This document shows, piece after piece, positions 1 to 64,000 of a stretch of DNA of 64,000 nucleotides. Position 1 is the stretch's first letter; every line of letters begins with the position of its first letter. Under the pieces are notes generated by a model. That model was not told where the DNA came from and did not search any database. It saw only the letters and a list, made by a program, of their open reading frames with translations. The translations under genes and the position numbers were made by a program. The stretch lies in assembly GCA_004124385.1 (NCBI GenBank), contig SCKN01000006.1, positions 1-64,000 on the forward strand. The letters run 5' to 3'. Origin of the DNA: Fidelibacterota bacterium (GTDB lineage: Bacteria; Fidelibacterota; Marinisomatia; Marinisomatales; TCS55).

Positions 1-74
1 TATTATAAAGATGAAATTAAATTATGTTTTGAAATGTGATATATTTCACATTTCACTTTTTTTATATAAATATG

Positions 75-146
75 AGCGGGCGATGAGAATCGAACTCACG
101 TCACGAGCTTGGGAAGCTCGGGTAATATCCATTATACGACGCCCGC
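75..146 (-). tRNA. tRNA-Gly (anticodon CCC)
   Basis: Read on the minus strand the segment folds as a full cloverleaf. It has a perfect 7-bp acceptor stem (GCGGGCG with CGCCCGC), a 5-bp anticodon stem CGAGC/GCTCG around the loop TTCCCAA, and a T-arm with GTTCGATTC. The loop places CCC at positions 34-36, so it decodes the glycine codon GGG. The discriminator base is T and no CCA tail is encoded, so CCA would be added enzymatically. It abuts the decayed region that begins just to its right. Confidence 0.93.
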
Positions 147-203
147 ATAGAGAAAAATTTAGTTGCTTAAGGTGTATAAGAAAACAAAAAGACCATTTTA
201 TTT

Positions 204-308
204 TCACGGTTTTAATTCGTAGCGTACATCTGGATTCTCGGAGTGTGGCTCATAATCTCCCCAGAATTCTTCAGCAAAATTCAGGCCGGCCTTTTCCATA
301 ACACGAAT
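204..308 (-). pseudogene. C-terminal fragment of a GNAT (RimJ-like) acetyltransferase
   Basis: The minus-strand frame ending at the stop codon 206-204 reads [20 protein letters not shown] and then about 15 more residues ending RYELKP. The 'S-I-R-V-M-E-K-x-G' motif and following strands are typical of the end of RimJ/RimL-type GNAT N-acetyltransferases, where the acetyl-CoA site is completed. Nothing upstream in this frame supplies the rest of the domain; instead the sequence runs into the repeat lipoprotein in another frame. A matching N-terminal GNAT fragment lies at about 5975-6313 on the same strand in the right order, so this is probably the other end of one broken gene. It cannot encode a functional enzyme alone. 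Confidence 0.7.
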
Positions 309-1350
309 GGAACTGTATTCCCTTCTGAATCTGTTTTGATTAACCATACATCCCAATCACCATTTCCGAAAGATTCTGTATACCCTGTTATGATATATCC
401 ACCATCTGTGGTCTGTTCAACGGACCAACCCCAATTATAACTACTTCCACCAAAGGTTTGATTCCACTCCTCATTACCATTGGAATCTGTCTTGATTAAC
501 CACACATCTATTAAACCATTCCCGAAAGATTCTGTACCACCTGTTATGATATATCCACCATCTGTGGTCTGTTCAACGGAAGAACCTCTATCATAATCAC
601 TTCCACCAAAGGTTTGGTTCCAATCTTCATTTCCATTTGAATCAGTCTTGATTAACCAGACATCATCACCACCATTCCCGAAAGATTCTGTTAAACCTGT
701 TATGATATATCCACCATCTGTGGTCTGTTCAACGGAATAACCCCTATCATAACTACTTCCACCAAAGGTCTGATTCCATACTTCGTCTCCATTCGAATCT
801 GTTTTGATTAACCAGACATCCCAACCACCATTCCCGAAGAGATTCTGTTACCTGTTATGATATATCCACCATCTGTGGTCTGTTCAACGGAATAACCATA
901 ATCATTACTACTTCCACCAAAGGTCTGATTCCACTCTTCATTCCCTTGTGAATCAGTTTTAATTAACCAGACATCATATTCACCATTTCCGAAAGATTCT
1001 GTACCACCTGTAATAATATATCCACCATCGGTGGTCTGTTCAACGGAATAACCCCTATCATAACTACTTCCACCAAAGGTCTGATTCCATACTTCGTCTC
1101 CATTGGAATCTGTTTTGATTAACCAGATATCAAAATCACCATTCCCGAAAGACTCTGTAAAACCTGTTATGATATATCCACCATCTGTGGTTTGTTGAAC
1201 AGAATACCCACCATCATAATCACCTCCCCCAAAGGTTTTTACAAATACTACAGTTTCTTCAGTCGTTTCGATACTCGTATCTTCTTTCTCATCATCACAA
1301 CCAACAAAAAGAAACAAAAGAGGTATTATCAGTAATAATGTTTTATTCAT
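281..1350 (-). pseudogene. Frameshifted lipoprotein made of ~51-residue beta-type repeats
   Basis: The product starts MNKTLLLIIPLLFLFVGC, a lipoprotein signal peptide with a plausible lipobox ending in Cys18, followed by an acidic linker. About six tandem repeats of ~51 residues follow, each with the pattern TFGG-S[39 protein letters not shown]. Such repeats are seen in secreted or surface proteins and probably form propeller-like beta structure; that is inference. The frame from 1350 breaks in the fourth repeat near 838-856, where the DNA copy is one base shorter than its sister repeats. The repeat frame resumes and stays open down to 281, where it leaves the repeat pattern and runs over the GNAT remnant. 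It is either a pseudogene or carries one sequencing indel; its 3' end is also lost. Confidence 0.75.
330..1230 (-). repeat. Tandem ~153-bp DNA repeats inside the lipoprotein gene
   Basis: Near-identical blocks such as TATATCCACCATCTGTGG, CCACCAAAGGT and CCCGAAAGATTCTGTA recur at about 153-155-bp intervals (around 395, 550, 705, 860, 1015 and 1170). Identity between copies is high at the DNA level, suggesting recent duplication or gene conversion, and makes this array a likely site of copy-number change and of assembly collapse. Confidence 0.85.
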
Positions 1351-1414
1351 TTCAGATACAATTTACAAAATATTATTCTATAAAAAACAAAACCCCACCA
1401 GTCTAAATATCTAT

Positions 1415-1447
1415 AAGCAAAAACCCCGCTGCTGCGGGGCTCTTGCT
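1415..1447 (-). terminator. Rho-independent terminator of the D-amino-acid cassette
   Basis: On the minus strand a GCCCCGC-AGCA-GCGGGGT hairpin (arms 1434-1439 and 1424-1429) is followed by five T. It lies about 30 bases past the stop of the D-aminoacylase gene and before the start of the repeat lipoprotein, so it ends the cassette transcript. Confidence 0.85.
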
Positions 1448-1474
1448 TAAATCCGTTGTTATTTATGATAATAA

Positions 1475-3073
1475 CTACTGAGTAGCAAGTCGACCCGGCA
1501 GATTTTCAGTTCGTTGGCCGTTATTCAAGACCAATCTGCCGTTAACTATTACTATCTCAATGCCAGAGGGATATGCCCTGGGCTCGTCATCGGTACTTTT
1601 ATCTGATAGCTTATCTGGGTCTAAAACAACTAGATCTGCAGCCATGCCTGGCGCAACACGACCACGCTTAGATAATCCTGCTGAGTCCGCCGGTAGAGAA
1701 GTCATTTTACGAATCGCCTCTTCCAGGCTAAACATTTCACGCTTAAAAACATACTCATCTAAAAATCTTATGGTGTAACAAAAACTAGACCTGTTCATGG
1801 TGAAGTTTGAGAGAGCCCCATCTGTTGCTGTTACGACACCATCGCTTTCAACAGAACAGTATGGCTCACTAAGCAGCAGATCCAGATCATCGCTGGTAGC
1901 AAAAATATGTCTTAGCATCACATTATAAAAATCCGCGCCATCAGCTAGCACCAGCTTAAAAATGCCTTCCACAGGATCACACCCAAAGGCCTCTCCTATT
2001 TCAATAAAATTCTTACCAACAAGCTCTGGATGCGCAATAGAGGAGGAAAGATAAAACATTTCTAGGCCTCCTAAACGAAGCAGGTAATTCGTGGGATGGT
2101 AGAAATGATCTCGACAGTTTTCTATTGTTTGAGGATCGGCAAGGCGTTTCAATACTTCACTCCGATCACCCTCGTATACCCACGGGGGCAAGAGAGCTAC
2201 TACCATTCCCGGCCCCCAGACATCTGGAAAGGTATCGATTCCTAGCCGCATACCCTCAACCTCTCTAGCGAGATTCACTGTTTTGAGAACACTTTCAAAC
2301 GCCCCTTCCGGTGCATAAGGGCGTGGGGCCAGGTGCGATAATTGCCCAGGAAGATCTGATCGCCTACATATATTTATCGCTTCCTCTACCGCATCCTCAA
2401 ATAATTCTCCCCTGTTACGAATGTGACTAGCATAAATACCGGAATATTTTGCAGCGACAGAGGCAAGGGCAGTCAGCTCATCCTCATCCGCGTACATGCC
2501 GGGAGAATATTCAAGGCCTGAGGATAGGCCTATAGCACCAGCACACATAGCCTCCTGAACCATGGATTTCATATTCTCCAAGTCACTGGATGAGGCCTCA
2601 GCAGTGGAGTGTCCCATAGCGGCCAGTCTCACGGATCCGTGTGGGATGAGTGGCGCGACATTGACGGAAAGTCCAGGCGATAAAAGAGCCTCCAGGTATT
2701 CATTGAATGATGTCCAAGAAAAATCGACGCCCCAGCTTTCGCTAAAGCCTATAGTATTGCGCTTGGCTAGATCCAGATTGTGTAATGGAGCAGGCCCGTG
2801 TCCGCAGTTGCCTGTTACCAGCGTCGTGATGCCTTGACGAATAGCCCCCTCATTGCGACGGTCTGCCATAAGTGAAAAATCAGAGTGGCTGTGTATATCA
2901 ATGAAGCCTGGGCATACAATCTTACCTTGCACATCAAACTCTAGATTGGCCTCTGTTGTGGATTGACTAGAGGTGGATACAATAATGCCGCCATCTACAA
3001 CAACGTCACCGGAAACCGCAGGATGCCCCTCGCCATTAATGATTTCACCGCCTCTCAACACTATGTCAACCAT
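1475..3073 (-). CDS. N-acyl-D-amino-acid deacylase (D-aminoacylase)
   Basis: This is a 532-residue member of the amidohydrolase superfamily, D-aminoacylase group, which hydrolyses N-acyl-D-amino acids to a carboxylate and a free D-amino acid. The N-terminus has the small beta-sandwich start (VLRGGEIINGEG) and then the metal-binding HSHSD (His61, His63) and the GNCG motif with Cys90 that distinguishes this group. ASHIRNRG and the late VESDG aspartate motif complete the active site, and the tail GRVAPGMAADLVVLDP closes the sandwich. Its length is normal. It is the last gene of a minus-strand cassette after a dehydratase and an AGCS transporter, 14 bases from the dehydratase, suggesting scavenging of D- or N-acyl amino acids. 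Base composition is visibly GC-richer than the core genes, consistent with transfer. Confidence 0.88.
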   Translation of the reverse strand: MVDIVLRGGEIINGEGHPAVSGDVVVDGGIIVSTSSQSTTEANLEFDVQGKIVCPGFIDIHSHSDFSLMADRRNEGAIRQGITTLVTGNCGHGPAPLHNLDLAKRNTIGFSESWGVDFSWTSFNEYLEALLSPGLSVNVAPLIPHGSVRLAAMGHSTAEASSSDLENMKSMVQEAMCAGAIGLSSGLEYSPGMYADEDELTALASVAAKYSGIYASHIRNRGELFEDAVEEAINICRRSDLPGQLSHLAPRPYAPEGAFESVLKTVNLAREVEGMRLGIDTFPDVWGPGMVVALLPPWVYEGDRSEVLKRLADPQTIENCRDHFYHPTNYLLRLGGLEMFYLSSSIAHPELVGKNFIEIGEAFGCDPVEGIFKLVLADGADFYNVMLRHIFATSDDLDLLLSEPYCSVESDGVVTATDGALSNFTMNRSSFCYTIRFLDEYVFKREMFSLEEAIRKMTSLPADSAGLSKRGRVAPGMAADLVVLDPDKLSDKSTDDEPRAYPSGIEIVIVNGRLVLNNGQRTENLPGRLATQ

Positions 3074-3087
3074 AAATAGCTCCTAAT

Positions 3088-4062
3088 CTAATTAGCATAG
3101 TTTGTGATGATATCTTGCCTGAGCTCTTTATCCACATTGCTCCCAGAAGCAATAAGACAAACAGATTTATTATTTAATTCTTTTTTCATTTTCAGTGCCC
3201 CTGCCAGCGCCGCTGCGCCTGCCCCCTCTACCAAAACATCTATTGCTTTTAGAAAAAGAGCCATGGATTCTTTTAGCTCCTCATCAGAGACGAGTATCAC
3301 ATCATCCACCACTTCAAGCATAAGATCCACGGCCTCGGGGATCGCAACCCGAACAGCGATTCCTCCAGCAAATGTATCACAACTTTCTGTATTTACTGAT
3401 GCCTTCTGCTGGAACGAGTATGACATGCACGGGGCCAGATCCGACTGGACCCCTATGATACGAGTGCCGGGGCTCTCGTGCTTAAGGACGCTTCCTATGC
3501 CACCAATGAGTGATCCATTTCCTAGAGGCACAAACACAATATCTAAAACTGCTCTCTGTTGTTTTGTGATTTCATAGCCAATTGTAGATGTACCTGCAAC
3601 AATTTCTGCAACGGCACCATCTTCAATAAATAGACAGTCATCAGGCAAATCCATTTTCTGTATGATGTCTTTAGATTCATCAAGGTCCTGCCCCAGGATT
3701 TGCAGATCCGCACCAAATGTTTTTATCAGCTCGACCTTGCTTCTGTCCGCTCCTTCTGGAACAACAACAGTAATAGGCATATCAAATTTTTTGCAGGCGT
3801 AAGCCATCGCGGATCCGTGATTACCGGTGGATGCGGTTATCACTTTTTTTACTTTACCTGAATTTTCAAGATGGTGCACTAGAGTAAGCGCACCTCGGGC
3901 CTTGAATGAATTCACCGGGGATTTATATTCATGCTTAACGTAGGTATCAGTTCCCACGATCGCGCTGATTGATTTTTCAAATTCCAGAGGCGTCTGAGAT
4001 AAATAAGGACTAATAATATTTACAGAAGAAAGTGTCTGTTCTATGGAGGGTCGCAATTTCAT
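3088..4062 (-). CDS. PLP-dependent threonine/serine dehydratase-like enzyme
   Basis: This 324-residue protein is a fold-type II PLP enzyme of the IlvA/serine racemase/hydroxyaspartate ammonia-lyase group. The Schiff-base lysine is Lys54 in NSFKARGA, the substrate loop is STGNHG (residues 78-83), and the phosphate-binding glycine loop is GNGSLIGG (181-188). It lacks the C-terminal ACT regulatory domain of biosynthetic threonine deaminase, so a catabolic dehydratase (threonine/serine to 2-oxo acid plus ammonia) or a racemase is more likely than isoleucine synthesis. It sits between the AGCS symporter and the D-aminoacylase in one transcript, consistent with amino-acid catabolism. The exact substrate cannot be read from the sequence. 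Confidence 0.82.
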   Translation of the reverse strand: MKLRPSIEQTLSSVNIISPYLSQTPLEFEKSISAIVGTDTYVKHEYKSPVNSFKARGALTLVHHLENSGKVKKVITASTGNHGSAMAYACKKFDMPITVVVPEGADRSKVELIKTFGADLQILGQDLDESKDIIQKMDLPDDCLFIEDGAVAEIVAGTSTIGYEITKQQRAVLDIVFVPLGNGSLIGGIGSVLKHESPGTRIIGVQSDLAPCMSYSFQQKASVNTESCDTFAGGIAVRVAIPEAVDLMLEVVDDVILVSDEELKESMALFLKAIDVLVEGAGAAALAGALKMKKELNNKSVCLIASGSNVDKELRQDIITNYAN

Positions 4063-4108
4063 TCAATGAAATTTATATGAACATATGATAAAATAACATA
4101 TGATTATT

Positions 4109-5453
4109 TTAGGGCTGACTAATTGTTTTTACCTCATTTCTTAGTGCAATGAGGGCAAAAAGATTTGCAAACACCATCAAACCTATAAAAATATCGGCCC
4201 AGTCCCATAGAGGCTTCACCTGAAACATTGCGCCTAGCCCGGCCAGCCCGCAATAAATCCATCTGAAAGGAATAGAAAATTTTATTCCTCCAATATGTCG
4301 AAGTGACTGCTCACAATAATATGCCCAGCCTACCATAGTGGTAAAACCAAATAGGGCAGACACGATGATAATAATGACTCCTCCAAAAGGTAGGACGCTT
4401 TTGAAAGCCATTGCAGTCATTTCAGTGCTGATAAGACCAGAAGACCATGCGCCAGTAGTCACCAGCACGAGAGCTGTCATACTTGATACGACTATAGTAT
4501 CAATAAATACACCCATCATTCCTATAAGCCCCTGACTATGAGGGTCCGAAGTTCTGGCTGCTCCATGAGCGATAGCGGCAGTGCCAATGCCCGCCTCACT
4601 AGACACTGTTCCTCTGCGAAAACCATAAGCCATAGCTCTCGCAACTGTTGCCCCGGCAAAACCTCCAGTCGCGGCTGTGTCACTAAATGCACTATCAATG
4701 ATAAGTGCAAAGGCAGCGGGGATCCCAGATAAATTGGTGTATAATATTACTAAGCAACTTACTATATAAATAAGAGCCATAGAGGGAACCAGCGTTTCTG
4801 CAACACGGCCTATGCGTCTGATGCCCCCTATTATTACAAGCCATAGGACAGATGCAAGTACGATACCGCTTATCCATTTTGGTATATCAAAATCACTAAA
4901 TAAAACCAAGGCAATAGAGTTGGACTGTGTCATGTTCCCAGCACCAAGGCCTCCAAACAGTGCTGCAATTGCAAAAAAGATACCCAGGCGTCTCATGCCT
5001 AATCCTCTATTGATGTAGACCATAGGGCCGGCTAGCATAGTCCCATCCTCAGTTTGATAGCGATACTTTACACCCAATACCGCTTCAGAATACTTTGTGG
5101 CCATACCCAATAGGGATACCGCCCACATCCAGAAAGCTGCCCCGGGGCCTCCAATAGCAATAGCGGTGGCAACGCCTGCCACATTTCCGTTCCCTATTGT
5201 CGCTGATAGAGCAGTGGTAAACGCCTGAAAAGGAGAGATGTCACCTTCTTTGTCAAATCACTCTTTTTTGAAAGCAGCACCAAACAGAAGTTTCCATGAT
5301 GTACAAAAGCGTGTAACCTGAATAAATCGTGTCTTTAATGTTAGTAGAAGACCAACACCACACAGGAGAAATATTGTCCACCCCCCCCCATACTATATCA
5401 GATATGTAAGCAGTGAAATTGTTGAACTCACTAAACCAATGCATATTTACCAC
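4109..5453 (-). pseudogene. Na+/alanine (AGCS) symporter, disrupted at its N-terminus
   Basis: The main open part (from 5182) is a multi-helix membrane protein with AGCS features: GNVAGVATAIAIGGPGA, an FWMW helix and the late helices with GWAYYCEQ. The family N-terminus is still recognisable upstream. From 5453 it reads MHWFSEFNNF to SDIVWG, then meets a run of nine G (plus-strand C run 5381-5389) that shifts the frame by +1. The correct frame continues as WTIFLLCGVGLLLTLKTRFI and KLLFGAAFKKE, then hits an in-frame TGA at 5260-5258 before FDKEGDISPFQAFTTALSAT. Two lesions, a frameshift and a nonsense codon, make it a pseudogene unless internal initiation gives a shortened carrier. It is the first gene of the D-amino-acid cassette. 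Confidence 0.8.
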
Positions 5454-5519
5454 AAACTATCACAGGGGAATGTAAGGTCAAATGTGGGAAAATAAAAAAC
5501 CTCGTAGAGGTTGGATTAA

Positions 5520-5985
5520 TTATAAATAGTCCAACCAGAACTCAAGCATTTTATTAAATAGGTGAATCCTGGCTGGATCATCAGCAATACCGTGTTTACG
5601 CATTGGGTAGAACATCATGTCGAACATGATATTTTCCTTTACCAGTTCATCGATGAAATGCCAAGAATTCTGCGGGTGTACATTATCATCATAAGTGCCA
5701 TGGACCAACAGCAAGCGGCCATGAAGATTTTTTGCAGTTTTGACGAAAGAAGTCCTTTCATAACCCTCCGGATTATCTTGGGGCCGTTTCATTGCAAATT
5801 CTGCCCATTTTGTATCGTAATAGTGCCAATCGGTGACCGGTGCCACAGATATACCTGCCTTAAACTCCTGTGTATTGGTCATGGAGTTCAGAGTAAAACT
5901 GCCACCACCACTCCAGCCCCAGATGCCAACACGGTCTGGATCCACATAAGTCTGTGACTTCAACCAACGCAATAGCCACTTCAGT
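5520..5985 (-). pseudogene. C-terminal fragment of an S9 (DPP IV-type) peptidase
   Basis: About 155 residues match the C-terminal alpha/beta-hydrolase domain of dipeptidyl-peptidase IV-like S9 enzymes. They include YVDPDRVGIWGWSGGG with the nucleophile serine, GVSVAP-like GISVAPVTDWHYYDT, LLLVHGTYDDNVHPQN with the catalytic aspartate, and the catalytic histidine in KHGI, ending normally in FWLDYL. The beta-propeller and N-terminal half of the hydrolase domain are missing. Upstream the DNA becomes the GNAT acetyltransferase fragment in a different frame, with the changeover around 5970-5990. This is a remnant left by a recombination or deletion, not a working peptidase. Confidence 0.82.
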
Positions 5986-6313
5986 TGCATACCCATTGCC
6001 CCAACAGTCTCTTTTTAAGCGCCAACCAATTTCAATGGCATTGTCTATATCTTTATCCTGTTCAAATTGAAACCACCCAATGAATTCATCTGTCTTTTTC
6101 ACATAGGCTGCAAATAAGCCAAACTCTTGCCCATTCTTGTATGAATTTAGAATTCTTGGTAATGATATATTTTTTATGTCCTCAAACGTTCTTGGTATAC
6201 CTAAAGTAATAAATTTCATTACTCGTGGATCGCTGTCTAATTGGAAGAGTAGATCAACATCATCTTTATTGAATTTCTTCAGAATTATTCTTTTGGTAGA
6301 GTGGAATTTTCAT
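5975..6313 (-). pseudogene. N-terminal fragment of a GNAT (RimJ-like) acetyltransferase
   Basis: The frame reads RIILKKFNKDDVDLLFQLDS, then DPRVMKFITLG, and later EFIGWFQFEQD and EIGWRLKRDCWGNGYATEVA. These are the first strands and the acetyl-CoA-binding loop of a GNAT. A likely start ATG lies at 6313, four bases after the GIY-YIG stop, but its frame (MKIPLY) is shifted relative to the conserved RIIL strand, so there is a 5' lesion too. The domain stops after ALVEV and passes into the S9 peptidase remnant. The missing C-terminal part would need a 'SIRVMEKAG' segment, which is found at 204-308 on the same strand. Confidence 0.75.
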
Positions 6314-6316
6314 AAA

Positions 6317-6637
6317 TCAATTATACCAAACGCCAAAGCCTTGGCTACGTAGTTGTTCTCCCAGCATTTCTTCTATTTCTTCAGCATCTTTCCGGGTAGG
6401 AATTGGATTATATTTTTCATAGAGATCCGGTCGAAGTTTAATGCCGTACACCTTTGCATACGTGTTGGACTTATACCCCTCTTTGTGCTGCTCAAACCTT
6501 AAGACAGGTTTTCGTGAAGATTGGCCTACATAGACACAACAGTCTCCTCGCATATATTTTGGATTTTTAGCTCGAAATTTCCGCTTGTCTGCCACGGCAG
6601 TGTCCAATTCTATCACATAAACATAGTAGCGTTTCAT
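6317..6637 (-). CDS. Small GIY-YIG nuclease-domain protein
   Basis: This is a 106-residue single-domain protein. The GIY strand is YYVYVIELD (residues 4-12), the YIG strand is CVYVGQS (about 34-40), and the helix after it holds the conserved arginine in RFEQHKEG. Downstream come LRPDLYEKYNPI and the acidic helix TRKDAEEIEEMLGEQLR, ending GFGVWYN. GIY-YIG domains cut DNA or RNA in repair, recombination and mobile-element proteins. Stand-alone versions of this size are common but mostly uncharacterised, so the substrate is unknown. It is intact although its neighbours are broken. Its start overlaps the stop of a 41-residue secreted ORF by four bases, suggesting translational coupling. Confidence 0.75.
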   Translation of the reverse strand: MKRYYVYVIELDTAVADKRKFRAKNPKYMRGDCCVYVGQSSRKPVLRFEQHKEGYKSNTYAKVYGIKLRPDLYEKYNPIPTRKDAEEIEEMLGEQLRSQGFGVWYN

Positions 6638-6759
6638 CTGTTTAAATCGATTTCATATTGATCAAAGACAAAGGGCGGTAGTGTTTCATTATTTGCTTCT
6701 GCAATTAAGAATGGTGTTACAATGAAAAGAATTATGAAACACTGTTTAACGTTTTTCAT
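6634..6759 (-). CDS. Short secreted-peptide ORF or N-terminal remnant (41 aa)
   Basis: The frame from ATG 6759 reads MKNVKQCFIILFIVTPFLIA followed by about 20 residues (EANNETLPPF... ending IDLNR). It has a basic start, a hydrophobic core and an Ala-x-Ala-like cleavage site, i.e. a convincing signal peptide with almost no mature protein. The stop TGA overlaps the GIY-YIG start as ATGA. I see no clear Shine-Dalgarno. It may be a tiny exported protein or the surviving 5' end of a larger secreted protein; the many fragments nearby favour the latter. Confidence 0.4.
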   Translation of the reverse strand: MKNVKQCFIILFIVTPFLIAEANNETLPPFVFDQYEIDLNR

Positions 6760-6771
6760 TTAAAACAAAAG

Positions 6772-7716
6772 TTATATTTTTTTCAGTTGTTTATTCAATA
6801 AATCAAAAAATCCATCATCATCCACTTCATAGGCCCACTGCACATTTGGTTTTCTTCCGGTCACGTTCCAAAAATCAGCCACCGTTTCACCTCGAGTTAA
6901 TTCACCCTGCGTTTCAATGGTGACATTTATGTCTTTCAGTTTAAATAATCCCGGTTTTAAAACATAGGCAATGGTGCAGGGATCATGGAGCGGTCCTCCG
7001 TCCGTGTGATATTTTTCTTCATCATACCGTTCATAAAATGCAATTAGATCTGTCATCATTTTCGCCGTTTTTGTTCCGATAGCTCGAATACGATCCAAAC
7101 GCTTGCGGCTGGTCAACACCTGATGAGTTACATCCAAACTCATAACCACAATGGGACGGCCGCACTTAAAAACAATATCCGCCGCTTCCGGATCGACATA
7201 AATATTAAACTCGGCAGATGGTGTAACATTCCCCCCTTCTTTCGCTGCGCCGCCCATAAGAATAATCTCTTTGATTTTGGGCAGAATAGTTGGTTCTTTG
7301 GCAATGGCAGTACCAATATTGGTTAAGGGCCCTGTGGGAATAAGTGTAATAGAATTATCATCTGCAGCCATAAGTGTTTCAATAATAAAATCAATTGCAT
7401 GTGTTTTTTCGAGTGGATGTTCCGGTTCATAAATGTCAATACCGTCTAATCCACTTTGGCCATGAACATATTCTGCTGTAACCAATTCCCGTTTCATGGG
7501 TTTGTCGCAGCCGGCATAGATTTCTACATCACTGCGATTACAAATTTCACACACCAGACGCGCATTTCTCTGGGTCAGATTCAGAGGCACATTTCCCGCA
7601 ACAGTGGTGACGCCCAAAATTTCAAAAATCTCTGGCGCTGAGAATGCCAAAGCCAACGCAACGGCATCATCCTGTCCGGGATCACAATCAATGATAACAG
7701 GTAATGGTTTATTCAT
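6772..7716 (-). CDS. Inosine-uridine preferring nucleoside N-ribohydrolase (IunH/RihA-like)
   Basis: This 314-residue protein belongs to the nucleoside hydrolase family, which cleaves ribonucleosides to ribose and free base with a bound Ca2+. The diagnostic N-terminal cluster is IIDCDPGQDDAVALALAF, with aspartates 10, 16 and 17 as metal ligands. The family pattern TIIPTGPLTNIG is present as ITLIPTGPLTNIGTA, the MGGAA motif follows, and the FNIYVDPEAA segment supplies ribose-binding residues. The C-terminal HDPCTIAYVL carries the last calcium-ligand aspartate. Length and motifs indicate an intact enzyme for nucleoside salvage; purine or pyrimidine preference cannot be decided. It stands alone on the minus strand. 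Confidence 0.88.
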   Translation of the reverse strand: MNKPLPVIIDCDPGQDDAVALALAFSAPEIFEILGVTTVAGNVPLNLTQRNARLVCEICNRSDVEIYAGCDKPMKRELVTAEYVHGQSGLDGIDIYEPEHPLEKTHAIDFIIETLMAADDNSITLIPTGPLTNIGTAIAKEPTILPKIKEIILMGGAAKEGGNVTPSAEFNIYVDPEAADIVFKCGRPIVVMSLDVTHQVLTSRKRLDRIRAIGTKTAKMMTDLIAFYERYDEEKYHTDGGPLHDPCTIAYVLKPGLFKLKDINVTIETQGELTRGETVADFWNVTGRKPNVQWAYEVDDDGFFDLLNKQLKKI

Positions 7717-7864
7717 TATTTAGATACATATTTATGAAATAGAAATTAGTGATTTCCATCCATATAAATGGATGGAGACATTTGCAGTTATGATTCCCGG
7801 TTATGTGTTATGTGTATTTGTGGCTATATTTTTACGGATTGTTCAATACGTTTAAGGAATTATT

Positions 7865-8160
7865 ATGCAGCGAATAAAAATATCACCTTTTTCATTTTTA
7901 CCATTTCATTAGCCACAAGTACAGGCTGGTATGAAACATTTAACACAGACGTAACGGCGGACAGTGTTTCAGGAGAATTACCATCAGATTATACGTGGTA
8001 TTGGTGGACATGGGGCACGTGTTACACAGAAAACGGACAACTCGTTTTACAAGTAGAAGCACCCAATCCCATGAATGCTGAACGTTCAACTGTTTGGCTC
8101 CAAACTGATGACGGCGACATTACACCTGACAGCGCCACTATATATATTAAAATGAAAGCG
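7865..8160 (+). pseudogene. N-terminal fragment of an exported protein, frameshifted in its signal peptide
   Basis: A good start (AAGGA six bases before ATG 7865) begins MQRIKI and then goes out of frame at an A5 run (7876-7880). In the alternate frame the signal core continues as NITFFIFTISLATSTGW, followed by YETFNTDVTADSVSGELPSD and a Trp/Tyr-rich stretch resembling a beta-sandwich start. Restoring one A would give a continuous signal peptide. The protein stops being recognisable around 8160, where the DNA turns into an alpha/beta-hydrolase frame. It is therefore both frameshifted and truncated; the full-length family is not recognised. Confidence 0.6.
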
Positions 8161-8572
8161 GAGTCGTCCAGCACAGCATGAAAAAACTGTGGTCGGATAA
8201 ATCAAAAATGGATGAAAATGATATTGATGTTTTATGGAAGATGATACAGTTTAACGACGGAATGAATCGCGCCTCACAAATTTCCCAGTATTTAAAGGAA
8301 AGGGATCAATTTAAAGACCGTTGGATAGATGCGTTGCAGCAATCAGAAATACCTATTCATTTTGTTTGGGGAGAAGATGATCCTATTGCTGTTTTGGTAA
8401 TGACTAAATCACTTCACAAACTTGTTCCAAAAAGTACGTTATAAACACTCCCAGATATTGGTCATTATCCCATGTTAGAAGCACCAAAAAGGTGAATTTC
8501 GACTCTATTATCAACATTATCAAGCTCACAATCCTAATCTACATAAAATATGGTCTTTTCTCGAGGATAAAT
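8160..8572 (+). pseudogene. C-terminal fragment of an alpha/beta hydrolase, with nonsense and frameshift
   Basis: About 95 residues read as the C-terminal half of a haloalkane-dehalogenase/epoxide-hydrolase-like enzyme: a cap helix region, then IPIHFVWGEDDPIAVL with the late acidic residue. An in-frame TAA follows KSTL; past it the same frame gives TLPDIGHYPMLEAPK with the catalytic histidine (GHYP). A frameshift then moves the ending (GEFRLYYQHYQAHNPNLHKI) to the next frame. The N-terminal half with the nucleophile is absent. Three lesions show a dead gene. Confidence 0.72.
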
Positions 8573-8670
8573 CATTATTTCCATCCCTTTGTACTAGTCA
8601 TTTTGTATATACTTAAAACATCATTTTATCGAGAACAGTTGTGGACAAATTGTGGAAAAGTCCACGTTTA

Positions 8671-8744
8671 TAATATATTTCTCGACGGTAAACAAGATTA
8701 TTTTACTTTTATCCTTGACGGATTAATACTCGAGAAATATATTA
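8671..8744. repeat. 15-bp perfect inverted repeat upstream of nrdJ
   Basis: TAATATATTTCTCGA at 8671-8685 is repeated exactly as its reverse complement at 8730-8744, with 44 bases between. Further TCTCGAG/ATCGAGAA copies occur at about 8558-8570 and 8628-8636. The 8573-8838 gap otherwise holds no gene that I can support. The pair could be a paired operator or a remnant of mobile-element ends; it lies 95 bases before the nrdJ start. Confidence 0.6.
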
Positions 8745-8838
8745 GATGTGCCAACCCAAGTGACTTATTCACTTTTTGTCTGTTAGTCTGCTTTTTATCA
8801 ATTTAATTATTAATACCACATACCATTAGGAAAAGTAA

Positions 8839-11280
8839 ATGGCTGAAGCGATGAAACTTGACCTGACCAACCCATTAAAAGGTCAGCAAGAAATTACGCC
8901 GGAAATTTTAGACACTGTCCTTGAAATACAAAACGAGGCCAATGGAAAACTGGACAAAGATACAGTTCCGGAAAAATATCTTTTAGAAAACTATTACTCC
9001 GAAGACTCTCTAGGCGCGAATGTTCTAAAAAATAAATACCTAGCACCTTGGGAAACACATCCCTGGCAAATTTGGCAACGCCAAGCACAAGCCATGGCCT
9101 CCATGGAAAAAACTCAAAAATCCCAGAAAGAATGGGAGAAAAAATTCTTTGCAGTTCTTGAAGACTTTAAATTCGTTCCGGGCGGGCGTATCATGCACGG
9201 TGCCGGACGAGAAGATATTAGAACAACCCTCAATAATTGCTACGTTGTGGCTGTGAGGGAAGATTCCATCAAAGCTATTTACGACACCATTATTAATGAA
9301 GCTCTAACCTATAAATACGGTGGTGGCTGTGGTCACGATCTCTCGGCTCTGCGCCCTGCGGGTGATGCCATCCATGGCACTGGTGGAGAATCCTGTGGGC
9401 CAACCGGCTTCATGAACCTTTTTTCTGAAAACACCAATACCATTGCCCAGCATGGCCGTCGGGGTGCGAATATGCAAACACTTCGTATTGATCATCCTGA
9501 TATTGAAAAATTTATTGAAATCAAAACCGGCAATGTTGATATGGTAAAGTATTCCAATATTTCTGTACTCCTTACTCATGATTTCATGGATGCAGTTGAC
9601 AATGATAAGGAATTTGACCTCACGTATAATAATAAAGTGTACAAAACAATAAATGCCAGAACACTTTGGAACCGGATTATCGAGCATGCACATGCCAGCG
9701 CTGAACCAGGCCTGCTTTTCTGGGACACAATGAAAGATTATCATAACGCTGAATATTGCAGTCCATTGGTTTCGACTAATCCATGTGCAGAACAACCTTT
9801 ACCCGATGGCGGTTGCTGCAACCTTGGAGCAGTAAACCTCGAACGGTTTGTGGATGAAAATGGCAATTTTATGATTGATGAATTCAAGAAAACTGTAGCT
9901 ATTGGAACACGCTTTCTGGATAATGTTATCGATTATAATATAAATCGTCATGCATTAGAGAATCAGAAACAAAATGCAACGAATGATCGCCGTGTGGGTT
10001 TAGGCATTCTCGGGTTAGGTGATATGCTCGTACGAATGAGTATCAAGTATGATAGCGAAGATGCATTGCAAACGGTTGATCAAATAATGAAAATCTTCCG
10101 TGATATTACATATGAAACCAGTGTTGAACTGGCCCAGGAAAAAGGGTCGTTCCCAAATTTTGATTGGAAAGGTTATAGCAAAAGTAAATTTGTAAAAAAT
10201 CTACCCAAGTCCATACGTGATAAAATCAGCGCCAATGGCATCAGAAATTCGACATTAACCACAGTTGCTCCCACAGGAAGTGGTGCTATTGTTTCTCGAG
10301 TCACATCCGGAGTCGAACCTATTTTTGCCACCTCTTACAAACGCCGCGTAAAAAAGAATGACAGCTATGGCCGTTCATTCGATGAATATAAAGTTATCCA
10401 TCCTGTCATCAATCAATTGTTCGGCGGTGATGAAGACCTTCCTGACTATGTAGTAACATCTCATAATATTGATCCGTACTTCAGAGTTAAAATGCAGAGT
10501 GTTATCCAAAAATATATTGACAGCTCAATATCTTCAACAGTGAACTTATCTGAGAATATTACAGTGGACACCATTGCAGATATTTATATGAAAGCGTATA
10601 AAACTGGCTTGAAAGGCATTACTGTCTATCGAGAAGGAAGTCGTGAAGGAATTCTCATTACAGATAAACCGAAAGAAGAGGCAGCACCAGACAAGACCCA
10701 AAAGATAGAAACTGTCGCAGCCGTAGAGTCCGAAGCAACACAGACACAGACTGCTGTCACTAAAGCTCCACGATCAAGACCAGTTCTAACCTCGGGCGCT
10801 ACTCGTCGCATTCGCACGGGAGAAGGTTCGCTTTATATTACAATCAATGAAGATGAGAATGGTCTGTGTGAAATTTTTACCACTATTGGAAAAGCCGGCG
10901 GAAATGCAGCAGCCCAGTCTGAAGCAATTAGTCGTCTTATTTCACTCGCATTACGGTCTGGCATTGATCCTTATGCCATTGTGAAACAGCTGAAAGGAAT
11001 CAGCGGCCCCAATCCCACATGGGAAGATGGCAAATTGATCCTCTCTACGCCCGATGCGATTGGTAAAGCTCTCGATGACTACCTAAAACACCGTGAATCA
11101 AACGACCCTAATGAACAGCACTTGCAATTCACGATGGCATCCTCAAGAGAATCAAATAATAAAGACGTTGTAGATTTTACATTAAAAAATCTTTCCACAT
11201 GTCCAGATTGCGGCAGCACTCTCCAACACCAAAGTGGTTGCGTTACATGCCCCAGTTGCGGCTTTTCTAAATGTGATTAA
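8839..11280 (+). CDS. nrdJ: Adenosylcobalamin-dependent (class II) ribonucleoside-diphosphate reductase
   Basis: The 813-residue protein reduces ribonucleotides to deoxyribonucleotides using B12 as radical generator. It has the redox cysteine in LNNCYVV (Cys134), the GGGCGHDLSALRP loop, and the active-site segment NPCAEQPLPDGGCCNLGAVN with the thiyl-radical cysteine Cys316. A flexible Ala/Thr-rich linker near residues 612-645 leads to a C-terminal TSCPD-like domain and a zinc-ribbon-like tail with CPDCGSTL and CPSCGFSKCD, whose last cysteines regenerate the active-site disulphide. The start is supported by AGGA seven bases upstream. No NrdR box or cobalamin riboswitch was found. The organism must make or import cobalamin. 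Confidence 0.95.
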   Translation: MAEAMKLDLTNPLKGQQEITPEILDTVLEIQNEANGKLDKDTVPEKYLLENYYSEDSLGANVLKNKYLAPWETHPWQIWQRQAQAMASMEKTQKSQKEWEKKFFAVLEDFKFVPGGRIMHGAGREDIRTTLNNCYVVAVREDSIKAIYDTIINEALTYKYGGGCGHDLSALRPAGDAIHGTGGESCGPTGFMNLFSENTNTIAQHGRRGANMQTLRIDHPDIEKFIEIKTGNVDMVKYSNISVLLTHDFMDAVDNDKEFDLTYNNKVYKTINARTLWNRIIEHAHASAEPGLLFWDTMKDYHNAEYCSPLVSTNPCAEQPLPDGGCCNLGAVNLERFVDENGNFMIDEFKKTVAIGTRFLDNVIDYNINRHALENQKQNATNDRRVGLGILGLGDMLVRMSIKYDSEDALQTVDQIMKIFRDITYETSVELAQEKGSFPNFDWKGYSKSKFVKNLPKSIRDKISANGIRNSTLTTVAPTGSGAIVSRVTSGVEPIFATSYKRRVKKNDSYGRSFDEYKVIHPVINQLFGGDEDLPDYVVTSHNIDPYFRVKMQSVIQKYIDSSISSTVNLSENITVDTIADIYMKAYKTGLKGITVYREGSREGILITDKPKEEAAPDKTQKIETVAAVESEATQTQTAVTKAPRSRPVLTSGATRRIRTGEGSLYITINEDENGLCEIFTTIGKAGGNAAAQSEAISRLISLALRSGIDPYAIVKQLKGISGPNPTWEDGKLILSTPDAIGKALDDYLKHRESNDPNEQHLQFTMASSRESNNKDVVDFTLKNLSTCPDCGSTLQHQSGCVTCPSCGFSKCD

Positions 11281-11298
11281 TTTATAAAACATAATCCA

Positions 11299-11330
11299 CA
11301 AAAAAACCCCGAATTTCTTCGGGGTTTTTT
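11299..11330. terminator. Bidirectional Rho-independent terminator between nrdJ and frr
   Basis: AAAAAACCCCGAA-TTTC-TTCGGGGTTTTTT forms a near-perfect hairpin flanked by A and T runs on both sides. It can end transcription from nrdJ on the plus strand and from frr on the minus strand, which converge here. Confidence 0.92.
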
Positions 11331-11353
11331 ATTAAATCATATTTGGGTAATGA

Positions 11354-11911
11354 TTAAAATTCCATCAATTCTTTTTCTTTATGGTCCATCATCTCATTTA
11401 ATCGAGTGATATGTTTATCCGTTAAATCTTGTATTTCTTGCTCGGCTCTTTTGATTTCATCTTCAGAAATATGACCATCATCTTCAACTATTTTTATATG
11501 GTGATTCGCATCTTTGCGTACATTACGGACAGACACACGACCCTCTTCCACTAGTTGATGTACTACTTTAGCAAGATCCTTTCTGCGTTCTTCAGATAAT
11601 GGCGGAATCGGGATGAGAATCACTTCACCATTATTATTGGGTGTTAATCCTAAATTACTCTTCATAATAGCTCTTTCAATGTCAGCCATGACTGTTTTAT
11701 CAAAAGGCTGAACTGTTATCAAACGTGGTTCAGGAACATTAATATTTGATAATTGATTTAATGGCGTTTTTGTTCCGTAATAGTCGATCACCAGTGTTTC
11801 TACTAATTCAGGGTTCGCCCTGCCTGTACGTACTTTTGTCAATTCCATTCGTGTATGTTCAATAGCTTGATCCATACGCTGTTTTGCATCATTATGAATA
11901 TCATTAATCAT
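11354..11911 (-). CDS. frr: Ribosome recycling factor
   Basis: The 185-residue protein is full length for RRF, which splits post-termination ribosomes with EF-G. The conserved helix segment LTKVRTGRANPELVETLVIDYYG, the domain II beta-barrel (LNQLSNINVPEPRLITVQPFD) and the SEERRKDLAKVVHQLVEEGRVSVRNVRKDAN region with the functional arginines are all present. It is the last gene of the translation/pyrimidine cluster, two bases after pyrH and followed by the shared terminator. Confidence 0.97.
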   Translation of the reverse strand: MINDIHNDAKQRMDQAIEHTRMELTKVRTGRANPELVETLVIDYYGTKTPLNQLSNINVPEPRLITVQPFDKTVMADIERAIMKSNLGLTPNNNGEVILIPIPPLSEERRKDLAKVVHQLVEEGRVSVRNVRKDANHHIKIVEDDGHISEDEIKRAEQEIQDLTDKHITRLNEMMDHKEKELMEF

Positions 11912-11913
11912 TT

Positions 11914-12630
11914 TTACTCAGTCACTATTGTGCCAATTTTTTCACCCTGCAACATTTTTACCATTGACCCTGATTCGTACATATTCAATACACGAATGGG
12001 TAAATTGTTTTCTTTGCAAAGTGCAAAAGCAGTCTGATCCATTACACGTAAATTTTGGTTCAATACTTCTTTAAATGTAATCGTATCATACATTACGGCA
12101 TCGTTATGCAGTAGAGGATCTTTGTCATATACTCCATCCACCTTGGTGGCTTTTATCACAACGTCTGCTTTGAGCTCTGTCGCTCGTAATACAGCAGCTG
12201 TATCGGTTGTAAAATACGGATTTCCAGTGCCACCGGCAACAATCACAATTCGGTTTTTATCTAAATGGCGTAAGGCTCGACGCCGGATATACGGTTCAGC
12301 AATTTGGGAAACAGTAATAGCGGATAATGTGCGTGTTTCTATCCCGACATGTTCTAAAGCGTCTTGCAGACTGATAGCATTCATAACCGTAGCCAGCATG
12401 CCAAGATAATCGCCGGTTACTCGATCCATACCTTTGGATGCAGCTTCCATGCCGCGAAAAATATTCCCAGCTCCAACAACTAAAACAATGGATACACCCA
12501 AATCATGTACAGATTTTATTTCTCGAGCAAGGCCGAGAGCTTTGGAAGGGTCGATACCGAAACCACTTTCCCCGGCAAGAGCTTCTCCACTGAATTTCAG
12601 CAGTACACGCCGGTAAAGCGGTTTAGTCAT
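11914..12630 (-). CDS. pyrH: UMP kinase
   Basis: The 238-residue protein belongs to the amino-acid kinase fold UMP kinases, which phosphorylate UMP to UDP with allosteric GTP/UTP control. Diagnostic motifs are [19 protein letters not shown] at the N-terminus, [22 protein letters not shown] and [12 protein letters not shown]. It lies between the rpsB-tsf fusion (9 bases away) and frr, the standard rpsB-tsf-pyrH-frr order. Confidence 0.97.
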
Positions 12631-12639
12631 GTTAGCAAA

Positions 12640-14244
12640 TTAAGCTTGGCCGTTACTGCTGATGATGGATTCACCTACAGCGAAACGAACGAATCGTCCG
12701 ATGGTAATATTTTCGCCAAGAGTAGCAACAGTTTCAGTGATCAGGTCCCCGACACGTTTATCCGGATCCTTAATAAAAGGCTGCTCAACAAGACATACTT
12801 CCTGAAAGTATTTTTGTACACGACCTTCAACAATTTTTTCAATTATATTATCTGGTTTTCCAGATTCTTTAGCTTGGCTAATAAAAATTTGTTTTTCCTT
12901 CTCTATTAATTTTTCAGGAACATCTTTTGTTGAAACAGCGATGGGATTTGTAGCTGCGATCTGCATAGCAATATTATGTACCAATTCTTTAAAACTATCT
13001 GTTTTGGCAACAAAATCCGTTTCACAATTCACTTCAACTAGCGCACCTAAACGTCCACCTTGATGTATATATGAATAAACTATTCCCTCTTTGGCTTCTC
13101 TGCCACCTCTTTTTTCAGCCTTGGCAATCCCAGCTTTACGCAGATTATCCATTGCCTTTTCCATATCCCCGCCTGAATCGACCAATGCCTTTTTACAATC
13201 CATCATACCAACACCAGTTTTTTCACGTAATTCTTTTACAGTTTGAGCACTTATACTCATTTCGCTTTTTCTTCCTCCGTTGTTACTTTTTTCTTTTTTC
13301 GTTTTCTTCTTTACTTTTTTAACTACAGCTTTTTCTTTTGAAGTATTTTTTTCTGTTAATTCAGTTTTAACATCTGCATTTTTTTCTTCTTTAACTTCGT
13401 CTATTACAACTTCAGATTTTTTAGTATCTTGCTTAATCTTAACTGCTTCTACTTGTACTTCAGCAGCTTTTTCTTCCTCAACATTTACGTCTGATACCGT
13501 CAAAATATTTTCTTTTGATTTCTCTTCCATTCCAGTGACTGAAGTAGTTTTTTCCTGTTCATTTTCTTTATTGGTAGCAGCTAAAATTTCATCAGCAATT
13601 GCGGAAATAATCAATTGAATCGTTCGAATAGAATCATCATTAGCTGGAATGGGATAATCCACGGAATGAGGGCTTGTATTTGTATCCACAATTCCAATGA
13701 CTGGTATTTCAAGTAAACGCGCTTCCTTAACAGCTGTTATTTCATGATGTGCATCCACAACGATTATAACATCAGGGAGACGTTTCATATCTTTAATGCC
13801 ACGGTGTTGGTCCGCAAGCTTGATACGTTCACGGTTTAGCATCTGAATTTCTTTTTTTGTCAGGTTTTCATATATATTTGAACCTTCTTTTTCCAGAAGC
13901 TGTAATCGTTTAATACTTTTTTTAATTGTTGAATAATTTGTAAGCGTTCCGCCAAGCCAGCGCTCCACAATATAAAACATTCCACATCGATCTGCTTCCT
14001 GTTGAATTATATCGCGAGCCTGCTTTTTGGTCCCAACGAATAGTACTTCTCCCTTCTTTCGAGCAATACTACTGATAAATGTAAGTGCTTGATTCAGCTT
14101 GCGTACTGTTTCATCCAGATTAATAATATGTATCCCATTTTTTTTCATGAGAATATAAGGAGCAAATTCTGGATGCCACTTACGAGTTACGTGCCCAAAA
14201 TGGGCGCCAGAACTGAGAAGATTCTCAAAATTAATTTCAGCCAT
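12640..14244 (-). CDS. rpsB-tsf: Ribosomal protein S2 - elongation factor Ts fusion (single frame)
   Basis: One 534-residue frame carries both proteins. Residues 1-227 are S2, with LLSSGAHFGHVTRKWHPEF, LFVGTKKQA and RWLGGTLTNYSTI. Residues ~228-328 are a Lys/Glu-rich, probably disordered linker. Residues 329-534 are EF-Ts, with the signature LREKTGVGMMDCKKAL and ALVEVNCETDFVA. Met329 (ATG at 13260) is the normal EF-Ts start and has a GGAGG at 13278-13274, 13 bases upstream, so separate EF-Ts initiation is possible. An A6 run (plus-strand T6 at 13287-13292) lies just before it; a -1 slip there would give AAG-TAA and release free S2. The fusion may therefore be real, partially expressed, or one indel away from two genes. 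The identity of both halves is certain; the fusion's status is not. Confidence 0.9.
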   Translation of the reverse strand: MAEINFENLLSSGAHFGHVTRKWHPEFAPYILMKKNGIHIINLDETVRKLNQALTFISSIARKKGEVLFVGTKKQARDIIQQEADRCGMFYIVERWLGGTLTNYSTIKKSIKRLQLLEKEGSNIYENLTKKEIQMLNRERIKLADQHRGIKDMKRLPDVIIVVDAHHEITAVKEARLLEIPVIGIVDTNTSPHSVDYPIPANDDSIRTIQLIISAIADEILAATNKENEQEKTTSVTGMEEKSKENILTVSDVNVEEEKAAEVQVEAVKIKQDTKKSEVVIDEVKEEKNADVKTELTEKNTSKEKAVVKKVKKKTKKEKSNNGGRKSEMSISAQTVKELREKTGVGMMDCKKALVDSGGDMEKAMDNLRKAGIAKAEKRGGREAKEGIVYSYIHQGGRLGALVEVNCETDFVAKTDSFKELVHNIAMQIAATNPIAVSTKDVPEKLIEKEKQIFISQAKESGKPDNIIEKIVEGRVQKYFQEVCLVEQPFIKDPDKRVGDLITETVATLGENITIGRFVRFAVGESIISSNGQA

Positions 14245-14250
14245 AAATCC

Positions 14251-14643
14251 TTACCGTTTAGAAAATTGAAAACGTTTACGAGCACCCGGTTGGCCGTATT
14301 TCTTCCGTTCAACTTTCCGAGAGTCGCGAGTTAAAAAACCAGCAGATTTCAATGCGGGACGAAAAGCGCTATCTGCAACTAGCAAAGCTCTAGCTATGCC
14401 CAAACGAATTGCACCTGCCTGTCCAGAAAGTCCTCCACCATTTACATTGACTTTAATGTCATATGTTTTCATGACATCTACTTCTTCCAAAGGTTGAGTA
14501 ACCACTGTAGCCAATGTATCTCGGCAAAGGTAATTTTTATAATCTTTACCATTAACTAGAATGGCACCTTTGCCCAGAGACATTCTCACTCTGGCGATAG
14601 ACGCTTTTCTTCGTCCAGTGCCTTGATATACTTCGTTTGACAT
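14251..14643 (-). CDS. rpsI: 30S ribosomal protein S9
   Basis: From ATG 14643 this gives 130 residues, the normal S9 length, beginning MSNEVYQGTGRRKASIARV and ending with the classic basic tail KKYGQPGARKRFQFSKR that reaches the ribosomal P site. A longer upstream frame exists but would overlap rplM. The start used is one base after the rplM stop. S9 and L13 are nearly always paired, and here they precede the rpsB-tsf fusion. Confidence 0.97.
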   Translation of the reverse strand: MSNEVYQGTGRRKASIARVRMSLGKGAILVNGKDYKNYLCRDTLATVVTQPLEEVDVMKTYDIKVNVNGGGLSGQAGAIRLGIARALLVADSAFRPALKSAGFLTRDSRKVERKKYGQPGARKRFQFSKR

Positions 14644-14644
14644 A

Positions 14645-15073
14645 TTAAATATCCAGTCGTTTTGGTTCTTGTGCTGAATGAGGATGCACCTCTCCAGCAT
14701 ATACTTTTAAATGTTTCATTATTGCACGTCCTAATTTGTTTTTAGGCAACATACCTTTAACCGCTTTTTCAATAATCCGTTCAGGATACGTTCTGCGCAT
14801 GTGACTAAACTCCGTAAATGTTGTCCCTCCAGGATAACCAGAATGTCGGAAATAGGTTTTATCCTTTTCTTTATTCCCACTTACTTTCACTTTATCAGCA
14901 TTTATCACAACAACGAAATCACCCATGTCCATATTTGGACTATAATCAGGTTTATGTTTTCCACGTAATATTTGTGCAATTTCACTGGCAAAACGACCCA
15001 AGACTTTGCCGTCGGCGTCAGCCACGTACCAATCTTTTTTTATTTCTGATGCTTTTATTGTTTTTGTAATCAT
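14645..15073 (-). CDS. rplM: 50S ribosomal protein L13
   Basis: The 142-residue protein has the standard L13 elements: [45 protein letters not shown], and the C-terminal [20 protein letters not shown]. It is full length and directly followed by rpsI. The 95-base gap upstream, before pyrC, probably holds its own promoter or leader, though read-through from the pyr genes is also possible. Confidence 0.97.
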
Positions 15074-15168
15074 ATTTTAATTCGTTTTTTCGTTAGGTAT
15101 ACAGCCCCGAAAATTAACTATTCTATTTATACTCTGGCAAATACTATTTAATAGTATGAAAAAGTATA

Positions 15169-16458
15169 TTATATTATCGCTAGATAGCTTTTTGATACTG
15201 TATACTTCACTTTTCCCACTAACGATTTTCCAATAAATGGAGAATTACTGGACTTAGAATAAATATCTCCTTTTGTGAATTCCCACGTTTCTTCTGGATC
15301 AAATATGGTTAATTCAGCATCCGTATTATTTTCAAACAGATTTGTGATAAAACCCATAACCTCCCGGGGATTTACAGTCAATGCCTTAATAACAGTCATT
15401 AGGTCTATTTTCTCTTCATGAACTAACACTTTCAACACAGCGCCTAAACAGCTTTCTAAACCAATCATTCCAAATGCTGCTACATCGAATGTTGATTCCT
15501 TTTCTTCAATTGTATGAGGAGCATGGTCGGTAGCAATGCAATCAATGGCACCGCTTTTAAATCCTTTGATTAGAGCTGCTCTGTCTTCATTTCTGCGAAT
15601 GGGAGGAGCAACTTTCAGATTAGTATTGTACTCAAACAAATCATCATCCGTAAAAAATAAATGGTGAGGAGTTACTTCTGCACTAATGTGCTTATAATCT
15701 TTTTTCATATCCGTTACATGTTTGACTGCTGTTGCAGTACTTACATGGGGAACATGAAGTTTGGCGCCAGTCAGGCGAGCTAATTCAAGATCTCGATGCA
15801 CCATCACACCTTCTGCTTCCACAGGATTCCCTGGTAATCCCAATCGTGTAGACATACGTCCTTCATTCATAACGCCATCATTACGCAAACATACATCTTC
15901 AGCATGGTTTATTATCGGTTTATCCAGCATACCACCGTATTCCAGAACTCGACGCATTACTCCTCCATCCATGATAGGCAATCCATCATCGCTGAATGCA
16001 ATCGCTCCTTCAGTAGACATACCCGCCATTTCAGTTAACTCTTGGCCCAACTGGCCTTTAGTAGCAGCTCCAATTGGATGTATATGAATGGGACACTCTT
16101 TCGCTTTCTCGTAAATAAAGCGAATCGATTCAGGCGAATCAATGGGCGGATTTGTATTTGGCATTGTGCATACTCTGGTAAAACCACCAGCTAATGCAGC
16201 TCGAGAGCCCGTTTCCAGTGTTTCCTTATCTTCCCTGCCGGGCTCTCGAAAATGAACATGCAGATCGCAAAATCCATGGGTGACAATCAAACCACTGCAA
16301 TCTATCACTTCTGCATTTTTTACATCGACCTTGCCCACTGCAGCAATTTTTCCATTTTCAACCAACACATCTCCTTTATATCCTTTCTCTAAAATGGGAT
16401 CAATAATTGTTCCATTTTTAAAAAGAATTTTCTTCGCACATTTTTTCAGTTTCATCAT
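15169..16458 (-). CDS. pyrC: Dihydroorotase (class I)
   Basis: The 429-residue amidohydrolase cyclises carbamoyl-aspartate to dihydroorotate. Metal ligands sit in DLHVHFREPG near residue 67 and in later histidines (INHAED, HVPHVST); the catalytic aspartate is in CIATDHAPHT. EVTPHHLFF and MPNTNPP are typical of the long class I form. Its start overlaps the pyrB stop as ATGA, so the two are translationally coupled. Confidence 0.95.
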   Translation of the reverse strand: MMKLKKCAKKILFKNGTIIDPILEKGYKGDVLVENGKIAAVGKVDVKNAEVIDCSGLIVTHGFCDLHVHFREPGREDKETLETGSRAALAGGFTRVCTMPNTNPPIDSPESIRFIYEKAKECPIHIHPIGAATKGQLGQELTEMAGMSTEGAIAFSDDGLPIMDGGVMRRVLEYGGMLDKPIINHAEDVCLRNDGVMNEGRMSTRLGLPGNPVEAEGVMVHRDLELARLTGAKLHVPHVSTATAVKHVTDMKKDYKHISAEVTPHHLFFTDDDLFEYNTNLKVAPPIRRNEDRAALIKGFKSGAIDCIATDHAPHTIEEKESTFDVAAFGMIGLESCLGAVLKVLVHEEKIDLMTVIKALTVNPREVMGFITNLFENNTDAELTIFDPEETWEFTKGDIYSKSSNSPFIGKSLVGKVKYTVSKSYLAII

Positions 16459-17381
16459 TCAGTCTTACCCCCTAATAGTAGATAAAGAATTGCCATACGT
16501 GATGCAACACCATTCAGAACTTGGTCAAGAATAATTGCTTGATCTCCATCAGCAACAGCACTTTCTATTTCCACACCTCGATTCATTGGACCGGGATGCA
16601 TAATGACAATTTCTTTTTTATGATTAGCTAAACGTTCAGTTGTAATTCCAAATAATGAACGGTATTCACGTATGGATGGGAATAAACTAACGCCCATGCG
16701 TTCCATCTGAATTCGAAGCACATTGAGTGCATCTGCCCATTCAATCACTTCATCGATTTTGTAACTTACATTTACACCCAATTCTTCAATGTAAGGAGGA
16801 ATTAATGTAGCCGGACCGCATAATGTTACATCTGCCCCCATGGTGATTAATCCATGTATATTGCTTAATGCGACGCGACTATGAGAAATATCCCCAATAA
16901 TTCCCACTTTCAATCCTTTTAAATAACCAAATTTCTCATACAGACTCGTCATATCCAAAATAGCTTGCGTTGGATGTTCATGAGTTCCATCTCCTGCATT
17001 AATTACCACAGCATCCACATATTCCGTTAACCGTAGTGCTGCACCGGGTGTGGGATGGCGTATGACACATGCATCTATTTTCATTGCTTCAATATTCTGA
17101 ACTGTATCTTTAAAACTTTCTCCTTTTTTCAAACTGGAAGTTGAAGCGGAAAAATTAACCGTATCCGCACTTAACCGTTTTTGAGCTAATTCAAAACTTA
17201 TGCGGGTTCGTGTAGAATTTTCGAAAAAGAGATTGACGATCGTTTTTCCCTGTAATGACGGTACTTTTTTAATGGGACGATCCAGCACTTCCCGAAACGT
17301 GAATGCTGTATCAATAATCGTTTGAATATCTTCGGCAGGATATCCTTCCAAGCCCAGTAAATGTCGTTGTTGTAAACTCAT
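16455..17381 (-). CDS. pyrB: Aspartate carbamoyltransferase catalytic subunit
   Basis: The 308-residue protein transfers the carbamoyl group from carbamoyl phosphate to aspartate. It shows the phosphate-binding FFENSTRTRISFE, the HPTQAILD loop and the C-terminal MHPGPMNRGVEI. No regulatory pyrI follows, so this is the unregulated or Bacillus-like form, with control at the RNA level by PyrR. It overlaps pyrR by four bases and pyrC by four. Confidence 0.96.
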   Translation of the reverse strand: MSLQQRHLLGLEGYPAEDIQTIIDTAFTFREVLDRPIKKVPSLQGKTIVNLFFENSTRTRISFELAQKRLSADTVNFSASTSSLKKGESFKDTVQNIEAMKIDACVIRHPTPGAALRLTEYVDAVVINAGDGTHEHPTQAILDMTSLYEKFGYLKGLKVGIIGDISHSRVALSNIHGLITMGADVTLCGPATLIPPYIEELGVNVSYKIDEVIEWADALNVLRIQMERMGVSLFPSIREYRSLFGITTERLANHKKEIVIMHPGPMNRGVEIESAVADGDQAIILDQVLNGVASRMAILYLLLGGKTE

Positions 17382-17929
17382 ACATCCTCCCCGTATGCCA
17401 TGAGAACAATCGTATCTTTTCCATCCACTTCTTTTAATTGAACATTGACGTGTTCACCGTCATTTGTTGGAATATTTTTCCCCACATAATCCGCTTTGAT
17501 TGGCATTTCGCGATGACCCCGATCAACCAAAACGCATAATTGAATTTTTTTCGGGCGCCCAAAAGCCATGAGTGCCTCCATCGCCGAACGTATCGTTCGA
17601 CCGGTATAAAGCACATCATCCACCAGCACCACTGTTTTATCATCCAAAGAAAAATCTATATGAGTTCCTTCCACTTGTGGAACCACCAACCGTTCTCGAA
17701 AATCATCCCGATGAAACGTAATATCCAATGCACCCAATTGAACTTCATATCCTGTATTCGATGTAATAAGTGCCTGAATTCTCTCCGCTAGCGGTTCACC
17801 TCTCGTTCGAATACCAATGAGGACTACCTCACTTGCACCACCATTTTTTTCCACAATTTCATGGGACATGCGTGTAATTTGCCGGGTGATGGATGCTGCA
17901 TCTTCAATCGATGTCTGTTTTGCTATCAT
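17378..17929 (-). CDS. pyrR: PyrR pyrimidine attenuation regulator / uracil phosphoribosyltransferase
   Basis: From ATG 17929 the product is 183 residues, the usual PyrR length, and this start has GGAG five bases upstream. The PRPP-binding loop is VVLVDDVLYTGRTIRSAMEAL, and RTRGEPLAERI and LVDRGHREMPIKADYVGKN are PyrR hallmarks. PyrR binds UMP and then the leader of pyr mRNA to favour termination; many also have weak UPRT activity. The frame stays open a further 33 codons upstream through the attenuator, but that extension is not part of the family. Confidence 0.95.
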   Translation of the reverse strand: MIAKQTSIEDAASITRQITRMSHEIVEKNGGASEVVLIGIRTRGEPLAERIQALITSNTGYEVQLGALDITFHRDDFRERLVVPQVEGTHIDFSLDDKTVVLVDDVLYTGRTIRSAMEALMAFGRPKKIQLCVLVDRGHREMPIKADYVGKNIPTNDGEHVNVQLKEVDGKDTIVLMAYGEDV

Positions 17930-17945
17930 AATATCTCCGTGTAAT

Positions 17946-18015
17946 AAAAAACCCCCGGGCAGCATCAAGTTCCACATTATTGCGAAACTACTGAACGGAG
18001 GTCCATTTGCTGCCC
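17946..18015 (-). terminator. Attenuator (terminator) in the pyr operon leader
   Basis: On the minus strand GGGCAGCA (18015-18008) pairs exactly with TGCTGCCC (17964-17957), closing a branched stem that includes AGTTTC/GGAACT, and is followed by GGGGG and six T. It lies just upstream of the pyrR ribosome-binding site, the expected place for PyrR-controlled attenuation. Confidence 0.8.
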
Positions 18016-18019
18016 TTCT

Positions 18020-18037
18020 CGCCCTCACAGGAGCGTT
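18020..18037 (-). promoter_or_regulatory. PyrR-binding RNA hairpin
   Basis: The leader RNA contains CGCUCCUGUGAGGGCG. It folds into a 5-bp hairpin whose loop region (18032-18023) matches the known PyrR recognition pattern UCC-N-G-N-GAGG, followed by GCGAGAAGGG. In Bacillus this anti-antiterminator, stabilised by PyrR-UMP, lets the downstream terminator form. The match, position and adjacent pyrR support the same mechanism here. Confidence 0.75.
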
Positions 18038-18123
18038 TTAAAGGGTCAATTCGAAAGTAAATTTATCCTTTAATCTTAGTTAATAAAAGAATAAATGTAG
18101 AGAATATGGTTTGAATAATCGCG

Positions 18124-19089
18124 TTATTGATTGGCGAACTTATTCCACACCAAAATGATTTCATCGGCTATATCATCCATACTTCCAAATTTTTCTATAT
18201 CAATCTCAACCGGATTTCCACGATTTCTAAACCACGTATATTGACGTTTGGCAAATTGTCGAGTCCGAATTACAATTTCCTCTTCCAATTCTTCTATGGA
18301 ATATTCACCATCCAAATATTGGCAAATTTGGCGATACCCAATTGAATTTAACGCGTGAGCTTTTTCAACAGAATAATTTTCACGTAATACTTTTGTTTCT
18401 TCAATCCAACCATTCTCCAACATACTTTTTGTCCGTTCCCTGATTCGATTTATTAACAGCTGCCTCTCCATTGAAAGTAATACAGTAAAGATTGAATGCC
18501 TGCCCGCCTGTCTACCGGCAGATAGGAATGGTTGATTGGATGTTTGTTCTTTAAAATGCTCTGTAGGAATTTTGCCCGTAATTTCAACTATTTCCAACGC
18601 TCGAATAAGTCTCTTCTTATTATTAATATGCACTTTTTCAGCATAGTCTGGATCAATATCTTTCAGTTTTTTCAACATAACATCCGGTGCTTCGTCATAT
18701 TCTCTACTTAATCGCTCTCTTATGTCCGGATTTGTTTTACTCTCTTTAAATATACCTAATGTTAGGGCATCTAAATACAAACCAGCTCCGCCGCAAAGAA
18801 TGGGTTCTTTTCCTTTATTTTGTATTTTACCTACAATATCTTTTACCAAATCAGCATATTCGCCGGCAGATACAGTTTCATTGGGTTCCCGAATTGATAT
18901 AAGATGATGTGGAATACTATTTACTTCTTCCAAGGTAGGTTGAGCTGTTCCAATTGACATTCCTTTATAGATCTGTCGAGAATCAAGACCAATTATTTCG
19001 CCATTTATTTTTTTGGCTACTGCAATGGCAACAGACGTTTTCCCTACAGCTGTAGGGCCAACAATGGCAAGTATTGGATTTTCTGACAT
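18124..19089 (-). CDS. miaA: tRNA dimethylallyltransferase
   Basis: The 321-residue enzyme adds a dimethylallyl group to A37 of tRNAs reading UNN codons. The P-loop is GPTAVGKTS (11-19), followed by GLDSRQIYKGMSIGTAQP and the catalytic region CGGAGLYLDALTLG. LLSMERQLLINRIRERTKSML and the C-terminal RTRQFAKRQYTWFRNR complete the family. Residues about 189-199 (LSAGRQAGRHS) are an insertion encoded by an imperfect palindrome and fall between conserved segments, probably on a surface loop. The gene stands apart from the pyr leader and is divergent from the kinase fusion. Confidence 0.94.
   Translation of the reverse strand: MSENPILAIVGPTAVGKTSVAIAVAKKINGEIIGLDSRQIYKGMSIGTAQPTLEEVNSIPHHLISIREPNETVSAGEYADLVKDIVGKIQNKGKEPILCGGAGLYLDALTLGIFKESKTNPDIRERLSREYDEAPDVMLKKLKDIDPDYAEKVHINNKKRLIRALEIVEITGKIPTEHFKEQTSNQPFLSAGRQAGRHSIFTVLLSMERQLLINRIRERTKSMLENGWIEETKVLRENYSVEKAHALNSIGYRQICQYLDGEYSIEELEEEIVIRTRQFAKRQYTWFRNRGNPVEIDIEKFGSMDDIADEIILVWNKFANQ
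18498..18526. repeat. Palindromic insertion inside the miaA coding region
   Basis: The 20-base segment 18507-18526 is a near-perfect palindrome centred on CCGG, with arms CCTGTCT and AGATAGG. It is preceded by GC-rich CCTGCCCG, unlike the AT-rich surroundings. It inserts in frame, encoding SAGRQAGR-type residues. I see no second copy in this window. Confidence 0.6.
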
Positions 19090-19181
19090 ACTATTTAAAA
19101 TGTGTAAAATTGGTTATCAACATATTATGACATAAATTTTGCAGGAGAAATTAATGAATGAGCCAGAGATTACAAATAAAG

Positions 19182-19187
19182 TATAAT
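19182..19187 (+). promoter_or_regulatory. Candidate -10 element for the kinase-glycosylase operon
   Basis: A perfect TATAAT lies 28 bases before the proposed start of the fusion gene in the 126-base divergent gap with miaA. The -35 region is weak. The same gap has a strong AGGAG followed by a 10-codon ORF (MNEPEITNKV) from ATG 19154, which overlaps this box, so the two interpretations compete. Confidence 0.35.
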
Positions 19188-19215
19188 GCGCAATTAATTT
19201 TGAAAGAGTATCATA

Positions 19216-21018
19216 ATTAAATCTAGACAAATATCAGAAAAGATACTTGTTATCGGCGGTGCATCGTTGGATACACTCACGATAAACAGTACAGATTATT
19301 CGTCAGCGGGCGGAGCAGGTTTGTACACAGCACTTGCAGCTGCAAAATCAGGGGTTGAAGTTACTCTATTTTCACCTTTTCCTGACCCTATGCCAAAAAG
19401 ATTGGAAAATGTTACATCCATTGTACATTGGATAGGACCAACAGTTACTCCGGATAAGATGCCCGGATTCCATATTGTTCAGGAAGAAAATAATACAATT
19501 TATAAACAATCATTTTTTGGGGCGGAAGAAACATTATCTCCTGATGATTTACCGAATGATCTTTCAGATTTTGATCTCATTCACGTCGTTCCATTAGGGC
19601 ACACTTCAAGGCAATTAACATTCATTCAAGCATGCAAAGACCGTGGTGCTAAATGTATTTCTGCTGGAACGGGAAAACCACTCATTAAAGATAATCTCCA
19701 CCTAATTCATACAGTTATTAACGAATCGGATTATTTTTTTATGAATGACGAGGAAGCAAACGCTCTCTTTTCATCTAATATTGAAATTAAAACGGATTCA
19801 GGAAAATGTCTATTCATTACCAAAGGCCGACAAGGCGCTTCTGTGTATTTGGGTGATCATGAGATTAAAATTAATCCAGCTCCATCAACAATGCTAGATC
19901 CAACCGGTGCGGGCGATACATTTTGCGGAGCAACATTAGCAGATTTAGTAATAGGCAAACATCCAGCCATGGCTGCCATGAATGCGTCCGCACTTTCTGC
20001 TGAAATGATACAGGGAATTGGGCCTGAAAAATTATTGTCTCAATCTCCACCTCCGAATATTAAATCGGATATACGCGTTATTGTAAACCATGAGCAAATA
20101 CAAAAAACAGCAGATTTAATTTCCGGGCTTAAAGATGAAAAGCCATTTGATTTTGTTACATCCTCCCTACCGTCTATAAATCATCCATTAACTGTGGATT
20201 ATTTTTTCGTTACAACACTCCAGCAATTTAGTTTTTGGTCAACAAAAAATGGTCGATATCATTTACCTTTAATTGATACCATTGGCGGAGAAGAATTAAA
20301 AGGCGCCTTTTATCTCTTTATGGCATATACCCAATTATTGAATTCAGATCCCGACTATTTTTCACCGGAACGACAAGCAAATTCAACAATGGATGAAATG
20401 ATAAAATTATTTTGTTCTGATGGTGGAAAAGATGTCATGCCCGCCATTGAAATGCATTTACAGATTGCTCAACGTTACGGAAAAACTATGTTAGAACTAG
20501 GTTGGACTCCACAAAGTATTTTACACGAAGCTCAACATTCATCCACACCATTAAAAACACTCTTATCCATGCTGGATCATTTAGGAGGATATGGAAAAGA
20601 TCCCTTGCGGAAAAAAAGTTCTCTCTTGGCGATGATTTTGAATAATCGACCGGAAACATATTTTAAATTTGGAAATGATGAATTACTCCCTCCCATTATT
20701 GATTATCATTGTATGCGGTCCAATCTCCGAATGGGTCTTATCGATGTAGTGGATAATACTTTACATCAAAAATTAGTAAATAGAGACCTTATTAACGAAG
20801 CAGATGAATGGGCGGTTAGATATGCGGCCTATAAGGCTGTAGATTATTTACCAGGATTGTCCGGTCGCTCCATGGCAACGGTGGATGAATATTTTTTCTT
20901 TTCACGAAAACGTTGCCCGGAAATGACCGAACCAGATTGCTCCAATTGTAGTGCAGACCCTGTATGCGCACATCGAAAAGAATTATTTCAACCTGTCATT
21001 CGCACTGATTTCTATTAA
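19216..21018 (+). CDS. PfkB-type kinase fused to an HhH-GPD-like (Fe-S N-glycosylase-type) domain
   Basis: The first ~270 residues are a PfkB/ribokinase-fold kinase: ILVIGGASLDTLT, GGAGLYTALAAAKSGVEVTLFS, and the catalytic/anion-hole motif DPTGAGDTFCGAT (about 228-240). The remaining ~320 residues carry IIDYHCMRSNLRMG, spacing D-x-H-x2-R-x3-R, as in the catalytic-aspartate motif of endonuclease III/MutY glycosylases. Near the end four cysteines are spaced C-x7-C-x2-C-x5-C, close to the [4Fe-4S] loop of that family. SFW and the LLPPIIDYH context also recall the queuosine-salvage N-glycosylase (DUF2419/Qng1). A nucleoside kinase plus N-glycosylase is inferred. The conserved start lies upstream of any ATG, GTG or usable TTG: ATT 19216, seven bases after AAAGAG, is my best guess. 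The first gene of a three-gene unit. Confidence 0.75.
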   Translation: MKSRQISEKILVIGGASLDTLTINSTDYSSAGGAGLYTALAAAKSGVEVTLFSPFPDPMPKRLENVTSIVHWIGPTVTPDKMPGFHIVQEENNTIYKQSFFGAEETLSPDDLPNDLSDFDLIHVVPLGHTSRQLTFIQACKDRGAKCISAGTGKPLIKDNLHLIHTVINESDYFFMNDEEANALFSSNIEIKTDSGKCLFITKGRQGASVYLGDHEIKINPAPSTMLDPTGAGDTFCGATLADLVIGKHPAMAAMNASALSAEMIQGIGPEKLLSQSPPPNIKSDIRVIVNHEQIQKTADLISGLKDEKPFDFVTSSLPSINHPLTVDYFFVTTLQQFSFWSTKNGRYHLPLIDTIGGEELKGAFYLFMAYTQLLNSDPDYFSPERQANSTMDEMIKLFCSDGGKDVMPAIEMHLQIAQRYGKTMLELGWTPQSILHEAQHSSTPLKTLLSMLDHLGGYGKDPLRKKSSLLAMILNNRPETYFKFGNDELLPPIIDYHCMRSNLRMGLIDVVDNTLHQKLVNRDLINEADEWAVRYAAYKAVDYLPGLSGRSMATVDEYFFFSRKRCPEMTEPDCSNCSADPVCAHRKELFQPVIRTDFY

Positions 21019-21026
21019 ATTTAATT

Positions 21027-21473
21027 ATGGTTCAAAGTAAAGCACAAACTGTTGAAGGTTATTTAAATGCACTTACCGACGACCGCCGTGAAATCATTTC
21101 TACTATTAGAAACAGAATACTAGATATTCTGCCTGATGGATACGTTGAATCCATAAACTGGGGAATGATTAGTTATGAAATTCCTTTAGAAACGTATCCA
21201 AACACGTATAATGGACAACCACTGGGGATTGCATCAATTGCATCTCAAAAGAACCATTTGGCTATATATATGATGGGATGTTATATGGTCCCAGAGCAAA
21301 CGGAAAAACTAATGAAGGCCTATGAAATAATGGGTATTAAACCCAATATGGGCAAATCATGCATTCGATTCACAACACTGGAAAAGATACCTTTGGATAC
21401 TATCATGGAGTTGATCCAACATTTTTCAGTCACCGATTATATTAAACGATATGAAAGCATAAAGAAGAAATAA
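21027..21473 (+). CDS. DUF1801 (YdhG-like) domain protein
   Basis: This 148-residue cytoplasmic protein has the DUF1801/YdhG-like layout: an N-terminal helix VEGYLNALTDDRREIISTIRNRI, the PDGYVESINWGMISYEIP core, an IASQKNHLAIYMMG strand and a KSCIRFTTLEKIP loop before the last helix. Family members are small single-domain proteins of unknown biochemical role, structurally related to iron-chaperone-like frataxin folds. It starts nine bases after the kinase fusion and ends one base before the cupin gene, so the three are probably co-transcribed, but nothing shows a shared pathway. Confidence 0.8.
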   Translation: MVQSKAQTVEGYLNALTDDRREIISTIRNRILDILPDGYVESINWGMISYEIPLETYPNTYNGQPLGIASIASQKNHLAIYMMGCYMVPEQTEKLMKAYEIMGIKPNMGKSCIRFTTLEKIPLDTIMELIQHFSVTDYIKRYESIKKK

Positions 21474-21474
21474 T

Positions 21475-21834
21475 ATGATACGCAAAATTCAAAAACCAAC
21501 CATAATTGAATCAGCCGGAAATAAACCCAAAATTATTGAAGAATTTATCGGCAAGGTTAATTCACAATCGGATCAAATTAGTATAGCTAAAATGACAAGT
21601 CCTCCGGGATGGGCCGAACCTGGCCAAACACCTGAATTTTGTGAATACACATTAGTATTAAATGGAACTCTCATAGTCAAATCTAAAAAAGAGACTCTAC
21701 AGATTCATAAAGGTGAAGCAGTAATGGTAGAGGCGGGAGATTGGGTTCAATATTACACGCCAAATGGCGCAGAATATATCGCTGTTTGTTTACCGGCATT
21801 TTCCCCCGGAACAGTGCATCGAGATGATGAATGA
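21475..21834 (+). CDS. Small cupin-domain protein
   Basis: This 119-residue single-domain cupin has a central barrel with a degenerate first motif (GWAEPGQTPEFCEYTLVLNGTL) and second motif (GEAVMVEAGDWVQYYTPNGAEY). The usual metal-binding histidines are mostly replaced by E, C and Y, so metal binding is doubtful. It may bind a small ligand rather than catalyse. It is the last gene of the unit headed by the kinase-glycosylase fusion and converges with mutL across 34 bases. Confidence 0.75.
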   Translation: MIRKIQKPTIIESAGNKPKIIEEFIGKVNSQSDQISIAKMTSPPGWAEPGQTPEFCEYTLVLNGTLIVKSKKETLQIHKGEAVMVEAGDWVQYYTPNGAEYIAVCLPAFSPGTVHRDDE

Positions 21835-21868
21835 TCTAAATAATAACTATAATTTATATTTTATAAAT

Positions 21869-23593
21869 CTATATACGTTCAAAACGCTTGTCCAATTCAT
21901 CAATGGAAAGCTGAACAATAATAGGACGTCCATGTGGACAATAATAAGGATGATTTGTAGCAAAAAGTCTGTTTACTAATGCTTGCATTTCTTGGATTGT
22001 AAGGGGATCGCCCGCTTTAACGGCTGCATGGCATGAATAGGATGCTGCAAGTCCCTCTTGCCAGGAACTATACTTTTTCTTATTCTCCAGAAATGAATCA
22101 ATAATTTCTCGAATAATAGCCTTTTCATTTCCCCAAACCATTTCAGAAGGAATTGCTTCTACCATAACCGTATTTTTACCGAATTCCTGCATGCGAAATC
22201 CAAGCTTATTCAAATTAGGAAGTATATCCAAAAGAACAGAAAATTCATCTGCTGAAAATTCCAGCGTCTCCGGGAATAATAGCGTTTGAGCTCCTAATGG
22301 TGCTTTATCAAATGCATCTAGAGCTTCTTCAAATAAAACGCGTTCATGGGCTACATGCTGATCAATAATTACCAATCCGCTGTTTATTTGGGAAACGATA
22401 TATTTATCATGAATCTGCCAAATATTCCCGGCACTGACCTCTTCAATAGTATCTTTCTTTTCAGACAGTTTCTCCATATATGTTTTAGCTCGTTCTAATC
22501 CACGTTGTATATGCGTATCCACCACTGGCAATGACAGAGTTCCCTGTTGAAGTTCATGGCCAAACTCTTGGAATTGAGATGACATTTTTGAAAAATCCGG
22601 TATGGTGTCTAAAATGTCGCCTAATGCATCCGCTACAGATGATTTAAGCACATGATATAATCGCCATTCGTCTTTGAATCGAACTTCGATTTTCATGGGG
22701 TGTACATTCACATCAATCTGATCTGTCGGCTGAACAAGATTTAAAACATAAAACGGGTACTCCCCTCTTTTAAGTAACGATTGAAATGCACCATAAACAG
22801 CGTTATTCAGCAAACGATGTTTAATAAATCGGCGATTAATAAAGATATACTGTTCACCGGGCCGGGATCGTAATAGATTCAAATTTCCCACATAACCGCT
22901 AATGGCAAAATCACCTTTAACAATGTTTACTTCCAGTAAATGAGCACTATATGTAGGGTCCAACAAATTATCAATTCGTTCTTTTAAACTTTCACCTTGG
23001 ATATTTATAATTTCTTTATCATCGTGAATTAATTTAAATGAAACTTCCGGATAAGCCAGTCCATACCGACGAACCATGGAAACAATCTGTCTAAATTCAA
23101 CACGGAAGGACTTTAAGAATTTTTTTCTGGCTGGAGTATTATAAAACAAGTTTCGAACGCTAATACTCGTACCCTTTACTGGTTCAGCAGGCTTTAATTC
23201 ACCAGCCTTACCATCTACGATTGAAACAGAAAACCCGTCTTTACCATTTGCACACGAAACCATTTCCATTTCCGATACAGAAGCAATACTTGCTAAAGCT
23301 TCACCACGAAAACCCAACGAATTGATATTGAACAAATCATCAATAGTTTCAATCTTGCTGGTAGTATATCGTTGAGCTGCTAACGTTAAATCTTCATTTG
23401 AAATTCCATCGCCATTATCAGTTACTTGAATGAGTTGATGCCCACCCTTTTCAATAACAACTGAAATGTCCAATGTATTTGCATCCAAACTATTCTCAAT
23501 AAGTTCTTTAACAACAGAGGCAGGTCTTTCAACGACTTCACCCGCTGCAATTTTGTTCCGGAGATCGGTTGATAAGATGTGAATTTCAGCCAT
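21869..23593 (-). CDS. mutL: DNA mismatch repair protein MutL
   Basis: This 574-residue protein has the GHKL ATPase half (VKELIENSLDA, DNGDGI, SLGFRGEALASI, residues ~28-104) and a C-terminal dimerisation/nuclease half. The metal-binding motif DQH(A)x2Ex4E is present as DQHVAHERVLFE (411-422, Val in place of Ala), together with SCHAAVKAGD and CPHGRP (from Cys552). It is therefore probably the nicking-endonuclease type MutL, unlike that of E. coli. Its start overlaps the ftcD stop by one base. Confidence 0.94.
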   Translation of the reverse strand: MAEIHILSTDLRNKIAAGEVVERPASVVKELIENSLDANTLDISVVIEKGGHQLIQVTDNGDGISNEDLTLAAQRYTTSKIETIDDLFNINSLGFRGEALASIASVSEMEMVSCANGKDGFSVSIVDGKAGELKPAEPVKGTSISVRNLFYNTPARKKFLKSFRVEFRQIVSMVRRYGLAYPEVSFKLIHDDKEIINIQGESLKERIDNLLDPTYSAHLLEVNIVKGDFAISGYVGNLNLLRSRPGEQYIFINRRFIKHRLLNNAVYGAFQSLLKRGEYPFYVLNLVQPTDQIDVNVHPMKIEVRFKDEWRLYHVLKSSVADALGDILDTIPDFSKMSSQFQEFGHELQQGTLSLPVVDTHIQRGLERAKTYMEKLSEKKDTIEEVSAGNIWQIHDKYIVSQINSGLVIIDQHVAHERVLFEEALDAFDKAPLGAQTLLFPETLEFSADEFSVLLDILPNLNKLGFRMQEFGKNTVMVEAIPSEMVWGNEKAIIREIIDSFLENKKKYSSWQEGLAASYSCHAAVKAGDPLTIQEMQALVNRLFATNHPYYCPHGRPIIVQLSIDELDKRFERI

Positions 23594-25293
23594 TAGTTTT
23601 CTATTATCTTAATGGTTTGACGAAAAATATTCTGCTCAAGTTTCTGTGCTTTAGCTATCAATTCATCCACTTGTTTTTTCTTTCTATTCGTATAGCGTTT
23701 ATCTTTAATCCCGGACAAGTTTATGAGCACATTCATACAGGCACCACGCACTGCCGCTAAAGCAACTTCACCTGCTACACCCACATCACTGACAGAGTTT
23801 GGATTCCCCTTTTTCACCAATTCGCCTGCGATTTCTAAAACTGATAATGAAAGCATTGCTGCTTCTAATGGAATTTCAATCGCATATTTATTTGTCGCAA
23901 GAACTGCGTTCCGTTTAATACTTTTTTCTTCATCCGAATTTGCAGGAAGCCTATTCGCTTCCATAACCGCATTAAATGCATTCGTATCTTCATCTACCAA
24001 AAAAGATAATCGATTTTTTATTTTTTGGGCTTTATTTCCTAAAATGTCCATTTCATCTTTTGATGTTTCAAAACCCTTCTTTTCATGGGTCAACGCCGCC
24101 ACCATGGACACCAGAGCCGCACCGAGGCTTCCAGCCAAGGCAGCTACGCTGCCACCGCCGGGTGCCGAAGAATTAGACGAAAGTTCATCGATAAAACCTT
24201 CAGATGTCAAATCCATTAACTGTCCGCTACTTTGTCCAACAGCGAATTCAACAATTTTTTCTTCCGGTTTAAAAGGATACAGGTCATTTAGTCCTAATGA
24301 TTGCACAGCACATTCAATTAAATCCGCTTCCGGTACAGCGGTCGTGCGGCGCTGCATCTTTAAATAATGACGACCGGCCATTAATAATGCTTCTTTGGGG
24401 ATCAATCCCACCAATTCACTACCGGTTACACGAATACCTCTCTCAATAGCTAACTCACATGCTTTGTCAAATACATCATGAATAGTAGATACTTTATAAT
24501 TATTAAAATTGATGGAAATCTGCGCTCGCTTGAATTCATCCATATACCAGCCAACACCTTTCACATATTTGAACAATCCGGGAATTATAACTGTTTTTCC
24601 ATTTTCATCCCGTACAATTTTTCCATCCAACAAGTTAGGTGAATCCGGATTTGGAATACGTTTGCTGCGACCTTTTTCACGAAGTTCAAATGCAATGTCC
24701 ATTGCTAAACGTTGATCTCGTGTATTTAAATTGATATTATAAGCAATTAAAAACTCTCTTGAACCCATAACAGTCGCACCACTTTTGCCATTGAATGTTG
24801 CCGGACCGTAATCTGGTTTCCAATGGGGATCTTTCAGTTTTTTGGCCAATCCTTCATATTCACCGGCACGAATAACAGGCAAACTTTTGCGATCATCTTT
24901 TTGAGCTGAATCCTCATAGAGATAAACCGGGATTTGCAGTGCGTCTCCCACACGTTTTGCTACGCGATGGGATAGTGCAATACAGTCCTTGACCGTGGCT
25001 CCGCTGACGGGAATAAATGGACATACATCCGTAGCACCCATACGGGCGTGAGTTCCGAAATGGTTAGACATATCAATTACGTCAGCCGCTTTGGAAATAG
25101 CTTGAAAAGCCGCTTCTTCAACACTGGTAACATTTCCTACAAACGTAACTACAGTTCGATTAGTATCTTTCCCCGGGTCCACATCCAATAGTGTAATTCC
25201 ATCGACAGCTTTAATGGCATCTGTAATCAGCTTAATTTTGGCTAAATCGCGGCCTTCAGAAAAATTAGGTACGCACTCAACAAGCTGTTTCAT
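23593..25293 (-). CDS. ftcD: Bifunctional glutamate formimidoyltransferase / formimidoyl-THF cyclodeaminase
   Basis: The formiminotransferase half begins MKQLVECVPNFSEGRD and continues with NHFGTHARMGATDVCPFIP and GPATFNGKSGATVMG. The cyclodeaminase half follows (GGGSVAALAGSLGAALVSMVA, NPNSVSDVGVAGEVALAA). The fused protein moves the formimino group of histidine breakdown onto tetrahydrofolate and releases ammonia, giving methenyl-THF. The start at 25293 was chosen because the family begins MKQLVEC; a 16-codon upstream extension is unsupported. No hut genes are nearby. It is coupled to mutL by a one-base overlap. Confidence 0.93.
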   Translation of the reverse strand: MKQLVECVPNFSEGRDLAKIKLITDAIKAVDGITLLDVDPGKDTNRTVVTFVGNVTSVEEAAFQAISKAADVIDMSNHFGTHARMGATDVCPFIPVSGATVKDCIALSHRVAKRVGDALQIPVYLYEDSAQKDDRKSLPVIRAGEYEGLAKKLKDPHWKPDYGPATFNGKSGATVMGSREFLIAYNINLNTRDQRLAMDIAFELREKGRSKRIPNPDSPNLLDGKIVRDENGKTVIIPGLFKYVKGVGWYMDEFKRAQISINFNNYKVSTIHDVFDKACELAIERGIRVTGSELVGLIPKEALLMAGRHYLKMQRRTTAVPEADLIECAVQSLGLNDLYPFKPEEKIVEFAVGQSSGQLMDLTSEGFIDELSSNSSAPGGGSVAALAGSLGAALVSMVAALTHEKKGFETSKDEMDILGNKAQKIKNRLSFLVDEDTNAFNAVMEANRLPANSDEEKSIKRNAVLATNKYAIEIPLEAAMLSLSVLEIAGELVKKGNPNSVSDVGVAGEVALAAVRGACMNVLINLSGIKDKRYTNRKKKQVDELIAKAQKLEQNIFRQTIKIIEN

Positions 25294-25438
25294 TTTTTTC
25301 AACTTACGTTTGAAATATTCATTAAATAATAAATCAGCCAAATAATTATACCTGTTAAAACGATTGTCCTAAAAAGAGATCGGGTAGGTCGTTGTCGATC
25401 AATGATTTTTCTAAAATATTGATTGTTGTCGTCCCTGA

Positions 25439-26056
25439 TCATAATCCTGCAAACAGAAATAAAAAAAAATTAACGAAAGGACTCATAATCATCCATAAAG
25501 GAGAAATCCTGGTAAAATAACCAATCATTATAAGTCCCAATAAAATTTGAGGCCCATACATTTGTAATTTGTGAACCAGTTCAGGATTTCTACGCATCAT
25601 CAATCCCGAAAATATTTGCGAACCGTCTAGGGGAGGAATGGGTATCATATTAAAAACGGCCAGCATAATATTTATTTGTGTAAATAAAATAAGCATCAAG
25701 GTAATAGAACCACCGAAAATGCCCATTCTGATTATTATTCCCCCTACAAAAGCTAAAAATAAATTTGCTGCCGGTCCCGCAAAGGCGATCTTCATCATAT
25801 CCACTCGTGGATTGGAAAGATAGCGAGAATCCACAGGGACTGGTTTCGCCCAACCAAACCCTACAAACAAAATCATCAGCGATCCAAATGGATCGAGGTG
25901 GGCGAGTGGATTGAGCGTGAGCCTTCCGGAATATCGTGCTGTGGGATCACCCAATTTATTAGCAACCCAAGCATGGGAGAATTCGTGGAAAACCAATGCA
26001 AAGACAAGCACAGGAATCAGGAGGATTAATACTTCAATTGGGACACGGAATAACAT
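25439..26056 (-). CDS. Site-2 protease family (M50) membrane metalloprotease
   Basis: This 205-residue membrane protein has four to five hydrophobic helices. The zinc site is HEFSH (residues ~24-28), with the distal metal-binding region NMIPIPPLDGSQI. The short form without a PDZ domain resembles the YwhC/SpoIVFB-like group of rhomboid-unrelated intramembrane proteases. The substrate is not deducible. It starts four bases after xerD. Confidence 0.88.
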   Translation of the reverse strand: MLFRVPIEVLILLIPVLVFALVFHEFSHAWVANKLGDPTARYSGRLTLNPLAHLDPFGSLMILFVGFGWAKPVPVDSRYLSNPRVDMMKIAFAGPAANLFLAFVGGIIIRMGIFGGSITLMLILFTQINIMLAVFNMIPIPPLDGSQIFSGLMMRRNPELVHKLQMYGPQILLGLIMIGYFTRISPLWMIMSPFVNFFLFLFAGL

Positions 26057-26059
26057 AAT

Positions 26060-26950
26060 TTACCACCTTGGATGAAAGGTTCGGTGAACCTCTTTTAAAT
26101 ATTCTTTATCTAAATGAGTATAAATCTGTGTTGAAGAAATATCTGCATGGCCAAGCATCTCTTGTACAGCCCGGAGATCCGCCCCACCTTCCAGCAAATG
26201 TGTAGCAAACGAATGTCGAAATGTATGGGGACTAATCTTTTTAGTAATACCTGCTGCTAAACTCCATTTTTTCAAAATATTATAAACTGTCATACGTGTG
26301 AGCGGTCTTCCGTTTTGACTTAGGAAAACAATGCCTTTTGTTTCTCGTTTTCGGGCTAATTCCGGACGATCAAAATGCAGATAATCATCCAGCCTTTGCA
26401 TTGCACTTTTTCCTATTGGGACCAAGCGTTCTTTACTTCCTTTACCGAATACACGAATCATTTCGCTATCTAACAACAAACCTGTTAAATTTAGATTACA
26501 TGCTTCTGAAACACGCAAACCGGCGGAATACAGTATTTCCAATAATGCCAAATCTCGCATAGCCAAAGCAGATGATTCATCGATGGCATCTAAAATATCA
26601 TCCACTTCCTGGACGGTTAACACTTCGGGAAGTTTCCTAGGTAGTTTGGGCGCTTCCAATAGCTGTGATGGATTATTTTCCATCCAATGTTCTGCGTTTA
26701 AAAAAGAATGATAGGAACGAATCGAAGAAAAAACTCTGGAAATACTGGATGCTGATAAATGGATATCTGCCAGTTCACGTATAAAACCACGAATATGTTT
26801 TTGCTTAATCCCCATTACACTTTTTAAACCTTTTAATTCTAAATAATGAACGTAATTTTTTAGATCTCGACTATAAGCATCGATCGTATTTAGTGCGAGA
26901 TTGCGTTCCACGCGCAGCATGGTAATATAATCGTGGAGGTGAGTATCCAT
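26060..26950 (-). CDS. xerD: Tyrosine recombinase XerD/XerC type
   Basis: The 296-residue protein has an N-terminal SAM-like DNA-binding domain and a C-terminal catalytic domain. The catalytic residues are visible as Arg146 (SAGLRVSEA), His242-x2-Arg245 (PHTFRH), His268 (LGHADISST) and the nucleophile Tyr277 (IYTHL). Size and lack of nearby att repeats point to the chromosome dimer-resolution recombinase rather than a phage integrase. XerC versus XerD cannot be settled. Confidence 0.93.
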   Translation of the reverse strand: MDTHLHDYITMLRVERNLALNTIDAYSRDLKNYVHYLELKGLKSVMGIKQKHIRGFIRELADIHLSASSISRVFSSIRSYHSFLNAEHWMENNPSQLLEAPKLPRKLPEVLTVQEVDDILDAIDESSALAMRDLALLEILYSAGLRVSEACNLNLTGLLLDSEMIRVFGKGSKERLVPIGKSAMQRLDDYLHFDRPELARKRETKGIVFLSQNGRPLTRMTVYNILKKWSLAAGITKKISPHTFRHSFATHLLEGGADLRAVQEMLGHADISSTQIYTHLDKEYLKEVHRTFHPRW

Positions 26951-26953
26951 CAG

Positions 26954-27532
26954 TTACCCTATCACTGATTTTTCGACCATTTCACACAAAATGTGTTCCG
27001 CTAGTAAATGTCCTTCCTGAATGCGTTGTGTATCATCACTGGGAATAGAAATGGTCACATCACCCAATTCTTTTAAAACACCGCCTGATTTACCAGTTAA
27101 AACAATAACCGAAATCCCTTTATCTCTACACGCTTCTATAGCTTTTATTACATTCTTTGAATTGCCGCTGGTGGATATTGCGATCAACACATCGCCTTCA
27201 TTCCCAAGTCCTTCAATCTGTCGTGAAAAAATGGATTTATAATCGGTATCGTTGGACCAAGCAGTGATAAATGACGTGTCCGTAGTAAGTGCGATAGATT
27301 TAATTGCCGGCCGGTCATGACTGCGCAGTCCGCCCATGAGTTCTGCCGCCATATGTTGGGCATCAGCGGCACTTCCGCCATTTCCGCACCAAAATATCAT
27401 CCGTCCATTTTCTGCTGCAGCAACCATCATTTCAGCCGCTTTTTCAATATCTTCCACACAGGCAATTATCATAGTGTTTTTTACATCCGAACTTTCTCGG
27501 AGTTGATTAATAATATCTTGACGATCAATCAT
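26954..27532 (-). CDS. gmhA: Phosphoheptose isomerase (SIS domain)
   Basis: The 192-residue SIS-domain protein has CGNGGSAADAQHMAAELMG, SNDTDYKSIFSRQI and ISTSGNSKNVIKAI, the signature of GmhA. It converts sedoheptulose-7-phosphate to D-glycero-D-manno-heptose-7-phosphate for LPS inner core. Other heptose genes are not in the window. It overlaps the GGGP synthase gene by four bases. Confidence 0.92.
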   Translation of the reverse strand: MIDRQDIINQLRESSDVKNTMIIACVEDIEKAAEMMVAAAENGRMIFWCGNGGSAADAQHMAAELMGGLRSHDRPAIKSIALTTDTSFITAWSNDTDYKSIFSRQIEGLGNEGDVLIAISTSGNSKNVIKAIEACRDKGISVIVLTGKSGGVLKELGDVTISIPSDDTQRIQEGHLLAEHILCEMVEKSVIG

Positions 27533-28281
27533 GATGTTCCTCCATGAATTGCATACGCAAATGCGTTCATTAAACCATTATCACCGTTTTTTTCTAATAC
27601 GGTTCCCGTTACAATAAAGGAGGCACCTGCTTCCACACTTTCGTGAGCTGCTTCCGGTGTCTTGATTCCACCACCGACGATTAAAGGCACATTTGTTTCA
27701 GAAGCGACACTTTGTATAATATCTGTTGAGATAGCTTCAGTCGCACCGCTTCCCGCTTCCAGATAAATTAATTTTTTTCCCATAAATTCAGCGGCCAAAG
27801 CATGGGCGATCGCAATATCCGGACGATTCATTGGCAAGGGCCTTGTGCCGCTTATTACTTCCACAGTGGAATGAGCACCGCCGTCAAACAGCAAATATGC
27901 CGTTGGAATAACTTCAATCCCCAGGTCTTTTACAAGGGGCGCTGCAACAACCTGCTCTCCAATCAAGTATTGCGGATTTCGCCCGGAAAGAAGTGACATG
28001 AATAACATAGCATCATAATGACTGTTAATCTGATTTACGCCCCCGGGAAAAAAGATGACCGGAATTTCAGAGTGCTTTTTAATCTGTGCGACACGTTCAT
28101 TGTGATTACTGTCCATCATAAGACTTCCCCCTACAAACAATGCATCAACTCCTGAATGATTGGCTGCTTCAACCTGTTTTATCAAAGATTTCTCATTTTT
28201 CTTATCTGGGTCAATAAGTACGATATAGCCAGCGCCTTTTTCGGATTTTACATCAAGAAGGTATTGAAATACAGAATTCAT
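27529..28281 (-). CDS. Geranylgeranylglyceryl/heptaprenylglyceryl phosphate synthase family
   Basis: The 250-residue TIM-barrel protein has the family landmarks: YIVLIDPDKKNE, DALFVGGSLMMDSNH, PVIFFPGGVNQIN, LIYLEAGSGA and PLIVGGGIKTPE with the phosphate site. Homologues join prenyl diphosphate to glycerol-1-phosphate, the first ether-lipid step in archaea; FCB-group bacteria carry group II homologues. Chain length and in vivo role cannot be read here. Neighbours are gmhA and gcvH, so it lies in an envelope/lipid setting. Confidence 0.88.
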   Translation of the reverse strand: MNSVFQYLLDVKSEKGAGYIVLIDPDKKNEKSLIKQVEAANHSGVDALFVGGSLMMDSNHNERVAQIKKHSEIPVIFFPGGVNQINSHYDAMLFMSLLSGRNPQYLIGEQVVAAPLVKDLGIEVIPTAYLLFDGGAHSTVEVISGTRPLPMNRPDIAIAHALAAEFMGKKLIYLEAGSGATEAISTDIIQSVASETNVPLIVGGGIKTPEAAHESVEAGASFIVTGTVLEKNGDNGLMNAFAYAIHGGTS

Positions 28282-28283
28282 CT

Positions 28284-28661
28284 TCAGCCTATCATTTCCT
28301 CGTAAGATGTGAAAGACATTAGTTCATCTCCTTCATCCGAATTGGATAATTTAATTTTCACCAGCCATCCATCGCCGTAAGGATCAGAATTCACTTTGGC
28401 TGGGTCGACGTCTAATTCTTTATTAATTGCAACAATCTCACCACTCACCGGCATAAACAAATCTGCTACTGTCTTCACCGCTTCAATTGTACCAAATGTT
28501 TCGCCGATTTCAAAACTATCCCCGACTTCCGGGAATTCTACAAAAACGATATCGCCTAACTCGCTTTGGGCAAAATCAGTAACTCCAATTGTAGCTACAC
28601 CATCTTCCATGCTAACCCATTCATGGTCAGATGTGTATTTTAAATTTGATGGAATATTCAT
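28284..28661 (-). CDS. gcvH: Glycine cleavage system H protein
   Basis: The 125-residue protein carries lipoate on Lys63 in TFGTIEAVKTVADL; the N-terminus YTSDHEWVSMED and PVSGEIVAIN are typical. It shuttles the aminomethyl group in glycine cleavage and can also pass lipoate to other enzymes. gcvT and gcvP are not nearby. It lies between accC and the GGGP synthase gene. Confidence 0.96.
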   Translation of the reverse strand: MNIPSNLKYTSDHEWVSMEDGVATIGVTDFAQSELGDIVFVEFPEVGDSFEIGETFGTIEAVKTVADLFMPVSGEIVAINKELDVDPAKVNSDPYGDGWLVKIKLSNSDEGDELMSFTSYEEMIG

Positions 28662-28681
28662 TCGAGTTACTATTAATCAGA

Positions 28682-30031
28682 TTATCGTGGATTATATTCA
28701 AATGTTTCTAAAAAACTTGTATCGAAATCACCGGCTCTAAATGCTTCATCTTTCATGATGGCCTGGTGAAATGGTATTGTCGTTTTAGGGCCTTCGATTA
28801 TGGTTTCTTCTAAAGCTCGCTGCATACGATTAATGGCTCGTTCGCGATTACTGGCAAACACAATTAATTTACCTATCATTGAATCATAATGTGTGGGGAT
28901 TTCATAACCTGCATACGCATGTGAATCAATACGAACACCTTTCCCTCCCGGGAAATGCAAACTAATAATCTTTCCAGGGAAAGGCATAAAATTATTTTCC
29001 GGATCTTCTGCATTAATACGGCACTCAATGGCATGACCACGCATTTTAAAATTCTTAAAATTCTCCGGATAATGTTCACCGGTATGCATGCGAATCTGCT
29101 GCTTGATTAAATCTACGCCCATAACCATTTCCGTAATGGTATGTTCAACCTGAATTCGCGTATTCATTTCCATGAAATAAAAATCATTATTCTTGTCCAA
29201 CAAATATTCGATTGTACCTACACCCACATAATTCACTGCTTTTGCTCCACGAACAGCCATATCGCCCATTTTTTGCCTAAGGTCTTCAGAAACAGCCGGT
29301 GAAGGTGATTCTTCCACCAATTTTTGATGACGACGCTGGATGGAACATTCCCGCTCGCCTAAATGAATACAATTGCCATGTTCATCTGCAAGAATCTGCA
29401 CCTCTATATGCCGTGGATTTTCAACAAATTTTTCAATGTACATATCACCATTATTGAAAGCATTTTTTGCTTCGTTACTTGCAGTAACATACATTTTTTC
29501 TAGCTCATTGGGTTCTCGAACAAGACGCATCCCTTTTCCGCCACCGCCGGCAGATGCTTTAAGCATAACCGGATATCCCATTTCATTTGCCAGTTTTTTG
29601 GCTTCATCCGGCCCACTCAATAAACCGTCATTACCGGGAATAACCGGAATACCGGCAGCTTTCATGGTTTCTTTGGCATTGGCTTTATCGCCCATGGCAT
29701 TGATGATTTCCGAAGTTGGTCCAATAAAGGTAAATTTGTTTTCGGTACAAATACGTGAAAAATCAGCATTCTCTGCTAAAAATCCATAACCGGGATGAAT
29801 CCCATCCGTTGCCGTAATTTCGGCCGCTGCTATAATGCGTGGCATATTCAAATAGCTATCTTTACTTGCAGGCGGGCCGATACACACAGCCTCATTTGCA
29901 AATTTTACATGAAGGGAATATTCGTCAGCCGTAGAATAAACCGCTACAGTCTTAATGCCTAATTCATGACAGGCGCGAATAATTCGCAGAGCAATCTCAC
30001 CGCGATTGGCAATCAAAATCTTTTTGAACAT
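28682..30031 (-). CDS. accC: Biotin carboxylase subunit of acetyl-CoA carboxylase
   Basis: This 449-residue ATP-grasp enzyme has [30 protein letters not shown], the glycine-rich lid [32 protein letters not shown] and the catalytic [14 protein letters not shown]. It carboxylates biotin on AccB. It is directly downstream of accB (3 bases), a standard pair. The transferase subunits are elsewhere. Confidence 0.96.
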
Positions 30032-30034
30032 GGG

Positions 30035-30493
30035 TTATCCGTTGGTATCTATAATAAATAAGGGCTGGTTATATTCTACCGGATCATTATTATTGACCAG
30101 GATTTTGCGCACAACACCGCCTTCTTCAGCTTCAATTTCATTCATGATTTTCATAGCTTCGATTATGCAAAGTGTATCGCCTTTGGCTATTTTATCACCT
30201 TCTTTTACGAAAGCTCCATCTTCTGGACTTGGCGAATTATAAAATGTTCCGGGCATAGGTGATAGAACTTCATTCCCTGTTACAGCTTCTTCAGTTACAG
30301 GAGTTTCAACTGCTGGCGGAGATGTAGTTTCCTGTACAGACACTGTAGGTGCCGGAGCTACTTCAGTCGCCACTGTTGACACAGATGCAGATTTTACAAC
30401 ACGATATCGTTTCCCAAAAAATGTCACGTCAATTTCGTTTACATCACTGTGTTCAAGTATATAAATAATTTCCTTTAGTTTATCCTGCCACAT
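30035..30493 (-). CDS. accB: Biotin carboxyl carrier protein of acetyl-CoA carboxylase
   Basis: The 152-residue protein has an N-terminal helical region, an Ala/Pro/Thr-rich linker (about 45-75) and a biotinyl domain with the target Lys115 in EAMKIMNE. SPMPGTFYNSPSPEDGAFV is the AccB-specific thumb. It sits between efp and accC, the common efp-accB-accC order. Confidence 0.96.
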   Translation of the reverse strand: MWQDKLKEIIYILEHSDVNEIDVTFFGKRYRVVKSASVSTVATEVAPAPTVSVQETTSPPAVETPVTEEAVTGNEVLSPMPGTFYNSPSPEDGAFVKEGDKIAKGDTLCIIEAMKIMNEIEAEEGGVVRKILVNNNDPVEYNQPLFIIDTNG

Positions 30494-30511
30494 AGTTACC
30501 TCAATCCCTTA

Positions 30512-31075
30512 TTAAATTTTTGCTCTTTCAATATACGAACCAGTACGAGTATCTAACCGCAAAATATCACCTACATCAATGAATAAGGGGACGTTTACTA
30601 CAATCCCTGTTTCCAGCGTAGCGGGTTTCGTCGCTCCGGTTGCTGTATTCCCTTTCATGCCCGGCTCTGTATGGGTGACTTCTAAATTCACATGAGCAGG
30701 CAAACGTACATCAAGTACTTCTTGCCCGTCAAACAATAAATCGACATTTAATCCCGCTTTAAGAAAACCCAAACTCGTTCCCAATACATCTTCCCCGACA
30801 TTTGTTTGATCGTATGTTTCATTGTCCATAAATATATATTGATCCCCCTCTTGGTACAAGTATTGCATTTTTTTCGCTTCGACTTTTATAAATTGCAGTT
30901 TTGCACCGGAATTGAATGTTTCATCAATAATTTTACCCGACTGAATATCTTTTAATTTTGTCCGAACAAATGCCGGGCCCTTTCCCGGTTTTACGTGCAG
31001 AAATTCTATTACTTTCATCCGTTTATTTTTGTGCAGGATGACTGCACCATTTTTAATATTTGATGTTGTTGCCAT
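30512..31075 (-). CDS. efp: Translation elongation factor P
   Basis: The 187-residue three-barrel protein relieves ribosome stalling at polyproline. The modification loop reads KPGKGPAF with Lys32 at the tip, the lysine type normally modified by EpmA or left as a different lysine form; the arginine form is excluded. The tail VPLFIDVGDILRLDTRTGSYIERA is standard. It is the first gene of the efp-accB-accC-gcvH string. Confidence 0.97.
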   Translation of the reverse strand: MATTSNIKNGAVILHKNKRMKVIEFLHVKPGKGPAFVRTKLKDIQSGKIIDETFNSGAKLQFIKVEAKKMQYLYQEGDQYIFMDNETYDQTNVGEDVLGTSLGFLKAGLNVDLLFDGQEVLDVRLPAHVNLEVTHTEPGMKGNTATGATKPATLETGIVVNVPLFIDVGDILRLDTRTGSYIERAKI

Positions 31076-31143
31076 TTGTGTCCTTTAAATTGAGCTAATA
31101 ATTTACAGATTAGTATAAGAATTCTCAAACGTGCATAAAGATT

Positions 31144-32055
31144 TTATGCGACAGTGGTTTCAACCTGTTTCCAATAGGGAATTGTTGATTGTATGAATTC
31201 TTCGGCCGTAATTAAATCTTGATTATATATATTGTTTTCCGGCATCATTTTTGCGTATTTAATTAAATCTGATCGTTCCAGCAATGCAAGCCACGCTTTC
31301 ATTTCTTCATCTGAAAATGGTAATATATTATCCAATGATTTTATATCCTCCGTTGTCATTTCCAATGTTTTTAAAAATAAACTATGTTCAACATATTCTC
31401 TCAAAATGTAAGAAATTTGCACATAAAATTCCTTGAGATCGAGATTTTCTTTTGATTTCATTCGTAAAGCATTCAGTTTTTCTATGGCAATTTCATCGGG
31501 CTGGGGTAAAATAGTTTCTGGTAAACCATACAGTTTTTCTTTTCTGTATTTTATACTTAACCATATCATGAAAGACAATGTCAAAAACAGGATGGAAAAA
31601 AGCGTAACCATTTTCAAATCTACCGGACGCGATACTGGCAATGGGTCTTTGACTGGTTTCATTGCACCGGCCATGGTCGGATCTGATGAAGAAACAATCG
31701 TTATTCCCTGTTCATAAGTTTTCATTCTCAATTTTTCTGTTGAATCTGAATTGAGGAAAACTACATCAATAGCCGGAATTACAAAATGGCCTGTATCCCA
31801 AAACACTATTTCCAGATTAAAGGTTTTTCCCTCAACAAGTGTTTGATTTCGAACCTCCATGGCATCTGGCTTTTCAAATTTTTTAATTATGACAGGTAAA
31901 TCACCAGCGCCAGTTGTATAAATAGAAAAATGGATAATATCACCGATAGTTGCCATTGTTGTATCCATTTCTGTACTTATGGAAATATTTTGCTGAATTT
32001 CTTCTGTCGAACAACTAAAAATGAACATCATTGTAATTGGGAGAAATCGGTTCAT
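31144..32055 (-). CDS. BatD-like membrane-anchored lipoprotein
   Basis: From ATG 32055, one base after the DUF58 stop, the product has a lipoprotein signal (MNRFLPITMMFIFSC, Cys15), an exported beta domain (about 20-130), one transmembrane helix (around residues 145-167, FSILFLTLSFMIWLSIKY) and a cytoplasmic helical C-terminus with LREYVEHSLFLKTLEMTTEDI. This layout fits BatD/DUF4381-type partners of MoxR-DUF58 operons. The role is unproved; such operons affect envelope stress and motility in several groups. No VWA-domain BatA/BatB gene accompanies it. Confidence 0.72.
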   Translation of the reverse strand: MNRFLPITMMFIFSCSTEEIQQNISISTEMDTTMATIGDIIHFSIYTTGAGDLPVIIKKFEKPDAMEVRNQTLVEGKTFNLEIVFWDTGHFVIPAIDVVFLNSDSTEKLRMKTYEQGITIVSSSDPTMAGAMKPVKDPLPVSRPVDLKMVTLFSILFLTLSFMIWLSIKYRKEKLYGLPETILPQPDEIAIEKLNALRMKSKENLDLKEFYVQISYILREYVEHSLFLKTLEMTTEDIKSLDNILPFSDEEMKAWLALLERSDLIKYAKMMPENNIYNQDLITAEEFIQSTIPYWKQVETTVA

Positions 32056-32056
32056 T

Positions 32057-32932
32057 TTAAATCCGCTTTTCACGCTTTTTAAAATAATTCATCAATGGTT
32101 CAACAAAGTCCTTATCCGTAGAAATAGGAATTAAATCGAAACCAATGCGATCACATTCTTTGACAAACTTATCATTCTGCTCTATCATAGCTGCTTCATA
32201 CTGCGCGCGATCTACACTCGAACCAGTATCGATCCAACTTGCCTCATCCGTTTCAGGGTCATGGACTTTAACTAATCCAATATCAGGAATAGACGATTCA
32301 AAAGGATCGCTCATTTTTAAGCCGATTAAATCATGTTTACGATTGGCCATTTTTAAACTGGACCAATAGTTGTCATCCAGGAAATCAGACAGTAAAAAAA
32401 CAACACTCCGGCGTTTCGCCACATTTAGCAGAAATTCTAATGCTTTTCTAATAGATGTGCCTTTTCCATGGGGTTTGTGGTACAATAATTCCCTTACAAC
32501 CCGTAATACGTGTGAACGTCCTTTTTTGGGAGCGATGTATTGTTCCACCTCATCACTGAATAAAATTAATCCAACCTTATCATTATTTTTAATAGCAGAA
32601 AAACCGAGTACTGCTGCAATTTCTGCTGCCATTTCACTCTTAAACTGGGAGATGGAACCAAAATGTCCGGAACGACTGACGTCAACCAAAAGGTAAACGG
32701 TTAAATCACGTTCTTCTTCAAATATCTTTACAAAGGGTGAACCGGAACGTGCTGTAACATTCCAGTCGATGAGTCGAATATCATCCCCGGGTTGATATTC
32801 ACGTACTTCTGAAAAGGTCATACCTCGCCCTTTGAATACTGAATGATATTCACCACCAAATAGATCGTTCACTAATCCTTTGGTTCTAATCTCAATTTGG
32901 CGAACTTTTTTGAGGATCTCGCGAGGGATCAT
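32057..32932 (-). CDS. DUF58 (VWA-like) protein
   Basis: This 291-residue cytosolic protein has the DUF58 hallmark PGDDIRLIDWNVTARSG and YLLVDVSRSGHFG, a von Willebrand A-like metal site, then RRSVVFLLSDFLDD. It is the constant partner of MoxR ATPases and probably binds target proteins that MoxR remodels. The DUF58-MoxR gap is about 110 bases and filled by an inverted-repeat element. Confidence 0.9.
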   Translation of the reverse strand: MIPREILKKVRQIEIRTKGLVNDLFGGEYHSVFKGRGMTFSEVREYQPGDDIRLIDWNVTARSGSPFVKIFEEERDLTVYLLVDVSRSGHFGSISQFKSEMAAEIAAVLGFSAIKNNDKVGLILFSDEVEQYIAPKKGRSHVLRVVRELLYHKPHGKGTSIRKALEFLLNVAKRRSVVFLLSDFLDDNYWSSLKMANRKHDLIGLKMSDPFESSIPDIGLVKVHDPETDEASWIDTGSSVDRAQYEAAMIEQNDKFVKECDRIGFDLIPISTDKDFVEPLMNYFKKREKRI

Positions 32933-32938
32933 GAGGTT

Positions 32939-33038
32939 AAGGAAAAAGGTATAAGGAACAAGTATGAAGAAGGAAAAATTAAATACTGAGTATTTGGCAT
33001 GTTTTTCCTTATTCCTTAATACTTCTTCCTTTTTCCTT
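32939..33038. repeat. Nested 100-bp inverted-repeat element between moxR and DUF58 genes
   Basis: AAGGAAAAAGG (32939-32949) pairs with CCTTTTTCCTT (33028-33038). Within it TAAGGAA/TTCCTTA (32952-32958, 33012-33018), AAGGAAAAA/TTTTTCCTT (32970-32978, 33002-33010) and a central AAATACT-G-AGTATTT (32981-32995) nest. The whole folds into a long imperfect hairpin with one purine-rich strand, unlike normal spacer DNA. Confidence 0.75.
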
Positions 33039-33041
33039 TAA

Positions 33042-34037
33042 TTAGGGAATCTCTATTCCATCAAATAAGCGCTGCAGAACGTCTTCTGAAGTTAGTTCTT
33101 CAGCTTCAGCTTCATAGGTCAAAATGATACGATGGCGTAATACATCTCTGCCGACGTAGCGAATATCTTCCGGAGTAACATAACCACGATGCTGTAGAAA
33201 AGCTCGAGCTTTTGCAGCTAGTATTAAGTTAATTGTTGCACGTGGCGATGCACCATATTCAATCAAATTTTCCATATCACCCAAGTTGTATTGATTGGGT
33301 TCACGAGTAGCGAAAACCAAGTCGAGAACATAATCTTCCACTTTTTCATCTACATAAATATCATTAATTACATTTTGCGCTTTTAAGATTTGTTCAGCAT
33401 CAACAACTGCGGTTACATTATCTGATACATTTGTTTTTGCCATTCGCTTCAGAATAGCACGCTCTTCATCTTTTTTGGGATAATCCACTCGTAATTTCAA
33501 CATGAAACGATCCACTTGCGCTTCCGGCAATGGATACGTTCCCTCATGTTCAATGGGATTTTGCGTTGCCATAACGAGAAAAGGTGCATCAAGTTTAAAC
33601 GTTTCATCACCAATCGTTACTTGCCTCTCCTGCATAGCCTCAAGCAAGGCACTTTGAACTTTAGCAGGTGCACGGTTAATTTCATCCGCAAGAATCACAT
33701 TTGCAAAAATCGGACCTTTACGAGTTTCGAATGATCCATTCTTTTGATTAAAAATAAGTGTTCCTAATAAATCAGCAGGTAGCATGTCTGGAGTAAACTG
33801 GATGCGTTGAAATTTAGTATTAATCAATTGCGCTAGAGTTTTTACTATTAACGTTTTCGCAAGACCGGGGACTCCTTCTAGTAAAATATGACCATTAGCA
33901 AGTATACCAATTAAAATGCGATTGATTAAATCATCCTGACCAACAATTATATGACTGAGAGCATTCTTTAAATCATCTACGAAGGTTGATTCTCGGGCAA
34001 TACGTTCGTTTATTTCGGTAAGACTGAATTCACTCAT
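33042..34037 (-). CDS. MoxR-family AAA+ ATPase
   Basis: The 331-residue AAA+ protein has Walker A EGVPGLAKTLIVKTLA, Walker B ILADEINRAPAKVQSALLEAMQE, sensor-1 MATQNPIEHEGTYPLPEAQVDRFMLK and sensor-2 GASPRATINLI. MoxR ATPases act as chaperone-like remodelers with DUF58/VWA partners. It opens the MoxR-DUF58-BatD-like set and lies just after the TPR lipoprotein gene. Confidence 0.93.
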   Translation of the reverse strand: MSEFSLTEINERIARESTFVDDLKNALSHIIVGQDDLINRILIGILANGHILLEGVPGLAKTLIVKTLAQLINTKFQRIQFTPDMLPADLLGTLIFNQKNGSFETRKGPIFANVILADEINRAPAKVQSALLEAMQERQVTIGDETFKLDAPFLVMATQNPIEHEGTYPLPEAQVDRFMLKLRVDYPKKDEERAILKRMAKTNVSDNVTAVVDAEQILKAQNVINDIYVDEKVEDYVLDLVFATREPNQYNLGDMENLIEYGASPRATINLILAAKARAFLQHRGYVTPEDIRYVGRDVLRHRIILTYEAEAEELTSEDVLQRLFDGIEIP

Positions 34038-34051
34038 TGTGGGACTAATGA

Positions 34052-34549
34052 TTAAGAAGCGATATGTTTTAAAACAGGGATTTCGTTGATATCTCTACCC
34101 AGATTATCAATTTCAAATTGCACGGAAGGCGTTAATTCGTGATCCGGAAATTTTTCTAAAAATAAATTATAGTATGATGATGCTTTTTCGAGGTCAGTTT
34201 CACCATATGTAGGGTTTGCGTAAAAATACCCAATCATGAATAAGGCTTTTGATGCATGGGATGAACCGGAAAAGTTCTCTACAACTTTTGTGTAAGATGA
34301 AATGGCATTATCAAAGTCTCGCAAATCATTCATATAAATATCACCCATGAGATATTGAGCTTGGGGTGACAATAAGTGTTCTGGATAATGGTTAATTAAA
34401 TTATCGAGACATTCCAGAGATGCTTTAATATTTTTTGCATTTCTCTCCACTTCAGCTGCTGTAAAATATTCCTCAGCTGTTTTCGTTCCTTCACAGCTAA
34501 TAATCATTAAGCTGATAACAGAAATGCATATAATAATTAGTTTTTTCAT
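34052..34549 (-). CDS. BamD/YfiO-like TPR lipoprotein
   Basis: From ATG 34549 the 165-residue protein starts with a lipoprotein signal (MKKLIIICISVISLMIISC). It then has TPR-like helices: AEEYFTAAEVERNAKNIKASLECLDNLI, SPQAQYLMGDIYMNDLRDFDNAISSY, ASKALFMIGYFYANPTYGETDLEKASSYY. Adjacent motifs 'YPEHLLSPQA' and 'FPDHELTPSVQ' recall BamD, but it is shorter than typical BamD (~240). An earlier ATG at 34600 would precede the signal and is unlikely. Location next to the Omp85 gene supports an outer-membrane assembly role. Confidence 0.7.
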   Translation of the reverse strand: MKKLIIICISVISLMIISCEGTKTAEEYFTAAEVERNAKNIKASLECLDNLINHYPEHLLSPQAQYLMGDIYMNDLRDFDNAISSYTKVVENFSGSSHASKALFMIGYFYANPTYGETDLEKASSYYNLFLEKFPDHELTPSVQFEIDNLGRDINEIPVLKHIAS

Positions 34550-34653
34550 TTTGCTTGTTGACCTCATTTTTTTTGACGCCGAATTTACATCAGCGATCAT
34601 ATACTACAACATGTAACTGAAGGCCTTGTACTACCGATTTAAAAAGGAGTTCC

Positions 34654-36450
34654 CTAAAAAGCATACAAAACTCCCCATTGAATCATACCTGATTTCGGAT
34701 TATCAATTTGAAATGCATAATCCATTCGAATGGGTCCTAAAGGAGATGCATATGTTAGTCCTACTCCAGCGTTCCAGCTCAATCTTCTCAAGTCAATTTC
34801 AGTAATCGTATCCCATATTTGACCTCCATCAATAAATACTTCAGCACCCAATGCACCCATAATTGGAAAACGAATTTCATAACTGGATAAAAAGCGAATT
34901 TCTTTACCATTTTTGTAGATATCACTCTTTCTTTCATCTGGATATTGAAGAGCATGCCAACCACGTAATGATTTTGCTCCACCCAGATAAAATTTATCAA
35001 ATAAGACTTCTTCGTAATCATTATACTCATCTTGCCAATTAAAAATCATCCCATATAAAATTCGTGAGGCAAAAACAATTTTACGTGGCAGAGGTAAATA
35101 CGATTGTATCCCAGTATCTATTTTTTGATATTTTCTGGTACCTCCCAATGGACCTCCTACACTGTAGATATCTCCTGTAATTACAATACCTTTTGTTGGG
35201 AATAATGGATTATCTGAAAAGTCAAATTTTGTTTTGAGTGATATCATACGCTGTTCTACATCTGATGCACTGCCCTCTTGCTGACTAAATTTTTCCCAGC
35301 GCATTCCAAACTCAACAAATGATGTTTCTGTTAATCGATTTATAGATGACCATTTAAATCCATAACGGAGAATAAATGGATTATCACTGGATCCATATTT
35401 CTTATACAATTCATATAATGCCTGAACTTTCGTAGGAAAGCGTAAATTCATCAGCCATTGATTTTCCAAATTAACATTGATTTTAAAACGGGGATAACGC
35501 AAACCTTCTTCAGTCGGAAGGTCAATTGAAGTTTCAGCTGATAATCGAGTGGTAGATCCAAACAAACTTCTATTTTTCCATTTGAGAAATGCACCCGGAC
35601 CAGATAAGGTAAGACCACCAAACTCAATGGGCACAAACCCGCCTTCAGAACTGATTTCTCTCTTTGGGAAATATCTCAATTCTACTACAATATTCACCAA
35701 CGTATCGCTTTGTATAAATTTTACAGGATAAATATTTGCAAAGGAGAATTGACTTGTTTCTAACAATCTGCGTTGAGATAATTGTACATCATCTAAATTA
35801 TATAAATCTCCCTTTTCAAAATATAATTCTCTATCAACAACATAGAGTTTAAGAGAGTCAACGCCTTCAATAAAAATATTATTTATATAAACATCCGGTC
35901 CTTCGTTAATTATAATTTCAATATCAACAGAATCTTTAATTTGTGTCTTAACATCAATATTGGCAAATAATTTTCCTTTACGATAATAATTCTCTTCAAC
36001 AACTTCTAAATTTGAATTTAATGCTACAGGATTAAAGGGATTATTTTTTTTCAAGTTTAATTTTTTTAGAATGTTTTGCTTACTAACAAGTTGATTCCCT
36101 TTTACGTCAATCTTGTTTATATAACTTCTTTTCCCTTCATTAATAATAAAGTAAATATCTATAACGTTGTTTTCTGTAATGAATGAATCTCGAACAGTTG
36201 TTTGTAAATATCCTTCTGTTACATATCGGTTCTTAATTGTAATTGCATCCAGTTTTAAAATCCGTCGATCAAATACCGTTTTTGAGAATATATAGGATCC
36301 TTTAAGGTTTACATTTTTTATTAATTTCCCCTCTGAAATCGCTTCATTGCCTATAAAGTATACTTCATTCACAAAAAGCGTTTTATCGCTTTGTGCAAAG
36401 ACTATCCCCAAGGTGAGGACAATAATTCCCCAGTATCTGAAACTGTGCAT
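34654..36450 (-). CDS. Omp85-family outer-membrane protein (TamA/BamA-like)
   Basis: From ATG 36450 the protein has 598 residues with signal peptide MHSFRYWGIIVLTLGIVFAQ. Three to four POTRA domains follow, with repeated starts VNEVYFIGNEAIS, INKIDVKGNQLVS and INNIFIEGV, and then a C-terminal 16-strand barrel with LGGAKSLRGW (the conserved lid-lock loop) and LGPIRMDYAF near the end. Its partner is the TamB-like gene 13 bases upstream, so TamA is the more likely role; a BamA role is possible as no other Omp85 is in view. Confidence 0.88.
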   Translation of the reverse strand: MHSFRYWGIIVLTLGIVFAQSDKTLFVNEVYFIGNEAISEGKLIKNVNLKGSYIFSKTVFDRRILKLDAITIKNRYVTEGYLQTTVRDSFITENNVIDIYFIINEGKRSYINKIDVKGNQLVSKQNILKKLNLKKNNPFNPVALNSNLEVVEENYYRKGKLFANIDVKTQIKDSVDIEIIINEGPDVYINNIFIEGVDSLKLYVVDRELYFEKGDLYNLDDVQLSQRRLLETSQFSFANIYPVKFIQSDTLVNIVVELRYFPKREISSEGGFVPIEFGGLTLSGPGAFLKWKNRSLFGSTTRLSAETSIDLPTEEGLRYPRFKINVNLENQWLMNLRFPTKVQALYELYKKYGSSDNPFILRYGFKWSSINRLTETSFVEFGMRWEKFSQQEGSASDVEQRMISLKTKFDFSDNPLFPTKGIVITGDIYSVGGPLGGTRKYQKIDTGIQSYLPLPRKIVFASRILYGMIFNWQDEYNDYEEVLFDKFYLGGAKSLRGWHALQYPDERKSDIYKNGKEIRFLSSYEIRFPIMGALGAEVFIDGGQIWDTITEIDLRRLSWNAGVGLTYASPLGPIRMDYAFQIDNPKSGMIQWGVLYAF

Positions 36451-36463
36451 ATTAAATGTGTAT

Positions 36464-39400
36464 TTAGTACGAGTATCGTAGGCGGTATTTGACGTGCATA
36501 TTACCTGTTTCGTCAACATTTCCCACTAGGGAAACATAACGATTTAATCGGAGTTCTACACCGACTTTATTTGTGGTAGGATTGGATAAGGAAAAAGAAC
36601 GATGATAAGAATAATTAAATGAAAGATTATCTGAAATCTGTCGTTCAGCTGTGATAGTAAAATCCTGATCGGTATTTTGGCTAATAAATCCAGCGGCACC
36701 TGAAATGCTTACATTGTCTATGATTCCCGCTTGACTTAATCCTGTTACTTGTAAAATATTTTTTTCCAGTTGCCGTTCCAAATATGCTCCAAATATATTT
36801 TGAGCACGGTTTCCAAAGCCCTTTGCAGATATCTTATTATCATCAAAACGACTTCGAATTGTCAATAATTCAATAATATCACTTTCTGAAAATCCACTGG
36901 AAGATTCCAGAACTAATTGAGGATTATCCAAATGTCCCACTAATTGTATATATATTTGCTCCTGATTAATTTTTGTTTGAGCAGATATATCAAAATAGGG
37001 ATTAAATCCTTTTTTATCCAGAACCATATATCCTTCTGTTATTGTGAATACATCTCCATAATAATAAAACTTTCCATCTCGAACATACAATTCGCCACCA
37101 AAATCTGATGGTTTATTTCCAAATTTTGTCAGACTTAACTCTCCAGATAAATAAGCATCAATTTGTGAATTACGTAAAGCGAAATCTCCGGTCAAAGGAA
37201 ACGTGAGTTTATAATTAATAACTGTACTCCCCTCTTCATCAAAAGTTTCTACATCTGAATTAGAAACAAACTCTTGATACATAACAGCATCAATGGGTTC
37301 AATTATGCCTGATATTTCTATCACATCCTTCCCAGTTAAATTAAGATCCACATTTACAATGCCCTCAATATCACCTAATAAAGTTCTAAAATGAATCTCA
37401 TTTCCTTTGATTTTAAGATCATAGACTGGTTTGAAAAATTCTGTCATATCCATCGTACCTGAAATAAACATATTATGTTTTTTAGTTTTAGAGGGATCTT
37501 TGACCATACTTCCAGCAAATGATTTCCATTCAAATGTATTTTGATTTAATTCTGCATGTCCTTGAACATTATATATTGGGTCATCCAGTTGCAGTGAATA
37601 AATCGTACCTTCTTTAGAGGTTAAATATCCGTTTCGGATTAAATTATTCCTCGGTCCTAATACCTCTAATTCAAATTCAAAATCTCCTATAATAGAGTCA
37701 ACATCTGTCAAATAAGCAGTTAAAAACTCGAGGGTTTTTGTATGACCAGTCACATAAACCCACATTGAATCATCCTTGAAATATTCACCAAAATTTTCAG
37801 AAGCAATATTATAGTCAATAGGTAAAAAAGCTGCACCTGAAAGTTTTGATCCATTGTAACTGGAAGTATATTTGTTAAAGTATAATCGTTTACCATCAAA
37901 TAATCCTTCAGTGGTTACAGTACCAAGTGGTAGCCTGTCCCAGATAGCATCTTCAATGTAAAGATCAAAATTGTATAGTGTTTTTCTAGTACTTCCTCCC
38001 AGATGAAAACTGCCGGAAATCTTACCATCCATAAACGTTGATGACTGACTGAATTGTGTTAAAAGTGACATGTCCAATTCATCAAAAATAATATAAAAAT
38101 CAAATTCGCGGTCTCCATCATCTATTTTGCCAAGAGGTACAAAACCAGAAATTAAAATACGTTTTCGATCATCGGCTATCAATGAAACTTCTTCTAAATT
38201 TAAAAGAGATTTGTATAAAGATCCTTTTAATTTCATCTCTGAAAATTTCTGCCTGGCAGCAATACCGTTTTTCAGAGTTAAGTCCATTTTCACTTCGAGA
38301 TAGTCATCTCGATCTGCAATGGAAATATCTCCAAAGCTTGTTCCAGAAACATGATAGCGGATATCATCGGTAAATAGTTTCATGATATCAGCATTTATAT
38401 TTGTTAAATGAAAAATCCCTCTAATTTTTTCACTAATGGTCATTTGCCCCGAAGCAATGCCGTCATCTATATGAATTTCAAAAGGATGGATTTCGATTTT
38501 ATCCGGTTCAAATTCCACGGAGAAGGGTTTGGCGCTTATAAAATAATGGTTTTCATAGGCCAGTTGCATGTGATTTAAAGTTAAAATACTATCTGGTGAC
38601 AAAATTCCTGATATTTGCAGAAAATTTTCTGACTGATTGAATTCAGCGCTCTGGATAACAATACCATCCTGGGAAAAAGCAATATCAACCAAACCGTTAT
38701 CAAATGCATACTTCCGCCACGAGCCCCGACCAATTTTTCCTCTGAAAAAACCATCACCGCCATTCTGTGTTGGAATCCAATGGACATTCATTTTTATTTG
38801 ATCCAAGAAAATGTCATGATAACCCAGATTAATAAATTCTAATTCAGCTCTAATCGATGGATTATCTATTGTACCTGTCACTTGTAAATCACCTGTTGCA
38901 TAACCGCTGTTTAGTGAATCGCTCCAAAAATTATTTATTAAAAAAACACTGGCATCATTCAGTTTCAGATCCATGTCCAGTGTTCTATCCTGAAGATTTG
39001 CATATCCTTTAAGTGTTACAGAACTCGGACCTATAGCAAAGGATAATGGCGAATCTATAGAAAAGATTTGATCATTGTATGAAAATGTTCCAGAAATGGA
39101 AATATCACGATCACCATATAATTCAGATTCATTCACTTCCATGGTTACAGAAATATCATTTATATTATTTTTTTGAATAGTCCCTTCCAGCATGATAGTA
39201 CCATTTACATTCGTCTGCTGTTGTTCAGTAATCCATTTACTCAAATCAAAATGTGTTAATAACATATTGCCACTGATACGGCCATTATCTTCATAAATCC
39301 CTGACAAAGAGAGATTGGTGTCTTCACTGTCTAAGCTTAAGCGGTTTAGTGAAAAATGATTATCATGTCGTGTTAAAGAAAGTTGCCCTTTCATGTATAA

Positions 39401-40249
39401 ACCTATTGGATTTTTTACTATCACATCTCCAGCATAGTGAACTAAATCCGATTCAAAATGAATAAATGTTTCCAATGAAGAAAATTTTGGTTTTAAGGGT
39501 AAATTTTCAAAAATCTTTTCTGGGAAATCATAGCGTTCAATATGGATATCACCAGTTAAATCTGGCAGAATTGTCCAATCGTAATGAATTTCACCATCAA
39601 ATGGCAAGCCATTCATAACACCGTTAGCAGATGTAAAATGAGCGCTGGTTTCAAATAGCGTAAACGCAGTGTTTCTCAATAAAATATATCCGGATGTATC
39701 ATTTATTGAGGCAGAAAATTCATTTATAAAAAACTCCTTTTGATCTTGAGTAATTTCAAGACGGCTATCCAACTTTAATTGTAGCATTGTAATATTATTA
39801 TTTATTGGAATATTAATAACACCACCTAATCTCAAGTCTTCAATAACAAAGTTTAATTCGGTAGGAACTTCTATTTCTAAACTATCTTTAGTATCAAACG
39901 TTAACGAATCCGTATTTAAAATCGGATACACATTTATATTCTCTACGCGTAATTGTGATAATGTTGGTGAAGTAAATAAACTTCTAAAATAATTTATTTT
40001 AATCGAGAATTCGCCAAAAGTAACTACAGATCCATTTTCATGGGAAAACGTCATTCCCCTACCCTGAATTACTCCAAGCAGGTTTCCCTTCAGATCAGGA
40101 ATGCTCACTTGCCATTCAGAGTTTATTGATAATTTGAAGTTTACATATTTCTCTATTGATATGCGCCATAACGATGACTGTAAAATTATATTTACAGCTA
40201 TAAATATAATGAAAATAATTCCGAGCAATATGGATTTTAAGTGTGTCAT
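36464..40249 (-). CDS. TamB-like inner-membrane/periplasmic lipid-transport bridge
   Basis: The 1261-residue protein has one N-terminal membrane anchor (ILLGIIFIIFIAVNIILQ), a long AsmA/TamB beta-taco periplasmic domain with repeated 10-15-residue strand pairs, and a C-terminal DUF490/TamB domain (YLERQLEKNILQVTGL, ITAERQISDNLSFNYSYHR, YRLRYSY). TamB-like proteins span the periplasm and move phospholipids or assist barrel proteins with TamA. The gene is immediately upstream of the Omp85 gene. Confidence 0.88.
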   Translation of the reverse strand: MTHLKSILLGIIFIIFIAVNIILQSSLWRISIEKYVNFKLSINSEWQVSIPDLKGNLLGVIQGRGMTFSHENGSVVTFGEFSIKINYFRSLFTSPTLSQLRVENINVYPILNTDSLTFDTKDSLEIEVPTELNFVIEDLRLGGVINIPINNNITMLQLKLDSRLEITQDQKEFFINEFSASINDTSGYILLRNTAFTLFETSAHFTSANGVMNGLPFDGEIHYDWTILPDLTGDIHIERYDFPEKIFENLPLKPKFSSLETFIHFESDLVHYAGDVIVKNPIGLYMKGQLSLTRHDNHFSLNRLSLDSEDTNLSLSGIYEDNGRISGNMLLTHFDLSKWITEQQQTNVNGTIMLEGTIQKNNINDISVTMEVNESELYGDRDISISGTFSYNDQIFSIDSPLSFAIGPSSVTLKGYANLQDRTLDMDLKLNDASVFLINNFWSDSLNSGYATGDLQVTGTIDNPSIRAELEFINLGYHDIFLDQIKMNVHWIPTQNGGDGFFRGKIGRGSWRKYAFDNGLVDIAFSQDGIVIQSAEFNQSENFLQISGILSPDSILTLNHMQLAYENHYFISAKPFSVEFEPDKIEIHPFEIHIDDGIASGQMTISEKIRGIFHLTNINADIMKLFTDDIRYHVSGTSFGDISIADRDDYLEVKMDLTLKNGIAARQKFSEMKLKGSLYKSLLNLEEVSLIADDRKRILISGFVPLGKIDDGDREFDFYIIFDELDMSLLTQFSQSSTFMDGKISGSFHLGGSTRKTLYNFDLYIEDAIWDRLPLGTVTTEGLFDGKRLYFNKYTSSYNGSKLSGAAFLPIDYNIASENFGEYFKDDSMWVYVTGHTKTLEFLTAYLTDVDSIIGDFEFELEVLGPRNNLIRNGYLTSKEGTIYSLQLDDPIYNVQGHAELNQNTFEWKSFAGSMVKDPSKTKKHNMFISGTMDMTEFFKPVYDLKIKGNEIHFRTLLGDIEGIVNVDLNLTGKDVIEISGIIEPIDAVMYQEFVSNSDVETFDEEGSTVINYKLTFPLTGDFALRNSQIDAYLSGELSLTKFGNKPSDFGGELYVRDGKFYYYGDVFTITEGYMVLDKKGFNPYFDISAQTKINQEQIYIQLVGHLDNPQLVLESSSGFSESDIIELLTIRSRFDDNKISAKGFGNRAQNIFGAYLERQLEKNILQVTGLSQAGIIDNVSISGAAGFISQNTDQDFTITAERQISDNLSFNYSYHRSFSLSNPTTNKVGVELRLNRYVSLVGNVDETGNMHVKYRLRYSY

Positions 40250-40306
40250 GTATTATGTATATGGATACCCATCAATACGAATATACATGTGCAGGGTTCC
40301 AAATAC

Positions 40307-40335
40307 AAAAAAAGCGTTCATAAGAACGTTTTTTA
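40307..40335 (-). terminator. Terminator after dnaK
   Basis: On the minus strand A6-CGTTC-TTATG-style hairpin GAACG follows the dnaK stop by about 20 bases (arms at 40315-40319 and 40324-40328) and ends in seven T. It separates dnaK from the TamB-like gene. Confidence 0.8.
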
Positions 40336-40355
40336 GGTTTTATTTTAATCGTTTT

Positions 40356-42257
40356 TTAATCTACAACTTCAAAGTCGGCATCTTCAATCTCGCCTTCTTC
40401 TTTTTTCTTCTTTTCAGCTCCATTAGAAGATGTTTCTGTTGTAGTTTGTCCAGTTTCTTTGCTGGCTTCGTACATTTTGGAAGCTAGTTTATTCCATTCG
40501 CTGTTTAATTCATCTGTTGCAGATTTTATATCATCTTTATTAGAACCAGAGTTTGCAGTTTTCAGCCTTTCAACTACATCCGTAATCGTTTTTTTCTCTT
40601 CATCGGATAATTTATCGCCAAACTCATCAATATTCTTTTCTGTTTGATAAACAAGCTGTTCAGCCTGATTATGCAAATCGACCATTTCGCGTTTATCTTT
40701 ATCTTCAGATTCATTTTTCTTGGCATCATTTACCATTTTATCAATTTCTGCTTCGCTTAATCCACTTGATGCTTCAATACGAATGCTTTGTTCTTTGCCG
40801 GAAGCCTTGTCTTTTGCACTCACATTCAAAATACCGTTGGCATCAATATCAAAACCAACCTCAATCTGCGGTACACCTCTTGGTGAAGGTGGAATCCCAT
40901 CCAGATGAAAGCGTCCAATTGTTTTATTATCAATTGCCATTTCACGTTCACCTTGCAGTACATGAATTTCTACAGTGGTTTGATTATCTGCTGCTGTGCT
41001 AAACACTTGAGACTTATGAGTGGGAATAGTTGTATTCCGTTCTATTAGATTTGTGGATACGCTACCTAATGTTTCGATGCCTAATGAAAGGGGTGTTACA
41101 TCAAGTAATAGAATATCATCAACATCACCGGCTAATACTCCACCTTGAATGGCAGCTCCAAGAGCTACAACTTCATCAGGGTTCACACTTTTATTCGGTT
41201 CTTTGCCAAATATTTCCTTTACTTTTTCCTGGATCTTTGGCATTCGTGTCGAACCACCTACAAGAATTACTTCATCAATTTCTGATGCGGATAGACCGGC
41301 ATCTTTAATCGCTTTTTTACATGGCTCAATTATTCTTTCAACCAAATCTGAAACCAATTCTTCAAATTTTGCACGAGTCAAAGTAATATTTAGATGTTTC
41401 GGTCCCGAAGCATCTGCTGTTACAAAAGGGAGATTTATTTCAGTTTGTTTTGAAGTAGATAATTCCTTTTTAGCATTTTCAGCTGCTTCTCTCAAGCGTT
41501 GTAATGCCATTGGATCTTTGCGTAAATCAATTCCATCACTTTTATTGAATTCATCTGCAATCCAATTAATAACTTTTTGATCAAAATCATCACCACCTAA
41601 ATGTGTATCTCCATTGGTTGATTTTACTTCAAAAACTCCATCACCTAATTCAAGGACAGAAATATCAAATGTTCCACCGCCTAAATCAAATACAGCAATT
41701 TTTTCATCCTTCTTTTTATCCATACCGTAGGCAAGAGATGCCGCAGTTGGTTCATTGATTATTCGTCGAACATTTAATCCTGCAATTTTTCCGGCATCTT
41801 TTGTAGCCTGTCGTTGTGAATCATTAAAATATGCAGGTACTGTAATCACAGCATCAGTTACAGTCGTACCCAAATATTCTTCAGCCATTTGTTTTAATTT
41901 TTGCAAAATCATGGCACTGATTTCTGGCGGTGTATATTCTTTATCATCTATCTTAACTGCCAAGCCTCCACCTTTTTTCTTTTCAACTTTATACGGAACT
42001 TCTTCAAGTTCAGTACCAACTTCATCAAACATTCTACCCATGAAGCGTTTTATCGAAAAAATTGTTTTTTGAGGATTGGTAACAGCCTGACGTTTGGCCG
42101 GCTGACCAATTAAGCGTTCGTCATTTTTTGTAAATGCAACGACAGAAGGGGTTGTCCGCCCACCTTCTGGATTATTAATTACAGACGGTTCCCCACCTTC
42201 CAATACTGCTACACAAGAATTAGTTGTACCTAAGTCAATTCCAATTATTTTACTCAT
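40356..42257 (-). CDS. dnaK: Chaperone protein DnaK (Hsp70)
   Basis: The 633-residue Hsp70 begins [20 protein letters not shown] with the ATP-binding phosphate loop, then [20 protein letters not shown] and [15 protein letters not shown]. The linker is [18 protein letters not shown], and the tail has the conserved [14 protein letters not shown] end. grpE and dnaJ are not adjacent and no CIRCE element is visible upstream, so heat-shock regulation is not obvious. A terminator follows. Confidence 0.98.
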
Positions 42258-42300
42258 GATTTATTTCTCCATTATTTTATTTACATTAATGTTTTGAAAA

Positions 42301-42522
42301 TTAATAGCGCACAAACCATAATGGTTGCTGATAATAATTTTTCACAGGTCGGTCTACAATACGAGTATAAACCCATCCTGCCAACCAAAGAGCTATAATC
42401 AAAGGAAGTACTAAATTAAGTAGTATTGAAAAAATACCGACAACAATAATCAAGGTGAAAGGTAGTATAAAAGCAATGCTGATATATGGATGATTGAGCA
42501 TAAATGTTTGTATTTTTTTCAT
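42301..42522 (-). CDS. Small two-helix membrane protein
   Basis: The 73-residue protein starts MKKIQTFMLNHPYISIAF, has two hydrophobic helices (about 16-35 and 38-56) and a polar tail VDRPVKNYYQQPLWFVRY. The start has AAGGAAAATA directly upstream. It lies between clpC and dnaK on the same strand, but no family is recognised. Clear strand, Shine-Dalgarno and topology make it likely real; function unknown. Confidence 0.6.
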   Translation of the reverse strand: MKKIQTFMLNHPYISIAFILPFTLIIVVGIFSILLNLVLPLIIALWLAGWVYTRIVDRPVKNYYQQPLWFVRY

Positions 42523-42671
42523 TATTTTCCTTAAATATTTTTTATATTTTTGTTCTGCAATTAATATCTGCTGTTTATATTACAATTATTATACCATAGC
42601 AGATTATTAACCTATATGGCACTGTAGAATTAAATTTTCGTCCTTTATGGCAGAATTTTGGTTGGTATTAC

Positions 42672-45170
42672 TTATTTTGTAGAATCAATAGGTGGAAATT
42701 TCTTTTGGGATTTACGTTTTTTGAGTGATCCTTTTGTATATAATAAAACTTCTTTTTTAGCATTCACATTTATAGTATCACCATCAACAAATTTTTCATC
42801 CAGTAGCATTTCAGAAATTGGATCTTCCAAGCTTTTTTGTATTTCCCGACGTAAATGACGGGCACCGTATTCAGGATTATATCCTTGCTTAACAAGTAAT
42901 TTGATTGCTGATTTTGTCAATTTAATTTTGATACCCTTACGTTGTAAATTGGTACGTATGTCTTCCAATTGAAGATTGATAATGTTCATTACATGTTCTT
43001 TAGTTAAAGAATGAAATACAATAGTTTCATCTATTCTATTTAAAAATTCTGGACTAAAAGTAGTTTTTACTTTCTCTATCAATTTATCCCGCATAACTTC
43101 ATACGATTGATCGGCGTTTTGCTCTACAAATCCCAGTGTTTTTCCTTGCGCAATTTCTTTGGTCCCAACATTGGACGTCATTATTATAATCGTATTCTTG
43201 AAATCAACTTTGCGGCTTAAGCTATCGGTAAGAATACCTTCATCAAAAAGTTGAAGTAAAAGGTTAAATACATCCGGATGTGCTTTTTCAATCTCATCGA
43301 AAAGAACAACAGAATAAGGGCTTCTCCTTACTTTTTCTGTTAATTCACCGCCTTCTTCATAGCCTATATATCCTGGAGGTGCACCAATCAAACGAGAAAT
43401 AGCAAACCGTTCAGAAAATTCCGACATATCTATTTTTATTATAGATCCTGTATGACTGAATAAATAATTTGCTAAAACTTTAGCCAATTCGGTTTTTCCT
43501 ACTCCAGTTGGCCCTAAAAATAAAAATACACCAATGGGGCGATTTGGATTTTTTAATCCTGCTCTAGCTCGTTGAATAGATTTAGATATACTATTTATAG
43601 CCTGTTCTTGACCAATAATATTTTTATGCAAAATATCTTTCATTTTTAGAAGTTTTTTTGTTTCAGACTCTGCAACTTTATTCACAGGGATGCCAGAAAC
43701 AAGCGCTACAACATCAGCAATTGTGTCTTCGGAAATCAATTCAGGTTTTGAATGTTCTTCTTCAAGCCATTTTTTTTGTGCTTTTGCTAATTTTGCAATC
43801 AATTTTTGTTCTTTATCACGATGTTTTGCAGCTTCTTCAAATTTTTGAGCAGCAACGACATTTTCTTTCCGCATTCTAACTACATCAATTTCTTTTTCAA
43901 GATTTAATATTTCCTGTGGGACTACAACATTATGCAAATGAGCCCTAGAACCAGCTTCATCCATGATATCAATTGCCTTATCCGGTAAAAATTTATCCGA
44001 TATATAACGATCAGATAAATATACACACGCTGCGATAGCGCTATCATCGTAACGAACATTATGATGGTCTTCATAGGTTTTTTTAAGTCCCATGAGGATT
44101 TCAATCGTTTCATCCTGATTGGGCGGATTAACTATAATTTTCTGGAAACGACGTTCCAAAGCACCATCTTTTTCAATATATTTACGGAACTCATCCAGAG
44201 TGGTAGCACCTATGCAATGAATATCCCCGCGCGCCAAAGCCGGTTTAAACATATTTGAAGCATCCAATGATCCCGAAGCACCGCCGGCGCCAACCAATGT
44301 ATGTAACTCATCAATAAATAAAATAAGATTTTCAGCGTTTTCCAGTTCAACCATGATTGTTTTCATGCGTTCTTCGAACTGACCACGATATTTCGTTCCA
44401 GCTACAATAGCAGCCAAATCAAGAGATAAAATGCGTTTATTATGGAGCAACCTTGGCACAGATTTCTCAATAATTCGCTGTGCAAGACCTTCAATAATGG
44501 CTGTCTTTCCAACTCCAGGCTCTCCAATCAAAACCGGATTATTTTTTTTACGACGTGTTAAAATCTGGGCAACGCGTTCGATTTCAGCCATTCGGCCAAT
44601 GACCGGATCCAACTTACCTTTTCTTGCGAGCTCTGTAATATTCCTCGAGAAATGATCTAATGCTGGAGTTTTGGACTTTTTACTTCTTTTTTCTTTTTTA
44701 ATGACAGGCAATACTTCATTTTCTTCATCGTCATCATCTGATACATCATCATTTAACAATTCCAAAACACCTTCATAATCAAGGTTATATGAATTCAATA
44801 CTTCAAAAGCAATACCTTCTGTTTCCTTGAACATTGCCAGCAATAAATGTTCATCATCGGCGACTGATGCTCCTAAAGCCGCTGCTTCATTATACGCATT
44901 TCTCAATATCCGTTCTGCTCGACGTGTTAATGGTAAATGCCCTAGAGTCATTGTGCCACCGGATGATTTAATCATATCTTCTATCATGGTCCGCATGTCA
45001 GCAAGATCAATATCATAAATATCCAAAATTTTTACACCCAGACCTACTTCTAGACGAATCATACCTAATAATAAATGTTCAGAACCAACATAACTATGTC
45101 CAAGGCGCAGAGCTTCTTCCTTGGCATGTTTCATTATCAATTGGACTCTCTTGGAAAAATTCTCTTTCAT
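42672..45170 (-). CDS. clpC: Clp protease ATP-binding subunit ClpC
   Basis: The 832-residue Hsp100 has two N-terminal Clp-N repeats (LGHSYVGSEHLLLGMI, LGASVADDEHLLLAMF), an acidic linker, AAA1 with GEPGVGKTAI, a UVR-type middle helix (ENVVAAQKFEEAAKHRDKEQ), and AAA2 with GPTGVGKTELA and SRLIGAPPGYIGYEEGG. The TLGF segment fits the ClpP-docking loop. It unfolds proteins for ClpP. No ctsR/mcsA/mcsB operon accompanies it, so control differs from Firmicutes. Confidence 0.97.
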   Translation of the reverse strand: MKENFSKRVQLIMKHAKEEALRLGHSYVGSEHLLLGMIRLEVGLGVKILDIYDIDLADMRTMIEDMIKSSGGTMTLGHLPLTRRAERILRNAYNEAAALGASVADDEHLLLAMFKETEGIAFEVLNSYNLDYEGVLELLNDDVSDDDDEENEVLPVIKKEKRSKKSKTPALDHFSRNITELARKGKLDPVIGRMAEIERVAQILTRRKKNNPVLIGEPGVGKTAIIEGLAQRIIEKSVPRLLHNKRILSLDLAAIVAGTKYRGQFEERMKTIMVELENAENLILFIDELHTLVGAGGASGSLDASNMFKPALARGDIHCIGATTLDEFRKYIEKDGALERRFQKIIVNPPNQDETIEILMGLKKTYEDHHNVRYDDSAIAACVYLSDRYISDKFLPDKAIDIMDEAGSRAHLHNVVVPQEILNLEKEIDVVRMRKENVVAAQKFEEAAKHRDKEQKLIAKLAKAQKKWLEEEHSKPELISEDTIADVVALVSGIPVNKVAESETKKLLKMKDILHKNIIGQEQAINSISKSIQRARAGLKNPNRPIGVFLFLGPTGVGKTELAKVLANYLFSHTGSIIKIDMSEFSERFAISRLIGAPPGYIGYEEGGELTEKVRRSPYSVVLFDEIEKAHPDVFNLLLQLFDEGILTDSLSRKVDFKNTIIIMTSNVGTKEIAQGKTLGFVEQNADQSYEVMRDKLIEKVKTTFSPEFLNRIDETIVFHSLTKEHVMNIINLQLEDIRTNLQRKGIKIKLTKSAIKLLVKQGYNPEYGARHLRREIQKSLEDPISEMLLDEKFVDGDTINVNAKKEVLLYTKGSLKKRKSQKKFPPIDSTK

Positions 45171-45203
45171 GGGTATCCTAAATTAAGCAGTGTTGGTTCA
45201 CAT

Positions 45204-45881
45204 TCAAATAATATCTATATGTTTTAACGATTCATTTTCTAAAACAAATCGCCGCTTTCCTATTTCAGCCACTTTTAAATTATGAGTTGTTATAACAATC
45301 GCTTGATTAAAATCATTATTTATTTTCTGAAATAATGATAATAATCGATCGGCATTATGCACATCTAAATTCCCGGTGGGTTCATCAGCTAAAACGACAT
45401 CAGGTTTTAAAATCAATGCTCGCAACACAGCCACTCTAAGGCGTTCACCGCCAGAAAGTTGTGCAGGATAATGTTTTTGGCGTTCAACCATACCCACATA
45501 ATCAAATAATTCATTTGCTCGCTCTTTTATTTCAGTCTCATTTCCGGAAATTAAGGCAGGCAATAATACATTTTCCATCGCTGTGAATTCTGGAAGTAAA
45601 TGATGAAATTGAAAAACAAATCCCAAATGCTTATTTCGAAGTTTGGAAAGATCTTCATCTGCTAGACTGTCGATATCCTGACCACAAATGGAAATAGAGC
45701 CACTATCTGGTTGATCAAGTGTACCTAAAATATTAAGTAGAGTTGTTTTTCCGGCACCCGACTGTCCCATGATGGTGATAATTTCTCCTTTTTGGAGTTC
45801 TAAATTTATATCTCTTAAAACATGGAGTTCTTTTTCACCATTGTGATATGATTTGCTTATATGGCTTGCGCTTAAGATCAT
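45204..45881 (-). CDS. lolD: LolD-type ABC transporter ATPase
   Basis: The 225-residue ABC ATPase has Walker A MGQSGAGKTTLLNILG, the Q-loop FQFHHLLPEFTAMENVLLP typical of LolD/MacB, the signature LSGGERLRVAVLRAL and Walker B VVLADEPTGNLD. It powers release of lipoproteins from the inner membrane. It overlaps the upstream permease gene by four bases (45878-45881), confirming the complex. Confidence 0.93.
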   Translation of the reverse strand: MILSASHISKSYHNGEKELHVLRDINLELQKGEIITIMGQSGAGKTTLLNILGTLDQPDSGSISICGQDIDSLADEDLSKLRNKHLGFVFQFHHLLPEFTAMENVLLPALISGNETEIKERANELFDYVGMVERQKHYPAQLSGGERLRVAVLRALILKPDVVLADEPTGNLDVHNADRLLSLFQKINNDFNQAIVITTHNLKVAEIGKRRFVLENESLKHIDII

Positions 45882-47080
45882 TTTTCTAAATATACTGCTT
45901 CTTTGGGGTTGATCTTAAGGGTGCGACTTGATGCCACAAAAGATGAAATAATAATAAATACAAATGAAATAATAATGACTACCATCAAATCTGCCATTTT
46001 TAACACCATGGGCAATTTATCAATAAAATAAATTTCTTCAGGTAATGGAAATATACCAAAATGATTGTGAGCCGCAACCAACAACAGGCTGATTATTATT
46101 CCCACTACGGCGCCAATACCGCCGATCATTATACCCTGCATTAAAATGATGCTTTGGATTCTACGCGCTGTCGTCCCAAGTGTCCTTAAAATGCCTATTT
46201 CCCTAATTTTTTGATATGTAACCAAAACAAGTGTGGACATTAAGTTAAAACAAGCTACAAGGACAATCAGGCTCAAAACTGCCATAGTTCCTATCCGCTC
46301 CATACGCATAGCATTGAATAAACTTGAATTCAGATCGGCCCAGCTTTTGATGGAAATACCTCCTGGAAGTATCCGTCGAAAATAACGTTTCAGTTCATCT
46401 GCATTTTCTGATTCATGGAGCCTAACATCGATACCATCATATCCTTTTTTTCGAATAAATAAATTTTTTCCTAAATTCATTGGAATAAAAATGATTCGAT
46501 CATCCACATCTAAAACTTCGGCGTGAAATATTCCGGCAATTTTACCTGAAAACCTTCTAGGTAGACCTACATATCCACTATGATCTATTGGACTCATTAG
46601 ATGTATTTCATCCCCCACATCCACATTCAACCTTCGAGCCAATATTTGACCAATAAACACAGATCGACCATGGAGTTCTTCAGATGAAGAATTTATTTGC
46701 ATATCATAAAACGCCTGGAACCTGTCAATTGGGACTGCTTTAAATGTTACTAATCTCTGATCTTGATTGGATGATGAAATCAACCCTTTTCGTTCTCGAA
46801 AAAGTAACGCATCAACAACATGTTTATCCCGAAGAACTGCATCGAAAATTTCAGTTAATTTTATATCATTATCTATAGCTGTAATTCTCAAATCTCCTTC
46901 GAAGCCGATTACTCTACTTGTGACTCGCTCTTCAAAACCATTTAGTATGGCGAGGATAACAATGAGAGCAAATGTACCTGTGGCTAAACCAATAATTGAG
47001 ATCCATCCTGTTAATTGACTGGGCCCTGCCCCTTTACCGCCCATCATAAATCGGCGTGCAATTGTAAACGCAAATTTCAT
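45878..47080 (-). CDS. LolC/LolE-family lipoprotein-releasing permease (second copy)
   Basis: This 400-residue FtsX/MacB-type permease starts MKFAFTIARRFMMGGKGAGPSQLTGWISIIGLATG with the first helix, a periplasmic domain with NGFEERVTSRVIGFEGDLRI, and three C-terminal helices including SLIVLVACFNLMSTLVLVTYQKIREIGILRTLG. It pairs with the preceding paralogue as the two halves of a LolCE complex. It overlaps both neighbours by four bases. Confidence 0.92.
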   Translation of the reverse strand: MKFAFTIARRFMMGGKGAGPSQLTGWISIIGLATGTFALIVILAILNGFEERVTSRVIGFEGDLRITAIDNDIKLTEIFDAVLRDKHVVDALLFRERKGLISSSNQDQRLVTFKAVPIDRFQAFYDMQINSSSEELHGRSVFIGQILARRLNVDVGDEIHLMSPIDHSGYVGLPRRFSGKIAGIFHAEVLDVDDRIIFIPMNLGKNLFIRKKGYDGIDVRLHESENADELKRYFRRILPGGISIKSWADLNSSLFNAMRMERIGTMAVLSLIVLVACFNLMSTLVLVTYQKIREIGILRTLGTTARRIQSIILMQGIMIGGIGAVVGIIISLLLVAAHNHFGIFPLPEEIYFIDKLPMVLKMADLMVVIIISFVFIIISSFVASSRTLKINPKEAVYLEK

Positions 47081-48282
47081 TCGTACCTTAGGGCAATTGC
47101 AGGATCAACAGATGACGCACGATGAGTTGGCCACAACGCTGCAAAAATAGAACTTATGAAACTACACATGACAATGAGTCCAATGATAGTCCAGTCAAAT
47201 AAAATTGGAACGTGACTCATGAAATAAATGTCTTCTGCGATGGAGAGCGGTTTGAACCAAATCTGTATTCCGGCTAAAATTAAAGCTAAACCTAAACCAG
47301 CCAATGAGCCCATTACACCAATATAAATTCCTTTTATCAGAAATATTCTGCGAATTGTTTTTTTGTTCATACCCATGGAAATGAGTGTTCCAATGGACCG
47401 CATTTTTTCCAATACAATCATGGTCAGAGCAGAAACAATATTGACCACACCGACCAATGCAATCATTCCGAATATAATTAAAATGGGCCATTTTTGGAGG
47501 TTTAACCAGTTAAATAGCGTCCGGTGCTTTTCTTTCCAAGTAATCGCATAATTTGGATAGCCCAGTGTTTCCTCTATGGTTGCTGCTAAAACTCCCGCTC
47601 GTTTTCCATCTTTTAGATTGATTGTATATCCAGACACTTTTTCGCCATATTGAAAAAGAGATTGAGCATCTGCGATTGGCATATAAACAACTGATTTGTC
47701 GTATTCCTGTAATCCGGATTTAAAAATTCCACTCACTGTTGCCTGCTTCATCCGTTGACTGGATGAAAGTGTTATCATTGACTTCATATCGACCAAAACG
47801 AGATTGTCTCCAACGCTTACTTTAAGAGCGCTGGCCAAATCGCTGCCGATGACTATATTACCACTTTTCAAACTGGCAGAACCCTTGCGCATCATATTAT
47901 ATATACTTTTTGGTAATCCATCATTATCATGTCCAATAATCAAAACTCCTTCTGCTGAACGACCTTTGCGAACCATGGCAGCTTCTTGAATATACGCCGC
48001 AGTCGAAAAGGATGAATTGTTTGCGGTTAGAATACTATCTAATTTGGTTTTATAGGGAGTAACCGGTTTAAATAAGAAATGCTGAACGCGAATATGTCCA
48101 TCAAAACCGGCTATTTTATTGGAAATGGTTTCTTCAAATCCATTCAGAACGGATGAGGTTAAAACTAAAGCGCATACACCTAACCCCAGGCCAACCATCG
48201 CGGTGATACTGGCGAAAGAAGTAAAACTTCCCTGGTGTTTAAATCCTAAATGGCGTAAAGCAATGTGAAATGAAATATTCAA
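47077..48282 (-). CDS. LolC/LolE-family lipoprotein-releasing permease (first copy)
   Basis: The 401-residue paralogue has the same layout: NISFHIALRHLGFKHQGSFT, SSVLNGFEETISNKIAGFDGHIRV, a periplasmic MacB-like domain and ALVGVVNIVSALTMIVLEKMRSIGTLISMG. The family begins close to NISFHIALR, so TTG 48282 is the likely start; a further 23 codons are open upstream but lack support. No strong Shine-Dalgarno is seen before the TTG. It heads the lolC-lolE-lolD operon. Confidence 0.88.
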   Translation of the reverse strand: MNISFHIALRHLGFKHQGSFTSFASITAMVGLGLGVCALVLTSSVLNGFEETISNKIAGFDGHIRVQHFLFKPVTPYKTKLDSILTANNSSFSTAAYIQEAAMVRKGRSAEGVLIIGHDNDGLPKSIYNMMRKGSASLKSGNIVIGSDLASALKVSVGDNLVLVDMKSMITLSSSQRMKQATVSGIFKSGLQEYDKSVVYMPIADAQSLFQYGEKVSGYTINLKDGKRAGVLAATIEETLGYPNYAITWKEKHRTLFNWLNLQKWPILIIFGMIALVGVVNIVSALTMIVLEKMRSIGTLISMGMNKKTIRRIFLIKGIYIGVMGSLAGLGLALILAGIQIWFKPLSIAEDIYFMSHVPILFDWTIIGLIVMCSFISSIFAALWPTHRASSVDPAIALRYE

Positions 48283-48362
48283 TATTAATAACCAATTAAA
48301 ATAATAATGTTTACATTTTGTGGAGATTTTACAAACATATATCAAAACCAACTCATGAAATA

Positions 48363-48622
48363 ATGAATTATTTCAAATATATTTGTATAATAACAAACAT
48401 TATATATTGTGATTTTGTAATCCTAAACGATGACAGAATATATACTGAAGGTGTTTATTATATTGATGAAAACACTAACCAATTATATACAAATTCTATT
48501 GTCATTAAATTTAACTACAGAATCATTAATTCCGATTCTGAAAATAATATATATAATAGAAATGATATATTACCAGATTACAATTACATTAGGGATGTAT
48601 TGGATCTTTTAGATATAAATAA
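48363..48622 (+). pseudogene. Probable N-terminal remnant of a secreted protein
   Basis: From ATG 48363 the frame reads MNYFKYICIITNIIYCDFVI, a signal-like start, and goes on with NDDRIYTEGVYYIDENTNQL and YTNSIVIKF, resembling prepropeptides of secreted subtilases, for about 86 residues. It then enters the antisense of lysS with no change of frame, which is unlike a real protein. Composition is very AT-rich. It is best read as the 5' end of a gene cut by recombination next to the lysS stop. Family assignment is weak. Confidence 0.35.
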
Positions 48623-50116
48623 TCATTCATCGACAGTGCGCATGGCGGGAAACAGAATTACATCTTTGATGGTATTCTGTTCAGTAAGCAGCATGGTAAG
48701 GCGGTCGATCCCCAAACCGACTCCGCCTGTTGGCGGCATACCGCATTCCATGGCTTGGATGAAATTCTCATCAACCGGCTGTGCTTCTTCATCACCTTTC
48801 TCACGCAATTTGGCCTGTGCTTCCAGACGTTCCCGCTGATCAATGGGATCATTTAATTCTGTAAATGAGTTGGCAAATTCTGCACCGCCGATAAACAATT
48901 CATATCGTTCAACTAAATTGGGATCACCATTCCGATGTGCTTTGGCTAATGGCGAAATTGCTTTGGGATAATCTGTAACAAATGTGGGTTGAATCAATTT
49001 CGGCTCTACCAATTCACTCATAAGTTCATCCAGCATTTGTCCATAATTGGCATTGTCTTCCACATCAATATTATGAGCTTTACAAAGCTTCTTCATTTCT
49101 GCTTCAGATGCAGAACCCAAATCCTGACCTGTCGCATCTTTCAATAAACCCAATAATGGTTTACGAGCAAATGGTTTGGACAGATCAATTTCATTTCCTT
49201 GCCAAGTAACTTTTGTGGCATCCACAGCTTCTGCCGTATTACGAATCATATCTTCCACCAATTCCATATTGTCGTCATTATCTGCATAGGCCCAGTAAAA
49301 TTCAAGCATAGTAAATTCAGGATTATGATTTTTATCCATCCCTTCATTACGAAAATCCTTTGAAATTTCATACACTCGGTCAATTCCTCCCACAATCAAT
49401 CGTTTCAAATATAATTCATCTGCTATCCGTAGATAAAGTTTCTGGTCTAATGCATTATGATGAGTCGTAAACGGTCGGGCATTTGCGCCACCATACAAGG
49501 GCTGGAGCACAGGCGTTTCCACTTCCAAAAATTCAAGATTGTCTAAATATTGGCGGATGGTAGAAATAATTTTTGCTCGTTTCACAAATACGTTTTTTAC
49601 TTCGGGATTAACGATAAGGTCCAAATGACGATTGCGATAGCGCAATTCTTTATCTTCAAAAGTATCAAATCTTTCTCCGTCCTTTTCCTTCACAACTGGT
49701 AGAGGTCGAATGCTTTTTGCCAAAACAGTAAATGCTTTAGCATGAATCGATTGTTCACCCATTTTCGTTGTAAAAGGAAAACCTTCAATGCCAACAATAT
49801 CACCTATATCCATTTTTTTAAAATTGGCATAAGCATCTTCACCCACTTCATCTCCTTTAATATAAATTTGGATTCGGCCACCCATGTCCTGGATATGAAA
49901 AAATGACGCTTTACCCATCTTGCGTAAAGCCATAATGCGACCGGCTACAGTCACATCCTTTTCTTCCAATGTATCGTAATTTTCAAGCACTTCAGCACTC
50001 GTATGGGTAGGAGTATATTTATGAGGATATGGATTTATCCCTCGTTCTCGGAGAGTTTCCAGCTTTTCCTTTCGGAATCGTATAACTTCGTTTAAGCTCT
50101 TATGTTCGTCTGACAT
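48623..50116 (-). CDS. lysS: Lysyl-tRNA synthetase (class II)
   Basis: The 497-residue class II synthetase has the N-terminal OB domain (AGRIMALRKMGKASFFHIQDMGG), motif 1 (VFVKRAKIISTIRQYLDNLEFLEVETPVLQ), motif 2 (YEISKDFRNEGMDKNHNPEFTMLEFY) and motif 3 (GVGLGIDRLTMLLT). It charges tRNA-Lys. The gene stands alone on the minus strand, facing the fragment to its left. Confidence 0.97.
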   Translation of the reverse strand: MSDEHKSLNEVIRFRKEKLETLRERGINPYPHKYTPTHTSAEVLENYDTLEEKDVTVAGRIMALRKMGKASFFHIQDMGGRIQIYIKGDEVGEDAYANFKKMDIGDIVGIEGFPFTTKMGEQSIHAKAFTVLAKSIRPLPVVKEKDGERFDTFEDKELRYRNRHLDLIVNPEVKNVFVKRAKIISTIRQYLDNLEFLEVETPVLQPLYGGANARPFTTHHNALDQKLYLRIADELYLKRLIVGGIDRVYEISKDFRNEGMDKNHNPEFTMLEFYWAYADNDDNMELVEDMIRNTAEAVDATKVTWQGNEIDLSKPFARKPLLGLLKDATGQDLGSASEAEMKKLCKAHNIDVEDNANYGQMLDELMSELVEPKLIQPTFVTDYPKAISPLAKAHRNGDPNLVERYELFIGGAEFANSFTELNDPIDQRERLEAQAKLREKGDEEAQPVDENFIQAMECGMPPTGGVGLGIDRLTMLLTEQNTIKDVILFPAMRTVDE

Positions 50117-50334
50117 GATTATATTTACAAATTGAAGGTGATGAATTTAAATATATACTGTACAGTGCCTAAATGATTCTTTTTAAAATACTCACCTAAA
50201 ATTATTATTTTTCTATACTTGGCGGAGCATGTTTTAATATTCTTATGTTGGGATAACTAATTATCTTAATTTTTGTCAGTAATTTCAGTAGAAATATTTT
50301 AGTTTATTGCACATAATTATTACAGGAGAACACA

Positions 50335-53151
50335 ATGTTAAATAAAACTATTTTCAGTAAAATTTTATCGATTATAATTCTGTTAGTATCCTCTCTGTGC
50401 GCCGCAATCCCCTTTACGATTGATTATGAAAAATATACACTCGATAATGGTTTAACGGTCATTTTACATGTAGACAAATCCGATCCAATCGTTGGGATTG
50501 CCATACAATATCACGTCGGATCAAATCGTGAAACACCAGGGAGAACCGGTTTTGCCCACTTGTTTGAACATATGCTTTTTCAAGAATCACAACATATTGG
50601 TCAGGATCAATTTTTCAAAATAATACAAAATGTCGGCGGGACGCTCAATGGCGGCACCAATAAAGATGGTACAGTTTATTATGAGGTTGTCCCCAAAAAT
50701 GCATTAGAGACCGTCTTATGGATGGAATCTGACCGTATGGGATGGCTCCTTTCTACCGTAACCCAACCTGCATTTGAAAACCAGCAAGAAGTTGTACAAA
50801 ATGAAAAACGTCAACGGGTAGATAATCGTCCTTACGGTCATAATGATTATGTTATTATTAAAAATATGTATCCCGAAGAGCACCCATATAACTGGACGAC
50901 CATCGGTGAGCTGGAAGACCTGCAAAATGCAACATTACAGGATGTCCGGGAATTCTACGAAAAATGGTATGGACCTAATAATGCGACAATGGTTATCGCG
51001 GGTGATATTAATAAACGTGAAGTGAAAAAACTTGTCGAAAAATATTTTGGTGAAATCAAGGCCGGACCAGAGAATGGCAATCCGGAACCTATGCATATTC
51101 AACTCTCCGAAACAAAAAAAGTATTTCATGAGGATATTTTTGCCAAATCACCTCGATTAACCATGGCGCTTCCAACTGTAGATCACAAGCATGATGATGC
51201 GGCTGCGCTTGAACTATTAAGCCAACTTTTAGGAGATGGCAAAAAAGCACCTTTGTATAAAGTAATCGTGGAAGAAAAAAAACTAGCTCCCAATTTATAT
51301 TCCTACAGCTATACACAAGAAATTGCAGGCATTTTATATATTGTTGTAAATGGATTCCCTGCAACAAACCTCACGGATGTGGAATCAGCTGTGCATGAAG
51401 CATTTGACCGTTTTGAACGAGATGGTTTCACCAATGAAGATTTAGCACGACTTAAAGCAAAGTATGAAACCGGATTCTATCAAGGGATTTCCTCTGTCCT
51501 TGGAAAAGGGTTTCAGTTGGCTCATTATAATGAATATTATGGATCACCGGATGCGATTGCTGATGAACTCCAAAAAGTCCTCGATGTAAATATGAGTGAT
51601 GTTAAACGGGTGTATGAAAAATATGTTAAAGGCCAGAATTATGTTTTGACCAGCTTCGTCCCCAAAGGCAAAGTTGACTTGGTCGCGGATGGGTCAGTTC
51701 TCTTCCCAATAAAGGAAGAAAAAATCGTTGAAAATGTGGCTAAAGAAACGGGAACAGGCAGTATGGATGTGACTGAAATTCCGTCTACATTCGACCGGTC
51801 AGTTGAACCGACCACTGGACCGCAACCCCGTTTAAACCTGCCTACAATCTGGAAACATAATTACAAAAAAGGTATTTCACTCTATGGTTCAAAACATAAT
51901 GAACTGCCTTTGATCAATTTCGGTATTCAAATTCAAGGCGGTATGCTTTTGGATGATCCGAATAAAGTCGGTGTCGCTAACCTCGTTACGGCTATGATGA
52001 TGGAAGGCACTGCCAACAAAACACCTATTGAGCTTGAAGAAGCGATTGATGCGTTGGGATCATCAATATATATGTACACCAGAAAACAATCCATTGGTAT
52101 TGAAGTCACAACATTAAAACGGAATTTTCTTGCGACTCTTGCATTGGTTGAAGAAATCCTGTTTGAGCCACGCTGGGATGAAACAGAATTTGATCGTATC
52201 AAGAGAGAAACAGCTGAATCCATAAAACGTCGGACGGCTGTACCATCATCCATCGCATCAAACGTATATAATAAATTGATTTATGGCAATCATATTCTTG
52301 CAAATTCAACATCCGGAACAGTTGAATCAGTGGAATCTATCGAACTGGATGATTTAATAAACTACTATAATGCCAACTTTTCAGCAGATTTAGTATCCAT
52401 GAGTATTGTAGGTGATTTAAATCGCAATGTAGCTGTAAGAGCATTTGAAGATTTGGTGGACAAATGGGAAGTAAAAAATGTGAATTTCACTGAATACGAA
52501 ATGCCGGCACCTGATAAAACAGCAAAAGTTTATTTCGTCGATGTTCCCAATGCCAAGCAATCTGAAATACGTATTGGATATTTAGGATTAGCCCGAACAG
52601 ATCCCGACTACTTTCCTGCCACAGTGATGAATATGAAACTGGGCGGCAATTTCAGCAGTGATGTCAATTTGACACTGCGTGAGGAAAAGGGCTTCACGTA
52701 CGGAGCGCGAACAGGATTCAGTGGATCAAAATTCCCTGGTAAATTCACAGCCTCTTCCGGAGTAAGATCAAATACGACCGAAGAATCCGTCAATATTTTT
52801 AAAGAGCTTCTGACTGCTTATCTTGAACCCATTTCTGAAGAAGATTTGGATTTTACTAAAAATGTGTTGTTGAAATCAAATGCCCGAAAATTTGAAACAT
52901 TAGGCGCATTGCGTCGAATGATAGATAATATTGCAACATACGATTTACCGTATGATTATATAAAAGATCAAGAGGAAATCGTTCGAAATATGACTGTTGC
53001 AAGCCATAATGCATTGGCAAAAAAGCTAATTCGCCCCGACGAAATGATTTATTTGGTTGTGGGAGATGCTGCTACACAGTTGGACGGATTAAAATCACTG
53101 GGTTTTGGCGACCCGATCTTACTCGATGCTGATGGAAATCTTGTAGAATAA
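50335..53151 (+). CDS. Exported M16-family zinc metalloprotease (two-domain)
   Basis: The 938-residue protein has a signal peptide (MLNKTIFSKILSIIILLVSSLCAA). The first M16 peptidase half contains the inverted zinc motif HLFEH (His75, Glu78, His79) with a downstream glutamate in the ENQQEVVQNEKRQR helix. The second, inactive half has GYLGLARTDPDYFPATVMNMKLGG and LREEKGFTYGA. This pitrilysin-like two-domain form degrades peptides in the periplasm. The gap upstream (50117-50334) holds the promoter region, including a 10-base palindrome ACTGTACAGT at 50157-50166. Confidence 0.93.
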   Translation: MLNKTIFSKILSIIILLVSSLCAAIPFTIDYEKYTLDNGLTVILHVDKSDPIVGIAIQYHVGSNRETPGRTGFAHLFEHMLFQESQHIGQDQFFKIIQNVGGTLNGGTNKDGTVYYEVVPKNALETVLWMESDRMGWLLSTVTQPAFENQQEVVQNEKRQRVDNRPYGHNDYVIIKNMYPEEHPYNWTTIGELEDLQNATLQDVREFYEKWYGPNNATMVIAGDINKREVKKLVEKYFGEIKAGPENGNPEPMHIQLSETKKVFHEDIFAKSPRLTMALPTVDHKHDDAAALELLSQLLGDGKKAPLYKVIVEEKKLAPNLYSYSYTQEIAGILYIVVNGFPATNLTDVESAVHEAFDRFERDGFTNEDLARLKAKYETGFYQGISSVLGKGFQLAHYNEYYGSPDAIADELQKVLDVNMSDVKRVYEKYVKGQNYVLTSFVPKGKVDLVADGSVLFPIKEEKIVENVAKETGTGSMDVTEIPSTFDRSVEPTTGPQPRLNLPTIWKHNYKKGISLYGSKHNELPLINFGIQIQGGMLLDDPNKVGVANLVTAMMMEGTANKTPIELEEAIDALGSSIYMYTRKQSIGIEVTTLKRNFLATLALVEEILFEPRWDETEFDRIKRETAESIKRRTAVPSSIASNVYNKLIYGNHILANSTSGTVESVESIELDDLINYYNANFSADLVSMSIVGDLNRNVAVRAFEDLVDKWEVKNVNFTEYEMPAPDKTAKVYFVDVPNAKQSEIRIGYLGLARTDPDYFPATVMNMKLGGNFSSDVNLTLREEKGFTYGARTGFSGSKFPGKFTASSGVRSNTTEESVNIFKELLTAYLEPISEEDLDFTKNVLLKSNARKFETLGALRRMIDNIATYDLPYDYIKDQEEIVRNMTVASHNALAKKLIRPDEMIYLVVGDAATQLDGLKSLGFGDPILLDADGNLVE

Positions 53152-53738
53152 AACCAATTAATGTAGGACAGACATTCCTGTCCGCCGCTATTAATTTTTA
53201 TCAAATGAGGTAGTCGGGGAATGTCTGTAGTACTTTTTATTATTACTCCGGTTATCCATTGATTATTTTAATCATATCATATAAACTATTATTCTTGTGT
53301 TTTTCTACAGATTATTCGCCCTTTTCTTTGATACAATGAAAAGGCTGCAAAAGAAACAGTCGCTATTGGACATTTTAGAAGAAAATAGACCTGACGTTTA
53401 TTTGCGTTAAAAAACGAAGATGGTTTTACGTTAAAAAAGAAAAACTGTTTGAAGTCCGTATTTAATTATTGTAAATAAATTAATATAATGATACGCGGAC
53501 AAGTTTTTTCCTTTTAGTAAAACTGTCTGAAGTTTTAGCAAATATAGTCCAGCCTTGATCTTTTTGGTTCTTTTTCTATCAAGAGAAAAAGAACAGAGCA
53601 AATCTTTTTAACGATATATTATTAAACTCCATTGTTGAAGCTATACAATATATTTACGACAGCTATCAAATAAAAATCGTGTTTATAATTTACTACCGTA
53701 TTGGTGTGTCGGGATTTCTATTTCAATAGCCCCGATAT
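53152..53738. other. Gene-free 587-bp spacer rich in inverted repeats
   Basis: No ORF above about 25 codons is supportable. GGACAG-ACATTC-CTGTCC (53166-53183) is a perfect hairpin, and ACAGACATTCC (53168-53178) recurs inverted at 53218-53228 (GGAATGTCTGT). Further right, GTTCTTTTTCT-ATCAAG-AGAAAAAGAAC (53567-53594) is an 11-bp perfect hairpin, embedded in CTTGAT/ATCAAG. These look like dispersed intergenic repeats rather than a single terminator. The left hairpin may end the M16 transcript. Confidence 0.65.
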
Positions 53739-54308
53739 TTATGCGGCAGATTGCTCCCTTGCTGCATTCCGAAATAATAACGCCGATGTGACGAACAGCA
53801 TAGCAAAGAATGCGTTCAGAACGAACACGCCGAACACGCCTGGTGCCCAGGATGTAACAGGAGGCGGCCAGATAAAGAGCGAAATGACGGGGACTAACAT
53901 TTGAGTGAACGCTGCCGCAAATAATGTACGTGCCATTCCCCGTGGCTTAAAGTGTGACATAAGTGAACCGATGAATCCGACAGCGAATACTGCTCCATAC
54001 ATCAAGTTGGCGGACTGTCCCTCGTTTCCGATGATGCCAACAGCACCATTCACCCAAAAAAGTAGGAATGCTCCTGCAAGTCCAACGCCAACGGCCGTTT
54101 GGTACACAGCTTTCTCCGACCTTCTCGCCACAAACTCATACGCGAGACCAACTCCGAGCAAGAGACCACCCATAACAATGAAATCGGACAAGTCCCAGAC
54201 TACTTCATCAGTGAACTGCATCGCTAATAAGGGCAACAGCAATATGATTCCTGTCACGAGGGCAATACGGAAGGCAGCTTTGAATACGAAATTGTCGGAT
54301 TTTATCAT
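53739..54308 (-). CDS. Multi-pass membrane protein, GC-richer than neighbours
   Basis: The 189-residue protein has about five to six hydrophobic segments (residues ~12-28, 42-58, 70-88, 101-116, 126-146, 158-178) and no catalytic motif I can name. Codon choice and base composition are GC-richer than the flanking genes, suggesting acquisition. It starts four bases after the prfB stop. Family unknown; a hypothetical integral membrane protein. Confidence 0.72.
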   Translation of the reverse strand: MIKSDNFVFKAAFRIALVTGIILLLPLLAMQFTDEVVWDLSDFIVMGGLLLGVGLAYEFVARRSEKAVYQTAVGVGLAGAFLLFWVNGAVGIIGNEGQSANLMYGAVFAVGFIGSLMSHFKPRGMARTLFAAAFTQMLVPVISLFIWPPPVTSWAPGVFGVFVLNAFFAMLFVTSALLFRNAAREQSAA

Positions 54309-54312
54309 TTCA

Positions 54313-55408
54313 CTACTTCAACTTACTCATCAAAAATGCCCGGATGAAATTATCAAGGGCGCCGTCCATGACAGCTGAAATATTTCCTGTCTCTTCTTTC
54401 GTACGGTGATCTTTCACCATATTGTACGGATGAAACACATAGGACCGTATCTGGCTCCCCCAGCCAATATCCATTTTAGAATCTTCCAATACCTTATTGT
54501 CTTCTTTTTGTTTTTCTACTTCTAATTGATAGAGACGCGCTTTCAACACTTTCATTGCCGTTGCTTTATTTTTATGCTGGGAACGTTCATTCTGACATTG
54601 GGCTACTATACCCGTGGGAATATGTGTAATGCGAATGGCGGAATCAGTTTTATTTACATGCTGACCACCGGCGCCACTGGCACGATATGTATCAATGCGT
54701 AAATCACTTTGATCAATCTCTATTTCAATTTCTTCGTCACTGGATGGGTACACAAATACAGAAGCAAAGGACGTATGACGGCGACTATTAGAATCGAAAG
54801 GCGAAATGCGCACCAAACGGTGGATACCTGCTTCCGCTTTTAGTAATCCATAAGCATAATCTCCTTTTACTTCCATGGTTACATCTTTCAATCCTGCTTC
54901 ATCCCCGGGCTGATAATCCATGATTTTTTTCTTAAAACCCTTCTGCTCAATCCAGCGCGTATACATGCGGTAAAGCATTTCTGCCCAATCCTGGCTTTCG
55001 GTTCCACCAGCTCCGGGGTGAATGGTTACAATGGCATCTTGAGAATCCTGCTCACCTCCGAGAATCATTTGCAATTCTACATCCTCGATGATTATGGTGT
55101 AGGACTTTAATTCATCATTTACTTCTTCAAATTCTGCTTCGCCGCTTTCGGCGAATTCCAACAGAACTTCCACGTCTCCATGGCGTTTTTCAAGGTCGGA
55201 CCAAAGAGTGAGTTCTTTTTCTATAAGGGATATTTTTTTGAGGATGACTTGGGCTGCTGCATTGTCATTCCAAAAATCCGGAACCCCGGATTTACTTCGG
55301 AGTATTTCTACTTCTTTTTCCCTGGATTCCAGGTCAAAGATGCCTCCGAAGTTCGTGATGTTTGGCTTCTGCTGAAGCGAAGCCGTCTTTTAAGTCTGTC
55401 AATTCCAT
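54313..55408 (-). CDS. prfB: Peptide chain release factor 2 (programmed +1 frameshift)
   Basis: The gene is two frames: 55408-55337 (24 codons, MELTDLKDGFA...HELRRHL) and 55335-54313, skipping T55336. The switch is the classic CTT-TGA-C site with a GGAGG three bases upstream, so RF2 levels autoregulate at its own UGA. The joined 364-residue product reads on as DLESREKEVEILRSKSGVPDFWND. It holds the UGA-recognising SPF motif (ISPFDSNSRRHTSF) and the hydrolysis motif AGGQHVNKTDSA. A later ATG at 55173 would lose domain 1. Confidence 0.95.
55334..55348 (-). promoter_or_regulatory. prfB programmed frameshift site
   Basis: GGAGG-CAT-CTT-TGA-C: an internal Shine-Dalgarno-like GGAGG three bases before the slippery CTT and the in-frame stop TGA (55336-55334). 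Ribosomes paused at UGA shift +1 to read GAC when RF2 is scarce. Confidence 0.9.
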
Positions 55409-55433
55409 GATTTAATTTAAGATTATTTTTTGT

Positions 55434-56195
55434 TTAAAATGCAAATGCAAGTCCAAACATCACAGCAATCCCACCCAGCAATGCCATTAATTGCAAAATA
55501 GACACTTTAACATCAGTATTGTGATGCAATTCCGGTATGAGGTCTGATCCTGCGATATAAATAAATCCGCCGGCTGTCATGGGTAAAAAATAAAGTACAA
55601 TTCCTTCCATAGACGTACCGATGATTAGCACTAACACCACTCCAATTACAGACGTAAGCGCCGATGCGAAATTAAATAATAGTGCTTTTTTTACGGTAAG
55701 TCCTCCATGAATCAATATACCAAAATCCCCGATTTCTTGGGGAATCTCATGGAGTAGTACTGCCACAGTTGTTGCCATCCCCAATGGAATGCTCACAGCA
55801 TAGGAAACGCCAATCAAAATACCATCAATAAAATTGTGCATGGCATCCCCAAAAATATTCATAGGCACTACAGGATGAACATGATCATCCGTCGTTTCCA
55901 AATGGCAATGTCGCCAACGAAAAAATTTTTCCAACATAAAAAAAAGGATAATCCCAGCGAGCACCGAAGCAGAAACTGCCATGGGGTTTAAATCGGAAGC
56001 AAATGCTTCCGGGAGTATATGTATAAATGCACCCCCTAGTAAACTGCCTACAGCAAAGCTCACCAAAAATAGTAAAATGCGGTTAAGTAAGTTACGTGAT
56101 AGTGATAGTGTTGCAACCCCGACTAAAGAAATAAAACTGACTACCATTACACTTCCCAGTGCATACAGCCATGTCTGGCTGGTGATGGTTGTCAT
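55434..56195 (-). CDS. ZIP-family divalent metal transporter
   Basis: The 253-residue membrane protein has eight hydrophobic segments. The metal site is HNFIDG (His120, Asp124) in TM4 and HEIPQE (His149, Glu150, Glu154) in TM5, as in bacterial ZupT/ZIP proteins. A histidine-rich loop (RHCHLETTDDHVH, 95-107) before TM4 likely binds metal. It moves Zn2+ or related ions into the cytoplasm. It starts four bases after cdaA. Confidence 0.92.
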   Translation of the reverse strand: MTTITSQTWLYALGSVMVVSFISLVGVATLSLSRNLLNRILLFLVSFAVGSLLGGAFIHILPEAFASDLNPMAVSASVLAGIILFFMLEKFFRWRHCHLETTDDHVHPVVPMNIFGDAMHNFIDGILIGVSYAVSIPLGMATTVAVLLHEIPQEIGDFGILIHGGLTVKKALLFNFASALTSVIGVVLVLIIGTSMEGIVLYFLPMTAGGFIYIAGSDLIPELHHNTDVKVSILQLMALLGGIAVMFGLAFAF

Positions 56196-56198
56196 AAA

Positions 56199-56975
56199 TC
56201 AGTCTCCGGAAGAGATGAACAGTTCTTCATTCAAGAAACGGCGGAGTTCCATTTCATCCATACCAATATTCAAAAAACGTCCGTTTTCTGCCACAGAAAT
56301 ACGTTGAGTCTCTTCCGAAATGACAATGGCAATGGCATCCGTTTCTTCCGTTATTCCCAACGCAGCACGATGACGTGTGCCCATAGATGGATCAATAGTC
56401 GTGCTTTCCGTCAAGGGTAAAATACAAGCAGCTGCTTCTATAATTTCATTTTGGATTATGACAGCACCGTCATGAAGTGGAGATTTGGGGTTAAATATAG
56501 AAATGAGTAACGGTGTTGATACTTCTGCTTTGAGCTGCGTTCCGGCTTCTTTATAAGCACGCAAGCCTGTTTCTCGCTGAATGATAATGAGTGCGCCCCA
56601 TTTATTTTCAATCATTTGGTTAATAGCTTTCACCATTTCTTCTATGGATTTAGATGTTCCCATACGAAAGATAGTTTGGAAAAAGCGAGTTTGACCAACG
56701 TAAATGAGTAAACGGCGTAATTCCGGCTGAAATAAGATGACAAATGCCACAACCCATACCGTCTGGAATTGATTCACAAGCCACGAAGAAGCACTAAAAC
56801 CAATCGCATTAAACAAAAATGACGCAATGAGCAAAATGATAAGCCCCACAAGCATCTGTCCTGCTCGAGTTTCCCTAAAATATTGATATATTTTATAAAA
56901 CAGCCAGCTTACTAATATAAGGTCAATGACATCTACCAACGTAAATGTAAGAAAACCAATTTTGAATAGATCCAT
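56199..56975 (-). CDS. cdaA: Diadenylate cyclase CdaA (c-di-AMP synthase)
   Basis: The 258-residue protein has three N-terminal membrane helices (to about residue 85) and a DAC domain with the ATP-binding DGA (169-171) and RHR (201-203) motifs; KSPLHDGAVII and GTRHRAALGI are diagnostic. It makes cyclic di-AMP. The usual partner CdaR is not adjacent. It overlaps the end of folP by a base, so the two are coupled. Confidence 0.94.
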   Translation of the reverse strand: MDLFKIGFLTFTLVDVIDLILVSWLFYKIYQYFRETRAGQMLVGLIILLIASFLFNAIGFSASSWLVNQFQTVWVVAFVILFQPELRRLLIYVGQTRFFQTIFRMGTSKSIEEMVKAINQMIENKWGALIIIQRETGLRAYKEAGTQLKAEVSTPLLISIFNPKSPLHDGAVIIQNEIIEAAACILPLTESTTIDPSMGTRHRAALGITEETDAIAIVISEETQRISVAENGRFLNIGMDEMELRRFLNEELFISSGD

Positions 56976-57814
56976 TAAGCCATTCCCCTAATATTATCTG
57001 CAATTGTTACCACACGTTTCATTTCCTTAACGTCATGCACACGAACTATTTTTGCACCATTCATAATGGAAGCTGTCACAGCTGCGGCGGTTCCCTCCAT
57101 CCTTTTCTCTATAGGAAGATCAAGGGTAAGCCCAATGAAGGATTTTCGGGAAGGACCAGATAATACCGGAAAGCCAAGGTCTGAAATGTCATTTAATTCA
57201 CGAATCAATTCAAAATTGTCCTTTAATCGTTTTCCGAATCCAATGCCCGGATCGAGAATAATATTATGATTTTTGATATCATGTTCATGGCAAAACTTCA
57301 CACGTTCTTGAAAATATGCAACAATTTCTTCCATTAGATTATCATAGTTTGGATCCTGCTGCATATTAATTGGTGTTCCTTTAATATGCATAATAATCAC
57401 AGGGACATTTTTAGTACTAACTACATGGACCATTTTTTCATCAAATTGCAATCCACTAATATCATTTACTAAATCCGCTCCGGAAACCAATGCTTTTTCA
57501 GCTACAACCGCTTTATACGTATCTATGGAAATGCATATATCGGATGCAGATCTAATTGCTTCAATAATTGGAATCACTCGTTTCAATTCTTCTTCTATTG
57601 TAACTGGTTCTGCTCCAGGTCGAGTTGATTCTCCGCCAATATCAATAATATCAGCGCCATGTTTTTCCATTTCCAGCGCATGTTTAACGGCTATTTCTTT
57701 ATGGAAGAATTGTCCGCCATCGCTAAAGGAATCAATAGTTACATTTAAGATTCCCATTACTAGCGTTGATGTATAGGGATCGTAAATATTTTCCCAGTTA
57801 GAAGGTAATGGCAT
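56975..57814 (-). CDS. folP: Dihydropteroate synthase
   Basis: The 279-residue TIM-barrel enzyme joins 6-hydroxymethyl-dihydropterin diphosphate to p-aminobenzoate. Motifs are MGILNVTIDSFSDGGQF (19-36), DIIDIGGESTRPGA, ISIDTYKAVVAEKAL, and GIGFGKRLKDNFELI. The usual NVTPDSF loop has isoleucine at the proline position (Ile27). This loop lines the pABA site, so substrate handling or sulfonamide sensitivity may differ; this is inference. Confidence 0.94.
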   Translation of the reverse strand: MPLPSNWENIYDPYTSTLVMGILNVTIDSFSDGGQFFHKEIAVKHALEMEKHGADIIDIGGESTRPGAEPVTIEEELKRVIPIIEAIRSASDICISIDTYKAVVAEKALVSGADLVNDISGLQFDEKMVHVVSTKNVPVIIMHIKGTPINMQQDPNYDNLMEEIVAYFQERVKFCHEHDIKNHNIILDPGIGFGKRLKDNFELIRELNDISDLGFPVLSGPSRKSFIGLTLDLPIEKRMEGTAAAVTASIMNGAKIVRVHDVKEMKRVVTIADNIRGMA

Positions 57815-57876
57815 CAGAATAATGACTCATTATTTACCCTTTCATAACGGAGTCATCTGGGAATAAATAAATTGAC

Positions 57877-59964
57877 TTAACCTTTATCTGGTTTAGATGG
57901 TGACTCTTTTTTATTTTTTTCTGTTTGCACATTAGAATCTGTTTTTTTCACTTGTGGTTTTTTGCGCTTTTTAGGACGACTTTTTTTGATACTTCCATTT
58001 TTAGATCTCGTTAGCTTTTTCCCATCCATAATTCGATTGATGTCTTTGCTATCCAACGTTTCATATTTCAATAGACCATTTGCCATGATATGAAGTATGG
58101 GAACATTCTTTTCTAAAATAGTGGCAGCTGAACGCTGAGCTTTTCGAATGATGCGCACCACTTCTTCATCGATCATTCGAGCTGTTGACTCACTGTAATC
58201 ACGATGACTCTGTATCTCACGACCTAGAAAAATTTCTTCATTCTTTTTTCCAAATGTCATGGGACCGAGAACATCACTCATACCCCATTCACATACCATT
58301 TTTCGTGCGATATTTGTCGCTTTTTCAATATCATCACCTGCGCCAGTGGTCAATTCATTAAAAATGAGTTGCTCAGCTGCTCGCCCACCCAGCAAAATGG
58401 CTAAACGGCCTTCGATATAATCTTTAGAATAATTATGTTTTTCATCAATAGGTATTTGAGATGTAATCCCTAGTGCTTTACCTCGAGGGATTATTGTTAC
58501 TTTGTGGATGGGATCGGCACCGGGTGTCATTGTTGCAACAAGTGTATGCCCAGATTCGTGATAAGCAGTCACTTTTTTCTCTTCGTCGGATAAAATAACA
58601 CTCTTACGCTGAATGCCCATCATAACTTTGTCTTTTGCATCTTCAAAATCTTCCATATCCACGGATTTCTTGCGTTTTCTTGCTGCTAATAAAGCGGCTT
58701 CATTCACAAGATTAGCCAAATCAGCTCCCACTAATCCGGGAGTGCCACGAGCTAGTTCTTCCAAGTTCATTTTGCGTTTATTTAAAACAATTTTCTTGGT
58801 ATGTACCTTTAAAATTTCAAACCGACCTTTTATATCTGGAATATCCACAATAATTTGACGATCAAAACGCCCGGGTCTTAATAAAGCCGGATCTAATATA
58901 TCTGGCCTATTTGTTGCAGCCAGAACTATTACCATTTGATTGGATTCAAAGCCATCCATTTCCACCAATAATTGATTCAAAGTCTGTTCTCGTTCATCAT
59001 GTCCACCGCCAAGACCGGCACCACGATGGCGACCTACAGCATCCAATTCGTCAATAAAAATAATACAGGGTGTATTTTTCTTCCCTTGCTCAAAAAGATC
59101 CCGAACTCGAGATGCACCTACACCCACAAACATTTCAACAAATTCAGCTCCACTCAAATTGTAAAAGGGAACATCTGCTTCACCAGCAACTGCTCGTGCT
59201 AATAATGTTTTTCCAGTACCGGGAGGGCCAATTAATAAGGCACCTTTGGGAATCTTGGCACCTAATTTTTGAAAACGTTTAGGTTTTTTTAAAAAATCAA
59301 TAACTTCCTTCAATTCTTCTTTTGCTTCAACACATCCGGCCACATCATCGAATGTGATTTTTGGCATATCTGACGTCCATATTTTGGCTCTACTTTTACC
59401 AAAATTGAATATGCCCCCCATCCCGCCACCGGCACCGCCTTGCATCCGACGAATAAAAAATATCCAAATTCCGATTATAAGTATCCATGGTAATAAATTT
59501 AGGAAATATCCTGTCCAGTCAATGGACTTTCCTTTAAAACTGTAATTAACATCATACGCATCCCATTCAGCCATTACCTCTCTGTCAATAAATGGTAATA
59601 TGACATGAAACTTGGATACATTTTCTAAAATCGTCATCCCTTTTGGGATAGACTGGGGTGTAGAAAATTCTCCATAAAAAACACTCTCAATAATATCTGC
59701 ACTTACTATCTGACGTGTCTCTAAAAATTCACGATATTGAAAATATTGAATCTCTACTGATTTATCATTGGTGGTGAGAAGCCCAGATAGGGAAATCGCC
59801 ACCATTAAAATCATCACCCAAATCAGTGACGTTTTACCAGCACGTTTCCATTGAAATTCATTATTCTTATTTTCACCTTTTTTTTCTAAAGGAGCTTGTT
59901 TTGTATTTTTGGGATCAGGTTTCTTTTTTCCCTCAATTTTTGATATATTTATTTTGAAATACAT
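57877..59964 (-). CDS. ftsH: ATP-dependent zinc metalloprotease FtsH
   Basis: The 695-residue membrane protease has two helices (about 44-62 and 151-171) flanking a periplasmic domain, the AAA module with Walker A GPPGTGKT (246-253), the SRH arginine-finger region (RPGRFDRQI) and the zinc site HESGH (469-473). A long Lys/Glu-rich tail follows. The start is the one giving AAGGATTAAAATG. It sits in the tilS-hpt-ftsH-folP order common in bacteria. Confidence 0.97.
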
Positions 59965-59965
59965 T

Positions 59966-60496
59966 TTAATCCTTTTCTATGCGGTAAATAGCCGGTAAAT
60001 GTCGCATTTTCTGATCATAATCCAACCCGTATCCTACAACAAATTCAGGTGCAATTTCAAACCCTATCACGTCAATTGGAAATTCAAGATTTGCTACATC
60101 CGGTTTTAATAATAATGTTACTATTGTTAATGATGCTGGTGATGCATCCTGCATACGGTCTTTTATGAATTTAATGGTTAATCCTGAATCGATAATATCT
60201 TCAACAATCACGATGTGGCGATTTGTAATTTCTGCAGAAATATCTTTTAGCAATCTAACTGTGCCTGTTGATTCACTACCTTTATAGCTAGCTAATTTAA
60301 TAAAATCCATTTCACAATCAATATCCAATGCACGTATTAAATCAGCCATAAAAATGAAACTGCCATTTAAAATGCCAATAAATATAGGAACTTCATCCTT
60401 AAATTTTACAGACAGTTCCCTTCCTATTTCATTAATCCTATTTTGTATATCTTTATCAGATATCACTAGACTTAACTCATATCCATGAAAATGCAT
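59966..60496 (-). CDS. hpt: Hypoxanthine phosphoribosyltransferase
   Basis: The 176-residue purine salvage enzyme has the PRPP loop HIVIVEDIIDSGLTIKF (94-110), IFIGILNGSFIFMADLIR and DFIKLASYKGSESTG. It converts hypoxanthine and guanine to IMP and GMP. Its 3' end is two bases from ftsH, and its 5' end two bases from tilS, matching the widespread tilS-hpt-ftsH unit. Confidence 0.95.
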   Translation of the reverse strand: MHFHGYELSLVISDKDIQNRINEIGRELSVKFKDEVPIFIGILNGSFIFMADLIRALDIDCEMDFIKLASYKGSESTGTVRLLKDISAEITNRHIVIVEDIIDSGLTIKFIKDRMQDASPASLTIVTLLLKPDVANLEFPIDVIGFEIAPEFVVGYGLDYDQKMRHLPAIYRIEKD

Positions 60497-60498
60497 AT

Positions 60499-61845
60499 TT
60501 AGCCTACTGTACTCGTAAATGATAGTTCCGCAAATTGGGTTGATTCAGGTGTGATTTTTATTTTGTCACTTATACGTTGACCACACACCCAATAGACCTC
60601 ATCATTTAAAGCTATAACATATTGTGAATTTTTAGAAAAACTATCCATTTTGATGTCTGTCAAATAATCACTTATTTTTTTATGTCCTTTCATTCCCAAT
60701 GGCTGAAAATAGTCCCCTTCTTTCCATGGGCGAAGTTCGATAGAGCCAAGAAGAGATTTTGCATCAACCATTTCAATATCTTTATTAGAATTTAATACAT
60801 ATTTTTTCTTTGTTTGCCAATCGAAGGTGAAAAAACTTGATTCCACCTTCTTTCCTTGATGGATTTTATAATGTGTATTGTTAATAACAGTATTTTTCTG
60901 GATGATAAGGGTGTTTCTATTTTTTAGAATTTCATAATCTCCAATTGCAATAATTGAACCGGTTTTCCCTTTTTCAATTAAATCATTGACATTTTTCCAA
61001 TGGTATTTTCTCCATTGAATGTCATTTAAGACATGTTTTAACACATGTGCTTTTAAAACATCCGGCTCATCAGTGAATTCATCAAGTTTAAGAATTATAT
61101 TTCCTTTATCCGTTTCCCCCACGACTCTCTTTGCCAAAGTATTAAGAGTATAATCTAGAATATCCGAAATTTCATTTATATTTTTTGTAAATTGCTGAAC
61201 AGAAGAATGCAAATTGGGATTTTGTTTTTTCCAGTTTGGGATTACTTCATGGCGTAAGAAATTCCGTGGGTGGGAAATATCAGTATTTGTACTATCCTGC
61301 CTAAATGGGATATTTTTTGATTTTGCATAATCTTGAATTTCTATTTTAGAAAATGGCAATAAAGGGCGAATTGTATTCTTTATTTTTTCCCTGATTCCCC
61401 TTAGACCATCTAAACCAGAGCCTTCGGAGATGTGCATTAAAATAGTTTCAACCTGATCATCACCATGGTGAGCAGTCATAATGATATCCGCTCCAATCTT
61501 TTCTTTTAATTCATTGAAATGTGAATATCTCTCTGTTCGAGCCCATGCTTCAATGCTTTGGTTTTTTAGTTTTAATTCAGGATTAAGGTCAACCCTGTGA
61601 AAATTAATTTCATTTTCTTCGCAAAATGATTTAACCAAGAAAGCATCTTCTTCTGCATCAGATCGTAAATGGTGTTGTACATGAATTGCAGACAGTTGCA
61701 ATTTGTTATCTTTTCTTAAACGTGAGAGCATATCCAGTAAAACCATGGAATCCACACCACCCGATACTGCAATTAGAATACGATCTTCATCAGAAATTAA
61801 ATCTTTTGAAATTATATTGTTTTTGAATTCAGAAAATAATGTCAT
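60499..61845 (-). CDS. tilS: tRNA(Ile)-lysidine synthetase
   Basis: The 448-residue enzyme has the N-type ATP pyrophosphatase motif VSGGVDS (27-33) and HHGDDQVETILM, then an N-terminal Rossmann domain and the C-terminal TilS domain with RPWKEGDYFQPLGMKGHKKISDYLTD. It puts lysine on C34 of tRNA-Ile(CAU) so that it reads AUA. Overlaps metF by four bases. Confidence 0.95.
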   Translation of the reverse strand: MTLFSEFKNNIISKDLISDEDRILIAVSGGVDSMVLLDMLSRLRKDNKLQLSAIHVQHHLRSDAEEDAFLVKSFCEENEINFHRVDLNPELKLKNQSIEAWARTERYSHFNELKEKIGADIIMTAHHGDDQVETILMHISEGSGLDGLRGIREKIKNTIRPLLPFSKIEIQDYAKSKNIPFRQDSTNTDISHPRNFLRHEVIPNWKKQNPNLHSSVQQFTKNINEISDILDYTLNTLAKRVVGETDKGNIILKLDEFTDEPDVLKAHVLKHVLNDIQWRKYHWKNVNDLIEKGKTGSIIAIGDYEILKNRNTLIIQKNTVINNTHYKIHQGKKVESSFFTFDWQTKKKYVLNSNKDIEMVDAKSLLGSIELRPWKEGDYFQPLGMKGHKKISDYLTDIKMDSFSKNSQYVIALNDEVYWVCGQRISDKIKITPESTQFAELSFTSTVG

Positions 61846-62789
61846 TTGAATTCCTGCACAACATTAACTACTTGCTTTGCGGACTGCATTATGTAAAAAT
61901 GGATACAAGGCACATTGGCTTCATACAGTTCTTTTGTTTGTTCTATAGCCCAATTAACACCAATATTTTTTACCTCATCATTCGTTTTTGCTTCTTCTAC
62001 TTGTTTTCCAAGTTCATCAGGAATTTTAATATAAAAGAATTCCGGGATTAACTTTAAATGTCTTTTGGTTGAAATTATTTTTAATCCTGGAATAATAGGG
62101 ACAGTAATCCCAACAGCACGCGCTTGTTCTACAAAGTCAAAATAAGATTTATTTTTATAGAACATTTGGGTGACGATATAATCAGCTCCATTATCCACTT
62201 TTTCTTTTAAATACATTAAATCAGTATTCATATCCACAGCTTCAAAATGTTTTTCCGGATAACCGCCGACTCCAACACTAAAATCAGTTGCGCTGGCATC
62301 CAGTAATTTATCCAAATATTCACCCTGATTCATTTTTTGGATTTGACAAACTAAATCAGAAGCATATTTATTCGTTGTTTTACCATTTGTGGTCATATTA
62401 CGTCTTAAATCATCTCCGCGTACTGCCAAAACATTATGAATCCCAAGGTAGTTTAATTCAATTAGAGCATCTTCGGTTTCTTCACGAGTGAAGCCATTAC
62501 AAAGAACATGAGGAACAGTTTCAACATCGAATCGATTTTTTATAGCAGCGCTTAAACCGATGGTACCGGGACGTTTTCTGCGAACATGTTGCTCAATCTG
62601 CCCATTTGGTGTATCAATATATTCAACCTCTGCAGAGCGGCTGGTTAAATCAATAAAAGGTGGATTAAACGGCATTAATTTTTCCACCATGCTAAAAATT
62701 TTATCAGCACTGCCTCCTCTCAACGGTGGCATAATCTCGTAACTGAAGAGCGGTTTATCTGCATTCTTTAAAAAATCTGTAACTTTCAT
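61842..62789 (-). CDS. metF: 5,10-methylenetetrahydrofolate reductase
   Basis: The 315-residue FAD TIM-barrel protein has SYEIMPPLRGG at the start, FIDLTSRSAEVEYID, LCNGFTREETEDALIELNYLGI, NVLAVRGDD, and DYIVTQMFYKNKSYFDFV. It reduces methylene-THF to methyl-THF for methionine. It is linked by four-base overlaps to tilS and the MBL gene. ftcD elsewhere feeds the same one-carbon pool. Confidence 0.93.
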   Translation of the reverse strand: MKVTDFLKNADKPLFSYEIMPPLRGGSADKIFSMVEKLMPFNPPFIDLTSRSAEVEYIDTPNGQIEQHVRRKRPGTIGLSAAIKNRFDVETVPHVLCNGFTREETEDALIELNYLGIHNVLAVRGDDLRRNMTTNGKTTNKYASDLVCQIQKMNQGEYLDKLLDASATDFSVGVGGYPEKHFEAVDMNTDLMYLKEKVDNGADYIVTQMFYKNKSYFDFVEQARAVGITVPIIPGLKIISTKRHLKLIPEFFYIKIPDELGKQVEEAKTNDEVKNIGVNWAIEQTKELYEANVPCIHFYIMQSAKQVVNVVQEFK

Positions 62790-63442
62790 ATTGTTGAATT
62801 TAGCTGTTTTTCTAAAGGAATTAAAAAAGGGTTTTCTATTCTTTCCATTTTCATAGTTGTGTCAGGTCCGTGACCTGAATGCAGTTTGAAATCCGGTGAA
62901 ATTGTTTCCATCATCTTCAAAAGTGATTTATTTAAAATTTCCCAATTCCCACCAGGTAAATCTGTTCTGCCGATTGATCCTTTGAAAAGGGTATCTCCCA
63001 CAAATACATGATCTTCAATAATATAAGTTGTTCCTCCAGGTGTATGGCCAGGAGTAAAGAAAAGTGTGAATGTCATATTCCCAAATATAAGCGGCTCTTC
63101 GTCATCTATCCAAAAATCAACTTTAGGTGTTTCTCCAGTTGTCATATTGAAAAATCGACACGTTTCTTCATATGTATCCAGTACCATTGATTCATTTTTA
63201 TGCAAATAAAAAGGTAAATCCCACATTTTCTTTAACGTAGCTACGGCTCCTATATGATCTAAATGTGCATGTGTATTAAGAATGGCAAGTGGTGTACAAT
63301 CATAATTATTAATCATACTTATGATTGCGGGTGCATCATCACCCGGATCAACACAAACGCCTTCATTCGTTATCGTATCCATGATTAAATATGAATTTTC
63401 CTGGAAAGGTCCAGTAATGACAGAATGGACTTGAATACTCAA
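62786..63442 (-). CDS. MBL-fold metallo-hydrolase (glyoxalase II-like)
   Basis: The 218-residue protein has the binuclear metal motif NTHAHLDHIGA (HxHxDH), FTPGHTPGGTTY and GHGPDTTM ligands, and VFVGDTLFKGSIGRTDLPGG, typical of small YcbL/glyoxalase-II-like hydrolases. Hydrolysis of S-lactoylglutathione-type thioesters is possible but specificity is not readable. It lies between metF and the GAPDH-like gene with four-base overlaps. Confidence 0.88.
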   Translation of the reverse strand: MSIQVHSVITGPFQENSYLIMDTITNEGVCVDPGDDAPAIISMINNYDCTPLAILNTHAHLDHIGAVATLKKMWDLPFYLHKNESMVLDTYEETCRFFNMTTGETPKVDFWIDDEEPLIFGNMTFTLFFTPGHTPGGTTYIIEDHVFVGDTLFKGSIGRTDLPGGNWEILNKSLLKMMETISPDFKLHSGHGPDTTMKMERIENPFLIPLEKQLNSTI

Positions 63443-64000
63443 ATATAATTATAACAGAGTTCAGCCAAGCATTGAATCTTATCATCAAAAGAATGAGGGT
63501 ATAAAAAACGTTCCGCAGCAGCAATACTGCTTAAAATTGAATTGCCATCTTGTGGCGTAAAACAAAAACCCGTTATTTCATGTTCATTACGAACATTCAA
63601 TGTTTGCTCAACCACAACAGTCTCATTTAATATTCTACCATAGTGTCCATGATCTCTTCCAAATGAAAAAACAGTACTCGTCATATCTTTTTGTGTCATG
63701 GCTACCAATGAATTTGCCTCTAACTTATCTTTAACCTGTTGCAACGTTGTCGGTTCTTTTACTTTTAAGTTGAACCAAATGATATGCATATACTGACTAT
63801 CTGTTTTCATTGCTGATGAAAACAGGTTGAGATCCAAGTTCTTTGTTTTGAATAAGCCCGCAGCATCTTCTGCATGGTGTGAACCGTATTTTTCAGAATG
63901 ATGTATACCCACTTGTGGAGATGGAATAAATCCGCCTGGTTGACTGATATCATTCGCCCGTCTAATACAAACAAATTTTCCTTCTACTAAATTATCTGAT
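63439..64000 (-). CDS. Type II (archaeal-type) glyceraldehyde-3-phosphate dehydrogenase, C-terminal part
   Basis: The frame is open from 64000 to 63439 (187 residues visible). FVCIRRANDISQPGGFIPSPQ, the SHHAEDAAGLF segment, and MHIIWFNL match in order the C-terminal catalytic-domain segments of archaeal GAPDH (IVRRAxDP, SHHGPDV, THMHxInV), and a late EITGFCFTPQDGNSILSSIAA matches the closing PENIDAIRAS helix. The N-terminal NAD(P) domain and catalytic cysteine lie beyond the window. The resemblance is from memory of family motifs, so moderate confidence. The enzyme would interconvert glyceraldehyde-3-phosphate and 1,3-bisphosphoglycerate. Confidence 0.6.
   Translation of the reverse strand, partial: SDNLVEGKFVCIRRANDISQPGGFIPSPQVGIHHSEKYGSHHAEDAAGLFKTKNLDLNLFSSAMKTDSQYMHIIWFNLKVKEPTTLQQVKDKLEANSLVAMTQKDMTSTVFSFGRDHGHYGRILNETVVVEQTLNVRNEHEITGFCFTPQDGNSILSSIAAAERFLYPHSFDDKIQCLAELCYNYI

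What the first reader, a model, noticed from the sequence alone, without database searches (positions are those of the whole stretch)
18498..18526. Palindromic DNA element inserted in frame in miaA
An imperfect CCGG-centred palindrome encodes SAGRQAGR in a non-conserved loop of MiaA, while surrounding DNA is AT-rich. This resembles protein-coding palindromic elements (as in Rickettsia) that invade genes in frame.
Basis: partly seen in the sequence, partly recalled or inferred. Interest (0 to 1): 0.52.

Follow-up and report, generated by a model that had tools for sequence, protein, structure and literature searches.

The report
Cross-phylum palindrome inserted inside miaA
A short G+C-rich palindromic DNA sequence has slipped into the tRNA-modification gene miaA without breaking it, and near-identical palindromes sit between genes in several bacterial phyla and, mostly readable as the same short peptide, inside essential genes of tiny Patescibacteria.

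Summary
Observation confirmed; interpretation mostly right. Window 18507-18526 holds CCTGTCTACCGGCAGATAGG in miaA (18124-19089, minus), read FLSAGRQAGR in a loop predicted disordered. None of 29 aligned orthologues has it; one from a sister genus carries a different G+C-rich palindromic insert in the same loop. The genome holds five copies of CCTRYCTRCCGGYAGRYAGG (at most 2 mismatches; mirrored control 0); a second lies in frame in a yidD-like gene whose relatives lack it, three lie outside genes.

The family crosses phyla. In two related high-copy genomes copies are mostly intergenic. In Patescibacteria 28 of 41 sampled copies lie in ORFs of at least 150 aa (GroEL, SHMT, CysRS and others), 24 of 28 in one frame, xLPAGRQx or xLSAGRQx. 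A close GroEL pair shows an insertion of exactly 21 bp.

It works like Rickettsia palindromic elements and REPs but lacks tested marks of each: no 100-bp unit, no GTAG/CGTC tag, no linked RAYT, no target duplication. How it moves is unknown. My searches found no description in print. The miaA copy itself is diverged: four transitions, weak hairpin, unresolved boundaries.

The parts
18124..19089 (-). miaA, tRNA dimethylallyltransferase, 321 aa, intact; host gene of the insertion
   Evidence: invariant MiaA columns in the alignment
18507..18526 (.). 20-bp imperfect palindrome CCTGTCTACCGGCAGATAGG (coding strand CCTATCTGCCGGTAGACAGG); its first base on the coding strand is the third base of codon 188, the same phase as xLPAGRQx
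18498..18506 (-). G+C-rich tail CGGGCAGGC next to the palindrome; part of the insert by composition, boundary not proven
18502..18537 (-). codons 185-196, predicted disordered loop (pLDDT under 50) between helix 175-184 and strand 200-206

Best explanation
A copy of a short (about 21 bp) non-autonomous palindromic repeat, shared by several bacterial phyla, inserted into miaA. It survived because its length and lack of stop codons in that frame keep the gene open and because it fell in a flexible loop away from conserved residues. SHOWN: the insert; its absence from aligned orthologues; other copies in this genome, one more in frame; the cross-phylum family; a 21-bp filled/empty pair in GroEL; the preferred reading frame. 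INFERRED: that the miaA copy descends from this family (it differs from consensus by four transitions), that it is neutral for MiaA, and that selection rather than targeting explains the frame. UNKNOWN: the enzyme or process that moves it. Absence of target duplications and of linked Y1 transposase genes argues against an ordinary DDE-type MITE and against a classic REPtron. My best guess is single-strand hairpin insertion during replication or repair, or in-trans mobilisation by a Y1-type enzyme.
For: Own genome: 5 copies with at most 2 mismatches, control 0. MiaA alignment: insert absent from 29 other orthologues, and a different insert in the same loop in G006. Second own copy in frame in a yidD-like ORF read GLPAGRQG; five relatives' ORFs begin with the signal-peptide stretch and lack it. 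Patescibacteria: 25 of 57 genomes carry 99 exact copies, control 1 of 57; 24 of 28 copies in long ORFs share one phase, binomial P 1.6e-8; Pfam confirms housekeeping hosts. GroEL: a 93%-identical relative lacks exactly seven codons. SHMT and CysRS show clean seven-residue gaps against solved structures. MiaA loop 185-196 has pLDDT under 50. No target duplication; no palindrome near 20 Y1_Tnp regions.
Against: The miaA copy is diverged and folds weakly. The MiaA loop varies in length anyway (by eye, 13-19 residues in five close relatives against 21 here), so boundaries and insert length are not resolved, and one solved MiaA (3crm) aligns across the insert without a gap. Several exact hits of the pattern in the GTDB scan are ordinary coding sequence (TYLPVDR in L056, L072, L076; similar in L060, L074) or another repeat (seven Gemmataceae loci). 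Of six further hosts compared with solved structures, only SHMT and CysRS gave a clean seven-residue gap; Tgt gave 4, YchF 6+4, GroEL 8+4, TIM none. Y1_Tnp presence goes with palindrome presence (12 of 14 against 8 of 27 genomes, P 0.0009), which leaves a mobilising Y1 enzyme possible.
Confidence: 0.82

Rival explanations
1. It is a REP element moved by a RAYT (REP-associated Y1 tyrosine transposase), with intragenic copies as accidents.
For: Mostly intergenic and high-copy in G026 and G039 (49 and 93 copies). Own genome and 19 of 40 relatives have Y1_Tnp; presence of both goes together. No target duplication, as expected of Y1 enzymes (recalled knowledge).
Against: No copy with at most 3 mismatches near any of 20 Y1_Tnp regions fetched. 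No GTAG or CGTC tag. Copies occur in G003 and G005, which have no Y1_Tnp hit (both incomplete assemblies). No strong flanking target motif.
Confidence: 0.2
2. A chance G+C-rich stretch in a variable loop of MiaA, unrelated to any element.
For: The loop varies in length and sequence; the copy has two mismatched pairs and folds weakly.
Against: 1 of 300 simulated windows had such a match to the independent consensus; same reading frame and peptide as the other in-frame copies; local composition break.
Confidence: 0.08
3. The palindrome is a functional DNA signal (terminator, uptake sequence, protein-binding site) kept by selection and not a mobile element.
For: Sequence shared across phyla; mostly intergenic outside Patescibacteria.
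Against: No T-run in the unit; copies between tandem genes lie no nearer to the upstream stop (10 of 20 in G026, 8 of 16 in G039); low and patchy copy number; present or absent between close relatives.
Confidence: 0.1
4. Metagenome assembly or adapter artefact.
For: Most carriers are MAGs.
Against: Also in records titled as named strains (Seonamhaeicola aphaedonensis CECT 8487, Draconibacterium aestuarii Z1-6), in frame in genes, and with diverged variants.
Confidence: 0.01

Closest known systems
Rickettsia palindromic elements (RPE) and Wolbachia coding palindromes
   Same: Palindromic DNA found in frame inside conserved protein genes, typically in unstructured segments, plus intergenic copies (passages in PMC2229807, and PMC2996958).
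   Different: RPE described as 105-146 bp and Rickettsia-specific; here about 21 bp (seven codons in GroEL), same sequence in several phyla, including free-living and very small-genome bacteria.
REP elements, GTAG and CGTC super-families (PMC3733652)
   Same: 20-40 bp palindromes, multi-phylum, mostly intergenic, some intragenic; CGTC REPs likewise lack a linked transposase.
   Different: No terminal GTAG or CGTC motif; the centre is a near-perfect palindrome; stems begin CC/GG rather than AT.
PARCEL (palindromic amphipathic repeat coding elements, PMC2996958)
   Same: Palindromic coding DNA spread across distant microbes.
   Different: PARCELs are tandem protein repeats, largely of membrane proteins; this is mostly a single short insert in housekeeping enzymes.
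ERIC/RU-1, Correia and other MITEs
   Same: Short non-autonomous repeats, sometimes fused in frame.
   Different: Those are about 100-200 bp, several with target duplication; none seen here.

Membership tests
Rickettsia palindromic element (RPE) | palindromic DNA in frame in conserved protein genes | tested here: met
Rickettsia palindromic element (RPE) | unit of 105-146 bp with terminal inverted repeats | tested here: not met
   21-bp insertion in the GroEL pair; size from PMC2229807 passages
Rickettsia palindromic element (RPE) | restricted to Rickettsia | tested here: not met
   Omnitrophota, Bacteroidota, Patescibacteria and other records
GTAG REP | unpaired GTAG at one end | tested here: not met
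   consensus and flank composition
GTAG REP | REPs flank a RAYT gene | tested here: not met
   0 of 20 Y1_Tnp regions; only part of the Y1 hits listed were fetched
CGTC REP | terminal CGTC (or TGTC, CCTC), AT at the first stem positions, loop of 4-5 bp | tested here: not met
   some G026 copies carry CGTC at the centre, not at the end
DDE-type MITE | target-site duplication | tested here: not met
   2-5 bp flanks in four groups (40, 33, 14, 24 copies) no commoner than in shuffles
any mobile element | transposition observed | not testable with these tools
   needs an experiment or population sequencing

The most novel reading that the evidence does not exclude
One seven-codon palindromic coding element, read in a preferred frame as LPAGRQG, moves horizontally among several bacterial phyla and repeatedly colonises essential genes in Patescibacteria and in this lineage: a cross-phylum counterpart of the Rickettsia palindromes in non-rickettsial bacteria, spreading without a recognisable transposase.
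Probability: 0.55. Interest if true: 0.78.

Novelty: new variant of a known kind. Interest (0 to 1): 0.62.

Why it matters
Coding palindromes are described from Rickettsia, Wolbachia and one archaeon (passages read). A single 21-bp version shared across phyla, in frame in GroEL, SHMT or CysRS, would make the old question of how selfish DNA enters essential genes testable with many filled and empty sites, and warns that LPAGRQ or LSAGRQ peptides in predicted proteins can be insertions rather than domains. The high intragenic load in Patescibacteria (25 of 37 against 9 of 88 elsewhere) is unexplained.

Tried and rejected
RAYT linkage: rejected as cis-linked, since none of 20 fetched Y1_Tnp regions holds the palindrome, although presence of both goes together. 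Terminator reading: no orientation or 3'-side bias in G026 and G039. Target duplication and target motif: none. Arm covariation: weak (mean paired fraction 0.89 against 0.873 when arms are shuffled; only pair 5-16 clearly covaries); that set of 233 copies pooled every locus held, including viral contigs and the Gemmataceae repeat, and is not used as evidence. Viral vehicle: 43 exact stretches in IMG/VR, not examined further. The 3-mismatch match C2:4899 (L007) lies in an ORF whose reading around it looks ordinary and was dropped as probable chance. In one search the Gemmataceae loci and several loci with ordinary coding matches were left out of the 'GTDB other' group, but L159 (ordinary coding, from the same genome as L056) was in it; gene calls there are a longest-ORF rule. 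Ogata et al. 2002 was not held, so RPE features come from passages of other papers. In-print searches that found no description of this palindrome or of LPAGRQ inserts: (listings and abstract starts only, apart from passages read of PMC2229807, PMC2635572, PMC3733652 and PMC2996958).

Full report
WHAT IS THERE. miaA runs from 19089 down to 18124 (321 aa) and matches PF01715 at E 5.6e-78. On the coding strand the stretch reads TTC CTA TCT GCC GGT AGA CAG GCG GGC AGG CAT (F188-H198). The palindrome CCTATCTGCCGGTAGACAGG starts at the third base of codon 188. The stretch is 69% G+C where the neighbourhood is 36%. The AlphaFold model (mean pLDDT 87.6, alignment of 27 orthologues) puts residues 185-196 below pLDDT 50, between helix 175-184 and strand 200-206.

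CHANCE. Against the consensus CCTGCCTGCCGGCAGGCAGG, which does not depend on this copy, the window has one match with at most 4 mismatches, and 1 of 300 Markov windows did. The four differences from consensus are all transitions. In the whole 2.09-Mb genome CCTRYCTRCCGGYAGRYAGG gives 5 places with at most 2 mismatches and 6 with at most 3; the mirrored control gives none.

ORTHOLOGUES. 38 of 41 genomes of the order have a MiaA match; 30 proteins were aligned (the other 8 genomes had no locus fetched). None of the 29 others has SAGRQAGR. G006, from a sister genus, carries GRQSQHDGQVIPPRRAGNQ in the same loop, encoded by about three 22-bp units that contain GACGGGCAGG; the first lies in a related palindrome (2 mismatches to CCTGCCCGTCGTGGCGGGCAGG). 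Its congener G013 lacks it. So the same loop was probably invaded twice, though shared ancestry of part of the insert is not excluded. The loop varies in length even without inserts, and 3crm aligns without a gap, so length alone proves little here.

OTHER OWN COPIES. C4:65604 lies in frame in a 237-aa ORF with a YidD domain (E 2.1e-16), reading GLPAGRQG near the N-terminus. Five relatives of that gene (L199-L203) have a 202-211-aa ORF and begin with the signal-peptide stretch directly. C5:316854 and C2:33156 are outside long ORFs; C5:297290 follows a tRNA-like 3' end.

RELATIVES. With at most 2 mismatches 14 of 41 genomes have copies; G026 has 49 and G039 has 93. There 0 of 26 and 2 of 19 examined copies lie inside called genes; in the own family 3 of 22 (greedy ORF calls of at least 120 aa).

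OTHER PHYLA. An exact scan of GTDB genomes with CCTRTCTRCCGGYAGAYAGG gave 35 stretches. Some are not the element: TYLPVDR-type coding matches in L056, L072, L076 (similar L060, L074) and a separate longer Gemmataceae repeat in seven loci. All five loci titled as Patescibacteria lineages (L062, L063, L065, L066, L084) are in frame, reading LSAGRQ or LSTGRQ, in genes that Pfam places as a pseudouridine synthase, a Mg-chelatase/ChlI-type protein, GroEL, RNase J and Tgt. Twenty carrier genomes hold 1-272 copies with at most 1 mismatch, control 0 in all 20. Around one Patescibacteria genome 25 of 57 genomes hold 99 exact copies, control 1 of 57; that these relatives are Patescibacteria is inferred, since kinship was not shown.

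READING FRAME. Of 41 sampled Patescibacteria copies (exact matches in the loci fetched, a part of all copies counted there), 28 lie in ORFs of at least 150 aa; 24 are read xLPAGRQx or the like, 2 and 2 in the other frames (P 1.6e-8 against one third). Pfam names hosts such as TsaD, class-I tRNA synthetases, PfkB, SHMT, class-II aldolase, RecJ, TIM, a DnaX-like AAA protein, CysRS, YchF, formyltransferase, UvrB and ProRS; three of the ORFs scanned had no family. The GroEL insert is a clean filled/empty case: L231, 93% identical, reads KEK-GDL where L230 reads EEKGLSAGRQGDL, a difference of exactly seven codons. Against solved structures, SHMT and CysRS show seven-residue gaps, Tgt four, YchF six plus four, GroEL eight plus four, TIM none. 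Why this frame dominates is not shown; the alternatives encode cysteine or, in some variants, stops, so selection is the simplest reading.

LOAD. 25 of 37 Patescibacteria copies lie in called genes, against 9 of 88 in the other groups (P 2e-10); the coding share of the fetched DNA was 0.79 against 0.66-0.82. The groups were sampled by different routes, and copies are not independent.

MECHANISM. No flanking duplication of 2-5 bp and no strong flanking motif. The consensus folds as a DNA hairpin (-8 kcal/mol, z -2.25) and the miaA copy poorly, as expected of an old, drifting insert. I favour neutral insertion by an unidentified process, possibly via the hairpin.

KNOWN KINDS. Described coding palindromes (RPE, Wolbachia, Methanocaldococcus) are in-frame insertions in unstructured segments of housekeeping proteins (passages); REPs are 20-40 bp and sometimes intragenic, CGTC REPs without transposase. 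This family resembles both and does not meet either definition on the features tested. My paper searches covered open-licence full texts only and found no description.

Noticed in passing
L002 (G000:C4:65604-65623): A second in-frame copy in the same genome, in a yidD-like gene, with a longer G+C-rich context (GAGGAGGG...GGGATTTAGGGGTGGTGG) partly shared with the intergenic copy L005.
   Followed up: partly
L012 (G006 MiaA): A sister-genus MiaA carries about three 22-bp G+C-rich units in the same loop; each unit is read in a different frame, yet the ORF stays open.
   Followed up: partly
L061, L067, L070, L077, L082, L085, L087: A Gemmataceae genome carries a longer palindrome, GGGGCAGACATTCCTGTCTGCCGGCAGACAGGAATGTCTGCCCC, probably an unrelated repeat with the same core.
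   Followed up: no
L090 (G006:C163:1806): The palindrome sits near the end of a DUF772 transposase ORF just after GDKIY, apparently cutting the transposase short.
   Followed up: no
window 17938-18060 (minus strand): Between miaA and the pyrR-pyrB-pyrC genes lies a G+C-rich hairpin-like stretch followed by a T-run on the minus strand; it may be a pyr leader attenuator.
   Followed up: no
window 208-1286: Direct repeats with a period of about 156 bases (five copies), perhaps a repeat protein gene.
   Followed up: no
L042, L089 (G016): Palindrome copies lie among direct repeats containing CCTTCGGCACAAATAATGGATT, with GGTTC/GAACC extending the palindrome.
   Followed up: no

Follow-up and report, generated by a model that had tools for sequence, protein, structure and literature searches.

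A predicted PfkB kinase fused to a Qng1-like domain, a candidate salvage enzyme for a queuosine precursor in bacteria that mostly lack preQ0 synthesis

Background

In the window, that is, the whole 64,000-nucleotide stretch of DNA from a marine bacterium of the Marinimicrobia that was analysed, one open reading frame joins a PfkB-type kinase to a glycosylase-like domain, which raises the question of what such a protein would act on and which pathway it would serve. The first-pass annotation had inferred a single polypeptide that phosphorylates a nucleoside and then cuts its N-glycosidic bond, in salvage or in repair. Qng1, to which the second half is related, works on a 5'-phosphate. The open literature searched yielded no kinase dedicated to queuosine-type nucleosides, and no report of Qng1 joined with PfkB was found in the literature searched, most subscription papers lying outside its scope. 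The fusion is a candidate for a queuosine-type nucleoside kinase physically joined to a Qng1 relative. If this is true, it would explain the presence of queuosine-tRNA genes without preQ0 synthesis in bacteria of several phyla, would point to 7-deazaguanine nucleosides being exchanged within marine and sediment communities, and would link DNA-repair glycosylases to Qng1 via a common Cys (Fe-S) loop.

Results

The fusion and its parts lie in the window as follows:

19216..21018, forward strand: whole fusion ORF, 600 aa, with the stop codon at 21016-21018
19237..20040, forward strand: PfkB/ribokinase-family nucleoside kinase domain (residues 8-275), from Pfam, profile matches and Foldseek
19897..19929, forward strand: kinase motif DPTGAGDTFCG (residues 228-238), with the predicted catalytic-base Asp234
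20077..21015, forward strand: Qng1-like (DUF2419/PF10343) domain of HhH-GPD fold (residues 288-600), from AlphaFold, Foldseek and hhalign
20611..20613, forward strand: Lys466, equivalent to K199 of S. thermophilus Qng1 (K199 from the PDB alignment), invariant in both families
20701..20730, forward strand: DYHCMRSNLR (residues 496-505), with the predicted catalytic Asp496, equivalent to Qng1 D231, in a D-x-H-x2-R-x3-R pattern as in EndoIII
20914..20967, forward strand: four-Cys loop C567-x7-C575-x2-C578-x5-C584, its Cys invariant in 72 members and its position matching that of the EndoIII/MutY Cys loop in alignments; candidate 4Fe-4S site
20986..21015, forward strand: C-terminal tail FQPVIRTDFY, counterpart of YHRTRTIYY in Qng1, with R596, T597 and Y600 in common

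The 600 codons run without interruption and contain DPTGAGDTFCGAT, IDYHCMRSNLRMG and the four-Cys series, and the ORF translation matched exactly every motif of what had been described as one frame made of a PfkB kinase, a C-terminal domain and a four-cysteine tail. There is no ATG, GTG or TTG in this frame upstream of the first PfkB strand, and where the nearest homologue, from a sister species (L003), has its ATG, this frame has the ATT at 19216-19218; therefore, the start codon is either unusual or has undergone a base change. The fusion is not a product of chance, because eight full-length Marinimicrobia copies align throughout, the other seven being 47-78% identical to the window copy over the whole fusion, and because 91 relatives, 80 of them retained, came out of an alignment-based scan that covered 84,980 species. 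The AlphaFold model of the full-length protein had a pLDDT of 92.5 and a pTM of 0.92.

At least 80 relatives are spread over about nine phyla, the carriers belonging to Chloroflexota, Marinimicrobia, SAR324, Pseudomonadota, Acidobacteriota, Actinomycetota, Gemmatimonadota, Bacteroidota and Calditrichota. With an open frame of 250 codons or more upstream of the glycosylase-like domain taken as the sign of a fused kinase region, 68 of the 80 are fused. In the host phylum (Marinimicrobia/Neomarinimicrobiota), full-length copies occur in eight genomes and fragments in a ninth, G006, which has only fragments (L034 and L035), one of which runs up to a contig edge. In the gene tree, the Marinimicrobia copies occupy three separate places, from which it follows that this phylum probably acquired the fusion more than once. 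Three relatives stand alone, two in one Anaerolineaceae clade (L068 and L072) and one outside it (L079), and four other members of that clade (L064, L076, L078 and L081) have GAGE in place of GAGD. The kinase is therefore not always needed, and what is retained is the glycosylase-like half. Canonical Qng1 and the fusion type never occurred together in 76 positive Chloroflexota genomes, and a search for the fusion on phages and plasmids gave no matches.

The first half has both the PfkB fold and the GAGD motif, with a Pfam match to PF00294 at 1.1e-19 over residues 29-270. Profile matches were to nucleoside kinases of Chlorobium (3kd6) and M. jannaschii (2c49), and the best Foldseek matches were 2c4e, 2c49, 3kd6 and 3b1q, the kinases of M. 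jannaschii and Chlorobium being nearest. D228-G233 are invariant in the family alignment, and D234 is at least 90% conserved. The protein fell below every equivalog cut-off in NCBIfam. In these comparisons, nucleoside kinases come nearest to the kinase domain, and the phosphorylation of a nucleoside is itself inferred.

For the second half, the Pfam model Q_salvage (PF10343) matched residues 323-449 at 1.3e-7 (31.9 bits against a curated cut-off of 25), spanning only profile positions 7-131 of 285, and 57 of 72 members reached an E-value of 1e-3 with this model. The AlphaFold model of the domain (pLDDT 93, pTM 0.92) retrieved Qng1 structures at Foldseek ranks 1-11 (E 4e-12 to 5e-10, TM 0.73-0.76; the first at E 4e-12 and TM 0.75), both human and bacterial, among them complexes with queuosine and the mutants D231N and K199C. 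Thymine-DNA glycosylase, MutY and EndoIII followed, the DNA glycosylases at E 7e-4. An hhalign comparison with 23 canonical Chloroflexota Qng1 proteins gave 97.4% and E 1e-11 over 284 columns, and its global version extends to the last residue. The proposal of a glycosylase-fold relative of Qng1 and HhH-GPD proteins was thus upheld, with Qng1 first and the Fe-S HhH-GPD glycosylases second, and it escaped both results that would have refuted it, since the C-terminal fold was not an unrelated one and since members from about nine phyla have all kept the Asp, the Arg and the four Cys.

The active site is where the likeness to Qng1 is most specific. The 72 aligned domains show no variation at K466, D496, Y497, R501, R505 or any of the four Cys, and the D231N position of 7ulc aligns at Asp496, as does the Asp of Nth. 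The two families share the fold, the K199/D231 pair, E531, R535, D557, R596-T597, Y600 and the C-terminal tail, and 16 positions, K199/D231 included, hold the same residue with at least 90% conservation in both. In contrast, some 58 positions that are conserved in Qng1 differ or vary in the fusion family. Therefore, the chemistry is probably the same as that of Qng1 and the base pocket probably is not, as far as can be predicted from an alignment in which the base-contacting residues remain unchecked. Most Qng1-invariant residues outside the core, including D90, N93, Q228, D233, P261 and Q262 (L154 numbering), are replaced, which argues that the fusion family is a distinct variant and not a Qng1 orthologue; moreover, Qng1 lacks the four-Cys loop, whereas the fusion family has both the loop and the fused kinase.

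The pattern C-x7-C-x2-C-x5-C is present in every member with a complete C-terminus, and the Asp motif and the Cys loop are in register with a small EndoIII/MutY profile (hhalign, E 0.0026, weak on its own). The Fe-S HhH-GPD glycosylases EndoIII, MutY and MIG have the same fold, the same D-x-H-x2-R-x3-R and the same placement of C-x2-C-x5-C, but their first Cys spacing is x6 and not x7, and the fusion protein adds an N-terminal beta region, the RT-x2-Y tail of Qng1 and the kinase. By analogy with EndoIII and MutY, a structural 4Fe-4S cluster is most likely bound here, an inference from the Cys loop as no cluster has been shown; likewise, the C-terminal domain is a probable iron-sulfur relative of Qng1.

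The fold and the Cys loop could also mean that the protein, like EndoIII and MutY, is a glycosylase for DNA (or RNA), its kinase being an accessory. The window copy adjoins mutL, lying between miaA and mutL (18124-19089 and 21869-23593), two genes that are commonly adjacent in bacteria, and an alkyltransferase-like gene is located upstream of the fusion in some Anaerolineales. However, the mutL adjacency is restricted to close kin. Furthermore, structure and profile are far nearer to Qng1 (Foldseek E 4e-12 versus 7e-4), no match to the Pfam HhH-GPD or EndoIII Fe-S models was obtained in any of 72 members, in whose C-terminal domains PF10343 alone was found, and a small-molecule kinase would make little sense in DNA repair. 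A repair role was rejected on the structural ranking and the lack of HhH-GPD Pfam matches, and we hold it to be very improbable. The DUF1801 and cupin genes that follow the fusion are not conserved as neighbours beyond close kin and therefore carry little information; no recurrent neighbour was found around the fusion copies outside close kin, and no operon of the fusion with queuosine genes was found.

The fate of the queuosine pathway in the carriers is more informative. TGT was present in 31 of the 33 carriers searched and QueA in 28 of 30, while QueC was absent from 25 of 30 and present in five. Some carriers do keep queC, G271 having queC-E-D and G264 having queC and queE. QueF is retained in most marinimicrobial, SAR324 and gammaproteobacterial carriers and absent from most Chloroflexota carriers. 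What is new here is that carriers of the fusion mostly lack preQ0 synthesis and yet keep TGT and QueA. Among Chloroflexota, QueC was found in 0 of 10 fusion genomes versus 10 of 17 canonical-Qng1 genomes (p 0.003). These absences are soft because the genomes are mostly MAGs.

A survey of 245 Marinimicrobia genomes gave a similar picture: among those with QueF, the fusion was present in 7 of 34 without QueC versus 1 of 111 with it (Fisher p 1.5e-4, uncorrected for kinship). The association statistics for both phyla ignore relatedness apart from the contrasts between close kin (G000, G001 and G002 against G004 and G005; G135 against G042; G130 against G129). Local gene order strengthens the case, as the Marinimicrobia carriers have a deleted or broken queC-queE-queD next to the queF that they retain. 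The fusion-negative relatives G004, G005, G042 and G129 have queC-queE-queD-queF in a cluster, and the carriers G000, G001, G002, G006, G037 and G135 have queF alone. The carrier G130 has only queF and queC, queD and queE being gone from the site at which its kin G129 keeps all four, and the carrier G052 has a decayed queD relic (DHHYLNEIKGLENPTS, TGCIYRG) immediately upstream of queF (L245, 2140-2218). In the fusion-negative G003, of the same genus, only queF remains at the old locus, and a divergent queC-E-D, about 60% identical, lies elsewhere (L242, L243) and was probably reacquired. The fusion is not the sole way to live without queC, since 27 Marinimicrobia genomes with QueF and without QueC lack it.

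Discussion

Since the fusion occurs in bacteria that have lost preQ0-synthesis genes, its probable role is the salvage of a tRNA-modification base. The fold, the family, the conserved active site, the fusion and its association with the loss of preQ0 synthesis are computed results; that the protein salvages a queuosine precursor in two steps, with its activities, its cluster and its base all inferred, we regard as moderately probable. The PfkB domain would phosphorylate, at the 5'-OH, a 7-deazaguanine nucleoside that comes from import or from turnover, and the Qng1-like domain would hydrolyse the N-glycosidic bond of the nucleoside 5'-phosphate via Lys466 and Asp496, giving a free 7-deazaguanine base and ribose 5-phosphate. 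The freed base could enter the retained steps (QueF where present, preQ1-type TGT and QueA), and bacteria without queDEC could thereby still make queuosine in tRNA. The retained queF and the preQ1-type TGTs favour preQ0 or preQ1 as the base, itself inferred; it could be queuine in a bacterium that has a queuine lyase. It is a more tentative conjecture, possible but not one on which we would rely, that one Fe-S kinase-glycosylase salvages preQ0 or preQ1 nucleosides, for example from the tRNA turnover of neighbours, in replacement of queDEC, and that the family represents a living intermediate connecting Fe-S DNA glycosylases with Qng1.

The same reaction sequence could instead start from queuosine, which would be phosphorylated and converted from Q-5'-MP to queuine, and either a QueL-like lyase would turn queuine into preQ1 for a preQ1-type TGT or TGT would use queuine directly. 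Qng1, the nearest solved relative, binds Q-5'-MP according to the structure titles, and two carriers (G252 and G266) have TGT with no match to QueC, QueF or QueA, the gene set expected for direct use of queuine. In addition, an indirect route through QueK and QueL is already known (PMC10723273, PMC11130926). However, the pocket of queuine-type TGTs is GG[LS][AS]G (PMC10723273), whereas the carrier TGT pockets that could be read are GGL[SA]VGE or GGLSIGE, which is preQ1-type; D90, N93, D233, P261 and Q262 of Qng1 (L154 numbering) are replaced; and the retained queF would be left without a role. We consider queuosine a rather unlikely substrate. Thus, of the queuosine salvage that had been suggested as a specific possibility, salvage is favoured over repair by the tracking with preQ0-biosynthesis loss, and queuosine itself is not established as the substrate because of the preQ1-type TGTs and the replaced Qng1-invariant residues.

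Pseudouridine catabolism by PsuK and PsuG (PUKI and PUMY) follows the same logic as the proposed two-step salvage, in that a PfkB kinase makes a 5'-phosphate from which a glycosidase releases the base and ribose 5-phosphate, with a different substrate. PsuG belongs to another family than the glycosylase half of the fusion. A catabolic or house-cleaning enzyme of this sort, converting some other modified or damaged nucleoside to ribose 5-phosphate, would suit the kinase half, which in Foldseek resembles several nucleoside kinases, PUKI included, and some copies have a nucleotidase, SurE or adenosine deaminase gene nearby. It would leave unexplained the link with queDEC loss, the common ancestry with Qng1 and the near-universal TGT and QueA, and it appears improbable to us. 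Another parallel is the queuine salvage of C. difficile by QueK and QueL, which likewise makes up for a loss of preQ1 synthesis ahead of QueA and a TGT of the preQ1 type; unlike the fusion, it involves no kinase step, and QueK, a nucleoside hydrolase, comes from an unrelated family.

A different TGT pocket, GGSLG, was not seen in fusion carriers. It replaces GGLSVGE in some canonical-Qng1 genomes (L206, L207, L209-L211), several of these TGT genes adjoin the Qng1 gene, and the enzyme is a probable queuine-type TGT.
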